From Chrysemys picta bellii (Eukaryota > Chordata > Testudines > Emydidae), in contig NC_088791.1 of the NCBI RefSeq assembly GCF_011386835.1, positions 125,526,943 to 125,590,942 of the forward strand: a DNA stretch of 64,000 bases, written 5' to 3'. A program made the position numbers and the translations under genes. How positions within the stretch are numbered: position 1 is the first letter of the stretch; the number at the start of each line of letters is the position of its first letter. The notes beneath the pieces are model-generated. The model was not told the origin of the DNA. It was given only the letters and a program-made list of their open reading frames with translations, and did no database searches. Shown one piece after another: positions 1 to 64,000 of the stretch.

Positions 1-660
1 GTGTGGAGGCGCCAGCCAGCGGTTGGGCTGGCGGGGAGGAAGGGGGTGGATGAAGGCGAGTGGCTGGGGGGCGGTCACTGAAAACAGCAGGGGGAGGAGG
101 AGGGAGCCTGCAGCAGCACTCTCTCTAGAGCTGCTGTGATTTGGGCTACGCTGAGGGAGCAGTGAGCCAGGGGCAGCAGTGGGGTGTGTGGGTCACTTGC
201 AGGGAATTCTGCCCCCTCCTTCCCCCCGCATTCCAGAGAACGGGAAAAAATTTTGTCCTCGGTGAGCTGGCCAAGCCAAGTGTCCAGGATTCATGGAAGA
301 TAGAGCAGCCTCTGAGGCCTGGGAAATGCCAGGGCAGCACTGGTGCAGCTACTATTTAAGGGGCCGCCTGACATCAGCGCCTCCCAGAGCCTCTGCAAAC
401 TGAACCAGCCAGAGCCGCCCAGAGCCCGCACCCCAACCTCCTTCCCCAGCTCAGAGCCCCTCACACACCCAAACTCCCTCCTGGAGCCTACACCTGCACC
501 CCTCCCGCACCCAAACTCCTTCCTGAAGTCCGCACTCCCACACACACTGCGAACGCCTTGGCCTTAGCCCAGAGCCCCCTCATGCACCCCAAGCCCCTCA
601 TCCTCAGCCCCACACCAGAGTGCACAATCCCAGTCAGAGCCCTCACGCCGTCCTGTTTCA
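1..660. other. GC/C-rich block, possible repeat fragment
   Basis: The first 340 bases are purine-rich and GC-rich. From about 343 the plus strand becomes a run of short C-rich phrases of the type AGAGCCC, CACCCC and CCCAAACTCC. This resembles the degenerate C-rich interior of short non-autonomous elements elsewhere in the window (for example 45155-45481), but I find no inverted ends or target duplication. The open frames on both strands look like low-complexity artefacts. No gene is claimed. Confidence 0.3.
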
Positions 661-3600
661 TTGTATTGATAGAGCAACACGACATCTTCGTTATATAATC
701 AAGGAACATTAAAACTGCTCTAATTAATATAGCTGTGTGGAAGATGGGAGTTCTATTTCAATGAAGGATTTAGAGATTTCAGAATTAGTTTTTGTACTGA
801 ATCAGAACCAACCCTGAATATGAAGCATGGCACAAAGGGATTGCTGTAGCAGGTCACATTAGTGATCCATGTAGCCCGGTATCCTGTCAACAAAAGTGAT
901 CAATACCGGAACTTTCCTCTGAAGCATCAAGGAATCTCTCAGTGAGATTTTGTAATGGCCATCCCATAAGGAAAGTGACTTCCTTACCTCTTTAGATAGA
1001 ATGTGGTTTATGCCCTGAAGCATGAAGATTTGTATGAACATTTTAAATCCTTAATCTTGTGATTGTGCATGTTCTCATTACCCATATAAATGTCCAATCC
1101 TTATTTGAATAGGGTAAATGACAGTGTCCCAGCTTCACACATTGAGTTGCTGACATTATAAAACAGTTTATATTAGAAAGACAAACAAGTTTTGTTCTAA
1201 ATGTATTGCTAATATTTTACATTTATGTAAATAGAATTCATTTAATGAAGATATGAAAATTGTCAAATATCAATTGTCAAATATTCACGCTTCATTTTTT
1301 GTAGAATTGGGGCATATACAGGCATACCTCTTTAGATAAATAGTTTGGATTAGAATTTTTAACTGTTTCAACCCTAAAGTTCAAATCAAATTCCATGACC
1401 CACACTCAGCACACCTTGGCTAATATAAACTTTGCTCTTTATTTTTGAATTTCCTTTATTTTGTAGGATTTATATTAGAATTGGGGGAATAAAGTAAAGA
1501 ACGTTGTGAATAGTTCATCCAAAACTCAAAGTAAAAAATTTGTCAAATGTATTACTCAGTGAATACTGAAAAAAGTGTTGTCAAGGGTGGGGGGAAAAAA
1601 TCCTGTCAAATAATTTAAGGGACAAAAATGCCACTGCTGGTTCTATAAAATGCTTAGAAAATATTTGACCAGGTCTAGTTTACATGCTGGAATTTGAGAG
1701 GAATATTAAAAAAGACCTACTCTTGCAAACCTTCTGAATCCAAGTAACTTTACTCATTTGAACACTCTTACTGAAGTCAACAAGACTACTTGTGCAATTC
1801 AAGTTGCAATATATTACATATAAGTAAAATCAGGACCAAAAGTTATTTTATTAGATTACCAGCAAAGGCACCTGAAAAGGTGTGCACACGTCTTGTTTGC
1901 CTTACTCAATACCCTACTAAATCAGAAGGGTCAGTTCTGCCTTTGGATGCACATACGTGCCTCCCATTAAATATTAATAGAAGTACCACACTTTCACTTG
2001 CAGGAACAATTGGACCCCTAATATGAAACAACAATGAACATATACATATAAGCAAAATTCCAAATGTGTCTGTGATGCTTAAACATGTTTCTAGCTTGTC
2101 TGCCTTCAGATATAGCATGCATATTACAAAATGAAAAGATCTAATTTATTCTGGATGATAATAGGATTGTGCCCATATACTGTAGTGAAAATACAACAGT
2201 TGAAGCATATCATTTCACTGGTTTTGGTAGTATTGTATACATTGAACATTTCATGACAAAAGATAAAGATCACCTATGCACACCAAGAGAGTAACTTACA
2301 TTAAGGGGTCATACTTCAATTAGTGTAATTATATACAAACGCCTCTACGTTCAGGTTTCCACTAGTAAGATTTTTGTCTGAAACTTCATTTTGATTCCTC
2401 CCTTCTCCCTCCCACCCCTCGCCAAAAAGTATATATGGCTCATTTATACTCAATGATCTCAAAGCAGCTGAGAAAATATGGTTTAGGGGTTTTGTACAGT
2501 ATTGTGCAGGATTAAGCAGACTCAAGCAGACATTGATAGGGTATTACTGCAAAGTATGCTATAAACATAAGAAGAATTTATCCCCACTCTGAAGAGTTTA
2601 CAAGGGTAGTGGGAAGGATAGACCACAGATGGCATGTTTTGCTAGTTTGTCTCTCTCTTTATATGTTTATATTTTTGTTTTATTTATATCATAAAATAGT
2701 TTTAGTGTTTTGCTGGTGGGGGCACTCTGTGGGGCTGACGTGGAGGGAGGGGAAGAAGGGACTGAGAGAATAAAACAGGAGAATTAGTGAAAGGAGGAGA
2801 GAAGAGAGGTGAGCAAGAACCAGTCTGATTCAAGGAGAGTGAGGTTTGGTAGCAGAAATGTTGCAATGATAGGAGAGACGATAGGTGAAAATGAAACAGC
2901 ATCTAATACCAACAGAACAAAAAAGAAAAAGATATCCAGGGTAAAATCCTGACCACATTAAAATCAATGGCAAAATTCCTATTAAGTCCAGTGGAGCTAA
3001 GATTTTACCTGTAGAGTCCATGTTCAGAGTTGAGTGAATATAACATTGGCTGTCTGTGAAAGTCCATCTGGGCCCAGTGCCAGAGGTGGGTACATTTGAG
3101 TTGATGAGAATGGGAACACTGCTGACCCTCTAACTCTGGGCAGGTCCCTCTAACTCAGAGCTTTCAATTAAAAGTTGATTGGTTTTACTTTAAAAGAGTT
3201 CTATATTTAGGCAGAGAGCTAACCAAATATTAAATTGGCCATTCTAGAGCTAGTAAAGATCTGGACTAGCTAACATGAGGAGGAAAGTGCTTGTTTTCAT
3301 AGGCTATGATTGTTGTCAAACTGCTGACTCTTACAGCTTGGAAAATCCCCACAACTCTAAATAAAATGTGCTGCAGTCCATCAATTACAAATGTTTAGGT
3401 TCAAAAGGTACTATTTTAAGGACAACTAAGGCATACTAGCATTTCCCATAGCACCATTTTACAGAACTATATAGACCGACTATGTTTACTGAAGTAGGGA
3501 ATAGAACAAGTCAAACAAAGTATACAGAACACGGCATTAACGGTGTGAAGTAGCTACCTTATTGGATTATGGCAATAGATATCGTTAGCTATACAATAGC

Positions 3601-4243
3601 ATTCTTTAATGCTAAGAGCACAGAACTGGGAGTCAAGAACTTCTGATGCTGATCATAGCATTGCTGAATAGGCCTTATCCAATGCCATTTGGAATTAGTA
3701 GAAGGAATATCAACAGACTTCAAAGAGCACTGGATCAGGCCCTTTACATGCTACTCCCCTGGACTTCAGTGCAATTCCGATAGAAGTGCATGTATGCAGT
3801 GGGCCCCTTAATTCTGATATGGTTTAACAGCAAGCAATGTGAAAAAGGGAGAAATACTCATTTATTTGATGTACAATTTTGATTTGCCCAGAAATGTCCA
3901 ATTAATCCTCCTGTATAACCATTACTTAACATCACCCACTACATAGAGATTTTAAAAGTGGTTGTCCAAAATTTTTCTTCTACCAAGAAGTATTTGTTGC
4001 ACAAATGGAACTTTAATCATATACCAGAAATTCAGGATTCAGACTGAGCTGAAGTGGCAGTTTGGTGAGGATATTGATTGGATCACATTAAATGTAACTT
4101 GAATGTGCCCAACTTATTGTATTATATCATTGAAAATGTGCATCTTAACGATATGCCAAACATTCTTTCTGAAGTTGTATTACTCTAATTTATTCAAATA
4201 TTTACTAATAACTTTTATATATTTTTAATAAATTGTGACCAAC
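661..4243. other. AT-rich DNA without recognisable genes
   Basis: Only short frames under 80 codons occur, with no conserved motif. Around 2940-3000 there is a faint trace of the ancient reptile repeat with phrases such as AAAATCAATGG and TTAAGTCCAGTGG. Nothing else is seen. Confidence 0.5.
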
Positions 4244-4468
4244 TGCATGTTATCTCCTCCTCCCATCAAGAAGGCCAGGGCTTTATAAACCAGTGAGCAA
4301 GAGACCAGGGAGCTTTGCGACCAGGGCTGCTAACAGGGAGTTTCGCAAGGGAGTTTGGAAGGGGGCAAGGTTCACTTGCCATCCTTTTAAACCTGTAAAC
4401 TAAACTACATTCAAAACTTTTTGATTTAAACAAAACCCTTTCATTAATCTAGGTAGCTGTAGGAGACA

Positions 4469-5378
4469 ATGCAGGAAGAAGCCCAGCAGCAGAGTGGGGG
4501 TTATCCAGTTTATTGCGCTGAATGCAGCATGTATGATTACCTGCCCTGTGGGCTTTTGGTGCAAGGAGCTCCTGACCCTCAGAGACCGCGTTCGGGCTTT
4601 GGAGGCCAAGATGGCGGAACTGGAGGAGCTAAGGGAGGCAGAGAGGTATGTTGATGAGGCTTTCTGGGACACTGTAGATTTGTCCCACCTCCGGTCAGAC
4701 AGCCCCTGTGCTGTTGAGGAGGACGAAAGTCCCAGGGAAGTAGAGCAGTCAACGGGAGCAGAGGGAAACCTTCCCATAGTTTGGACCCTCCTTCCAGATG
4801 GTGTTGGGGTATCCTCTCGCACTGAGGTTACCTCTCCAGGGGAGGGAACTCCAGTCACTAGGAAAAGGCAGGTGTTAGTAATGGGAGATTCGATCATTAG
4901 AAACATAGATAGCTGGGTTTGTGATGACTGGGAGAACTGTATGGTGACTTGCCTGCCTGGTGTGTAGATTGCGGATCTCTCGAGGCATCTAGATAGACTT
5001 ATGTGTAGTGCTGGGGTGGAGCCAGTGGTTGTGGTACATGTAGATACCAATGACATAGGGAAGGGTAGGAGAGACGTCCTGGACGCCAAATTTAGGCTTC
5101 TAGGGAAGAGACTGAAATCCAAGTCATCTATGGTGGCATTCTCAGAAACGCTTCCAGTTCCATGTGCAGGGCCAGGTAGGCAGGCAGAGCTTCAGAGTCT
5201 CAATGCATAGATGAGACGATGGTGTGTGTGTAGGGGGAGGGTTAGATTTATTAGGAACTGGGAAAACTTTTGGGATAGGGGGAGCCTATACAGGAGGAAT
5301 GAGCTCCATCTAAACCAAAGTGGAACCAGACTGCTGGCACTTAACATTAAAAAGGTTGCAGAGCAGTTTTTAAACTAA
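4469..5378 (+). pseudogene. CR1 ORF1 (decayed)
   Basis: ORF1 of the CR1 element encodes the RNA-binding/chaperone-like partner of the replicase. It starts at ATG 4469 with a Cys-rich segment (YCAECSMYDYLP). A frameshift near 4555-4565 moves it to the frame beginning 4494, which continues with a coiled-coil stretch (LRDRVRALEAKMAELEELR). An esterase-like part follows: GDSIIRN (block I), HVDTND where the family has H-x-GTND (block III region), and ELHLNQSG near the end (block V-like His). The frame is cut by TAG at 4965-4967 and at 5208-5210 and ends at TAA 5376-5378. Long minus-strand frames over it are shadows. Function is inferred from CR1 family knowledge. Confidence 0.8.
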
Positions 5379-5488
5379 GAGATGGGTGAAAGCCGACTGC
5401 TGCAGAGGAGCACGTGGATTGGACAGAGACTTTTCTTAGAGGAGAGTCTATTGATAGAGATTCTCTAGGTTTTAGTTAGGAGGAGAGG

Positions 5489-6268
5489 ATGGAAGAGGAT
5501 AAAGTAGGGGCCAGATCAGACGAGAGACATTCACATAAAAAAGAATCCAATACATCAGAAAAGGGCAGACAAATAAACAGTGACAAGTTTTTAAAGTGCT
5601 TGTACACAAATGCTAGAAGTCTAAATAATAATATGGGTGAACTAGAGTGCCTTGTGTTAAAGGAGGATATTGATAAATAGGCATCACAGAAACCTGGTGG
5701 TGTGAGGACAATCAATGGGACACAATCATTCCAAAATATATCGGAAGAACAGAACAGGTCGTGCGGGGAGGGGGAGGAGAGAGGGGAAGTGGCACTATAT
5801 GTGAAAGAAAATGTAGAATCAAATGAAGTAAAAATCTTAAGTGAATCCATATGTTCCATAGAATCTCTATGGATAGTAATTTCATGCTCTAATAAGAATA
5901 TAACATTAAGGATCTATTATCAACAACCTGACCAGGACAGTGATAGTGATGATGAAATGCTAAGGGAGATTAGAGAGGCTATCAAAATAAAGAACTCAAT
6001 AATAGTGGGGGATTTCAATTACCCCCATATTGACTGGGAACATGTCACCTCAGAACGAAATGCAGAGACAAAATTTCTCGATACTTTAAATGACTGCTTC
6101 TTGGAGCAGCTGGTACAGGAACCCACAAGGGGAGAGGCAATTCTCGATTTAGTCCCGAGTGGAGCGCAGGATCTGGTCCAAGAGTTAACTATAACAGGAC
6201 CGCTTGGAAATAGTGACCATAATATAATAACTTTTAACATTCCTATGGTGGGAAGAACACCTCAGTAG
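5489..6268 (+). pseudogene. CR1 ORF2, endonuclease part (decayed)
   Basis: This is the amino-terminal endonuclease/exonuclease/phosphatase-fold domain of the CR1 replicase, which nicks target DNA to prime reverse transcription. Visible motifs are YTNARSLNNN near the start, GDFNYPHIDW (catalytic Asp/Asn block) and SDHN (catalytic His block) near the end. A stop codon lies at 5678-5680, inside the region that should read into the TETWW motif, and another at 6266-6268. The frame is otherwise continuous and is the same frame as the start of the linker at 6278. Confidence 0.82.
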
Positions 6269-6277
6269 CCCAGCACT

Positions 6278-7232
6278 GTGACATTTAACTTGAGAAAGGG
6301 GAACTATGCAAAAATGAGGGGGTTAGTTAAACGGAAATTAAAAGGTACAGTGACTAGAGTGAAATCCCTGCACACTGCATGGACACTTTTCAAAGACACC
6401 ATAATAAAGACCCAACTTAAATGTATACCCCAAATTAAAAAACACAATAAAGGAACTAAAAAAAGAGCCACCATGGCTTAACAACCATGTAAAAGAAGCA
6501 GTGGGAGATAAAAAGGCATCTTTTAAAAAGTGGAAGTCAAATCCTAGTGAGGTAAATAGAAAGGAGCATAAACGCTGCCAAATTAAGTGTAAAAATGTAA
6601 TAAGAAAAGCCAAGAAGGAATTTGAAGAACAGCTAGCCAAAAACTCAAAAGGTAATAATAAAATGTTTTTTAAGTACATCAGAAGTAGGAAGCCTGCTAA
6701 ACAACCAGTGGGGCCCCTGGACGATCGAGATACAAAAGGAGCACTTAAAGACGATGAAGTCATTGTGGAGAAACTAAATGAATTCTTTGCTTCAGGCTTC
6801 ATGGCTGAGGATGTTAGGGAGATTCCCAGACCTGAGCCGTTTTTTGTAGGTGACAAATCTGAGGAATTGTCACAGATTGAGGTGTCACTAGAGGATGTTT
6901 TGGAATTAATTGATAAACTTAACAGTAACAAGTCACCAGGACCAGATGGCATTCACCCAAGAGTTCTGAAAGAACTCAAATGAGAAATTGCGGAACTATT
7001 AACTATGGTTTGTAACCGGTCCTTTAAATCGGCTTCTGTACCCAATGACTGGAAAATAGCTAATGTAACACCAATATTTAAAAAGGGCTCAAGAGGTCTA
7101 ACATCAGTACCCGGCAAATTAGTTGAAACAATAGTAAAGAATAAAATTGTCAGACACATAGAAAAACAAATGGTTGGGCAAAAGTCAACATGGTTTCTGT
7201 AAAGGGAAATCATGTCTTACTAATCTATGAGA
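6278..7232 (+). pseudogene. CR1 ORF2, linker and start of reverse transcriptase
   Basis: This is the central part of the replicase. The linker runs in one frame to 6481, then shifts to the frame at 6501-6983, which includes FFKYIRSRKPAK and the RT motif NSNKSPGPDGIHP. A TGA at 6981-6983 interrupts it. It continues through VPNDWKIANVTPIFKKGS. About ten codons are missing after this point, where CR1 proteins carry the NYRPVS motif, before LTSVPGKLVETI. It ends at the Penelope-type insertion. The antisense 204-aa frame over 6338-6952 is a shadow. Confidence 0.82.
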
Positions 7233-7406
7233 GGTTTCAGAGTATCAGCCATGTTAGTCTGTATCCGCAAAAAGAACAGGAGTACTTGTGGCACCTTAGA
7301 GACTAACAAATTTATTTGGGCATAAGCTTTCGTGGGCTACAGCCCACTTCTTCGGATGCATCTAGTGGAAAAATACAGTAGGAAGATTATATATATATTA
7401 TATATA

Positions 7407-7447
<41 letters not shown>

Positions 7448-7641
7448 AACATGAAACAATGGGTGTTACCATACACACTATAAGGAGAGTGATCAGTTAA
7501 GGTGAGCTTTTATCAGCAGGAGAGAAAAAACTGTTTGTAGTGGTAATGAAAATGGCCCATTTCCAGCAATTGACAAGGAGATATGAGGAACTGTAAGGGG
7601 GGGGGAGGGAAGATAAGCATGGGGAAATAGTTTTACTTTGT
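7233..7641 (+). mobile_element. Penelope-like element terminal repeat inserted in CR1
   Basis: The segment starts GGTTTCAGAGTATCAGCC and contains GGAGTACTTGTGGCACC, a sequence I recognise as the terminal repeat of reptile Penelope-like retroelements (memory, not searched). It splits the CR1 reverse transcriptase frame, which resumes at 7642. It includes TA- and CA-repeat tracts. Its minus strand around 7318-7358 folds like a hammerhead ribozyme core (see findings). No Penelope coding sequence is present. No clear target duplication is visible, which is common for these elements. Confidence 0.62.
7408..7444 (+). repeat. (CA)n microsatellite
   Basis: About 18 perfect CA units, preceded by a TA-rich stretch at 7389-7405, inside the Penelope-like insertion. 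Confidence 0.97.
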
Positions 7642-8762
7642 GTTCTTTGAAGGGGTCAACAAACATGTGGACAAGGGGGATCCAGTGGACATAGTGTTCT
7701 TAGATTTCCAGAAAGCCTTTGACAAGGTCCCTCACCAAAGGCTCTTATGTAAATTAAGCTGTCATGGGATAAGAGGGAAGATCCTTTCATGGATTGAGAA
7801 TTGGTTAAAAGACAGGGAACAAAGGGTAGGAATAAATGGTAAATTTACAGAATGGAGAGGGGTAACTAGTTGTGTTCCCCAAGGGTCAGTCCTAGGACCA
7901 ATTCTATTCAACTTATTCATAAATGATCTGGAGAAAGGGGTAAAAAGTGAGGTGGCAAAGTTTGCAGGGGATACTAAACTGCTCAAGATAGTTAAGACCA
8001 AAGCAGACTGTGAAGAACTTCAAAAAGATCTCACAAAACTAAGTGATTGGGCAACAAAATGGCAAATAAAATTTAATGTGGATAAATGTAAAGTAATGCA
8101 CATTGGGAAAAATAACCCCAACTATACATACAATAATTTAGCTACAACTAATCAGGAAAGAGATCTTGGAGTCATCATGGATAGTTCTCTGAAGACGTCC
8201 ATGCAACGTGCAGCGACAGTCAAAAAAGTAAACAGGATGTTAGGAATCATTAAAAAGGGGATAGAGAATAAGACGGAGAATATCTTATTACCCTTATATA
8301 AATCCGTGGTATGCCCACATCTTGAATACTGCGTACAGATGTGGTCTCCTCATCTCAAAAAAGATATACTGGCATTAGAAAAGGTTCAGAAAAGGGCAAC
8401 TAAAATGATTAGGGGTTTGGAATGGGTCCCATATGAGGAGAGATTAAAGAGGCTAGGACTTTTTAGCTTGGAAAAGAGGAGACTAAGGGGGGATATGATA
8501 GAGGTATATAAAATCATGAGTGATGTGGAGTAAGTGAATAAGGAAAAGCTATTTACTTGTTCCCATAATATAAGAACTAGGGGGCCACCAAATGAAATTA
8601 ATGGGCACCAGGTTTAAAATAAATAAAAGGAAGTTCTTCTTTACACCGCGCACAGTCAACTTGTGGAACGCCTTGCTTGAGGAGGTTGTGAAGGCTAGGA
8701 CTATAACAAGGATTAAAAGAGAACTGGATAAATTCATGGAGGTTAAGTCCATTAATGGCTAC
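7642..8762 (+). pseudogene. CR1 ORF2, reverse transcriptase core and C-terminus
   Basis: The longest CR1 frame here (7640-8533) holds the reverse transcriptase palm: motif A VFLDFQKAFDKVPH, motif B VPQGSVLGPILFNLFIND, then motif C. Motif C reads FAGDTKLL where active CR1 has FADD, so one of the two catalytic aspartates is replaced by glycine. Next come the thumb/connection region (HLEYCVQMWSPH, KVQKRATKMIRGLEW) and SLEKRRLRGDMIEVYKIM. A TAA at 8531-8533 interrupts it. The remaining C-terminus continues with shifts to a natural-looking end near FMEVKSINGY at about 8762. Confidence 0.87.
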
Positions 8763-8970
8763 TAGCCAGGATGGGTAAGGAATGGTGTCCCTAGCCTCTG
8801 TTTGTCAGAGGGTGGTGATGGATGGCAGGAGAGAGATCACTTGATCATTGCCTGTTAGGTTCACTCCCTCTGGGGCACCTGGCATCGGCCACTGTCAGTA
8901 GACAGGATACTGGGCTAGATGGACCTTTGGTTTGACCCAGCATGGCCGTTCTTATGTTCTTATCTTATGT
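8763..8970 (+). repeat. CR1 3' UTR and terminal repeats
   Basis: This is the 3' UTR of the CR1 element. It ends with repeated TTATGTTC units immediately before the second TGCATGT. CR1 elements end in short tandem octamer-like repeats instead of poly(A), and this fits. Confidence 0.8.
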
Positions 8971-8977
8971 TGCATGT

Positions 8978-11100
8978 AGCTTTAAATTTTATATTTGTGT
9001 GTGTGTTGTTATTTGTTGTGTGCTCCAGGTACACTTATGTGCATCAAAAATAAATATAAAGACTTAAGAAAACGGTAGATTCACTACTATTTTCCAACAG
9101 GAACTCAGCACCTGTCATTTGTGCCTTTGAAAATCTCCCTGATTCTCATTTACACTATTCTGGCACTGTAGGGTCCATCCAGTTGCATGTACATTCACTT
9201 TAAGTCTACTCTTCACTGCCACAACAGCGTAAATGGGTCTTAGATTTAATGAGAATCTGGCCCACTAAATCTTAAGTATAGCAACACCTGGGACGTTTCT
9301 AAAACAGACATAGTATTAAAAGGCCTGATACTCCATTTTTGTAAACATTGGCCAGTCTTCTCATAATCCTGTCCTAACTATTCTGATATTTTTCTATTCC
9401 ATAAATCCAATCATTCAACATTACACTAACAAAATAAACTTTTAAACGGTAAGACTATTTCCTTTTGGGTACTGTGAGATCTCCAGAGGTCACCGTCTGT
9501 CTTTTTTAATAGTCCTTACAGTATGTACTGTAATTCATACCAGGCTTTCTTGAGGTTCTGAATTTAAAAGGGGACAGTATGGTTACATTTCAAGCAGCTA
9601 GGTCATGTCAGCTTTAAGAGTACCAAGTCATTAATGTGGAAGTTAAATGAGCGTTAATTGTCTTATAGCCATTATTTATAAACTGCAGGTTGTTTGCTGC
9701 CTTTCCCTCCAGAATAATTGCCATTATAATGATTCTGTGATCCTTAAGGGAATAATAATTTCTCATTTACTAACCGAACCAAAGAAAAAAACAAAACAAA
9801 AAAACCCCCCACCACCCTTTAAAGGTTGTTTTTAAAGAAAGTTGCAGCTTAAAGCAATGAGATAGGAGTTGTACACTAAAATCCAAAGGGTTTTTAAATG
9901 GGTTTGATTGGATTTTAATGATCATTTATATAGGTCTAATCATCATGAAATTGTACATATACAACATTTTTAAAGTCTGTGAGCATATGTTGCAATAGTT
10001 ACCGGTACCTTGTTGGAATTCTTAAAAGCTCTCCCCATTAGTTCTTCATCTCACATAATGTTCTAATAAAACAACTATGTCACAGTCCCATGTCACATTT
10101 CTTTTAGGTCTGTTCTGCTTTACCAGTTTGCAACTCCCCCACAACACAGTTGTTAGGCTGTAGTGTAACATCCCATATCAGCTAAAGAAATTGGTTTTGA
10201 GAGAGTTAGCCTGTGAACATACAGCAATTATATTCTCACTATTAATTTACCCGAGTCCCAGAGCAGAGTGAATGTAAATGAACTGAGCGGTGCTGGGTTA
10301 TTCCAATTCATTCAACAAGACAAGACTTTTTCTTATCCCAGTTATCAGAAATGTCTAATACGATTTATCACTGACTGACGCAAAACAATGCATCTTTCAT
10401 TGCAAAGTTTGTTTAACTCATCTACATAAATGTTTTGGCAAGACTTAGCAAGTCTATAAATATTTGTGTGTCTTCAAAACACTTTACAAATCAATCTTTC
10501 TAGCACTCTGTCAAGATGGAAAGTATTTAATAGAGGGAGAAGCTGTGGCGCAGACTCGGTGACCTACCAGTTAGTGGTTCAGCTACCACCGTCATGGTAT
10601 AAGAGCCTAGATAGAACAGAGTTCAAGATGAGAGACAGACAAATAACGGCTTTTTCAGTTCACTGGCAATTGTGAAAAAAAAAATTAAAAATGTGTTAGG
10701 TGTCGAATGGAATATTTCATTTTGATTTAGAGCAATTTTTTAAAGTAAACAAAGGGAATTTCAAATTGAAGCTCACTTAGAATCAAAACATTTTATAAGT
10801 GTCAAAACAAAATGTTTTGATTTTTCAGGATTTCTTTTTGGCCAAAACAATTCGGTGAAATCAACAGGACTATGCAAAACATTCTGGTGTCAATAAATCT
10901 GCATTTTTTGTGAAAAAAAATTTTGATCAAAATTTCACCCAGCTCTATTCAAGACCACACAACAAGTCATTGGGAGATCTGTGACTATAATTTACAGTAG
11001 GTTGATCACATGGTTTCCTTTTGGTTTGGATTTAATCCCTCTCACGTGTCTCTCTTGTTCATTTCCCCAGGAGTACCCTGTACATGCTACTCTGCCATTC
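8978..11100. other. AT-rich DNA, traces of ancient repeat only
   Basis: At 9135-9265 there is a trace of the ancient amniote repeat (CTCATTTACAC, GAGAATCTGGCCC). At 10800-10955 is a degenerate, partly self-complementary stretch (TTTTGATCAAAATTTC) of unknown family. No coding or RNA gene is seen. Confidence 0.4.
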
Positions 11101-11109
11101 AGTCTACTC

Positions 11110-12049
11110 CCCTACTAAAGCTGATTCCCCACTCTGGCACTTCAAGTGCAGAAGGTGGGGGCCTGCAAGGATTCTAAAAATTAATACTGGCCACTGCAGA
11201 CTTGTATTAAACTCCCAAGGTTACAACTTTTTTCTGACCTTGGATGGATAGATTCTGCCACCACCCAAGTGCAAAAAACCCCTTTTGGAACCCTGGAAGG
11301 CCCACTTGGGAAATCCTTCCTGTGGGGTACCCTCAAGCCCTTTCACACCCCCCTCTGGGGAAGAGCTGAGAAAGAAAAGAAAGGAAATCAGCTGTTGCCA
11401 CCAGGTAATTAAACAACATGTGCACAAATCTCTTAGGAACACAAAAATCCAATCCCATTTTTTAAAAAGGTAAATGTTATTAAAAACAAAAAAAGAAAAT
11501 ACATCTGGAACTTAGGCTTTTTGCTAGGTTTAAAAAAAAACTATTACAAGGATTAAGCATCAAGATAGCTTCTTGAGGTTCAGCTTAAAGGTTACAAGCA
11601 AAACAAAAGCACCTGGCTTTAGCACAGAGGAGTCCACAAGCCATAAAGAAATAAAAGAGATAAACCTAATCGCATCTTCCTAGACATTTCCTGATCTACT
11701 TACATATCTGGGGTTTCAAATGAGTAGTTTCTAGGTATGATCTGATGATTTTCCATACCTGGCCCAAAGCTTTTTACAGCACAGTTCAAGCCCTGTCTCT
11801 GCTCGGTCTCCTCTCCCCGGAGAGCAACAGACAGACAAAGGGGAAGTTTTTCTCTCAATTTCAAAAAGTTCTAGCCTGCCTATTGGCTCTTTTGGTCAGG
11901 TGCCCACACCCTTCCTTTTACCTATGGACTTTTTAACCCTTTACAGTTAAAGCAAGTAGAGAACAGCTACTAACAGGGGTTTTATAGCGAACTGGCTGGC
12001 TGGGTATCCATAAAAGGGAGTACCCCCCCCTCCCCCTTCATTTATCACA
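11110..12049 (-). mobile_element. Probable LTR of an endogenous retrovirus or LTR element, minus orientation
   Basis: The block from the CTGATTCCCCACTCTGGCAC region to TTTATCACA reads on the minus strand as a sequence starting TGTGATAAATGAAGG. I recognise it as an interspersed LTR-like repeat of turtles (memory only). The frames inside it are short and non-coding. The left boundary is approximate and I could not confirm a target duplication. Confidence 0.42.
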
Positions 12050-13331
12050 TCCCCTGTAAGTATTTCCCGGACATCTTGTTCCTCCCTTACACATACTGCC
12101 TGGTTCCCCTTTCCCTCTTGATATTTGTTTCCTACTGGTGGCTCCTGCAATTCGCAAGCAGATCTCACGCAGGCCTCTCATCTTCCTCTTATGTAGCAGT
12201 GACCTCCAAGGGAGGCAGATGACTAGTTCCACCTCACCTCCAGCTGCTTTTACAGGTGGAAGAGCAAGTAAAGTTGCTGTGTGCTGCAACTGGCTTCCTA
12301 AGTGTACTTCTTTACAGGGAGCTCTTATTAGAGGCATCAATGTTCCTCTTCTTAATTAAAGCTATGTAAACCATCAAAAAAACCAGAACAGAGTGTTACA
12401 GCCTATATTCTGCCACTTCCCTGCAGGCCACACTTAAAGATCTACTCTTCTTGCATTCCTTTTTGTGGTGGGCTCCTTCAAACCCCAAGAAAATTAATTG
12501 TTTTCAAAATACTGCTGCCAAGTTTCTTGCTCATTCTAAATTCACATGCCAAACTTTCCAAACCTGAAGAAGTTAGACTCCAAAAATTTATATTTAGACA
12601 CCTGTAAGGCAGGTCTCTCTTTCAAGATACTGAGCAACCTCAAGTCCCATCAAAATCAACAGGAGCCGCAGGTGCTTCAAAGGCATCGGTTTATATCTAC
12701 TTAGTTGTCCAAGTATGAATTTTGGAACCTAAGTTCAGCCACCAGGAGAGATAGGGCTGGGGATGTTGTCAGCCTGAGGGTCAGATACGGATTCCTTTAC
12801 TCACACTGACTTGTACCTTACTGCACAAAATTGGTCTTGGTAACTTGGTATCTATATTTAATGATATAGAACTTGGTGTTGCCTATTACAGACACTGGCA
12901 AAATTTATTTTTGCTTAAGAACTACAAAATCACATTGAGAGCCTTAGAAGAAGAGAGGTGACATGCAAGAGCAAGTTCATATTAGAAAGTACAGCAGTTC
13001 CTATTTCTTAGATCTCCCATTTCCACTTCTGGAAAGTACAGTATGACCAATAAGGTCAATTAAACTGCAGTGATAACATTCAGGACTCATCCTTCTGGAT
13101 ACCAAGCTTTTTCAAAGCTCAAGATTACTTTGTCTCTTCTTGGGGATAGTCTGACCCTTGGATTTATTGGATAAGAAGTTACTTTAAGTACCTATGAAAT
13201 GTTAAAGACAGGAGACAGTGATCTAGCCCAACATGTCTTCCAGTTTTGGTTTAACCTAGTATCCTTATTCCTATTGTTTCATCACACTTTTTAAAATCTT
13301 ATCTATCTTCAGAAGAAATTCTAGGTGAATA
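12050..13331. other. No recognisable gene or element
   Basis: Ordinary-composition DNA. Open frames up to 100 codons (12038-12340, minus) overlap the LTR edge and show no family signature. Confidence 0.4.
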
Positions 13332-13334
13332 TTA

Positions 13335-13600
13335 GGGCTTGTCTACCAGGTGTCTTACACGCCTGCTCATGCAGGCTAAGTTCTAATGTGCACAAGCATA
13401 TCACATACTAACTGGCATGTGTGGACCCTGGTGATGTGCACTCAAAGTTCCCCAGTGCTCATTAATATAATCCTGTTTCAAGCAATACTATGTTATCATG
13501 CACCAGTGAACTTTTAGTGAGTGCCAGCCAGTTAGTGCATGACACAGGAGTATGCAGTAGAACTTACTCCCCTGCTTGCATGGACCAGGTTGACAAGCCC
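13335..13600. mobile_element. Short TIR element with TTA target duplication
   Basis: The ends are GGGCTTGTCTACC at the left and GTTGACAAGCCC at the right, giving inverted termini of about 9-12 bp. TTA stands directly outside both ends (13332-13334 and 13601-13603). A 3-bp TWA duplication fits PIF/Harbinger-type elements. There is no coding capacity. Confidence 0.6.
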
Positions 13601-13603
13601 TTA

Positions 13604-14635
13604 CACCCACCCACCCTTTGGTTACATGGAATAATTTACCAGGGAAGGCAGGTATTTGTTACCCTTTCCTTCAAGTAGCCCTGTCTTAGTTCCCTATTTA
13701 CTCCTCGTGTTATTTTGGATTTTTTTTTTAAAACCCTTGACCAGTGTAAAACTGTGGCTGTATTAAAGTTATCAGAGATATGTTTTGAAAGTGGAGAACT
13801 CTGAATTACTGGATGTGATGTATGCCAATTGTATCTTTTGTCTTGTTTTCTCTGTTCTGCACCTTTAAATGGGGAGCATGCTGCAGCAGAAGCAACTGTA
13901 AAATTGTGTGTTGTGCACTACAGGGGACACGTATACACAAACAGTGAACACTCTCTCTCTCTCTCTCTCATGGAGACTTAGATTAAAGGAACAACAAATG
14001 TAAAGGCCACTCTGAATCAGGTAATTTTGTTGATCCATGTGTATGGAGAAGTGACATTAAGACATCAGGGGCCTACGCATTGTGAGCTGAGACTGCACCT
14101 TACTGCACCATTGTCTCTCCCTCTCCCTCAGACACGCAGTTTATAAAGAAACACTATTAAGCACCTGGGCAACCACAGAGAACTCAGATTTAGATTAAAA
14201 TATCTTCTATGACATAGTGGAGATCGACTATGCACAGGAAGCAGCTGTTGTCAGAATTGCCCCTCAGTTTTTAATATATTCTGGAAACAGGACAGTAACA
14301 AAAGAAGAGCTATTCAAACACTGTTCTCTGGCCTGGAGAACCTGATTATGTCTTACATCTAGATCCCTTGCACACAAAAAGAGAGACACAAACTCTCTTT
14401 TAAAAACACCTTTCTTTATAGCTGCTGACTACAACTACCACAATTCCTCAGTCACCTGACTTTTCCCAGCACGCTTTTCTGACAGCTGACCCTTCAATTA
14501 TGGTAGAGACAAAGAGCTGCAGCCCTACAGTGGCCTTTTGATAGCTGGCCTCTGTTTACTGCATCTCTTGTCTCTGTAAGCTAACCACATCCTCACACCC
14601 TCCCTCTGGGATGTCTCCTGTTAGTCAGTGCTGAG
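13604..14635. other. Unique DNA with one (CT)n tract
   Basis: A (CT)n run lies at 13951-13969. No gene or family is recognised otherwise. Confidence 0.45.
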
Positions 14636-14640
14636 GCATG

Positions 14641-15500
14641 TGTGATGTTGTGCAGTCTATATGGTTTTATAAAAATATGATAATTAGTGAATATAATGTA
14701 ACTGGGATATGCTTCATGCAAAAGGTTTCCTGTAAGGTATCATTACAAAGTTTATAATCTACTGAGTGTGATCATCCTATTTGTATAAATGTACCACTCT
14801 TATTTCATATTTCTAGTTTCAGATATAACTCTGAGGGCCTATTGTAATTATGCAAAGTGTGAGCAATTAATGGTGGTTTGGAATCTTGATGACTCCCATT
14901 AACCAGGACCATTATCCGCAGATGGCTGTGTTCTACCTGTGAGTCTTCCTATATATGTGTGTGCTGGCAAGTGGGTAATGAAGTCTTGCAGTGACATGCG
15001 ATCCTGTCACCTGAACTGGAATCCATCTTTAACCTGGTGCTTTTCCAGTGAGGGGGAGTGGAAACCCAGAGGGACAAAGGGTTCCCGCCTTATGCAAAAG
15101 ATATATAAAGGGGTAGAACAGAACAAAGGGGAGAGTGGAGCCATCATGAAGAATCCCCTAGCTACCACCGGAGCTGGAACAAGAGCTGTTTGGTTAGACA
15201 TAGATTTGTGCATTTTATTTTATTTTGCTTGGTGACAGATTTATTTGGGTTTAGACCCCATTGGGAGTCGGGCATCTGAGTGTTAAAGACAAGCACACTT
15301 CTGTGAACTGCTTTCAAGTAAACATGCAGCTTTGGTGCAAGTAATTCAGACCCTGGGTCTGTGTTGGAGCAGACGGGAGTATCTGGCTCAGCAAGACAGG
15401 GTGCTGGGGTCCTGAGCTGGCAGGGAAAACAGGAACAGGAGTAGTCTTGGCACATCAGGTGGCAGCTCCTAAGAGGGTTTCTGTGATCCAACCCATCACA
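14641..15500 (+). mobile_element. Solo LTR, copy 1
   Basis: An LTR-type sequence begins TGTGATGTTG and ends CCCATCACA, with the 5-bp repeat GCATG on both sides (14636-14640 and 15501-15505). A TATA-like box (ATATATAAAGG) is near 15102-15112. The AATAAA-bearing middle part expected after the TATTTTGCTTGG region is missing, so this copy has an internal deletion. No retroviral genes are present, which suggests a solo LTR left by recombination. The 98-aa frame inside it is not a gene. Confidence 0.68.
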
Positions 15501-15532
15501 GCATGTTAGTAGGGGGAAGTGTGGGAATTGTA

Positions 15533-15597
15533 CTTAGCCACAACATGAGTACAACACAGGCTGTGGCTATGAAGAGGGCTTCACCTTCCAGTGGTGT
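15533..15597 (+). repeat. 65-bp direct repeat, left copy
   Basis: The segment CTTAGCCACAACATGAG...CCAGTGGTGT ends at the first base before the second LTR. It matches 16892-16956 at 61 of 65 positions. Confidence 0.95.
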
Positions 15598-16886
15598 TGT
15601 GACACTGCACCCCATATTCTTCACAGTGATATTATGATATGATTATGACATAATCATAATGTATTTTATGCAAGTCATGTGAGATGTCATTGGGAAGGTT
15701 ATGATTTGCTGAATATGATTATCCTATTTGTATGCATGTATCATTTTTGTATCTGAAGTTATGAATATTGACTATGTACCTGTATTTCAAATGTAGTTAC
15801 ACATGGGTAATGCCCACTAGACAAGATGTTTTCATTCTAGATAGTGAGTGGGGAAGGGCCATTAGGGAAAAAACAATAGGCCTTAGGAGAAGCTTATCTC
15901 CCACCTGGCGAGCCTTCCTGTGAATGCTCCAAACAGCCTGTGAACGATGCTACTATGACTCTATAACATGTGATGAGACCACTTGTCTCTAGACTCCATC
16001 TTGGGATGTCACTGTTTTTCCACAGACTGGTCTGGGAACCAAGCTTTGGGAACAAAGGGTTCCCACCCTATGCAAAAGTTATGTAAGGCAGGGAGTGACA
16101 TCATGTGGGGTTCTTTGCTCCCAATACAAGAAGACTCCTGGAAACACCTGAGGAACACAAACTGAACTGGGGGAAGTGCTGGACCCAGAATAAAGGGATT
16201 TTTAGTGAATGAACACATGGGGGTTCCAAGTTGTAAAGCGAGTGTAGCTTGCCCCTCAAGAATCTGCAGCCTGCTTGTATCATCTCTTAGGATGAGAATC
16301 TGCTATTCATATCCAATCTATTCAGTATATTAAGTTTAGTTTGAGTTGTTTTTGTTTATTTGCTAGATAAGCTGCTTTGATCTGTTTGCTATCACTAATA
16401 ATCACTTAAAAATCTATCTTTTGTAGTTAATAAACTTGTTTTTGCTTTATCTAAACCAGTGTGTGGGAATCATAACTCGGGGCAAAAAAGACTGTTGCAT
16501 ATTCCTCTCCATATTGAGGAAGGGGGCTAATTTTATGAGCTTACAGTTCCCTAGTCTCCATATTAGAGATAACTGGAAAGCAGACATTTCTCATGATAGT
16601 TTTCCCTCTATTTTACATCTAATTATTCCCCCAGCTATCTCTACTCTGTGCCTATGTATTTTGGGTTTATACTCCAGTGGGGGTGCATGCCTGAGGAGCT
16701 GGGAGCAGCTTCCCATGCAGGGACTGGTCAGAGAGCCTGCTTGTAACTTCAGCTGGGTGTGTATGCAGGCTGGAAGGCGTTGTAGCTAGTCACAGCAGTA
16801 CAGTGTTAGAGGGAGCCCAGGCTGGTGGGTCAGGGGGCTCCGTGGTACCCCAGTTACAGGTGGCACCCCAGGGGGAACCTGTCACA
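15598..16886 (+). mobile_element. LTR-type element, copy 2
   Basis: It begins TGTGACACTGCACC and ends GAACCTGTCACA. The first part (GGTTATGATTTGCTG, TATCCTATTTGTATG) resembles LTR copy 1, so the two belong to related families. A polyadenylation signal AATAAA lies near 16429-16434. No short target duplication is seen. Instead, 65-bp direct repeats stand on either side. The 110 bases at 16551-16660 interrupt the LTR text and recur at 17693-17800. Confidence 0.58.
16551..16660 (+). repeat. 110-bp duplicated segment, copy inside the LTR
   Basis: The segment runs from CTAGTCTCCATATTAGAG to CCTATGTATT. It matches 17693-17800 with few differences. Confidence 0.93.
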
Positions 16887-16891
16887 CTGGG

Positions 16892-16956
16892 CTTAGCCAC
16901 AGCACGAGTACAACACGGGCTGTGGCTATGAAGAGGGCTTCAGCTTCCAGTGGTGT
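16892..16956 (+). repeat. 65-bp direct repeat, right copy
   Basis: Second copy of the segment at 15533-15597, 94% identical by eye, located five bases after the end of the second LTR. Confidence 0.95.
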
Positions 16957-17692
16957 CAAACACACGTACTAAATTGACATTTAAAAAAATATCCAACCTT
17001 TCCTTTATGAGCTATACCTGTAGATCATCCCAAATCCAGAATGTGCTAAAAAGACTTAATAAATGCATAACTAAGGCTCTGATCCAGCAAAGCACTACAG
17101 CAAGTGCTTAACTTTAAGCACAAAAGTAATCCTACTGAAGTCAAACATGTGCAGGATTAGGGAGTAGGCAGGCTTTCAATGATAGCAAATAAGATAAGAG
17201 GCAGCATGGTATTTAGAATTATCTGACAAATGAGGAAGGCTGCACATTGCATAGCCAGGTGTATTTCACATTGTTAAGACTTTGTTTCAAGGGCTCATGG
17301 GCTTCTTGCTAAAGTTACAATGGTAGCAGCATCTACTATCATAGCTGATAAATTCAGTATCTTTAGGGCAATTATAAATGAATACCAAATACATGGATAA
17401 TGACAGAATCTGAAAATGTCACCATAGTATTGAATCACTGACCTATGTAAATTATACTTCCAATTTTAAAATACTATCCTTTAGATTTATGTTTCATTAC
17501 AACGGCAAAACCCTTACTGCAGTAATTGGTAGAGACAATTCAAGACACTCCATAAAGTCTTAGGAAGGTATAGTTATGTCGAGTAGATACAGTGCAGTTC
17601 ATGGAAATAAATAAAAATGTCATCAGTCCTCACACCAGATGGACCTCAAAGTGCTTGACGGTGAGACCTATCTCCATGCCTAAGCATTATGA
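16957..17692. other. Old repeat trace and unique DNA
   Basis: At 17080-17165 there is the ancient repeat with GATCCAGCAAAGCAC and AAGTGCTTAACTTTAAGC. Nothing else is identified. Confidence 0.4.
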
Positions 17693-17800
17693 CTAGTCTC
17701 CATATTAGAGATAACTGGAAAGCAGACATTTCTCAGGATAGTTCCCCCCTATTTTATATCTAATTATTCCCCCAGCTATCTCTACTCTATGCCTATTTAT
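17693..17800 (+). repeat. 110-bp duplicated segment, downstream copy
   Basis: This matches 16551-16660 and sits in otherwise unannotated DNA about 1.1 kb downstream. Confidence 0.93.
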
Positions 17801-18514
17801 TTCTTTTAAGCTAAAACATCCAATAACCACCACAAGGGAGTCTTGCCCAATACACATGACAAAAATCACGTACCTAATAAAGCTATAACAATGCCGGGTG
17901 CAGAGCTTAGTATTGTAAATAAAATTACCCCAGCTAGATACACCAAGGGAAAGCTACTCCCATCCCATGGTTTGGAGAGGGAAAAATGCCTACTAAGCCT
18001 CAACATTACATTCTGTAAGTTTCTGATAGTAAAACATGGACCTGACCTATCATGCTAGGGGACAGAGCCCATCAACTAGCAGGTTCCCATGGAACTGAAA
18101 CTTTGTGTCGTGGTCCCACTTCCATAATCTGGGTCCAAGCTCTAAAGGCAACATGCACTTGTCACCTGACAAGGGCCAATATTTATTACTGTTACAGATA
18201 CAACCCCGAACACCAGGCAGAAGATAAAGAGTGGGAAGAAGAGGCATTTCCTTGCTGGCTGACAGGGCTAGCCTTCCCTTTCTGACATTTCCAGAGGAAG
18301 TGATGGCAAGCCACTCCTAAGAACTGGCAAGGTCATTACCTACTGGTCACAGAAGAGAGCCAGGGAGACAGCAATTTGCATTTACACATAGACCATTTGG
18401 ACTAAAAAACACGCTTTAATTGTTTTTCTTAATTGCTTTAGTAAATTATATACAGAGGGGGAAAGTACTGGATTGGCAGACATGGAAACTGAAGCCCTTG
18501 CAAGAGGAAGGATG
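17801..18514. other. No recognisable gene or element
   Basis: Frames of 65-77 codons on both strands overlap each other and show no family signal. Confidence 0.4.
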
Positions 18515-18760
18515 ATCCTGTAGTTAAAGCACTGAATTGTGACTCCGAAATTCTGGGTCGAAATCAATAGACTGAATCTGATTCGATATTCTGCTCTGCC
18601 ACAGATGTCCTGCGTGATCATGGGCAAGTCATAATATTTCCACACCTCTGCTCCCCATCCGTACTTCCTTTCTCCTGCCACTTGTCTATCTTGCCAATAT
18701 AGATTGTAAGCTTTTGGGGGCAGAGACAGCACCTAGCACAAACAGAGCTCACAACTAATG
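18515..18760 (+). repeat. MIR/CORE-like SINE, degenerate
   Basis: It contains the expected order of phrases: a tRNA-like head (AAAGCACTGAATTGTGACTC), GGGCAAGTCA, and TAGATTGTAAGCTTTTGGGG near the end. It is old and strongly diverged. Confidence 0.5.
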
Positions 18761-18769
18761 CTGGTTGAG

Positions 18770-21645
18770 AAAGCTAGGCACTACCACAATAGAACTATAA
18801 TAGGGGGCAAGTTAGTCCCTCATTTCCATATCCAGTTGTGTTCCTTATAGTCTCAGCAAGGAGGACAAGTGACAATTGTATTGCCCATTTAGATATGACT
18901 ATATGCCTACAGTCCAAAAATGTATACGTACAAATCAGAATGCACCTCATCTTTACTTACAAGAGTCTTATAAATTCTGTATATTGAACTTTCTAATGTA
19001 GTCTTTTAGCATAATGACTGTTCATACATTAAATTCACAAACAAAATAGCTTATATAGGAGTTGGAAGAATCCACTTGCACTTCAAGGGGTCCCTTGCCA
19101 GCAATCAACAGAAGGTTCAGTAGAGGGGAGGGAACATTCAGCATTCGCATTACAAGAACAGAAATAATCCTGGATTCCCAAAATGCTTTAATAAAATGAT
19201 CTCCTCTTTCACAGGGAAATGTGGATCAAAATTAATCCTCTTGCCTTAAAAAAATATCCCTTTTAAAGATTAGGTAAAGAATCCTTTTAGACAGTAATTA
19301 ATATTTGGAAATGTTCATGTATCACAGGATAAGCAAACTCCAGAGCATTAGAGAATTGTGGCTTTTTTCAGTCCAACAAAAATCAGACCTTTCCTATTAG
19401 AATAGCCATGTTAATCTATAGTTAATGCAGAATTTAATTTTGCCCTTTGCAAAAAGCGGTCCATTAAAAAAACTGCAAAAGCTTAAAACTCAATGCTCTG
19501 CTATGGTTTAAGTGAGAGTGTTTGAGATAAGTATTTCCTCTTAGCTTTTTTGCACATTAATGGAGACTAGGAAGTTATGCTCCTGCTCAATACAATAAAC
19601 ATAACCCTTTGGAGACTATGGATGTAGATCTGTCTGGCTCAACATTCATTTCCTGGAAGGGTAGAATATACAGTAGTAGTGTTTCAAGAGGCAAGCCTCT
19701 TCAGCAATTAATTTCTGATAAATAGATCTGCCTTCTTTTGTAAACCCTAACATTTCAGCAACCAAGAACTACATGTAGGAGTTATTGCTTCTTTCAGAGG
19801 CTGCTGATTTCTCAATTCCCAAACTGTAATTCTGGTGGCTTTCCAAAAAGTGCTTCCTGGAAACAAATTATCTGTAGTGACTTAAATAAATACACGTGGC
19901 GTTATCACTGTTTAGTTTAAATTTTTTTATTATGGTAAAAGAACAAGGGCAGAGACAGTTGCTGTTTTTCAGAGACACATTATCCTGTGGGAAAAGGCAG
20001 ATGGTTTCCTGAGAGAGCAATCCAGATTCATTACTGAACTGCTTTAAATAAAAAAATCTAGGTGTCTTGATTTAACACTAGAACCTTTCAGACATGTTTC
20101 TAAAACATATGAGACTATATTAAAACATAGGAGAGCTTTTAAAATCTACAAATTAATAATTCTTGAAGTATAACCATTTGAGTTCTATTTAGTTTTAATG
20201 TGGATTTCAAAATTCTATCAATAGGATTTCCTCTGGCATTCAACATTAACTAGATTACATTTTAAAGGGCTATTAACACATTGAAAGGCAAAATGGGTAG
20301 CCCACTGTTTAAAGGTGAGGAATGTCTGTGCCTTTAAATCAAAATGAATTCCCTTCCAAAGTGATATTTCATTGTACAGATGCGGTAAAAGTAGTATAAA
20401 TAACATTACCTGTTAGCAAGTCAGTTGTCACCATAGATGGAGCTGAAGAGAAATAACAATGGATTTCAAAGTGACAGCCTATTGATCAACTTAATCCATG
20501 CTCTGTGTACATTCAGATCAGCTGCAGCTCTGAATGAGGGAGAGAATCTCTTCACTTGAGAGCTGATTCCCCTGGATGCCAATTTTGTAACACATTCCAA
20601 ATGAAATAAAGAGGGCTATTCCTCCTCCCCCCACACCAATAGTAGAAGATGAAATGTTATCTAAAGCCACCTGCCTCAATTCAAAGCAGTTTGGGTGTTA
20701 AAAACAATGCAGGTTTAATTTATGATACCCAGCACTTTGTAATCTGCCATCAGAGTATCAGATCACAGCTTTTTCTAACCATGAGCTCTCTGACTGTTTT
20801 TCTTCTTGGGTTGCCTAGAAAGGTTTATATTTAGCACATGACCCTTTACAACACAGGAATTATAGGAGAGATTTCTGAAGATTTTAACATTCAGAATTTC
20901 AGCCTATCATTTTTCTTCACACATCTCTGAGCCCAGTTGTGAATTCTTTCTAGTGATATTTGGGGGAGAGGGTATAAGCATGGGGAGTTTCGTGCTCCTT
21001 TTGCTTCTCTCACTTTCTGTCTCTTATGAGAGGGGCAGGTAGAAATGCCAATTTTACCACAGCAGAATGGGTGGAAAAGGCAATTATACCCATGAAACAT
21101 AGCAAGCAGAGTGATGTCTCTTCAGGTGCATACAACCTGTAGTTCATTTCACAGCAATTGGAGGATTCTATACTACATGCAATTTTATAAGCCAGTGTTG
21201 ATGGCAACAGAGTTGCTTGTTTGCTTTTTAACTAGGACATGGGTCAAAGCTCACTGGTTCAGGAACATTTTTATGATTTCTCCAACTGGGAATTCCAAAA
21301 ACAGAAGAGTTTTCTCTGAAGTTTGCAAGTAAGTCAAGTGAGCATTTGAGGCATAAACTCTAAACATGCTTAATGAAAGACTTGATATGCTGAACACTCA
21401 CATTTAAGATACATAGCACATTTCAAAGAAATATGAGCTGGGATTGTCTGTATTTAAAAAACCCACAACCTCCCCAGTGGTTGGTCTGGATTCAAACATG
21501 CTGATGCACACAAGATGTGGGGCCAGATACCCAATTCTCCTCCCACATTGGGAGTTACTCAATTGATTTAAGAAAATAAGTGTAATTAATCATGATCTAA
21601 GTACTGCTATGGGAAGTTTTCTGATAGTAGACCACTCTTTGATGT
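18770..21645. other. AT-rich DNA without recognisable genes
   Basis: Frames do not exceed 73 codons and show no conserved motif. No terminal repeats or SINE promoter boxes are seen. Confidence 0.45.
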
Positions 21646-21649
21646 AGCA

Positions 21650-21955
21650 AACAAAGGCTTAATAAGACCTAATGGCAGAAAGTTGAAGCTAGACAAATTC
21701 AGACTAGAAATATGAAGGATTTTTTTTTTAAGTGCAGTGAGTAAAATTAACGATTGGAACAACTTTACTTAAAGCCCTGGTAGATTCGCCATCAATTTGA
21801 AGTCTTTAAATCAACACTGAATGTCTTTCTAAAATATATGCTATATCTCAAGTAGAAGTTTTGGACTAGATGCGGGAATTAATGACATTCATTCTACGAT
21901 CTGTGTTATGTAGCTGGTCGGATGTCCATAATAGCCTCTTCTGGCCTTTTTTAAA
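21650..21955 (+). mobile_element. CR1 3' end fragment
   Basis: The text CTAATGGCAGAAAGTTGAAG, ATTGGAACAACTTTAC, GATTCGCCATCA, CTTCTGGCC is the 3' UTR pattern of older CR1 subfamilies. It is 5'-truncated with no coding part. Confidence 0.62.
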
Positions 21956-21964
21956 AAGAAAGTG

Positions 21965-23430
21965 TTACACCTTTATAAAACCAAGATCAGTGAGAGGTGA
22001 ATCAGCCAGATTCTGAAACCAGCCAGAGCTGTTGTGCAGTAGGAAGAAGAGGAATACTCCATTCTTTGAGGCATGCAGGGCTTCCACCACCACCCTCCCT
22101 CAGAGGTGCTGCCAGAGGAAGGCAGTTTTAATCAGATCCACAGGAACCTTGCTGGCAGCTGCGGTGGCAGGGTGTTTCCCTACTCAATAGTTCCTCTTCG
22201 TGGCTGCCATTGACAGCAACCTTCAGGCCACTGGATGAAGGGCTGGTTGCTGCCACTTATCTCCTGTGTGTAACTGTTACCACGGAGACTCTGTGCCAGA
22301 GTAAACCTTGGATCAATCTTGGGCTATAATTAAGTCAATCATTTTCATCCCCTTTTACCTTAGGGCCCTTGCTACCATGCACCTCATTGCCCATGCTGCT
22401 GCTCAAACAATGCCTATAAAACTTTCCCTTCCATAAAACAGCTCTTACTCACTGGGGGGGCAGTCTGGTTTTTGAATGGGAGGCTTGGGAGATTGTGTAT
22501 TTCCTTCCCATTTAGAGGCAATACAGCAGCTTAGATGTATGAATGCGGAACGATTTTCCAATCAAGTTTCCAACCCTGAAGTTGTTCAATACTTAGCAGA
22601 AAAATTAAATCCAGCAGCAACATTTGCCTCCATTCCTATTCACTCCATTCCTCTGTCTGCTTACTCTGTTCCTCCAGTTCCGCTCTTCTCTCCCCACAAC
22701 TCCATAGCCAGGGAATGCCTGCTCAGATTCTCACTCTGTCCATTCTGCTTTCGTGTGCAGCATGCCACCCCACGTAGAAACTTGGTTCCCTTTTCAAGCC
22801 ACCAAACCACTTTCTCAGTGACTTGAAATACTGCCTTAAAATCTGCTTGCTATTCCAAGCCTAAATGAATACATGAAGCCTTTTTGTGATACTGTATATA
22901 TTAAGGATGCCACAGTTGGGCTGCTGGTGTGTGTGTGTGTGGGAAGTATTTCTGAATCTGTCTGCGGCTAAATGAGGCGGCAAGCAGGCTCTGAAACTCA
23001 AATCTTAATGGAGGGCCCATATCAAATGAACACACCCATGTCATTCAAACAAAACCCATCCAGGCTGAAAAATGGAGGTTATCAAGACAGCCACAATGCT
23101 GGTAATTCACTAATTTCTGTGGCCATCCCACTTATAACAACAGCACAGAATCTGTCGCTCTTTTTGTCCCTACACTGTTAGAGCTGTTAAAGACCCAGAT
23201 TGTGGGTGGTGGTGGAGCTCATAAAAACTAAAGAATATACAGTGGGCGGTACTGCAGATACCTGTCTAATTCCAGCCCAAACAGTCTGCCACTCATTTAT
23301 GGGATAGGTTAGCATGCTGATTAGTGACTGAAGCTAAAAGGGAGGAAAGGAAGAGTAGTTGCTCTGACTTAAACCACTAAACTATCTATGTCAGAAGGCA
23401 AATTCTTAGCGCCAGTAGACAATCGGCTCT
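21965..23430. other. No recognisable gene; one (GT)n tract
   Basis: A 116-codon plus-strand frame (22476-22826) is proline/serine-rich and without known motifs. I do not call it a gene. A short (GT)n run lies near 22927-22940. Confidence 0.4.
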
Positions 23431-23437
23431 TTCCTAA

Positions 23438-23722
23438 GGCTACGTCTACACTATGGGGGCGGATCGATTTCAGATACGCAAATTCAGCTATGGGAATAGC
23501 ATAGCTGAATTAGACGTATCTGATCCGACTTACCCCGCTGTGAGGACGGCGGCAAATCGACCTCCACGGCTCCCCCATCGACGGCGCTTACTTCTACCTA
23601 GCTGGTGGAGTACGCGCGTCAATTCGGGGATCGATTATCACGTCCCGATGAGATGCGATAAATCGATCCCCGAGAGATCGATTTCTACCCGCCAATCCAG
23701 GCGGGTAGTGAAGACAAGCCCT
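23438..23722 (+). mobile_element. CpG-rich palindromic MITE, copy A
   Basis: The ends are GGCTACGTCTACACTA and AGTGAAGACAAGCC. Internally it has nested hairpins (AATTCAGCTATG/CATAGCTGAATT, GGGGATCGAT/ATCGATCCCC) and many CpG and GATCGAT words, in contrast to the AT-rich surroundings. It is homologous in reverse orientation to 48931-49225. There is no coding capacity, so it is a non-autonomous DNA transposon. Confidence 0.68.
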
Positions 23723-24048
23723 GAGAGAGAATGGAGCAGATGTATATCAGATTACATAGGTACATTAAAATCTAATGACTGACACTCTGCTTGCCACCCA
23801 GTGTGTATAATGATATCTCCATCACCACCATGTTCTTCTCTTCCTCCATACGATGTTAGTAGTTTTTGTTTGTTTTTATTTAAAATATCAAAGGCCTGAT
23901 TCACCACTGTGTTACTCGAGTTTCTTTTAGTAGATGTAACGATTAGTTTCAATAAAATTAAAAGGGGATAACAGTGGGGTAATGCAGTAGTGAATCTGAT
24001 CCTTAAGGGTGGGTACAGAACATCGATCCAATACAGGGAGATATATAA

Positions 24049-24234
24049 AGGGGGGAGGGATAGCTCAGTGGTTTGAGCATTGGCCTGCTAAACCCAGGGT
24101 TGTGAGTTCAATCCTTGAGGGGGCCACTTGGGGATCTGGGGCAAAATCAGTACTTGGTCCTGCTAGTGAAGGCAGGGGGCTGGACTTGATGACCTTTCAA
24201 GGTCCCTTCCAGTTCTAAGAAATAGGATATCTCC
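24049..24234 (+). mobile_element. tRNA-derived SINE (turtle type)
   Basis: The head is tRNA-like: A box TAGCTCAGTGG at 24061-24071 and B box GTTCAATCC at 24106-24114 with normal spacing for RNA polymerase III. A tail region follows with GACCTTTCAAGGTCCCTTCC, which resembles LINE-derived 3' tails, and then a TAAAA-rich stretch. It is well preserved compared with other SINEs here, so relatively young. Confidence 0.85.
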
Positions 24235-24239
24235 ATTGA

Positions 24240-25050
24240 ATAAAATAAAATAAAAGGGCCTGTGTCATCTGCATATAAGACTGTAGTTATATGTAACTCA
24301 TGTTACAACAGTGCGGGGGGTCTTTGTCTCCAGGTTTATCAGCCTGCCACTGCTTGCAGTGAAGAGACTATCATTCAGTTTGGGCCGTAGAGACTAATGC
24401 TTTTTGTATTAAAGGTCCTGGATTCAGACCCCTCCATTGGCTCAATCAGAACAAGTTATACTTGTCACAATGCTCACATTGGCGGGTCAATTTATTGCCT
24501 GAAGAAAAGGGGTGACATATTTAAAAGTCTCTCTCACTATGTTTCTATCACATGCAGATGCAAGTCACTGGAAAGATGTTCTCCCAAACAGAGTGGTGGA
24601 TCACATCACATAGAACTCCGATGTGTACATCTCCCTAATTTAATTAGCAAACCATTTTAATTTTCCCCTTTTCGTTTCAGTAGGTTTTCTCCTTTACCCT
24701 TTGGGAAGAACACTCAGATCTGATAAGTTAATACTCATGGCTCACCTTTGCCATGAAGCCTATAAATTGCTGCCAGTGACCATGGCTAGATAGGTGGCAA
24801 ACTGACTGTCTCTCTTGTCCTTTCTTCCTTTTCCAAAATCCAATGCTTCTGCCATAACTCCTCACCCTACTGCTACCCTCTCCACAGTTAAAAAGCACCA
24901 GCAAAACTACTATCAAAACTGTCAATCATGACCATGTTCATGTATATTAACACTCTATTCTTCTCCCCCTTTTGACTGGAAACTTTCCAGTGGAGGGATT
25001 GCTTCTCCATCTGATTTGGGGCACACCCAGCATAATGGTGGCTTGCTCCT
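24240..25050. other. No recognisable gene or element
   Basis: Short frames only (87 codons at most) with no known motif. Confidence 0.4.
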
Positions 25051-25054
25051 GATT

Positions 25055-25292
25055 AGAGCCTTTTGATAACTAGTCACTGGGACAGCTTACTGGAGGATGT
25101 AGTAAATTTTCCATCACCTGGAATCTTTACATTGACACTGGATGTCTTTCTAAAAGATATTCTGTAGTTCAGCCATAGGTTCTTGATCTTGATGGCTTGA
25201 TTAATGAATTACCAGATCAAATTCTATGGCTTGTGTTACACAGGAGGTCAGATTAGATTTCTGGTCTTAAAAAAAAAAAAAAAAAAAAAAAA
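25055..25292 (+). mobile_element. CR1 3' end fragment followed by a poly(A) run
   Basis: The phrases ATGTCTTTCTAAAAGATATT, CTTGTGTTACACAGGAGGTC and AGATTAGATTTCTGG match the CR1 3' UTR pattern. It ends in 24 consecutive A residues at 25269-25292, which is unusual because CR1 does not normally end in poly(A). Confidence 0.58.
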
Positions 25293-26475
25293 GCAATGGA
25301 TCTGTTTACACGGACTACAATTTACTCCAACAGAGTAATTTTTTTCATACAGCAAACATGGCTTGCACCTGAAGTGCAACCTAGGCCAAGTTCCTAGATG
25401 TATTGTGCATTTCAGTCTCTGCCTATCCATAACAGAAGACTACATTGTTATTCCTGGCTTGGTTTTTTAAAAACACTGCTCCGCGTCTTGGCCCATACCC
25501 AGAAAAGGAAGCAAGAGTCTAAGGAGGCAGTTTGATTATGCTGGGTTGCATTAGATAGATGATTGTAAACGGTGGATCTGTCGTATTAAAGAAAGGGAAT
25601 ACTCATGCTGACTAATGTGCTGTCAAGTGCAACCTGTCATCTTCCAACTATAAAGGAATTATTCACAGTTATTACTGAAGAAAGAATATCAACTATCTTT
25701 CTGCAAAAATGTTTAACCTCCAATGCCACAATTTATTACAAGGGATGTTTACAGCTTGATTAGATACTGTCTCTGTGGGTTCCCAATGAACATTATATGC
25801 TAGAGTAATTCTTTTCCTCAGAGGTCAGAGAGAGGTCAGTTTTATGGCAGGTGGGTGGGAAGGAGTCTCACTTTTTATGGATGGCACGAGCAGCTGGACA
25901 TTATATATTGTCCTTTTTAAAGAAAAGGTCTTGGAAGTCATTTCAGAGAAAAATGGATTTACAGCTTTTCCACAGTCATTACTCCTGACAGTAGATCCTG
26001 CAGGCTCTGTTCAAACTGGAAAGTAGTTGCGTGCTATTCATTTTCAACATGGGAGTGAAACAACAGCACCTACCTCAGGATTTCCCCTCAATTTATCTTC
26101 CATGGTTTGTTTCTAAGGATGTGTGCACCAGATGAGAAAGCATTTCCATTTCTAGACAAAACAAATTTCAGACCCTCTATTCAAACCCTTTATGATGGTT
26201 CTCAAATATTTAGATAAGATATTACCCCTTCTTCCAATTTCCTCTCTCTAAATTATTAAAGCATTGACCCATATTTATTCCTGAGATTTTGCACATCATT
26301 GTGCGTCAGCCAGGAGTAATGCCTGGTTTAATTTTCACTGGAAACAATGGCAACTGGAAGTGACAAACCACACTCCCCTGGTGAGAATATACATTTAGTG
26401 TTGAAGATAACATGGCAATCTGCTATTATTAAATGTGACATCAAACATCTGAATTCTTAAAGGTGTGTTCTCCTC
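25293..26475. other. AT-rich DNA without recognisable genes
   Basis: No frame with a recognisable motif and no terminal repeats found. Confidence 0.4.
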
Positions 26476-26479
26476 ACAT

Positions 26480-26790
26480 TCGAAGAATGGTTTTATGATT
26501 AAGGCACTGGGTTGGATCTCAGGAGATCTGGGTTCATTTTCTAGATCATTTACAGACTTCCTGTGAGCCCTTCTGGAAGGCACTTCATTTTTCTGTGTCC
26601 CAGTTTCCCTTCCATAAAAAAGGGATTCCATCCCCTTTCTCCACAGGGATATTATCTGCTCTGTCCTATCTGTCTTGACTATTTGGAGTGCGAGCTTTTC
26701 AGAGCTTTTCAGGGATCTCTCTTACTATTTGTTTATAGGTATCTGACACAAATGGGCCTCTGATTTCAGTTGGGAGTCTACTGGAGATAG
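26480..26790 (+). repeat. MIR/CORE-like SINE, degenerate
   Basis: A tRNA-like head (TTATGATTAAGGCACTGGG) is followed by CAGGAGATCTGGGTTC, CCCAGTTTCCCTTCC and ATATTATCTGCTC. This is the standard order for MIR-related SINEs. Confidence 0.55.
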
Positions 26791-26829
26791 TAGAAGAGGA
26801 ATAATTAACAACATGACCAGTGGGAGTCT

Positions 26830-26940
26830 AGACCTTTGTGATCCAAATCCAGATCCAGTGTAAGGAGGTGTAACTCCACCAATGTTAATGAAGTTCCTCC
26901 CATTTACTCCAGGTCTGAATTTGGCTCTCTGTTTAACAAA
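26830..26940 (+). repeat. Ancient amniote repeat fragment
   Basis: The phrases GTGTAACTCCACCAATG and TTACTCCAGGTCTGAATTTGG belong to the same old repeat traced at 9135-9265, 32005-32115 and 60838-60950. Family uncertain (CR1/L3-like). Confidence 0.35.
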
Positions 26941-27721
26941 AAGGTAGAAGGGTTTCCACATGGTCAAAGAATAGAGTATTTCCTCTGCAGTGGTGCTAGA
27001 GTGAGTGTAAATTCACAGACAATATGAATTTTTAAATGCATTTCATTCCGAGCAGCCTCCTCTGAGCACATAAAGGAAACTTACAAATGTGAAAAATTGC
27101 CTCAGTGCCATATAGGACTAAGATGCTTTCTTTAGTAGAACTATAAGACAAAATACCTCCTTCTCTGAAAATAGAAACAATATGCCTTTCCTCTAAGCAT
27201 AATTTTCTGTCAAAGTACATATATCAGTGGAGTATTATCTGTTTTAATATGTTATTCCTATATATTTAATCACTTACATTTCAAAGAACTCTGTAAATCA
27301 GGAGCTGACTAGGTTAACGTAACCTAGAGCAGGATCAAAGTACTCAAAGAAACCTTTAGCCAGACAGCTTTTGTCCAGCCTGTATGAAAACAAGGCTCAG
27401 TTGGTCTTGCTATTTGAGCAAATAACACTGGTCTACAATTTTTGAGAAGTCGTCTGCTTCAGAGAAAAAATATGATATTTATTATGTATTTTGATGTGCT
27501 GAATTCAAAAATGACAATTAAAACAACTGATTGGCTACTGTTTCTAAGATATTTAAGTTTTTACATTTTATGTCTATCTACACAATATAGATAGAGTTTT
27601 AATCAGAAATTGTAAACCTAGGTCTTTTCATGTGTTTATGGTTGCTTTACATGATAATATTTCACCTGTCCTGTTTATGTAACACTTTAAAAATCAGCAA
27701 AAGGGTTATATAAATAAAATT

Positions 27722-27730
27722 TATTATGAA
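27722..27730 (-). promoter_or_regulatory. Candidate poly(A) signal of the transposase-like gene
   Basis: AATAAA reads on the minus strand about 40-45 bases after the inferred TAG stop (27768-27770), in an AT-rich context. Confidence 0.4.
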
Positions 27731-27767
27731 ACAAAAGGCAAAAAACTATTATGTACATAGTTTAGTC

Positions 27768-29451
27768 CTATTCAGTGTCTACTCGGCGCTTCTTGGCTTG
27801 TCTCTTGTATTCATTAAATGGAGCATCTCTTGTCACTGTCCAGCAATAGTCTGCAAGCATTGATGGGCTCCATTTGCCCTGATAGCGTTTCTCCATTGTT
27901 GCAATGTCCTGGTGAAATTGCTCGCCGTGCTCGTCGCTCACTGCTCCGCAGTTCGGTGGAAAAAAAATCTAGATGAGAGTGCAAAAAATGTATCTTTAGT
28001 GACATGTTGCAATCAAGGCTTTTGTATGCCTTGAGGAGGTTTTCCACCAACAACCTGTAGTTGTCTTACTTGTTGTTTCCGAGAAAATTTATTGCAACTA
28101 ACTGGAAGGCTTTCCATGCTGTCTTTTCCTTGCCACGCAGTGCATGGTCAAATGCATCATCTCGAAGAAGTTCACAAATCTGAGGACCAACAAAGACACC
28201 TTCCTTTATCTTAGCGTCACTTAATCTTGGAAATTTTCCACGGAGGTACTTGAAAGCTGCTTGTGTTTTGTCAATGGTCTTGACAAAGTTCTTCATCAGA
28301 CCCAGCTTGATGTGTAACAAAATCTTCCTTGATTCAACAAATGGTGGATGCTGAACACTTTTCCTCCCAGGCTCCAATGACTGTCGGAGTGGCGAATCTT
28401 TCTTGATGTAGTGGTAATCTCTTGCACGACTCTCCCATTCGCAGAGAAAACAGCAGTACTTTGTGTATCCAGTCTGCAGACCAAGCAAGAGAGCAACAAC
28501 CTTCAAATCGCCACAAAGCTGCCACTGATGTTGGTCATAGTTTATACACCTCAAAAGTTGTTTCATGTTGTCATAGGTTTCCTTCATATGGACTGCATGA
28601 CCAACTGGAATTGATGGCAAAACATTGCCATTATGCAGTAAAACAGCTTTAAGACTCGTCTTCGATGAATCCATGAACAGTCTCCACTCATCTGGATCGT
28701 GAACGTTGAGGGCTGCCATCACACCTTCGATGTTGTTGCAGGGTACAAGATCACCTTCCATGAAGAAGAATGGGACGAGATCCTTTTGACGGTCACAGAA
28801 CATGGAAACCCTAACATCACCTGCCAGGAGATTCCACTGCTGTAGTCTGGAGCCCAACAGCTCTGCCTTACTCTTGGGTAGTTCCAAATCCCTGACAAGG
28901 TCATTCAGTTCACCTTGTGTTATGAGGTGTGCTTCAGACGAGGAGGATGGGAGAAAATGTGGGTCCTGTGACATTGATGGTTCAGGACCAGAAGTTTCAT
29001 CCTCTTCCTCTTCCTCGTCTGACTCAAGTGAGAATGATTCTGGTGCATCAGGAACCGGTAGTCCTTCTCCGTGGGGTACTGGGAGTATAGCTGATGGAAT
29101 GTTTGGATAATGCACAGTCCACTTTTTCTTCTTTGACACACCTTTCCCAACTGGAGGCACCATGCAGAAGTAACAATTGCTGGTATGATCTGTTGGCTCT
29201 CTCCAAATCATTGGCACTGCAAAAGGCATAGATTTCCTTTTCCTGTTCAATCACTGGCGAAGATTTGTTGCAGAAGTGTTGCAGCATATGTGTGGGGCCC
29301 ACCTCTTGTCCTGATCTCCAATTTTGCAGCCAAAAGAAAGGTGATAAGCTTTCTTAACCATAGTGGTTATACTGCGCTTTTGTGATGCAAAAGTCACTTC
29401 ACCACAAACATAGCAGAAGTTATCTGCACTGTTCACACAAATACGAGGCAT
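27768..29451 (-). pseudogene. Decayed transposase-like gene of an uncharacterised family
   Basis: One frame starts at ATG 29449-29451 and runs with three lesions: TGA at 29251-29253 (a tryptophan-like position), TAA at 28066-28068, and a frameshift in an A-run at about 27960-27967. The end is TAG 27768-27770, about 560 codons in all. The first 66 residues are Cys-rich (CYVC, HICC), and CYFC follows after the first stop, which suggests a zinc-binding N-terminus. In the 394-codon middle part there is a basic KKKK stretch at residues 40-43, an acidic run at 79-84, a strand-like LFMDSS...SLKAVLLHNG (D194), CGDLKVVALLLG (D248), a CCFLCEW Cys cluster (266-270) and HIKLGLMKNFVK. The final part contains DEHGEQFHQD. 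I recall similar uncharacterised proteins in insects and other animals. A DDE/D RNase-H-like fold is my inference. Confidence 0.6.
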
Positions 29452-29588
29452 CTCTGCTCACTTTGGCTAAACAGAAATGTGTCCCTTTGCAAAATCAAAC
29501 ACTGACAAATAAAAGAGCATGACACTGTATGATTTCTAGAGCTGATATAGGGCAATTTGTTCAGCAGAGTGATGTAAGCTTTGTTATG

Positions 29589-29670
29589 ATTGCATCATCC
29601 ATGACTTCTAGGAATAACATGATGCAATTCATATCATGTATGACGCAATACCAGCTTCAGATTGCATCAT
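29589..29670. promoter_or_regulatory. Cluster of four ATTGCATCAT / ATGATGCAAT boxes
   Basis: The 10-mer ATTGCATCAT lies at 29589-29598 and 29661-29670. Its reverse complement ATGATGCAAT lies at 29619-29628, and a one-mismatch copy at 29640-29649. All four lie within 82 bases, 138-220 bases upstream of the transposase-like gene start. TGATGCAAT is the composite C/EBP-ATF (amino-acid response) site, so regulation by ATF4-type factors is possible. Alternatively these are subterminal transposase-binding sites. Confidence 0.55.
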
Positions 29671-29958
29671 TCATCGTTTTGCCTAAAAAGCAAGTACTGT
29701 CCAAACCCAGTCATAGATTTATTCATAGATCCAGTCAAAGATGTATTTTAGTCATTTCTGGTTTAAATTGAGATCCCTTCCCTTTATAACTCACTTATCC
29801 TCCACCATTCCCAAGTCAAGGGTCGTATATACTGACCCAATAGCATATCTTGAAAACTAGAGCCAATCAACAATTTTAAGCATCATTTTCATTCTCAGTG
29901 ACCCAGAATTAGTAAAGTTTGACTACATTTATTTCAGAAGCATTTTGGCTGTAGATGG

Positions 29959-30415
29959 TTTGGATGGTTTACAAATTTAGCACATGATATCAACCCCACA
30001 ACTAATTACTATCAACACCCTACATGTAGCAGTGTACAGAGTTGCAGGATGATAGCATTACAGCTGTGCACCACCCAGCTGTTTTGTGTGCTATAGAGTA
30101 AGTCCTCCAGGAAATGTAGAGATGCCATACTTCCTCTAGTCTTTGGTTTTCTGGGACAGCCTGGGGGCAGAAGCCAGCAATGCCAATCTCACTGATTTTT
30201 CACCAATTGGGCTAGTGTTAAAAGGCCTCAATGACCAAAAAAAAAAAAAGGGGGGAATTGGTGACAGATGACTTTTGGGGTTACAAAAAGTATCTTGTGG
30301 TGAAATTTTCATGATTCAGATGGCCCCTGTCTCTTTGCTGCCACCTGGTGCCCTCTTGAATGAGCTGCCACCAAGACACATGTGCAGATGAACCAAATCC
30401 ACTTCTCACAGCTAG
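29959..30415. other. No recognisable gene; short poly(A) tract
   Basis: An A-run lies at 30237-30249. Otherwise unassigned. Confidence 0.4.
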
Positions 30416-30439
30416 CAGAAGCCATGCAGCATTGGTAAC

Positions 30440-31070
30440 GGTAAAGCATGGCTTCCTATTGGCCAGAGGACGTATCCAATTGGGTGGGGAGGCAGCCCAT
30501 GGGAAGGCGGGGGAGAGTATAAAGTATGTGTGAGTAAGCAGCAGCAGCTACCAGCACATCGTCTTTGTAGAGTGCACAGACGCAGCAACTCCTAGCGCCT
30601 GTTGTATCCCGTCAGCGCCTTTTCTACCCTCTCCACAGAACTATTGACAATGCCCTGGGACCTCCCTGCTCCCCTGTGCCTGGCTGATGGTATCTTGGAC
30701 CCCGGGCTGCCCCATGAGGGGATGGCAGCAGCCAACTTTGGCAAGATCCAGAGAGACATCTTTGTGGAGATCAAGCAGAGTGATGGTCAGAGGTTGAGCA
30801 GCAGCAGCCCCTGGCTTCAACTCCTTCTCTGTGATATTGGGGCCTGAAGCCCAGATGTTTCCACCGCGTTGCCAACCTGCATGAGTTTTGGACTACTTTT
30901 CACGTGCTGTGATGAAAACTCAAGCTTTGAGGTTGGCAAAATTGGCAGAAACAAAGCAGCCAAGGACAGGGCAGTCATAGGCTGAAGCTACACAGGATAA
31001 TAGGGAGCTTGTTACCTGATTTCTATACGTAGTGCCTGGTCATAATAAAGGGTTTATTTTGACACTACTC
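30440..31070 (+). other. Promoter-to-poly(A) unit of unknown origin
   Basis: The upstream part has CCAAT-type boxes in both orientations (CTATTGGCC near 30455, TCCAATTGGG near 30475), a GC-box-like GGCGGGGGAG near 30505 and a TATA box TATAAAG near 30517. Then comes a CAG-rich leader, an ATG at 30650 opening a 66-codon frame (MPWDLPAPLC..., with NFGKIQRDIFVEIKQSDG) ending TGA at 30845-30847, and AATAAA near 31043 followed by a GT/T-rich stretch. I do not recognise the protein. It could be a small intronless gene, a processed copy that kept its promoter, or part of an LTR-like element. Confidence 0.33.
30650..30847 (+). CDS. Possible small protein of unknown function
   Basis: A 65-residue frame starts at ATG 30650 (an upstream in-frame ATG at 30602 would make it 81 residues, but it sits in the presumed leader). 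The middle region ANFGKIQRDIFVEIKQSDGQ is of ordinary globular composition, while the rest is Pro/Leu/Ser-rich. There are no signal peptide, membrane segment or known motifs. It lies between the TATA box and the poly(A) signal described for this unit, which is the only reason to list it. It may equally be a remnant of a longer, frameshifted protein. Confidence 0.25.
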   Translation: MPWDLPAPLCLADGILDPGLPHEGMAAANFGKIQRDIFVEIKQSDGQRLSSSSPWLQLLLCDIGA

Positions 31071-32280
31071 TGCTGGTCGCCTTTGGTGCTAGCTCTCCCA
31101 TTCTTCTTCTATCTAAAAGGTATTTCTTAAGATAATTGATATCTAAGCACTCAACATATGTGGCACAGAGTCCCACTGCCATGAGAAAGTGTTAATTTCA
31201 CCACTGTCCATGACAGCCAGTCGACAATGTCACACAATATGGAATTCTATACTAACATGTAGCATTTCCTGTCCTTTCTTCCACCATTCATTCACTTTTT
31301 CCCAGTTATGTGATGCTAGTCTATACTAGGAATCAGACCCGGCCTCTCCCAATTTGATGAATACCCAAGGTCACTTTCTTAAAGCAGGTGTGTCCTTTGA
31401 ACGCTGTCCCACGAGGCCATTGGCTGATCTTTCGTTGAGACTCCTCATGGGATGGAATTGCCAATGCATGGCACTCTCTCCCACTATCCTGTGCCCCCAT
31501 GCCTCATACCCTGGCATTAGTTATTTCCATCACTATTTTTCTCTCTCCATTTCCCCCTGTCCTTTTCTGTCCATCTAATATTTTTTTCATTTATTGTTCT
31601 CTTTCTTTTAAGATTATTTCTGGTTCCTTTTGCGCTGGCAGCACCTTGCCGATTGTCCACCTCCTCCACATCCCACACTTGACCAAAAGGCTACATGAAG
31701 TTCTGAGAGTGTCCATCGCTCACTTTCTTGAGTTAGGATGTATGCGCTTTCGCAGCTGAATTGAGTGTTGCAGGAACAGGGAGAGAAGCTGCAGCCTTAC
31801 AGCTATACGTATAACCTGTTCCCATGGCTGGCTGCATTAGAGTTCTCTGTGGAAGCAACAAAGGTGGCTCGTGCCTTACTTGCAGTTATAGAAGCACATT
31901 TTCAGTGGTAGTAGGGTAGATGCAGCTTTCTTCATCTCCCTCCTCTCAGATGTATGTTCCCAGAATTTGGAAAGATTGGACAAAGGAAGATCCACTTAAT
32001 TGGCTTAATTCGCCTTCTAGTTACACCAGTGTAAATATGAGGCAACTCTCTTAGCATTGACTGAATCTGGACTAGCTCTTACTAGGATAAATAAGAGCAG
32101 AATTTGGTCCAAAGAATTTTCCTTTGTTCCTTTCACAGGCTCAAATTTCCAAAGAGGCACACACTAAAGTTTGTTGCATTTCTGTGTGCATCTCATTTCA
32201 GCTGTGCAAATCCATCAATATGCAAGTATAAGAGGGCAAGTTGTTTATGTCCGTTTTTCAGTAACACATGATATTTATGA
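31071..32280. other. Unassigned DNA with an ancient repeat trace
   Basis: At 32005-32115 there is the old repeat with TTACACCAGTGTAAATATG. Frames of 74-86 codons at 31354-31759 show no known motif. Confidence 0.4.
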
Positions 32281-32284
32281 AAGG

Positions 32285-32540
32285 GGACAGAAGCTAATAT
32301 TTTGCATTCATACAGTGCCTTCTGAGATATGAAAACGCCTTACAAACGCTAATGAATTAAGCCTCACAACCCTCTTGTGAGATAAACATGGCAATTATTA
32401 TTTCCCTATCTCTAAGATGGGGATAAAGGAGTCACAGACACATAAGTGACCTGCACAAGGTGATACCACAAGTTTGTGACAGGCAAGAACAAAACTTCAG
32501 GTCTCCCCATTCCCATCCTGTGCCTTAACCACAAAATTAT
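32285..32540 (-). repeat. MIR/CORE-like SINE, minus orientation
   Basis: On the plus strand the order is CTTACAAACGCTAATG, CTCACAACCCTCTTGTGAG, CTCTAAGATGGGGATAA, AAGTGACCTGCACAAGG, AACAAAACTTCAGGTCTCC. This is the reverse complement of the MIR layout, and the degree of decay is typical. Confidence 0.6.
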
Positions 32541-32677
32541 ACTCCTTCCCACCTACCACCCTGTTCATATTTTCAGTATAGTTTGGATACATGTTATATA
32601 GGGACATTTTTGGTTAATTATCAGACAATCATATCCTTCATACTTTGCTATACTTGACGTACATGCTGAATATCTAA

Positions 32678-32806
32678 AAGTTGCTAATATGTGCTTCAGA
32701 TAACTATAGTGTGTCTGACACTTCCCTAAAAGTAGTAACAAGACCTTACTACTTTTAGGGAAGTGTCAGACACACTATAGTTATCTGAAGCACATATTAG
32801 CAACTT
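32678..32806. repeat. Perfect 61-bp inverted repeat with 7-nt spacer
   Basis: The left arm 32678-32738 and right arm 32746-32806 are exact reverse complements by eye. They are separated by CAAGACC. No terminal repeats or target duplication outside the arms identify it as a known element. Confidence 0.95.
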
Positions 32807-34395
32807 CTATCACAAAATACAGGCTGTTAATATGGCTAATTTGGATGACATGATGACATTAAGATTCAATGGGAAGGTGGCACCAATGACAGCTTAAAAT
32901 CCAAGAACGGCATTAGTATGGCAGCATTTCCAATTCAAGTGCGTGTCGACAGGTGGCAAACAGGAGAGAGCTCAATACATGTAAAAAAAGAAAAAAGATT
33001 CTAAACATTTTGAAATGTTCCTAAGCTTTTCCTTCAGGTTGACATGTTAGGATTTTATATAATGCTATTGCAACAGGGACACAGTGCATCACTTGACACG
33101 TTCATTTTTATGACACCATTAAGTGGCAGTACAGCAGCTCATGTTAAAACTCTGTCATACAGAGTTACATAGAATATGATCCTTGGAAAGCAATCATTTT
33201 CAATGTAAATCAGATTAGCTGGCAAACATTTGACCCAGAAGGCCATGGAAACATTCACTGTGTATGATTAGAGCAATGCACAATCTAGCAGTGATTTCAC
33301 AAAGCTTGCTGAATGTCCATTATGTCTGACAGCTGGAGGCCAGACACTAGAAAAAGATAGCCAATTAGAAGCAGGGCTTGCCATCTCACTGTAAACCTCA
33401 CTTGTATAGTTCCTGCACATTACTAAAGGCAAGACCTGAACTGGGAGCCTGATGGCCTGAAGGCGTCAGCCCTGTCAAGTGTCCCAGAAGGAAGCTACCC
33501 GCTAGTCAAGCCAGTAGGAGCTGTGCTAAGCTTGACTGAGTTAGAAGCTGTTCTTTGCAACAAAGATTGCAGAGCAGTTAAATGAAGTTCAATGCGTCTT
33601 CATTTTAGCTGTAGAGCTCAGTTCCTTCCTATACTGTAATGCCCATAACACACCCTATGTGCCTGCTCCTAATTTATGTTCACCAGCTGCCCAATTAACA
33701 ACCTGTGAAAGCTACATAGCCCCAGTGCCTTTGTTCCTAGGCCACTGCAGTGTATTCATTAGCCTTTTATGTTACAATATCTGGAAGTTCCCACTATAGT
33801 ATACATACCAATATTCTAGCATAAAAATATTTCCCCATACTATCAGTGTTTTCCTGTTCTCTGAAACAGCCTATTATTCCAACGCCCTTTCAAGATACTG
33901 AAATTGAATCCTGCTATATTTAAAATGTGTGGTTTGCCACAAATACAGATGACCATCCTGAATGCTCAGTGTCAGAGCTATCACCTGGCAAAGCCTGAAT
34001 ATGAGAATCTGGCTATTAAAAAAGTCTGACACAGACCCAGGATAAGGGACAACAGTAAAAAAAGGAAGCCTACGTTTACCTTGACTAATTTTCTTATGGT
34101 GTTTTAAATTTGACATCACCTATGTTCCAAGATTCTGCATTTGTGAGGTATATAATTTGGAAAAACAAAAAACCAACTGTGAAATAATCTGTATGTGAGA
34201 TAAATGTGGCTCTTGTGATAGGGTACAGTTGTTTGGGGGTTATGGCTGTTGAGAGCCACCTAATCCTAACAGAGCTTTAAACAACTGATTACCCCTTACC
34301 AACATTAACTACACTTGTCTGGGATTTCTCCAGCTATAATATTTCTATAACTAAGAACCAATCAAGGTCTAATAACTTGCCTACAGGACTACATG
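32807..34395. other. AT-rich DNA without recognisable genes
   Basis: The longest frame is 81 codons (33874-34119, minus) with no known motif. No repeats identified. Confidence 0.4.
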
Positions 34396-34404
34396 TAACA
34401 CTGA

Positions 34405-34490
34405 CAGACACCGGTTGTCGGGATCAAACCGGGGACCTCTAGAGCTGAGTGCATGAGCCTCTATGGCATAAACTAAAAGCCAACTGCCTG
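34405..34490 (-). repeat. tRNA-derived SINE head, minus orientation
   Basis: On the minus strand, a B-box-like GGTTTGATCCC lies near 34418-34428 and an A-box-like TGGCTTTTAGTTTATGC lies about 50 bases upstream of it. This is polymerase III promoter spacing. The tail is not recognised. Confidence 0.42.
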
Positions 34491-34734
34491 TTAGTTAAGG
34501 CTGTAGAGCAGACTCATTCTTCTCTCTCAGTGGTCTCAGTGCTACTATGTGGGACAGAACAGCACACCAAGGAGGTGTGTGGGTTACATACACTCTATAC
34601 TTCTGTCCAGTGTGGACCAGCTTTGCTCACAAATATTCTATTTTCTGGTTTCAGAGTAACAGCCGTGTTAGTCTGTATCCGCAAAAAGAAGAACAGGAGT
34701 ACTTGTGGCACCTTAGAGACTAACAAATTTATTA

Positions 34735-34775
34735 GAGCATAAGCTTTCGTGGACTACAGCCCACTTCTTCGGATG
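34735..34775 (-). ncRNA. Hammerhead-ribozyme-like motif, left arm
   Basis: The minus strand has the same layout as 35050-35088: CCGAAGA, stem GTGGGC-TGTA-GTCCAC, GAAA, GC-TTAT-GC, TC. Conserved U4 reads C, so self-cleavage is uncertain. Confidence 0.45.
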
Positions 34776-35049
34776 CATATAGAATGGAACATATATTGAG
34801 GAGATATATATACACACATACAGAGAGCATAAACAGGTGGGAGTTGTCTTACCAACTCTGAGAGGCCAATTAATTAAGAGAAAAAAAACTTTTGAAGTGA
34901 TAATCAAGCTAGCCTGGGCTTATCACTTCAAAAGTTTTTTTTCTCTTAATTAATTGGCCTCTCAGAGTTGGTAAGACAACTCCCACCTGTTCATGCTCTC
35001 TGTATGTGTGTATATATATCTCCTCAATATATGTTCCATTCTATATGCA

Positions 35050-35088
35050 TCCGAAGAAGTGGGCTGTAGTCCACGAAAGCTTATGCTC
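35050..35088 (+). ncRNA. Hammerhead-ribozyme-like motif, right arm
   Basis: In order: CCGAAGA (consensus CUGANGA, one change), stem II GTGGGC/GTCCAC closed by a TGTA loop, GAAA, a two-pair stem III GC-TTAT-GC, then TC at the expected cleavage position. Short stem III is typical of ribozymes in Penelope-like terminal repeats. I could not pair stem I convincingly. Confidence 0.45.
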
Positions 35089-35146
35089 TAATAAATTTGT
35101 TAGTCTCTAAGGTGCCACAAGTACTCCTGTTATTCTATTTTCTAGG

Positions 35147-35965
35147 TTTTAGACAGATACATTTCATTCACAGTTGTGTTCTTGCCTGCATCATTGCCAA
35201 TGATGGCTGTAGTAACAACTTGCCATATAAAGTAGAACTTTATCAAAGGATTTTGGAAAAGCTGGATTAAGTGTGTTGTGTACGCTGCTATTGTCAGTTT
35301 CATCTGTCAAACAAACAATCAAGATCAATTGGGAAGGGATGTTCTTTTTTTCTAGTCTCTAAGCATCTAGCCAGTACCCTGACTTCAGGTCAATTTTCTT
35401 TATTTCATATTCATACGTACGCTGCTGAATGTTTTAGCCAGGTATACAGGTACCACAGTTCTGAATTATTTAATGGTATATTTGTTAAGCTGATATTAAC
35501 TTTAAGATGCATTACACCATTTACAAAAGTTGCACTTGACCTGAGCCATTTAACAGGTTGCACAGAAAAACATATACATACAAATCTCACTGGTCTGAAA
35601 AGGCCTAGGTTTGTTAACTTTCCAGATATGCTGCTGCAGGACCCATTTGTTTTGCCTGGCCTTTGACGAGAGGTAAGGGAAATTGAAAAATTGGCCAGAA
35701 GTTTGGGATGTATTACTTGTATTTAGAACTACTGCTGGATAGAAGGGGTAAGCCAATTTAAAACTACAAAAACAAATACTAATTTCAATAACTGGTAGGG
35801 CATTCAGAGCTTATGCCTGGACACTTTTTAGTCTTCTAAACTGAAAAGAAACAGTGTGTAATATATTTTTTCTGATAATTTAAAACACTTAAAAGCACCC
35901 CCATGCAAGTTCCTATACAGACAGTATGTACACACTCATGTGTGCCCAAGGAAATTTCCAGAAGA
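35147..35965. other. No recognisable gene or element
   Basis: A 131-codon frame (35271-35666, plus) has no known domain and no upstream or downstream gene signals. I do not call it a gene. Confidence 0.35.
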
Positions 35966-35973
35966 TCTAGGAG

Positions 35974-36258
35974 CAGGGCTGGCTCCAGCTTTTTTGCTGC
36001 CCCAAGCGGCGAAAAAAAAAAAAGGAAAACCTGATTGAGCTGCTGCTGAATTGCCGCCGAAGACTGAAGCGGAGCGATTGAGTTGCTGAAATGCCGTCGA
36101 AGAGGAAGAGAGGGACTGAGGGACCCTCTGCTGAATTGCCCCTGCAGACCCGGACGTGCCGCTCCAATAACGGACGGAGTTATTGCCCTTTCTATTGGCC
36201 CTTTCTATTGGCCGCCCCAGGCACCTGCTTCCTTTGCTGGTGCCTGGAGCTGGCCCTG
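35974..36258. mobile_element. Non-autonomous hAT element, CAGGGCTGGCTCCAG family, copy 1
   Basis: The inverted ends are CAGGGCTGGCTCCAG and CTGGAGCTGGCCCTG. The target duplication is TCTAGGAG (35966-35973) / TCTAGTAG (36259-36266), 7 of 8 matching. The 8-bp size and end sequence fit hAT. The interior includes AATTGCCGCCG, shared with copy 2. Confidence 0.85.
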
Positions 36259-36374
36259 TCTAGTAGAGGTGGTCAATGTTTTCTGAAATTTGATTTTTCA
36301 AAGTTTTTTTAATCAAAATGATGATTTGACTAAAAATGACACTTTCCATTTTTAAAGCTAGCTGCACCAAGTTA

Positions 36375-36500
36375 AGAATTATTATTATTTGTATTACCAC
36401 AGCACCTATGACCCCTAGTCATGGACTTCCATTGTGCTAGACACCGGACAAACACATAATAAAATGACAGTCCCTACCCCAATGGGCTTACAGTTTAGTT
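36375..36500 (+). repeat. Old SINE/LINE-derived repeat fragment
   Basis: It contains ATTATTATTTGTATTACCAC, CATTGTGCTAGACACC and ACAGTCCCTACCCC. The same text is seen in decayed form at 48798-48895. Confidence 0.45.
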
Positions 36501-39050
36501 TATCCCTAAATTTTGGCAGAGGGGCAAACTAGCTCAGATAAAAGAAACATCCCTCTCAACCTTCACCTGACATTTTAACCCACTTTTAAATTGTCCACTT
36601 CCCCATATGTAAAGAAAATAAATCTGCTCACACTTTTGGTTGGGAAACATATAATTAGAAGTTTATTCTTTTTTAAAGGGTGATTCAGGGTGTTGCCTTG
36701 TTTGAGTGCCCTATTTTATGCAAGCACTAAAGTAAAGTATTACATTTGCATTAAGAGTTCAGATTAGCAGCAGATATTTATATTTAAATGTTGAACAGTA
36801 GATTTACACAAGCTATTAATGTATACAATTTATTTAGGGCAAAAAAATCTGAATAGGGAAATCCAAATTTTAAGCATTTCAAGGCTCCTGGTTATATATT
36901 CCAAATTTACATTGACTTTGCAATAAGTCACTTCCTTCAGTCTCTTCTTTTTGCCATTAGGGCACTAGGGGAATTTCAACTAATTCCTGCTAATGCAAAG
37001 TTTGGTGCATGAAGATGAAATATAGGAGGACTTTCAGCATGATCACTCATCTGAAATAATGCTCAGAGTCATTTTTTGTTCCATGGAGGATTCTTCTAAC
37101 AAGGCATTTATTATTGGTATTATGTGTTCCTTTCATTTTTTGTACTTATCTAATCTTTCCTCAAACACATGTAATGATTGTACCATCATTTTGCTCAGTG
37201 ACTTTTTCTCCTCTCTTCTTGTACTTTTAATGAGAAAGCTTGTATCTTGTATCAAAAGTACTATTTAAGCTGCAAATTACTTCTTGTCTGACCACTAAGG
37301 TCTACTGTAAACAAACATTTCTCCTTACTTTGCACTATTGCTTTTTATTGTAGTGTTATTTGACTGTATTTCATAACCAATAAGATCAATAAAATAAAAA
37401 CCACAAAACTCCACTTTTTTGACTATACAAATTAAGCTTGCAAGTTCTTTTCTCATAAGTCATCCTCTAGTCTCTATTATCTGACCTACTTTTTTCCCTT
37501 TAAACCAGTACACATTTTACTCTGGCTTAGCTGAAACAAACATAGGTGGGGAAACACACTGGCTAAGCGTAAGTCCAAATAAGATGCTGACTGGAGGGGT
37601 GAAGCAACCAGTGGAACTGAAGGAGATTGATAAAGTATATCCACACTTTCCAAAAGAGATCAATGCTTTAGGCTCAGCTTTCCCTCTCACGATCTAGAAG
37701 TATATTGATTTTTCCTGACCAACTGTTTGGCACTCCCAGATAATAGCAATGGTTTGTGTTACTTGGTTTCATCTGTAGTTAAGATATTGTGCCCTGTCAT
37801 TGACCTAGCCACATCAATGAAGCTAATGATACTTGTGTCAGCCCTAGGTGGGCTAATGCACATAACTCTTCTTGGGACAACACTTGGTAGCTTCATCTGA
37901 CTTTACAATGACTTGAATGAGCCTTGGTTCAGGCCCTTAGTGCAAAATGAAACAGCACGCCAGCTTAGAGGAGGTTGGCAGAAACACATTATGATTGCAC
38001 CATCCTTCAATCTGTCTGGTGTTGGTTTCAATCCATAAAAAGTTCTTGGTGGTTTGGAATTGCACTTCTTTAGACCACTTCTCTCTCTCTCATATATGCA
38101 AACATATAGGCACAAATAAAATGCCTACCTAGTGACTAAGGACTGTGCATATAGGCACTTTTTCTTACATTAGATACACACTAATGACTGGAGGGTGATG
38201 TTTTCTGTCAGAGTATGATTGTGTTAGCCTTCAGAGCACGGAGCAAGACTTATCTTATTGGGCAAGGTTTTGCTGAATACATGCACCGTCATTCTTTCCC
38301 TGTCTGTTTTCTTAATTTCCTCCTCATCTTTCTGATTTACAAACGGATCTATTTTTAATCTGTTACATTCCCAGATGTCTTAGCAGTGGATACACTATAA
38401 GTCACTGAATAAATCAGTCAAATAAATACACCACACATTTCCCTGTACTGAATTCTCATTATTCCTGCTGACATATAGAGCACCAGGGTCTGTGACTGCC
38501 TGCAATGTTTGCTGGCTGTCCTGACTTGAAAGGCTGTGAGCCTTTCTGAATAAATAGAGTCCCAAGTTTACTTACTGTTATGAATTAAAACACTTCTAAG
38601 CACGCTGAACTGTTCCACTGGGTTAATTCTCTGTACAATAGGTATGTACATCTTAGAACATCACTAGCTACATTAAAGTTAGCCTTGCACTGGGAGAAAG
38701 TATGATTTAATTCTCTCTTTTTATCTATTATAAAAAACAAAGAACTACACTAAAAATGCCCATGAAGCACTCAAAAGTCAGGAAATGCAAAGGCTGACGT
38801 CACCCTGGCAACCATCATCCCTCTGCACCCTCCCCCCACCATGTCTATGCATTTCAGTACAGTTTTTACTTACAGAATTACAAACTATTTCTCAAATACC
38901 ACCATACTTTCTTCTCGACCAACCTCAGCTGTGTGGAATGTCTTGATTCCCCTTTCCAATACTGCAGCATGATGACAATATGTGAAATACCCCACCCAGT
39001 TAGCAGGCTTTGATCCTGCTGGGAAAGTGTTGTGGTTTCTACTGACTCAC
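36501..39050. other. AT-rich DNA without recognisable genes
   Basis: No frame over 70 codons and no family motif. A (CT)n-like stretch lies near 38080. Confidence 0.45.
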
Positions 39051-39051
39051 T

Positions 39052-39334
39052 GGGTACGTCTACACTGTGATAAAAGACCCCCGACGTAGCTGCGGCTGGC
39101 CTGGCTCACCTGACTGGGGCTTGTAGGGCTCAGTATGTGGGGAGCTATAAAATTGAAGTGTAGACATTTGGCCTTGGGCTATAGCCCAGACTCTGAGACC
39201 CGGGGGGTAGGAAAGGGTCTAAGAGCCCTGGCTCCATCCCAAGCCCGAATGTCTTAAATGCAATTTTTAGCCCCAGAGCTGAGACTCTGAGACTTTGTGC
39301 CACAGATTTTTTTTATCGCGGTGTAGATGTATCC
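39052..39334. mobile_element. Short TIR element with CTACAC ends
   Basis: The ends are GGGTACGTCTACACTG and CGGTGTAGATGTATCC, inverted over about 14 bases. ACT stands outside both ends (39049-39051 and 39335-39337), a possible 3-bp duplication. The ends resemble those of the CpG-rich MITE at 23438, but the interior differs. Confidence 0.58.
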
Positions 39335-41019
39335 ACTGAGGCAAGTGATTTGTTCCTGCATTTTCATGGAGACAGGATAAAGCTTCTCCTGATAGCGGGG
39401 GGGTGTGCACGGTCTATAGAGAATTGAAATCCCTTTTGGGGCCACTGTTTTACAATTGGTGCAACAGGCCCAATCTTGGACTGAACATTTTTCATTCAGC
39501 AGCCAGAGCCTGATCCTGTGCACGGTGAAGTCAATAGCAAAGCTCCCATTGACTTCACTGGGAATTGACCTTGCAGCCGCAAACATAGGCCTACCTAATT
39601 TGAGCTAAAGAGCCTGTGCTTTTGGTGCTGAATGGTCTTGGTTCTATCCCTGCTCAGGATCTCTTGTTTTGGGGAGACGGGGGGGTGTCACATACATCGA
39701 TCAAATACAATATCGACCCAGAGGTAATAAATCAAAGAGAACAAAACTTCCAAAAAGAGAAATGCAGTTTTACAGAGCTGGGTTATAGAATCATAGACAT
39801 TATAAATGGAAGTGCTCTACCAAGTCATCAAAAATCCATCCTCCTGCTTTGTTCCCTACAGCACATTTTCCAAGCTATTTGTAAATATCACAGCTAGCTA
39901 ATATTCCCATGTAGAAATAGGTCCTATGCATCCATTACTGAATTAGATATAACATTTGACTATTTCATTAAAGGTTCAGTTGGATCAAATATTTTGACTA
40001 ATGTTTCATTATTACTGTTTTAAAACCACTATCTACAGGGTATATCTGGATACAGCCAGACTCCACCTGTTTATTGCTAGCAGTAATTACAGATGAATCA
40101 ACATTACTGCCAGTTAATATTCTCAGACTGATGAGTTGCCTGGAAGTAGGAACCCCATTCTTTCTCCACCTTTAGAACCCTGATAGAAGTTCTCTTATTT
40201 TTGCTCTCAGAATCTTTTGGGGGGTGCAGTGGATGTGTGTGTAAACATGATGTCGGCTAAGAGAAGTGGAACTTACCTGTCATTCCTTCTCTTTCTCCTT
40301 CTAATTGCTGCAGCATTCTGGCTTTGTGCTCTTGAACTCAGAATAGAGATCAAACATCTTCCCCCTTCTGTTTTCTTTTCCACTTGTACTCTTTAGCCTA
40401 TTAGACAACCTTAGGAAACAATAGAGGCTTCGGGCTGATTAGGAAGTTTTTTTCCTGAGAAAGCCACTCAACATATCCAAGTGAAAAGAGAACATTAAGT
40501 TATGTACTTTGGCATTTTCTCTCTAAAACCAGAGCTTGTTTGTCTGAGAGAAAAAAGCAGTAACTTCCTTCCTTTCAGAGTAACTCAGAGACAACATTTA
40601 CAAAGCAAACAGTCACTTGGTGAGGGCAGAGGTAAATGCAGCTGGCACTAATTGAAAGGTACACAGGTGGATAATCAGGAAGCTGAAGCTACAAGATTCA
40701 TTTGTCTAACACTGTCTGACAGGATAGGAAGAGCTCTGGCACAGCAACTGTGATAGAAATAGTTATTTGAAGAACAAGGACTAAAGCCTACTTTGGAGAC
40801 CAAAGTTCTTTATACCTTTCAGCAAGCTCACCAGAGTAATTGCTAGCTGCTTGGTATGGTTACACTTTTTCTTTAGAAGATGGAAGGGAACTATTTGAAG
40901 TGAAAATCTAGGTTGGCAGAGTTCCTTGTTTGTTTGTTTGTTTGTTTGCTTGGGGGAAGGGTTAGTTGCTGTCCTTGGGAGTCACTTTGCACAATAACCC
41001 TCTAACACAGTGTAACTAG
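39335..41019. other. Unassigned DNA, one (TTTG)n tract
   Basis: (TTTG)5 lies at 40929-40948. At 39460-39590 there is a trace of the old repeat (GATCCTGTGCAC, CCATTGACTTCACTGGG). No gene. Confidence 0.4.
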
Positions 41020-41027
41020 ATAACAAA

Positions 41028-41253
41028 CACCGCTGGCTCCAGGCACTAGTTTACCAAGCAGGTGTTTGGGGCGGCCACTCCGGAGAGGGGCGGCAGGTCC
41101 AGCTATTCGGCAGCAATTCGGCGGACGGTCCCTCACTCCGGCTTGGAGTGAAGGACCTCCCGCTGAATTGCCGCCGCAGATCGCGATCGCAGCTTTTTTT
41201 TTATTTTATTTTTTTGGCTGCTTGGGGCGGCCAAAACCCTGGAGCCGGCCCTG
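41028..41253. mobile_element. Non-autonomous hAT element, CAGGGCTGGCTCCAG family, copy 2
   Basis: The left end is CGCTGGCTCCAGG and the right end CTGGAGCCGGCCCTG. A perfect 8-bp duplication, ATAACAAA, lies at 41020-41027 and 41254-41261. It is in reverse orientation to copy 1, with a shared GCTGAATTGCCGCC interior. Confidence 0.88.
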
Positions 41254-41261
41254 ATAACAAA

Positions 41262-43125
41262 GGTTCTGAGGTCATGCACTGGAACAAGGTGTATATAGGC
41301 AGGAGCTGGGGGGGGGGGGGGAAATCAGATCACTTGGTGAATAAATAGTTTCTGGGACACAAAACTGTAACCACGTGCAACAAAAATGTATGCAACTTAT
41401 TTGCAAATGCTATGGGACATTGACGATCCCATGTTGATATATAAGAAAAAAACAGAAATGACACCCTCAGCTATAGCTATTTGCACTCATTTTTATATAA
41501 AGGCAACACATAAAAATGCCCTTTAAAGATGGGTAAATTAAATACAATGCAGCAAGAAGTATCTCTTATCTTCAGCCACAATCCTGCAAACACTTGCCTA
41601 ATGTTACTACTGAGAGTATCCCCATTGGGTGGGTGTGTATTATGATGTAGGTACTGGACTCTAGGACAATATTTGTTCTTAACAACTGATCTTCATGTTT
41701 GCTTTTAAGGATCCCAGGCAAATATAAAGTGGCCTTTCATCATAATCAACAGTCACAGGATACATGCATATGGAGAGAAGGAATAATTTTTTTACCAGTT
41801 TTCTTTTAAACAGACAAACATGGCAGCTGTTTTAAAGCAGTTCAGCAGTCTAAAATGTTAGAACTAAAGTCGATAGAAAGTGTAAGAGGAGTGGCCAAAA
41901 GTTCAGGATAAATTACATTCATAATATTATTTTGCACATGATTATCACCTCCATGTCGCAGATTAATATGCATATAAATTAACTAAAAAGTTTTGCGTTG
42001 TATAAAATGCACTTTTTGTTGAGCTAATTCTAACAGATGACAGGTTTACATTTACTCACAGGAAACAAAAAAGGAAGTTAATCCGTGATACAATTTTTAA
42101 AGAGAAATAAGAAATGTGACAAAGTATTGTCACCTAAACAATTTTTAGAAGTGACTTTGCAGGATGTAGTTGCATAGAAAGAAGAAAGACTCCCATGTGA
42201 CAGATGATAATCATTTTCATCTAATGTGCTCCTGGAAGGTACTCAGCTGGGCATGGTTTAAAGGTATAAATAGAATGGGAGATAAATTCATATAAGACAC
42301 AAGAGAAACTACTAATAGAGGCAGACCAAAAATTGGTAATGCTATGAATGTAGCTGTTAGCCAGAAGACTACAGAGAAACAGGGATTTCATTTAAAATAA
42401 ATGCAAGGCCTCCGTTCATACAAAAAAGCTAAAAGCAGCTAGCATGTTCTCACTGTGGTAAAGAATACCACATACCTGATGTATGCTATTATAAAAAAGC
42501 AAAATGACAAAAATGTCAGGAAATTGGGCAGCTTAGCTGGATATGAAGGAAAAAAGAGCGGAAGAAATAAATGGACATCAAACAAGGATAAAAATGAAAG
42601 TACCTCTAAAATATTCCAATTAAAATGAATAATCTCAAGTGAGAATGAGAAACTTTGCTGAAAAAGGGGATTTGAAAGTGAATGGTGAATTGCCTGTTTA
42701 TACTATAAAGGCTGCAAAGAAAAAGAACATTCAAAACTTATAACTGAACTCTTGAAACAAAGAAGCATTTACTGGCTAGGAAACTGGGCAGACGTGCAGC
42801 AGTATCCTAACTGGCTGAATAAATGCACAAGAAAAGATTTAAATCAGAAATAAATGTAAAAAGGAAAGATTTACCATTTCAAGATCCACGTGACAAACTA
42901 AAACTTTCACAGGCAACCTGTGATCTTTGCAGAGCAGATCTTTGAAAGAGCAGATTTGCTGTTATAAGTAGATCATGGATTAGGAAATGCCAGTGAGGCA
43001 GAAATTGTATTTTTCCTGTATTTAAATTGGCAGAAAGTAAAATCTGTGTGTATGAAAAATGACCCTGAAGATCTACTATTCAAATATACGTGTTTGATAA
43101 TAAATTGGGCACTATATGCAGGTTA
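41262..43125. other. AT-rich DNA without recognisable genes
   Basis: A G-run lies at 41311-41322 at the left edge. No gene or family motif otherwise. Confidence 0.4.
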
Positions 43126-43133
43126 CCTTGAAA

Positions 43134-43852
43134 CAGGACTGGCTCTAGGATTTTTGCCACCCCAAGCAAAAATTTTTTTGGCCGCCCCCTTTTTTTTGTG
43201 CCCCCCTGCCCCCGGCCCCACCCCAACTCCCCCCGTTCTGAACCCCTTCCCCAAATCCCCAGCCCCGCCTCCTCCCCCCGGCGTGCCGCATTCCCCCCTC
43301 CCATTGCTTCCTGCAGGCCCCCCCATGACCTCTCGCTCTAGCTCACCTCCGCTCCGCCTGCTCCCCCGGGCGCACCGCCGCTTCACTTCTCCCCCCTCCC
43401 TCTCAGGCGAGGGATGGGGGAGAAGCGGAGCAGCGGCGCATTCAGGGGAGCAGGCGGAGCAGAGGTGAGCTAGGGTGGGGGGCGCAGGAAGTAATGGGGG
43501 GGTAGAGGAACCACTCCCCGCTCCAGCTCATCTCCGCTCCACCACCACCGCCTCCCCCGAGCGCCACCCCCCCCCCCCCCGGTTGGCTTCTCCTCCGTCC
43601 CTCCCAGCCTTGCTGCGCAAAACAGCTGTTTCGCGCGCGGCAAGCCTGGGAGGGATGGGGGAGAAGCAGAACAGTGGCGGTGTGCTCAGGGGAGCAGACG
43701 GAGGCGGATCGGAGGCGAGCTGAGGTGGCGGGGGCACTTTTTCCCCATGCCCCGGAGTCATGGGCCTATGATGGCCGGCGCCAGAATGCCGCCCCTAGAA
43801 ATGTGTCACCCCAAGCACCTGCTTGTTTTGCTGGTGCCTGGAGCCAGCCCTG
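43134..43852. mobile_element. Non-autonomous hAT element, CAGGGCTGGCTCCAG family, long GC-rich copy 3
   Basis: The ends are CAGGACTGGCTCTAGG and CCTGGAGCCAGCCCTG. A perfect 8-bp duplication, CCTTGAAA, lies at 43126-43133 and 43853-43860. The 719-bp interior is very GC-rich, with partial internal inverted copies (CTCCCCCGGGCGCACCGCCG against GAGCAGCGGCG; GAGGGATGGGGGAGAAGCGG repeated at about 43410 and 43650). The 140-aa and other frames in it are composition artefacts. Confidence 0.86.
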
Positions 43853-43860
43853 CCTTGAAA

Positions 43861-45146
43861 GTAAAAGAAAGTTATTTCAAACCAGGTTTCAAACCAGGTT
43901 CTGTGCCTTGTATTCTGTGGGATAAAACTGAAAAGAGAAGTCTGGAAAATGTGGATGTTAGTGAAAACACTGTTAATTATTCCAGAAGAGACACAAAAGT
44001 TGTACTAGTCCAAATTCCAAAAGATTCCATACCACATGAGTGCATGGGCCGTTTGGAATTGGACTAGTCACCGCATGAGATTGTTGGTTCCATACACTCA
44101 AGTGACTGTTTCCCAGCTCCTGAAAGATACAAAAAGCCACAGTCTGACAATTGTCCAAATCAGCCAATTACCTGTGACAGTCAAGCCTCTCCACTGGAAT
44201 AGATAACTCAAATGTTATGTTAAATAGATGGTGATCATGCAAACATGAAATTGCTCAGGAAATAAGATCTGAGGTGAAATCCTGGCTCCCTGATGTCCGT
44301 GACAAAACTCCCAATTACTTTAATAGAGCCAGGATTTCACCCTTTACTTTTACAGTAGAAGGATGCCTTCTGAGGTGGGATCAGCACTCACTGTTTCAGA
44401 AAAGTACTGACAAATGAATAAAGTAACTTAATGGAAAACATCTATTGTTTCATATGAAAACATTATTCTGAAAGGGTACTTTGGGGGAAAGCTGCTTGCA
44501 TATTTGTTGCAGATAAAATTCATTGTGATTTAGTCCTTTTTCTTTTCATAAGCTTTATTTTGACTTAGGCAAATGTATCAGTAATTGGTAAACATTTGCC
44601 ATATACAGCCTTTGGGATGACCAATTTTTAACCTATGGATTTTCTGTGAATTGTTCACACTGACTATTCATGTTTTGCCCAATTTTGGGTCTCATTGCAA
44701 AAGGATTCAAAGATCAAAATGAGAATCTACACAGCATGTCAAACAGTATTTAGAAATAAGGTGGCATGATGTGTCCTACCAACTAGAACAAATGGACCTA
44801 ACCATTCAGAGCAGTTTCTATCTAGCAAGAGTCAAATAATGTGTTCTTGGTATTTTGGATTGGGTTGTGCTTCCAAAAAAGCAGGTGCTTCATACATTAA
44901 AATCAATAGGATTTTGTCCATGACAGCCAGTATGAGCTCTGTAAAGAAATGAGTAACAATAAAAGAAAACTTTTTGAAAAGTGGAAGACACTAAATGCAG
45001 AAAAGATAAGACAGACACAAATCCTTGGGCATAAGCAGTGTGTTGCCAATGTTGTTTGTAGGGCTCAATCAAGTAGGCAATGCTCTTAGGCAGCCTCTGA
45101 GAATCCTTACTAGATCAGGCCCAGCCTAGTTTGAGATTCCCAGTGG
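43861..45146. other. No recognisable gene or element
   Basis: The 106-codon frame at 43747-44067 starts inside the hAT element and has no known motif. Confidence 0.4.
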
Positions 45147-45154
45147 GCATAGGA

Positions 45155-45481
45155 CAGTGGCAGGCAAACTTCTTGGCCTGAGGGCCACATTGGGTTTCTA
45201 AAATTGTATGGAGGGCCAGTGAGGGGAGGCTGTGCCTCCCCAAACAGCCAGGTGTGGCCAAGCCCCTGCCCCCTATCCGACCCTCCCTGCTTCTCGCCCC
45301 TTGATGGGCCCCCCCGGGACCTCTGCCTCATCCATGCCCACCTGCTCCCTGTCTCCTGAGCGCCCCCGGACCTCCCGCCCCTGACTGCCCCCCACTGCCC
45401 CATCCAACCCCCCCCTCTCCTTCCTGACTGCCCCACCCATGGGCCGGATGTGGCCGTCCGGCCATAGTTTGCCCACCTCTG
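45155..45481. mobile_element. Non-autonomous hAT element with GTTTGCC ends
   Basis: The inverted ends are CAGTGGCAGGCAAACT and AGTTTGCCCACCTCTG. The flanks GCATAGGA (45147-45154) and GGGTAGGA (45482-45489) match at 6 of 8 positions. The interior is C-rich with many CCTGACTGCCCC-like phrases. The frames inside are not genes. Confidence 0.75.
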
Positions 45482-45489
45482 GGGTAGGA

Positions 45490-48246
45490 GGTAGAGACAG
45501 AGCAGCTTGGCAGCATCAGGCTTTAGACAGCTTTGTGCATGCCCACTGGAGAACTTGGGGACTTTAAGCACCTACATGGTTAGGCAGCAACTGAGCAAAG
45601 GTTTTGAAGATCAAAAGTTTGGATTTAGGTGCTAAAAGCAGCATTTCTGTGCCTAATCTCTTTGTGGATCTAGCCCTCAATCACTAATGAGACAAAGATT
45701 AACGCATGTGCTTAAGTTTACACACAGTACATAGTCTCATGGACTTCCTAGGACTACTTGCAGTGTATAAAGTTAAGCATGCATGTAAATCTTTACAGTA
45801 TCAGGATCCCAGTTTCTATCACCCACAGCTGTGTGTTAGACAGCTGCTCAGACACTACACAGCCAATAACCAACTCACTTCTATGTAAAGTACTCCAGAA
45901 TACCATGTAAGCAAGACACTATATAAAACCAAAGGTTTACTCTGTATTATAACATACTAACAATGACAAAATTACCATATGGGGATGGATACTGAATAAA
46001 AATCTCAAGGCAGCTGATCCAAATGATCATCTGCTAAACATTTTCACTATGTTTGCTTTTATTGAAAAAAGCTGAATACAGTTGAAAACAACTTTAAGAT
46101 GCTTGATCTACTGTTCAAGTATATACTGCTGCTGCAATAAAGGACACAGAATATAATTGGGGAGAAAGTAAGTGGAAGACAGGAAAAAAATTGTTCTTAA
46201 GATTTCCCCACTTCATATTTATTTATGCTATGTTAGAAGCTGACCAGACTCCTACAACTGACATTTTATTGACTAAAAGGGTTCTGCTTTTGTAAAAATA
46301 ATATCTGCTATGTCAGCTGTAAAATCCACTACAACAACCAAAACTACTTTCCTAGATGTAGCTAAAGTCTCACCAGGCTGTTTACAATGTTTAATAAGAC
46401 ACTGGATTAATGAAAAGAGGAGAAAAAAATCAGAATAGCTGCTAACCATGGGCAACACTGACTTATCTGACCTGCCAATTGTCTAAATGAATTCAGACTG
46501 AGTATTCTTGTTAACCAATGTCATTGGGCCACATTCTCAGCCCCTGTTCTGGTGCCTGCACGAAGCAGTCAGATGGCGGACCTAAAGGGGCAGGTGGAGA
46601 GTCTCCTGCCATAGAAGAATCCATTGTAACCTGCTTCTCTGCATCTATGCCGCAGACATGTTGGAAGCAGGGTGGTAGCACATAGCACTCTGGCCAATCC
46701 TCAGACAGTGGAGCAATCCATATGGGATCATTGCTACCAATGTAATTTAGAGCAACCCCAGGATCAAAGGTATGTGGAAAGATGGCTTAGAATGTTTGCC
46801 TCCCACTTGTCTGCAGTGAGTTCAGTGCAGCTGAAAGTTTGGCTTGGTATTTTCGAGATGGATGGTATTATGCAAGTTCATTAATATTTTTCATCAGCTT
46901 TCAGACCCACTGGTATACGGTGAAGAGGAATAAGGAAAGGATAGGATAAAACTGCTTCTTAAATATAGAGAAGGGTGTAAGCAGCATTCATAGCTGAATT
47001 CTAAATACTCAAGCTTTATGTGTGGGGGTATTCAAAACCTGGGAGTTTCATTCTGACCTATTTCCATTTAAATGTGGTGAAATTATTTCTATTTTTAAAT
47101 GGCCATTTTTTTCTTCTTTCCCAACCTATTCTAAATTACACACAGTCTGATCTGCACTAGGAGCAGTGAGAGGCTTGAGCGTGCTCAGTGAGGATGGACT
47201 CTTCAGAGATTAAGCTGTTAAAATCAAAATAGTCTCTACTGAGCATGTGCAAACTGATTCTTCAAAAGCTTAAGACTTGACCATATTTGGGCAAATTTTG
47301 ACAGAGATGTCAAAAGAAACACCCCTGACACAACGGCCATCCTCCTTCAAAATGTCAAGTACTGGCTCCAAATAATGAGAGTGCTAGAGCTTCTCAAAGA
47401 AAAAGTTGCCAGAAATATTTAAGATGGGCAAAACAATTGACTTTTCCCTCACCTTGTTCTTGGAAACAGCGGCACTATTTTGGCTGAAATTTTCCCGCAA
47501 AAATTTAACACGAGGCAGACACCAGGCCCATCACAGCATAAATGGTTGAAGTTTTGTGACGTGATAAGCAATTGAAAATAGGTTCTTATAATGGGAAGTG
47601 TCTGCACTGCTACCCATCCCGCTTTTAATAAAGCAATTGACGTATTTTACTATAATTAGATCAGCACTAGACAACATAGTTTTGATTTTTTTTCCTTTAA
47701 GCACAACACACAAGTATTTGATTTTGTAATAGAGAGCTATCTACCTAGCATACCCTTTTCCCTGGACTTTTCATTTTCTACCCTTCTTGCAATACACACG
47801 CACATTATTATTCTGTCAGGGATTAGATGAGCTCTCAGTTAATGAATCCAGGGTCTGCTGAAAGTGATTTGATTCCCACTCTCTGCGTACCAGCTATTAT
47901 GTTTAACTATGTATTTTTTTAAACATAAAAAGACCTTTTGTGGGCCACTCTCTTTTAGTATCCCTGGTTCTCTCTTAATCTGGCAGCTAACACAGATCCC
48001 ATCATCCTAGTTTCTAGCAAGTTGTTGCTTAGGGAACATAAATTATCTATCCATAAAACAGCAATTTTCTATCCAGGCATTACTAGCACAGTTATGACCA
48101 TGGTATCTGAAAATCTTACACATTCTAAAAACTACACAGGAAGGATTTAACTCATGTTTAGGTTGGAATGTAAAGCCTGAGCTAGCTATGCGTTTCATAA
48201 TGCTTAGTCTATTTATTCTTTTGGGTATAGTATTTTCTTTAATTTC
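45490..48246. other. AT-rich DNA without recognisable genes
   Basis: No frame above 70 codons with a motif. Several short words of the old repeats only. Confidence 0.4.
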
Positions 48247-48254
48247 ATCTAAGA

Positions 48255-48475
48255 CAGGGGTTCTCAAACGGGGGTCGGGACCCCTGATGGGGTCTTGAGA
48301 TTATTAGTTGGGGGGTCACGAGCTGTCAGCCTCCACCCCAACCCCTGCTTTGCCTCTAGCATTTATAACGATGTTAGACATATTAAAAAGTGTTTTTATT
48401 TTACAAGGGGAGGAGTCACCTTCAGAGGCTTGCCATGTGAAAGGAGTCACCAGTACAAAGGTTTGAGAACCACTG
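48255..48475. mobile_element. Non-autonomous hAT/Charlie-type element
   Basis: The inverted ends are CAGGGGTTCTCAAAC and GTTTGAGAACCACTG, the classic hAT pattern. A perfect 8-bp duplication, ATCTAAGA, lies at 48247-48254 and 48476-48483. Length is 221 bp, with no coding capacity. Confidence 0.92.
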
Positions 48476-48797
48476 ATCTAAGAGAACATCCTGAATAGCC
48501 TTTGTGGTTTAGGATCTCTGAAATTGGTGGTCTTAGGTACTTGTTTCGGGGCCAAGCACTGGTGGATATTCCTGATCTTTGACTTCCAAAGGGTAAGTCG
48601 AGGAGTGATGTACTCAAAGGAGGACATTTCAGGGGTTATCCCCATAAGGAGCAGTGACAAAACAGACATAGACCAATGTGGACAATGGGAGAACGGTCTC
48701 ACCTAAGAAGCATGAGGGCTAGTTATAAACCCAAGTTATTGCAAGGCTGGGCACCAGAATTTCAAGAAGCATCCTAGTACTATAGCTCTTGGGACGG

Positions 48798-48895
48798 ATT
48801 ATTAATTATTATTATTTATATTACTATAGTGCCCAGTAGCCTCCATCATCATGTAGTACCCCATTGCACTAGGCACTGTGAAGACTCAAGTTCAA
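48798..48895 (+). repeat. Old repeat fragment
   Basis: TTATTATTTATATTACTATAG, CCCCATTGCACTAGGCAC. Same family as 36375-36500. Confidence 0.42.
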
Positions 48896-48930
48896 TGAAG
48901 AGAGACTTCATTCCAGAAGCTGAACTCCAA

Positions 48931-49225
48931 GGGTAGGTCTACACTTACTTCCTGGTTCGGCGGCAGGCAATCGATCTTCTGGGATCGATTTATCACGTCT
49001 TGTCTAGACGCGATAAATTGATCCCGGATCGATCCCGGAAGTACTCGCCGTCGACGCCGGTACTCTAGCTCGGCGAGGAGTACGTGGCATCGACGGGGGA
49101 GCCTACCTGCTGCGTCAGGACCCGCGGTAAGTTCGGACTAAGGTACTTCGAATTCAGCTACGTTATTAACGTAGCTGAATTTGCGTACCTTAGTCCGAAG
49201 TGGGGGGTTAGTGTGGACCAGGCCC
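48931..49225 (-). mobile_element. CpG-rich palindromic MITE, copy B
   Basis: It is the reverse-orientation homologue of 23438-23722, sharing GATCGATTTATCACG, CATCGACGGGGGAGCC and AATTCAGCTACG/CGTAGCTGAATT. The ends are GGGTAGGTCTACACTT and TTAGTGTGGACCAGGCCC. A strong hairpin at about 49130-49200 pairs TTCGGACTAAGGTAC with GTACCTTAGTCCGAA. No intact target duplication. Confidence 0.68.
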
Positions 49226-50288
49226 AAGAGGGAGCATGTCTGTCATAGGTTATTAATCTCATGATAACGAAGTATAAAATTCTAATTGCACTACAGCGCA
49301 TAAGACATAATAACTCTGAACAAAGCAGCTGCTTTAGATGACTGCCTTTATGATTTTTATAAGTCACAAATAGACTTTCCAACATTACTTTGTCATCTGA
49401 CCCAAATGACTTCCCTATGACATTTGAATACTCTTTAAAATGGCACTGATCTCAATAAAGGAAATTAAGCCAAAACGAGGGAAGGGGAGGGGGAAGTGTG
49501 CCTCAATTACAAACACAACTCACTGACACTTCACAAGGATTTTTTTTTAAATAATACAGCGTTAACATTTCAGAAGAGAGACCATCCTACAGATTAGATC
49601 TAGATTATACTTCAAATGAAGCCAAGTCAATTAAAAGAACCACAGGAGAGTGCTGCATCATATCCATCTCTCTCAAAGTCAATAATCAGTCTCTTACACC
49701 TATTATCACTTCATCCCTCAATGCACAGAGCAGAACTGTGTCACCATTTTGCAGCTCTGCACAGAATATAGCCTTGGCTCTTAACAGTGGAAGACGTAAT
49801 GGTACCACAAGAGTCACAGCCACAGACTAATGATGTCATGACAGTGATGGAAGGCCTCTGACCTGGTTGCTACACGTATCTGTAGGAGAAATTTCTCCTC
49901 TGGCTGCTAGGAGCTGCTGCCTCCATTTTCCCCTGCTTCACTCTCTACAGCTTGAGGAGGATCTGAGAGATAGGGAGAAGAGGAAGCAGAGCAGGTGACT
50001 ACCAGCAGTAGCTTCACATTCATGCCTCACTTCCCATCCTACCTCAGCAACACAGCATCAGCTGCCCCAATCATCATGATGGAGGAAAAGTAACACCACT
50101 CTGGTTACTGTGTAAACTTGTGAAAGTCACTTTGGCTAAGGCCCAGATCCTCAAGGTGCCAAACTCCCACTGATAAGACAGTGGAGTATTTTGTCTTCTT
50201 GAGTGATACCCCAGACATTCTACATTCAACATTCTAAAACATGGGTCTAGAATGGTACTCTCCAACTTCACCTGTGTTCTGAGGCTTA
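49226..50288. other. No recognisable gene or element
   Basis: Nothing identified on either strand. Confidence 0.4.
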
Positions 50289-51960
50289 ATTCATTGTAGA
50301 ATAATAGAAATGTAGGATTGAAAGGGACCTTGATAGGTCATCTAATCCAGTCTCCTGCACTGATGCAGGACTAAGTATTATCTCAACCATCCCTGAGAGG
50401 TGTTTGTCTAACCTGCTCTTAAAAACCTCTAATGATTCCACAACCTCCATAGGTAATTTGTTCCAGTACTTAACTATCCTTACAGTTAGGAACTTTTTCC
50501 TAATGTCTAACCTAAATCTCCCATGCTGCAATTTAAGGCCATTACTTCTTGTACCATCCTGAGTGGTTAAGGAGAACCATTTATCATTCTCCTCTTTACA
50601 ACACCCTTTTAGGCACTTGAAGACTTATGTCCCCCCTCAGTCTTCTCTTCTCCAGACTACACAAACCCATTTTTTTCAATCTTTCCTCATAGGTCATGTT
50701 TTCTAGTCCTTTAATCATTTTTGTTGCTCTCCTCTGGACTTTCTCCAATTTGTCCACACCTTTCCTGAAGTGTGGTGTCCAGAACTGGACACAGTACTCC
50801 AGTTGAGGCCTTATCAGTGCTGAGTAGAGTGGAAGAATTATTTCTTGTGTCTTGTTTACAACACTCCTTCTAATACCACCCAGAATTATATTCAGGTTTT
50901 TTTGCAACAGTACTACATTGTTGACTCTCATTTAGTTTGTGATTCTCTCTAACCCCCAGATCTTTTTCTGCAGTACTCCTTCCTAGGCAGTCATTTCCCA
51001 TTTTGTATTTGTGCAATTGATTATTCCTTTGTAAGTGTAGTACTTTGCATTTGTCCTTATCGAATTTCATCCTATTTAATTCAGACCATTTCTCCTGTTT
51101 GTCAACATCATTTTGAATTTTAATCCTGTCCTCCAAAGCTCTTGCACCCCTCCCAGCTTGTTTCCATCAGCAAACTGTATAAGTGGTCTCTCTATGCCAT
51201 TATCCACATAATTTATGAAGATATTGAATAGAACTGGACTCAGGACAGATCCCTGTGGGACCCCACTTAATATACCCTTCCAGCTCGACTGTGAGCTCTC
51301 TGAGTCTGGTTTTCCAGCTAGATGTGCATCCACTTTATAGTAGGTTCATCTAGGCTATATTTCTCCAGTTTGTTTATGAAAAAGCCATGTGAGACAATAG
51401 CAAAAGTCTTAGTAAAGTTGAGATATATGACATCTATCACTTCCCCCCATCCACAAGGCTTGTTATCCTTTCAAAGAAGGATATTAGGTTGGTTTGACAT
51501 GATTTGTTCTTGACAAATCCATGTTCCTGGGTACTTACCTTATTTTCTTCTTGGTGATTACAAATTGATTCTTTGATTATTTACTCCATTATTTTTCTGG
51601 GTGCTGAAGTTAAGATGGCTGGTCTATAATTCCCTGGGTTGTCCCGATTCTCCTTTTTTATAGATAGGTACTATATTTGCCCTTTTCCAGCCCAGTTCAG
51701 TCAAATATCTCTCCCATCCTCTATGAATTCTCAAAGATAATTGTCAATGGCTCAGCGATCTCTTCAGCCAGTTCCTTAAGTATTCTAGGATGTATTTCAT
51801 TGGGTCCTGCCAACTTGAAGACATGTAATTTGTCTAAGTAATTCTTAACTTGTACTTTTCCTATTTTAGCCTGAGATCCTATCCCATTTACACTGATATT
51901 CTCTAGGGTAGTTGTTCAATTATTGCTAACTTTTTTGGTGAGAAAAAAGGCATTTAAAAC
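50286..51960 (-). pseudogene. CR1 reverse transcriptase remnant (minus strand)
   Basis: Fragments in different frames spell out the CR1 replicase C-terminal half. They include SGVPQGSVLSPVLFNIFIN (motif B), FADGNKLGG where FADD is expected (second catalytic Asp lost), LEYCVQFWTPHFRK, KVQRRATKMIKGLE, SLEKRRLRGD, and the terminal RIVKYWNKLPMEVVESLEVFK. Several stops and shifts separate them. It is dead coding sequence. Confidence 0.8.
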
Positions 51961-52332
51961 TAGGGCTGTCAATTAAACCCAGTTAACTCACACGATTAAC
52001 AAAAAAAATTAATCAAGATTAAAAACATTAATCGCAATTAATCGCCCTATTAAACAGAATTCCAATTGAAATTTATTAAATATTGTGGATATTTTTCTAC
52101 ATTTTCAAATATATTGACTTCAACTACAACACAGAATACAAAATTTTTATCACAAATATTTGCACTGTAAAATGATAAACAAAAGAAGTCATAGATTTCA
52201 ATTCACCTCATACAAGTACTGTAATGCAATCTCTTTATTGTGAAAGTGCAACTTACAGATGTAGATTTTTTTTTGTTACATAACTGCACTCAAAAACAAA
52301 ACAGTGTCAAACTTTAGAGCCTGAAAGTCCAC

Positions 52333-53011
52333 TCAGTCCAACTTCTCATTCAGCCAATCGCTAAGAGAAACAAGTTTGTTTATATTTACAGGAGATAATG
52401 CTGCCCACTTCTTAATTACATCACCTGAAAGTGATAACAGGCATTCACATGGTACTGTTGTAGCCATAGGCGACAACTCCATGGGTCTCTGGGGCTGGAG
52501 CACCCACAGGGAAAAATTAGTGGGAGCTGTGCACCCACCGGCCGCCAAGCTCCCCTCCCCTCCCTGCCTCACCACACCTCCGCCTCCTCCCCTGAACACG
52601 CTGCATCCCCACTTCTCCCCCTAGCTCCCAGCGATTGCTGCCGCAAAACAAGCTCCGGGAGGCAGGGGGAGGAGCGGGAACGCAGCACACTCAGGGGAGG
52701 AGGCAGGGCCAGGACGGGGATTTTGGGAAGGAGTCCAATGGGGCAGGGAGGGGGCGGAGTTGGGGTGGGGACTTTGGGGAAGGGATTGGAATGGGAGCAG
52801 GGCAGGGGCAGGAGGGGGCAGGGCAGGAGGGGTGGGGCAAGTGGAGTCGGGGTGGGGCTGGGGGCAGAAGGGGGTCGAGCACCTACTGGCGCCAGCAAAA
52901 GTTGGCGCCTATGGTTGTAGCTGGCGTTGCAAGATATTTACGCACCAGATGTGCTAAAAATTCATATGCCTCTTCATGCTTCGGCCATCGTTCCAGAGGA
53001 CATGCTTCCAT
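52333..53011 (-). pseudogene. hAT transposase C-terminal domain, left arm, interrupted
   Basis: The minus strand reads CPLERWPKHEEAYEFLAHL (upstream of the nested insertion) and then CECLLSLSGDVIKKWAALSP and NINKLVSLSDWLNEK before a stop at 52333-52335. This is the hAT dimerisation domain, the mirror of the right arm. The 449-bp MITE at 52465-52913 splits it between the two blocks. Confidence 0.78.
52465..52913. mobile_element. GC-rich hAT-type MITE nested in the hAT remnant
   Basis: The inverted ends are CATAGGCGACAACTCC and AGTTGGCGCCTATG. A perfect 8-bp duplication, GTTGTAGC, lies at 52457-52464 and 52914-52921. The 449-bp interior is C-rich on the left and G-rich on the right. The long frames within it (109-137 aa) are composition artefacts. 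Confidence 0.93.
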
Positions 53012-53037
53012 GTTGATGACGCTCGTTAAAAAAAACT

Positions 53038-53696
53038 GTGTTAATTAAATTTGTGACTGAACTCCTTGGGGGAGAATTGTATGTCTCCTGTTCTGTTTTA
53101 CCTGCATTCTGCCATATATTTCATGTTATAGCAGTCTTGGATGATGACTCAGCACATGTTGTTCATTTTAAGAACACTTTCACAGCGCATTTGACAAAAC
53201 GCAAAGAAGATACCAATGTGAAATTTCTAAAGATAGCTACAGCACTCGACCCAAGATTTAAGAATCTGAAGTGCCTTCAAAATCTGAGAGGGATGAGGTG
53301 TGGAGTATGCTTTAAGAAGTCTTAAAAGAGCAACACTCTAATGCGGAAACTACAGACCCTGAAACATCAAAAAAGAAAATCAATCTTCTGCTGGTGGCAT
53401 CTGACTGAGATGATGAAAATGAACATGCCTCATTCCGCACTGCTTTGGATTGTTATTGAGCAGAACCCGTCATCAGCATGCACGCATGTCCTCTGGAATG
53501 GTGGTTGAAGCATCAAGGGACATATGAATCTTTAGTGCATCTGGCATGTAAATATCTTGCAATGCCAGATATAACAGTGCCGTGCAAACACCTGTTCTCA
53601 CTTGCAGGTGACAGAGTAAACAAGAAGCGGGCAGCATTATCTTCTGCGAATGTAAACAAACTTGTTTGTCTGAGCAATTGGCTGAACAAGAAATAG
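53038..53696 (+). pseudogene. hAT transposase, central and C-terminal part, right arm
   Basis: The frame 53038-53325 contains the hAT hallmark KIATALDPRFKNLKCL. After a frameshift, 53478-53696 contains CPLEWWLKHQGTYESL, KYLAMPDITVPCKHLFSLAG and VNKKRAALSSANVNKLV, the hAT C-terminal dimerisation domain (dimer formation and transposition in active elements). The N-terminal zinc finger and most of the catalytic core are missing. Confidence 0.85.
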
Positions 53697-54374
53697 GACT
53701 GATTGGACTTGTAGGCTCTACAGTTTGACATTGTTTTATTTTTTTAATGCAGGGATTTTATGTACATAATTTTACATTTGTAAGTTCATCTTTCATGATA
53801 AAGAGATTGCACTACAGTATTTGTATGAGGTGAATTGAAAAATACTATTTCTTTTGTTTTTTACAGTGCAAATATTTGTAATAAAAATATAAAGTGAGCA
53901 CTGTACACTTTGTGTTCTGTGTTATAATTGAAATCAATATATTTGAAAATGTAGAAAACATCCAAATATATTTAAATAAATGGTATCCTATTATTGTTTA
54001 ACAGCGTGATTAATCACGATTAATTTTTTTAATCGCTCGACAGCCCTACATTTACCACTTTGGCCATTGCTGCACTTTCTGTTATTGTCTTTCCATCCCC
54101 ATTGAGTAATGGGCCTACCCTGTCCCTGGTTTTCCTCTTACTTCCCATGTATTTGCATAATTCTTTCTTGTTACCCTTTATATTCCTAGCTAGTTTAATC
54201 TCATTTTGTGCCTTGGGCTTTCTAATTTTGTCCCTGCATGCTTGTGGGGGTTTTTTATATTCACCTTTTGTAATTTGACCTAGTTTCCACATCTTGTATG
54301 ACTCTTTTTAGTTTCATGTCATTGAAGATCTCTTGGTTAAACCAGGGTGGCCTCTTACCATACTTCCTACCTTT

Positions 54375-55825
54375 TAATATTCATAAATCACTTCAAGACA
54401 CTAATATTAAAAGCGTTATATGGGAACAAACCTCTGAATTTTCAGGGAGCAGAGAGATATTTTAATACCTGTTATGGTTTTAATGTTAGGTCACCCTTGT
54501 TTTAGCCCCCTAAAATTCACCTCTGGAATTCTAGCACAGAGGACTCTGCCAAGGTTCTCTTCAATAATTTTGAAATATTTTTGTTGCTTTTATAAATTAA
54601 TGATGCCTTGGAAGCATAAAACTGTTAAAAACAGAAGAGCAACCCCAAGACATTGTCTACAGGGATTTTAGTAGACTGCTGAAGAAGAACATCAGAGATT
54701 ACGCAGGAAACAAAGATGATAAACATAAAAAAGTCTATGGGAAACTTACTGAACTACAGTACCTCTCTTATTCCCTTGGTGTTTCATACAAAATTGTGAT
54801 AAACAACTTGAAATATGCAGCCAGTCTTCCTTTAAAAGTCATGTTTGTGACAGTTCTCTCCAGAAGAGATTTTAGGGAAGTCTGCCAAATTTCCAAGAGT
54901 CCTGTGGAACCTGCCTGCTAGGCTCTTAAGAAAGTAAACTGAGAAGAGGATTTTGTTCTTCCCATGAAACATAAAGAAGAAACATGGCACACCTAAAACT
55001 CACAATGTTGTCCTGGTCTAGGACTGGGACTTCTAAGTGCTATTGCAATATAAATAAATAATTAATAACCTCTTGTCCCTGACCACCCATAAACTATTTT
55101 CATTAATATATTTATTGAGCACGGATAGTCCAACTCTCTATATTTTAATTTCCTTGTGAATATGAATATGAGGAGAAAAACAAAAATATTAACTAAAAAC
55201 AACCTGGCAACCAAAGCTAGAGCAGCTCTTGTTAAGAGGGCAAAACAGTTTTAATTTTATTCAGGAGAGTCAGTAAATAGTTTGCAGACCTAAATTACGG
55301 CTAATGACCCATATGCTTCTCTAGCATTAGGCTAAAATCCAATATTTATATTTTCATGAACTTACAGCATTGATCTAGATGAAATCAAAGCAGCTGGAAA
55401 CAGTCTGGAATGTAAACAGCTGATGCTCCTGGGAAATTACATCAGCGTTTGTAGCCACCCCCAGAGAAATGCCAATTAAAATCACCTTATTTTTAGCCAG
55501 GGGTGGGAGGGAAGAGACTGTTTTCCTAATTTTCTCCTAATGTACTGCAACAGTTTATACTGTCAATGTCCATTTCTCTCCTTTCCTAAGGACACTGTCA
55601 TCCCACACTAAATCAATAAACAACTGCAGACTGGTGGAGTCAGGAGACTGCTGGCCATGCTTATCTTCCATGGACCCAAATTTGTTACCAGGCTACACAG
55701 GCTTTACAGAAGGAATTTTGTTCAATTACTCTTGGCAGAGGTGCAAGAGGAGAAAACCCCACTGAATCCATTTCCCACTTTCTTCTTACCTTCAGTTAAT
55801 TATATGTGATCTTTTGTAGCAAACC
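54375..55825. other. AT-rich DNA without recognisable genes
   Basis: Nothing identified on either strand. Confidence 0.4.
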
Positions 55826-55829
55826 TGGC

Positions 55830-56398
55830 TGAGGAGAATAGTAATACCTACCTCTTACTTGGCACCTTCGCCCTTATATTTCAAAACACTTTACAAAGGA
55901 GGCAAGTATCATTATCCATTTTACACAGAGGATACTTCTACACTGTACATCACTGGTAGCAGAGTCTGGGGTGTATGTAATTACATGCCACAGTGAAACG
56001 CAGACTGTGCCCACACTGCGGTGTGTAGCTACACATGTCAGTGAAAGGCTCTGGCAGGCGGGAAGCAGCGGGGAAAGGCTCCAGCAGCTCCATGTTGCTG
56101 GAGCCTTTCCCAGCTGCCGGTGTTTTTCCCTGTAGTAGGGCACTACACTGCTAAAATAGTGTAGACAGGGAGGCACTGCTTGGATGTGTAGGGTACATAT
56201 CCATAGCACTCAGCATGTCTTTACTCTATGCACCAAAACCAGGCCTTAGAATCTACACTGCTATTTATACCCATGCTAGGGGTGTGTGTCATGTATGTAC
56301 CATAAGGGGTGTGCAGTGTAGAGGTAACCAGAGAGGTCCCAGAGCAGGCCAATGTCAGGAACAGAACCCAGGTCTCCTAAGCCCAGTCAAGTATATTA
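55830..56398 (-). repeat. MIR-like SINE in minus orientation, interrupted
   Basis: The SINE starts at TACCTCTTACTTGGC...CATTATCCATTTTACACAGAGGA (to about 55930). It seems to resume at 56330-56398 with GAACAGAACCCAGGTCTCC and TAAGCCCAGTCAAG. The DNA between is the short element described next. The SINE's far end abuts the LTR at 56399. Confidence 0.42.
55930..56190. mobile_element. Short TIR element with CTACACTG ends (approximate)
   Basis: Ends TACTTCTACACTG and TAGTGTAGACAGGG are inverted. An internal hairpin pairs GGAAAGGCTCCAGCAGC with GCTGGAGCCTTTCC. The boundaries are uncertain. Confidence 0.45.
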
Positions 56399-57497
56399 TG
56401 TGACGTTCTGAAACTTGGGGGAACACTCAGCACCCCCATGTTCATCCTTATAATATGATTGTCTGGTATCTAATGCAAGGTTTGTCATGTCAGGTGTCTT
56501 TGGAAGGCTCATGATGTACTGAGCATTGTTGTTATGGTCATGTTATAGTAATCGTTATAGGTTATAATTTCATGTATATAGTTATGAGGCTGAAAATGTG
56601 TCGTCATGGCTTAAAGCAAGCCCAGGCAAAAACTCTCCAGAAGCAGAGGGGCAATTCACACATCATCAGGGCATGTATGGGACAAACCCAGTCCAGCCTC
56701 ACAGGAACAAAGGACATTGGCCTAGGCAACAACAAAGGATCTGTTGGACTCTCAAGTGAGTCACCTCCCTTCCTTTGGTCGGTTTGGGACTGAGATGAGG
56801 TAATGCTCACCTGACTCTGAAGGGGGGCGGGGGCAAAGCCAAGAGGGAAGAAAAGACATGATAAAAGGGAGAGGTGTTTGCCATGCTCTTCCTCTCTCTT
56901 CCATCTACATCTACAGACACCACACCAAGCAACTGAAGTGCTGATCAAAGGGGAAAGCCTGGCTGAAGGGAAACCAGCCAGCCTGTGGTGAGAAGCATCT
57001 AAGTTTATAAGGGCATTGAAAGTGTTAAGATCAGCTTAGAATAAGTTTTGCTTTTATTTCATTTGACCAAATCTGCCTTATGTTTTGACTTATCATCACT
57101 TAAAATCTATCTTTCATAATTAATCAATTTGTTTGTTTGTTCTACCTGAAGCAGTGCATTTGGTCTGAAGTGTGTCAGAGACTCCCCTTGGGATAACAAC
57201 CCTGGTACATATCAATTTCTTTGTTAAATTGATGAACTCATAAGCTTGCAGCGTCCAGCAGGCATAACTGGACACTGCAAGACGGAGGTTCCTATGGTTG
57301 TGTCTGGGACCGGAGACATTGACACTAACCAATCAGTTGCAAGCTGCTGGGAGCAGCTTACATGCCAGAGGCGGTGTGTGAACAGCCCAGGAGTGGGAGT
57401 TCTCACAGCGGAGCAGGGTAAGGCTGGCTCCCAGAGTCAAGAATTGGAGTGACCTAACAGATCACCAGTCCAGATAACACCAGAGGGGAATGTCACA
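56399..57497 (+). mobile_element. Solo LTR, family 3
   Basis: The sequence begins TGTGACGTTCTG and ends GGGAATGTCACA, about 1.1 kb. A TATA-like GATAAAAGGGAG lies near 56860, and a decayed AATAAA position near 57119-57125 (TTAATCAATTTG). I recognise it as an LTR repeated in turtles (memory). The flanks do not show a convincing 4-6 bp duplication. No retroviral genes adjoin it. Confidence 0.65.
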
Positions 57498-58410
57498 ACT
57501 TCATATCTGAGATGGCAGGAGACCTATGCAAAAAGAAGTAACAACCACTGTGGATCTACATTCTCAGTATAGAGTTAACAATTAAATATTTTTGTGGGGT
57601 TTAGATAATTGTTTCCTGTCTCCTTCTGAGATTCAGAGTTTGCAGCACCCATTAGCCTCCTCTACAGTAGGCTATTTTTCTTGAAAACTACCCACTATTG
57701 TTAATAATGGTGCAGCTCCAATGATGGTAGCAATGGTGGGAGCATGAGTCTATTCAAGGCACCAGTGGTCACTGGAATATTAATCACCATATCATGTTGT
57801 CCTGCTCTGAGCAGGTTTAGCTGACATGGTATGTAAGAACACTAGGGGCTACCTAGATCCATTTATATGTACACCAGTGCTCCTACCATTGTTACCAGCA
57901 GCACAACTGCACCTCACATTGGTAAGAAACTGGAGAATTTTTTCCTCTTTGAGTGACAGCCTAGACTCTTGCTCCAAATCAAGGATTCAATATGCTTAGG
58001 AAAATTAAAGCACAGCACCCTGCAGCTGACTGAAGGAACGGTGTGTCTGAGAACTTGAACAGTGCTAGAGTCCTAGGTACACAGCTGAGTTAAGCTGCAT
58101 TTTCTTTTTGCCAGGAGCCCTGTTCGAGTATGTGTATATTGGTAAATAAGTTAGTATGGCTACTGTAACAAAGCTATATCATATGTCTCCCAATATGGAA
58201 ATCAATGGAGTCTAAACTTTCCCAGTAGCTCAGAAACTGTGAAACATTAAAGCAACACTTCTTGAATACATCATTTTTTTTAAACACACATTTCCTTATC
58301 AATATTACTAAGAAAAATCTGAACATATAAAATCTAATTTTCTTTCATTTAGTATCATTTAATTTATACAATATTATTGGTTTGGATATTGAAAATAATG
58401 TGTTTTCAGG
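57498..58410. other. No recognisable gene or element
   Basis: Nothing identified on either strand. Confidence 0.4.
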
Positions 58411-58414
58411 CATA

Positions 58415-59345
58415 ATACAATGCTGCAGAATTTAAGTTGCAAAGAATGTAGGTGTCATTGTGCAGGGCAACTGCATCAGCGTTCCCCGCTTGCGGTTCAC
58501 CAAGGGCACCCACTTAAACATTCCCGGCTTCAAGTTGTCACTTCTCTTGAGCCGAGAGCCATGTCTGTCTCCCTACTGACTGGGAGTTTTCAAGTCTGCA
58601 CATTTCCCTGCCTTATACTGTGATATTCCTAATAAGCCAGACTGCCTTAACAGGCAGCACTTGTACTTTGCTTTCTCTCCAGAAGCTATGAATAGCATAA
58701 TGGCCTGCAGATACAAGTTACCACAAAGCACTTTCTAAGCGAGCACATTTATTCTTAAGGTAAAATCATTACAGAAAAAAACATATTGAAGACAATAAAA
58801 GAACCTACATGACAGGTCAACCCAACTCCAACCTCAGGTTCTGGTAGGTGTTAGTCCTTCATTATTAACTTGTAACCATGGGGGAAATCAACTGTAGGTT
58901 TTGGTCTCATATTCAGAACCAGGACCACCATAAATAGTTCAGTCTTTTCTTGATATAACTTGGGCTTTTGATCTTGGCCTACCAAAAGTGATCAGCAGAC
59001 AATAGCACACTCTTCAGAGCACGGCTTCAAAAGGCTGGGATTTTGCCTTACTAGAGGTGGGGAATTTGCATTCATCTCCCCCCGAGAGATTCCCCAGGAA
59101 AACCACTTAACACTTTTTGTTCTAAAATTCTGTTGTTGTTTGGCACATTGTTCACTATAGACCTTTGAACCCCAACTCTCACATCTGTCAGATCTGCCCA
59201 CTCGAGAGGTTATATACAATCCCAGCCCACAAAAATACATAAACCATTCATTTAATAATATGGTCCCTTTCATTCAATAAGGTCTCCCAATGATATTGCA
59301 GGAAATTGCCATATCTGTTACCGTAGGATTCCTTTTGCTGGTATA
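58415..59345 (-). repeat. Interspersed repeat, possibly an LTR
   Basis: The block with GGGCACCCACTTAAACATTCC, GCCTTAACAGGCAGCAC and GGTCTCCCAATGATATTGC looks to me like a sequence repeated in turtles, perhaps an LTR in minus orientation. There is no terminal structure or coding region to prove it. Confidence 0.3.
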
Positions 59346-59619
59346 TTTTTGTCATTTGTTTTCATTTTAGACTTTCAGTGGATTTTACAAAAATCATGGA
59401 AATATTTTCATTTGTTTTAGGTTTTGTAAAAGCTACAAAACCCTAACTAGGGACCTAATTTGATATCAGGTATGAAATTTTGGCCCAATTGAAGTCAATG
59501 AGAGTTTTGACTAATGAAGAGAACCTCAAATATTTTGGATGCTACCATAAATGACATAATATAAAATAAATAATAGGAGCAAAAAAAATAATAATAATGG
59601 AGCAAATAATCAAACAATT

Positions 59620-59855
59620 CGTAAGCATGGTCCAGTGGATAGAGAACTGGACTGGGACTTATCAGACCTGAGATCTGTTTATGACTCTGCTGTATTACTC
59701 AGTCTGGGCAAGTCACTTCTCTGTTTCTTCTCCCACCTTTTGTGTGCCTTCTTTAGACTGAGCTCTTCAGGGCTGAGATTGTCTCTTGCCATGTGTTTGT
59801 CCAATGCCCAGCACACTGGATTAGGGCACTCTAGGCGCTACCATAAATAATAATG
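59620..59855 (+). repeat. MIR/CORE-like SINE
   Basis: The tRNA-like head GGTCCAGTGGATAGAGAAC is followed by GGGCAAGTCACTTCTCTG and TAGACTGAGCTCTTCAGGG, ending near GCGCTACCATAAATAATAA. It is one of the better-preserved MIR-like copies here. Confidence 0.6.
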
Positions 59856-61815
59856 AATTTTCCTACATGGCTTTTGTCATGATGGCCTTTGTCATATAAG
59901 CCCTCTCCCTGCATCTAAAGGCAATGTTTTAACAATATGTTTTATGGAACTTTATCAGAAATTAACTCTGTAAATTTTGTTTGTTAATTCATGTCATTAT
60001 GGTTCAGCCAAGCAGCTTCCCATCAAACACTGCACCCGCTGAACACACAGCACTGCAACTGACAGATGGTGGCTGCTCAAGCACTTGGGAATTGTAACTG
60101 GTGTTAATTCCCAACAGAAACACGTCCACATTTCATTTTTGCACCCATAAAAGTTGAATGATTGATTGTGTCAGATTCTTGCAATGCTATTCACAGCTTT
60201 AGTCCCATTGTAATTTCTTCTTACAACGGATTGCTTTTTCTCAAGCTTGCTTATTTCTGCAAAATGCCCCTGTTGCCAATGACTAACTACGGTGAGTGGA
60301 TAGAACTGCACTTGCAGGGCCTTCTGCTAGTGCATTGCTGAATCTCACACCTCTGACAGGAGTAATCTTGGGGAGTGCTTTAGGATATGTGACAGAGGCA
60401 TAGAAGAGGCACTCAGAGTCAATGCATTTAAGCTGTGCACCATTTCCAATTAACCTAACTGAATTCTTTAAAGGGTTCTAGATTAAGGATGGATACATAT
60501 AAACAGGGGCAGCTGAACCTTTCATTCCATTGACAATTGATTTTTCCATTAAGGTGATATCTTGACATGGCTTTCAAGGACTAGTAAAAGAGAACACTTT
60601 AGAAAATGTAAAGGGAGGATTGCATTTCTAGCATATATATAAATAACAGTAAGTCAGTCTGCCCCATATAGACTGTAGACAGTCTGTATCTTAAAGGGGA
60701 GACTTAGGAGAATATTAATTTTACCTTCATTCTAATGCTATGTATAATATAACCAGAGCAATGATATGCTTCCAGATACTATTTCACTGGGTCAAGCAAA
60801 TGAGCTAGTGTAAGAGAGCAGTCGCTGGGAATGATCCTCCTTTTACTCAAGCTGGTGTAAATCAGGAGTAACTGACATTGGCAAAATACTATTCAATGAT
60901 GTGGAATTACTCCTGATTTATATCTCTGTAATCAAGAGGATAATAGGGCACCAATAGTGGCAGTAGGGCCAGATCCCTTACTGTTCTAGGAGTGGGTTTA
61001 GCCAGGGCATTTTTCTACGGTAGTGATCCTGCTGCCAGAACAGCCTGTTTGGATTGTTAGCAGTTGGGTGTGAGTTAGCCCTGAGGCTGATTTAATTTAT
61101 ATCAAGTATCACTACAGTCCTTGGACAGAATTTCAAGAGGGAAAAAAAGTGTTTTACAGCCAACTTTGCAACCCCCCTACCTCTCCAGTTCTGTGCTGAG
61201 AATAGCTTCATTCAACCTTTTCAGATAGAGCTGGAGAGGGGTGCGGAACACAAGACATTATGGGAGATTGAAGAGAAGGCAGCAACCCCAAAGGCAGCCA
61301 AAAGTCTATTCAGGAAAACAGCTGTGCGGTGTCAGTCAGAAAAACCCCAAGGGTAGTAGAGGCAGGAGATTTTCAGTTGCTGAGGGTGCAGATATCATGG
61401 GATAATGAAATGTTTATTTCTAGTTATGTTGGCTAGTTGCTTATACAAGTGATCTTAGAACAAACAAGAAAACACTTAAGTAAAATGCCACTTCAGAAAG
61501 ATGACAAAACAATAGCATGCTAAGCTAGAAATACCAATTAACTGAGATGAAAAGAGTATGTCATAAGGAGGAAAAGTTAATTTGGGCTGTTGTATTGCTG
61601 AAAGTAATTGTTTAACAATTACTGATTTTCAGTTGAAAAACCTCCTAGCATTGTTTGTCTTATCTAGTCTTTCTTTTTGCAAACAAAACAAAAGAAATAT
61701 ATAAACTAGACAAACACTTGGATCAAAGTTTGGCCCAAAGCTTCTCCAAAGTTGTAGGAGTTTAGGGAGCCAGAGATAGGTTTGGGGCCTGTTACTAATT
61801 TAAATCACTATATGT
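59856..61815. other. AT-rich DNA with an ancient repeat trace
   Basis: At 60838-60950 there is the old repeat in both senses (GGTGTAAATCAGGAGTAAC and TTACTCCTGATTTATATC). No gene. Confidence 0.4.
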
Positions 61816-61819
61816 GAGA

Positions 61820-62370
61820 TTTAGAATCTTAGAAACGTTGGGGTGGAAGGGACCTTTAGTCCATCCCCCTATGCTGAGGCAGAATTAAGTATACTCATAT
61901 CATCTCTGACAGGTGTTTGTGCAATCTCTGTCATAGGAGATTTTAAATAACAGGTTGGACAATCTCCCTAAATGACCTGTTCTATTACTTAACTGTCGTC
62001 ATTGTTAGAAAGTTTTTCCTATTATCAACCTAAATCACCCTTGCTACAAACTAACCCGATTACTTCTTGTTCTACCCTCAGTGGATATGGAGAACCCATG
62101 ATCACCCTCCTCTTTATAACAACCTTTTAGATATCGGAAGAGTCTTATGTCCCCCCTCAGCCTTCTTTTCTCTAGATTAAATATGCTCAAATCTTTTCTC
62201 ATAGTCCTGTTTTCTAAACCTCTTATTTTTGTCATTCCCCACTGGATTCTCCAATTTTTTCACAACTTCTTAAAGTGTGGTACACAAAACTGGACACAGC
62301 ACTTTAGGTGAGGCCTCACCAGAGCAGAACAATGACTTCTCATTTGTTTTATGTTGTTTGTAGACTTGGT
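61820..62370 (-). mobile_element. CR1 3' end fragment, minus orientation
   Basis: The plus strand reads TTAGAATCTTAGAAACG then the CR1 3' UTR. A minus-strand remnant (62044-62235) includes LEKRRLRGD, the conserved C-terminal replicase motif. It is 5'-truncated near 62370. Confidence 0.72.
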
Positions 62371-62750
62371 CAAAAAAACCCACAACTGATAAAGTGTAAT
62401 AAAAATATACTATAGTCTCATTTTCAATGGAAATTTACCCTTTCCAACCAATTGTAACTAGGCCCAATAGGCTGAAAATCTGTTCACTTGTAATTATGAT
62501 GTATATTTTGTAATCCAGACAGATCAGATTGGGAGTGTTGGAAACTCTGGAAGCAAGGAAGAAAACCACTTTTTAAATCAGCCATCTAGAAAATGACCCT
62601 CAACATATTTTATGAACGTAGTGTTATATTGTAAAGAACTACTGCATTTCTCCCCCCTTTAGAATTGTATGCATTGCCCCTCATACTTTAAAATGTTAAC
62701 GTTTATTTATTTCAGTTCTAATGTCAACTACGTGCAAACATTTGGACTTT
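62371..62750. other. No recognisable gene or element
   Basis: Nothing identified on either strand. Confidence 0.4.
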
Positions 62751-62754
62751 AGAG

Positions 62755-62985
62755 GAGAGATGGCCTAATGATTTGAACCCAGGATTTGAACCCAGTTCTA
62801 ATCACAGCTATAACTCAGGCTATCACCATGGCTTTGGGCAAATCACTTAAGAAAACAGCAGCAAGGAGAAGTTATCTTTAAACTGAGGATAATACCTGTC
62901 TCTAAGGGATGCTGTGAAGATTAGTTAAGAGTTTGTAGCATACTTTGAAGATAAGCTTCTATATAAAGTGTGGGTGATTATTTTA
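62755..62985 (+). repeat. MIR/CORE-like SINE
   Basis: The tRNA-like head with GATTTGAACCCAG is followed by TTTGGGCAAATCACTTAAG, AAACTGAGGATAATACCTG and GGATGCTGTGAAGATTA. This is the standard MIR order. Confidence 0.58.
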
Positions 62986-62989
62986 AAAG

Positions 62990-63640
62990 CATGCAGGTGG
63001 GGGCTTATTTATGACATAGTTGATTTAAAACATATATAATGGATGGCAATGCTTGATCAAGGATGGTTTTTAATCTCCTCTAGTTTCAGTTAGAGATCAC
63101 ACAGTTTTCTGACAGTGTTTGCTTTTGCAATACTGAAGTCTCTAAGCAGAGGGGGGGGGAACCTAGAAAAGGATACGCAGAAACACTAAGACACCATCAC
63201 AGACAATATTCTGCTTTATCATTTATTTGCCTTTTATAGAACTCTCTGAGCCAAATTCACTAAAGGAACAGTTTAAATTCTTCAGATTTAGATATTCCTG
63301 GTGATTATTGAATACATTACCTTCCTTACACAGCTCGTCTCTTTCCTCCTAGCTAGAATCATTATTATTGTTATTTAAGTGCTGATGACATACTTTAGTG
63401 TTACACAAACCACACTGCCCCAAGCAGCTGGAATCTAAATAGCCAGACAACACAAATCATGTACAAAATGCAACAAGACACCTGCCCAATCAGGAAACCA
63501 AAACAGAGCGGTAAAATGACCTTGTCTCAACACCACAGTGGGAATCCATGTCCGTGTCAGATTTAAACGTAAGGCAGTGCAAAAGGTCTCATAGTGAAAT
63601 TACAAATATTTTAAATATGTGCTTGTAGTGGGGTTATCAG
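62990..63640. other. Old repeat trace, no gene
   Basis: At 63358-63570 there is a diverged SINE-like stretch (ATTATTATTGTTATTTAAG, CAAGACACCTGCCC). No coding region. Confidence 0.35.
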
Positions 63641-64000
63641 TTCAGTCAGCATCCCTAGTGGTTACGGCCTCCTGCCCCACTCTCTCTTTTCATCCCATGT
63701 GTTCAGGACCACTGAACAGGATTCAGATGGGTCAGCTTCATTGTCAGTAAACCCCTGATCTGCCCATTCCAGAGCTAGGCATAGGGGAATCTGGAATGGA
63801 TAGGGGGACCTAGGCCCTCCTACTTCACCATGTCCCAGCCCAGGGCCCTGGAAAAGTGTGACAGCTCAGGCTGGCCTATGTTTGGCTCATCTCTTGTTCA
63901 CCTTCCCCTGGGCCACTTCCTACCCCACCCAATGCCTTGGTTTGGGGCAGGGCTGCTGTTCGATTTGCTACAAACCCCAGAGTCTCGGGCTGATACAGGC
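63640..64000. repeat. Possible interspersed repeat truncated by the window end
   Basis: GC-rich text such as GGCCCTGGAAAAGTGTGAC, GCTACAAACCCCAGAGTC resembles a repeat I recall from turtle genomes. Its structure cannot be judged because it runs off the window. Confidence 0.25.

Follow-up and report, generated by a model that had tools for sequence, protein, structure and literature searches.

A likely Chapaev3 DNA transposon family in the painted turtle genome, with a close relative in a lamprey

The window analysed here, a stretch of 64,000 nucleotides on contig NC_088791.1 of the painted turtle (Chrysemys picta bellii), contains a block of about 2.5 kb that a first-pass annotation took for a possible undescribed family of DNA transposon with a single transposase-like gene, raising the questions of whether the block is a mobile element and, if so, whether its kind is new. 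Searching the painted turtle genome with the block gave 41 listed matches, 40 of them scored, out of 3604 first-look candidates, a figure that is not a copy number. Two rows of the list proved to be pieces of one copy and another row was the block itself; the 39 other copies that remained were all compared. With the window copy included, 35 of 40 copies are full length; the end statistics omit L019, L021, L030, L034 and L043, each of which is cut or interrupted. Among the interrupted copies, L043, L034 and L021 hold stretches of other sequence of about 690, 1350 and 113 bp, respectively, with an apparent 12-bp repeat at the joints of the L043 insert.

Aligned with the 39 copies from the same genome, the element in the window covers 27426..29955 (about 2.53 kb, minus strand by its transposase gene) and is 6 bp short at its right end; the full family element is 2550 bp long. 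The inward-reading TCTACA described at both ends is present, at 27432 and 29955, though the boundaries drawn there have to be moved: the true left end is CACTGG at 27426, 6 bp outward of the earlier start at 27432, and all 34 other full-length copies carry a further GCAGTG on the right (in variant form in L020, L022, L027 and L042), a hexamer no longer present in the window copy. The left terminal inverted repeat is thus CACTGGTCTACA (27426..27437, plus strand), 11 of its 12 bases agreeing with the consensus right end, and the right repeat is a remnant (29950..29955, minus strand) that keeps TCTACA and misses the outer CACTGC of other copies. In a consensus of 19 copies the ends are CACTGGTCTACA ... 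TGTAGAGCAGTG, with 11 of 12 bases pairing once one end is inverted. One- or two-base variants occur in the 12-bp ends of 9 of the 34 other full-length copies, and 29 of the 34 keep both the CAC and the GTG end (the exceptions being L016, L022, L027, L035 and L041). The roughly 120 bp of inverted similarity reported behind these ends gave, beyond the first 12 bp of the 19-copy consensus, a local score of 92, whereas 200 simple shuffles reached at most 81.5; it is thus probably genuine, though weak.

The TGG seen outside both ends is not the target duplication: on the left it is part of CACTGG, and on the right the window copy is the only full-length one of 35 to have it. Once the ends are shifted outward by 6 bp, an exact 3-bp duplication flanks 30 of the 35 full-length copies (replacing a first count of 15 of 19), so that the many TCTACA-ended copies with 3-bp duplications that the annotation had named as support are indeed there. 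Flank identity spans 3 bp, and the 12 control offsets from -6 to +6 gave triplet matches in only 0-3 of 35 copies. Exact duplications were absent from L013, L020, L022, L041 and the window copy, in which a TAA adjoining the left end (27423..27425) is likely the left half of a TWA duplication whose right half is unrecognisable. The 30 duplicated triplets are TAA (13), TTA (11), AAA (2) and TTT, CTA, GAA and ATA (1 each); the base before them is A in 23 of 30 cases and the base after them T in 26 of 30, a bias that is not invariable. PIF/Harbinger elements also make TWA-type 3-bp duplications, and the TAA or TTA found in 24 of the 30 would suit such an element. Its CACTG ends, its one long frame only, the lack of any transposase Pfam domain among 31 aligned rows at E 0.1 and a fold predicted to lie closest to those of Transib and RAG1 make that assignment hardly credible.

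The majority sequence of the 35 copies contains a single minus-strand open frame of 564 codons, and together with the repeated copies, ends and duplications this bears out the proposal of a DNA transposon with one transposase gene. The window gene (27768..29451, minus strand) matches this frame in broken form, with stops at 29251-29253 and 28066-28068, a 1-base insertion near the 3' end and two deletions that keep the frame (3 and 9 bases); its longest open piece, between the two stop codons, has 394 codons (28069..29250, minus strand). The motifs quoted for the one minus-strand gene of the first reading are all present, but the gene is not intact there, and its lesions place the DEHGEQFHQD ending in another frame than the remainder. 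We also detected an ENA protein of 534 aa with 23 member sequences, P0001, to which the turtle consensus is identical over the whole of P0001, giving an independent check on that consensus. The identity suggests either turtle DNA in the sample concerned or a near-identical element in another host. The ENA contig from which P0001 comes has 2558 bases.

Six motifs were located on the minus strand of the window gene. LFMDSS (consensus LFIDSS; 28663..28680) holds, within a predicted strand, the first candidate for a catalytic Asp, and CGDLKVV (28495..28515) the second, just after a predicted strand; both Asp residues are invariant in the 31-row alignment. By sequence and alignment, CCFLCEW (28435..28455) contains a C(2)C motif (CFLC) and HFLHSH (27973..27990) is an H(4)H motif, while the LH motif between them (28306..28323; consensus PPLHIK) has lost both Pro in the window and has a His that is invariant across the 31 rows. 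DEHGEQFHQD (consensus DEHGERFHQD; 27906..27935), in the shifted frame of the window copy, holds the likely catalytic Glu. In P0001 numbering, Asp 232 and Asp 286 are invariant and Glu 481 and Glu 484 nearly so over the 31 rows; the structure model places Asp 232 in a strand (227-233), Asp 286 just past another (282-285) and both Glu, each a catalytic candidate, at the start of a helix (481-496). The two strand-borne aspartates noted earlier are therefore conserved and, in the model, on or next to strands, and the RNase-H fold with acidic residues that had been suggested as a check is what the model predicts: an RNase-H-like fold whose closest matches in a fold comparison are Transib and RAG1, with conserved Asp, Asp and Glu candidates.

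Sequence searches alone did not place the protein. Pfam returned no domain at E 1 for three pieces of the window gene and, for the 31 aligned rows at E 0.1, only two stray weak matches in one member each; PDB searches by sequence, single and profile, gave no E-value below 0.1, and Rfam gave no match. HzTransib and RAG1 are about 13% identical to the turtle transposase. Transib has 5-bp target duplications, and Transib and RAG1 ends are CACAATG, in contrast to the 3-bp duplications and CACTG ends of the turtle family. Transib was set aside as a candidate on its duplication length, as was hAT, whose target duplication is 8 bp.

The features fit a published group closely. According to PMC4079192, CAC/GTG ends together with C(2)C, LH and H(4)H motifs characterise Chapaev elements; Chapaev3 elements duplicate TWA, always insert between A and T and, apart from the Merrow family, mostly have a single-exon transposase. 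Because the turtle family has these ends and all three motifs, the TWA duplication, the A/T flank bias and candidate DDE residues, we file it as Chapaev3. In PMC12730594 the C(2)C and H(3-4)H motifs serve to unite Chapaev with EnSpm, Mirage, Transib and RAG1, and the predicted fold agrees with that placement. We are highly confident that the block is a decayed copy of a repeated DNA transposon with CACTG ends, mostly TWA 3-bp duplications and a predicted RAG1/Transib-like transposase, likely Chapaev3. It is not a new superfamily; it is ordinary in kind, and its interest lies in its host range.

The first-pass annotation had found that the protein matched none of the superfamilies whose motifs it listed, and that list left out the Chapaev-Mirage-CACTA group. 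The clear match to a named superfamily that it had said would count against novelty exists by features and predicted fold but not as a Pfam or PDB sequence match. That missing match, and the weak inverted resemblance that continues for more than 100 bp behind the ends, are what would speak for an undescribed transposase superfamily resembling Chapaev3 in its ends only. We judge this very improbable, since not only the ends but also the TWA duplication, the A/T bias and all three CMC-type motifs fit Chapaev3 as described in PMC4079192, and since Helobdella robusta and Lethenteron lampreys, both named in the legend of its Chapaev3 tree, are also among the listed relatives of the turtle protein.

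Within Chapaev3, the closest comparison is Merrow (Chapaev3-1_PM), recorded from lampreys, some fishes and a dragonfly (Zhang et al. 2014, PMC4079192). By published description, Merrow measures 2451-2455 bp in lampreys against 2550 bp in the turtle, its transposase has 78 + 484 = 562 aa against 564 codons, and its lamprey host genus is that of the Lethenteron relative of the turtle protein, although the Lethenteron reissneri gene model is only presumed to be Merrow. The turtle family differs in its host, in being about 100 bp longer and in having one unbroken frame, as in most other Chapaev3, where Merrow has two predicted exons; the methods text for Merrow names gene-prediction programs for its reading frames. 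Because of this single 564-codon frame we do not file the family as Merrow, only as Chapaev3. Garfield and Conan, again as described in PMC4079192, share the TWA duplication and the motif set, with a Garfield transposase of 556 aa, and differ in their hosts, which are insects and a bracovirus for Garfield and tenrec and anole for Conan.

By its predicted relationships, the transposase would bind the CACTG ends and cut the element out in a cut-and-paste manner, perhaps through hairpins if Transib and RAG1 are a guide, and it would then join the element to a target cut with a 3-bp stagger, mostly at A-TWA-T sites. Of the 35 full-length copies, five have a frame open for at least 560 codons from stop to stop and 30 have a broken one. 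Divergence from the majority sequence, flanks excluded, is 0.9-1.9% (an earlier 19-copy figure of 1.8-3.1% counted 24-30 flanking bases per side and is replaced), and non-CpG distances average 0.0102 by K2P (range 0.0061-0.0168); these values come from the 40 best-scoring copies, so older copies are under-represented. At CpG sites, as expected for methylated repeats, 9.5% of bases in the full-length copies differ from the majority, compared with about 1% elsewhere. Differences fall on codon positions 1, 2 and 3 at 1.10, 0.87 and 0.83%, third positions having no excess. Of the variant bases, 708 occur in a single copy, 92 in two and 52 in three or more. This is the pattern of a star-like burst followed by decay with no visible selection.

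Two NCBI gene models of the painted turtle, LOC101953070 and LOC103306399, contain the transposase protein, as a host gene domesticated from a transposase would. The many copies with duplications, the lack of a third-position excess and a frame disrupted in 30 of the 35 full-length copies leave that explanation with almost no probability. In the transposon reading, the family would have reached turtles by horizontal transfer, expanded in a burst from a small number of source copies and then decayed without selection. About 1% non-CpG divergence, combined with human substitution rates and a turtle rate roughly one third as high (PMC4054807), would date the burst very roughly to 10-35 million years, an estimate too loose to tell separate invasions of painted turtles and tortoises from a shared one.

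Three protein searches returned 2098, 1061 and 3275 relatives at E <= 0.001, of which the best 120 of each were examined. Their hosts include a lamprey, a tortoise (Gopherus flavomarginatus), a frog, a leech and a firefly, and further moths, a psyllid, a fruit fly, spiders and a sea slug; the relatives in insects and other animals that the annotation had mentioned do exist. In-frame comparison of the Lethenteron reissneri gene model with the turtle consensus finds 94 of 109 and 296 of 330 residues identical, and in a frame-shifted stretch 29 of 32 residues of the model match the turtle's other frame (only 3 of 9 aligned in the true frame). Agreement in a meaningless frame requires similarity between lamprey and turtle at the DNA level. 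None of 600 pattern-matching stretches in viral contigs encodes a relative. One family piece is encoded on a 716-base contig labelled Klebsiella pneumoniae (P0269), with 64% identity to P0121 over 95% of P0269, and is probably animal contamination of a bacterial assembly.

We placed these proteins in a tree of 72 rows (the open piece of the window gene and 71 of the 240 proteins) built by a quick method with SH-aLRT support only. The frame-shifted 32 residues of the lamprey row were masked with X and its unmatched tail was cut; P0170 and P0203 sit on long branches and are insecurely placed, and five rows, the tortoise included, fill less than half of the columns. Four turtle rows, the lamprey and two other proteins formed a set of 7 (SH-aLRT 99), while the frog was grouped with the leech and others as a set of 8 (97), joined by the firefly in the next larger set (94). 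By this placement the vertebrate members are not one group. The lamprey protein being a close relative, the family has likely moved horizontally between animal lineages; from the protein tree and the frame-shift agreement, horizontal transfer, as the annotation had suggested, is the natural reading, and it has already been argued for Merrow in other hosts (PMC4079192). Inheritance from the common ancestor of lampreys and turtles would also account for a family present in a lamprey, two turtle lineages and, distantly, a frog, a distribution that is not itself proof of transfer. Such vertical descent is very unlikely given the 29 of 32 residues alike in the frame-shifted stretch, the grouping of the frog protein with leech, firefly and other sequences instead of turtles and lamprey, and turtle copies only about 1% from their majority outside CpG. 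Beyond transfer as such, we see an even chance that a Chapaev3 line close to Merrow crossed recently between lampreys and freshwater turtles, perhaps separately tortoises, and that the whole-frame copies of the painted turtle could be mobile.

Chapaev is not reported from turtles in the available portions of three papers that name Chapaev together with turtle or tortoise: PMC7397244, where it is called extinct in the anole, PMC5745447, where it appears in a reference only, and PMC6740152, which concerns Garfield in insects. The word turtle is absent from PMC4079192, and neither Chapaev nor CMC occurs in the main texts of PMC4054807 (the painted turtle genome), PMC7070016 (a survey of transfer among vertebrates) or PMC11008031 (hAT into turtles); Repbase may well hold a turtle entry. 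With this family, turtles become likely hosts of a transposon group noted for its jumps between distantly related animals, and the family offers star-like full-length copies, five of 35 open for at least 560 codons, from a predicted structural cousin of RAG1. Its members sit in several animal gene sets as "uncharacterized" or "hypothetical" proteins, and naming them would clean these annotations. Elsewhere in the window, at 5702-8533 on the plus strand, we detected pieces of a LINE-type retrotransposon, with an endonuclease (PF14529, E 9.1e-14) and a reverse transcriptase (PF00078, E 1.6e-23), which we take by motif to be CR1-like.
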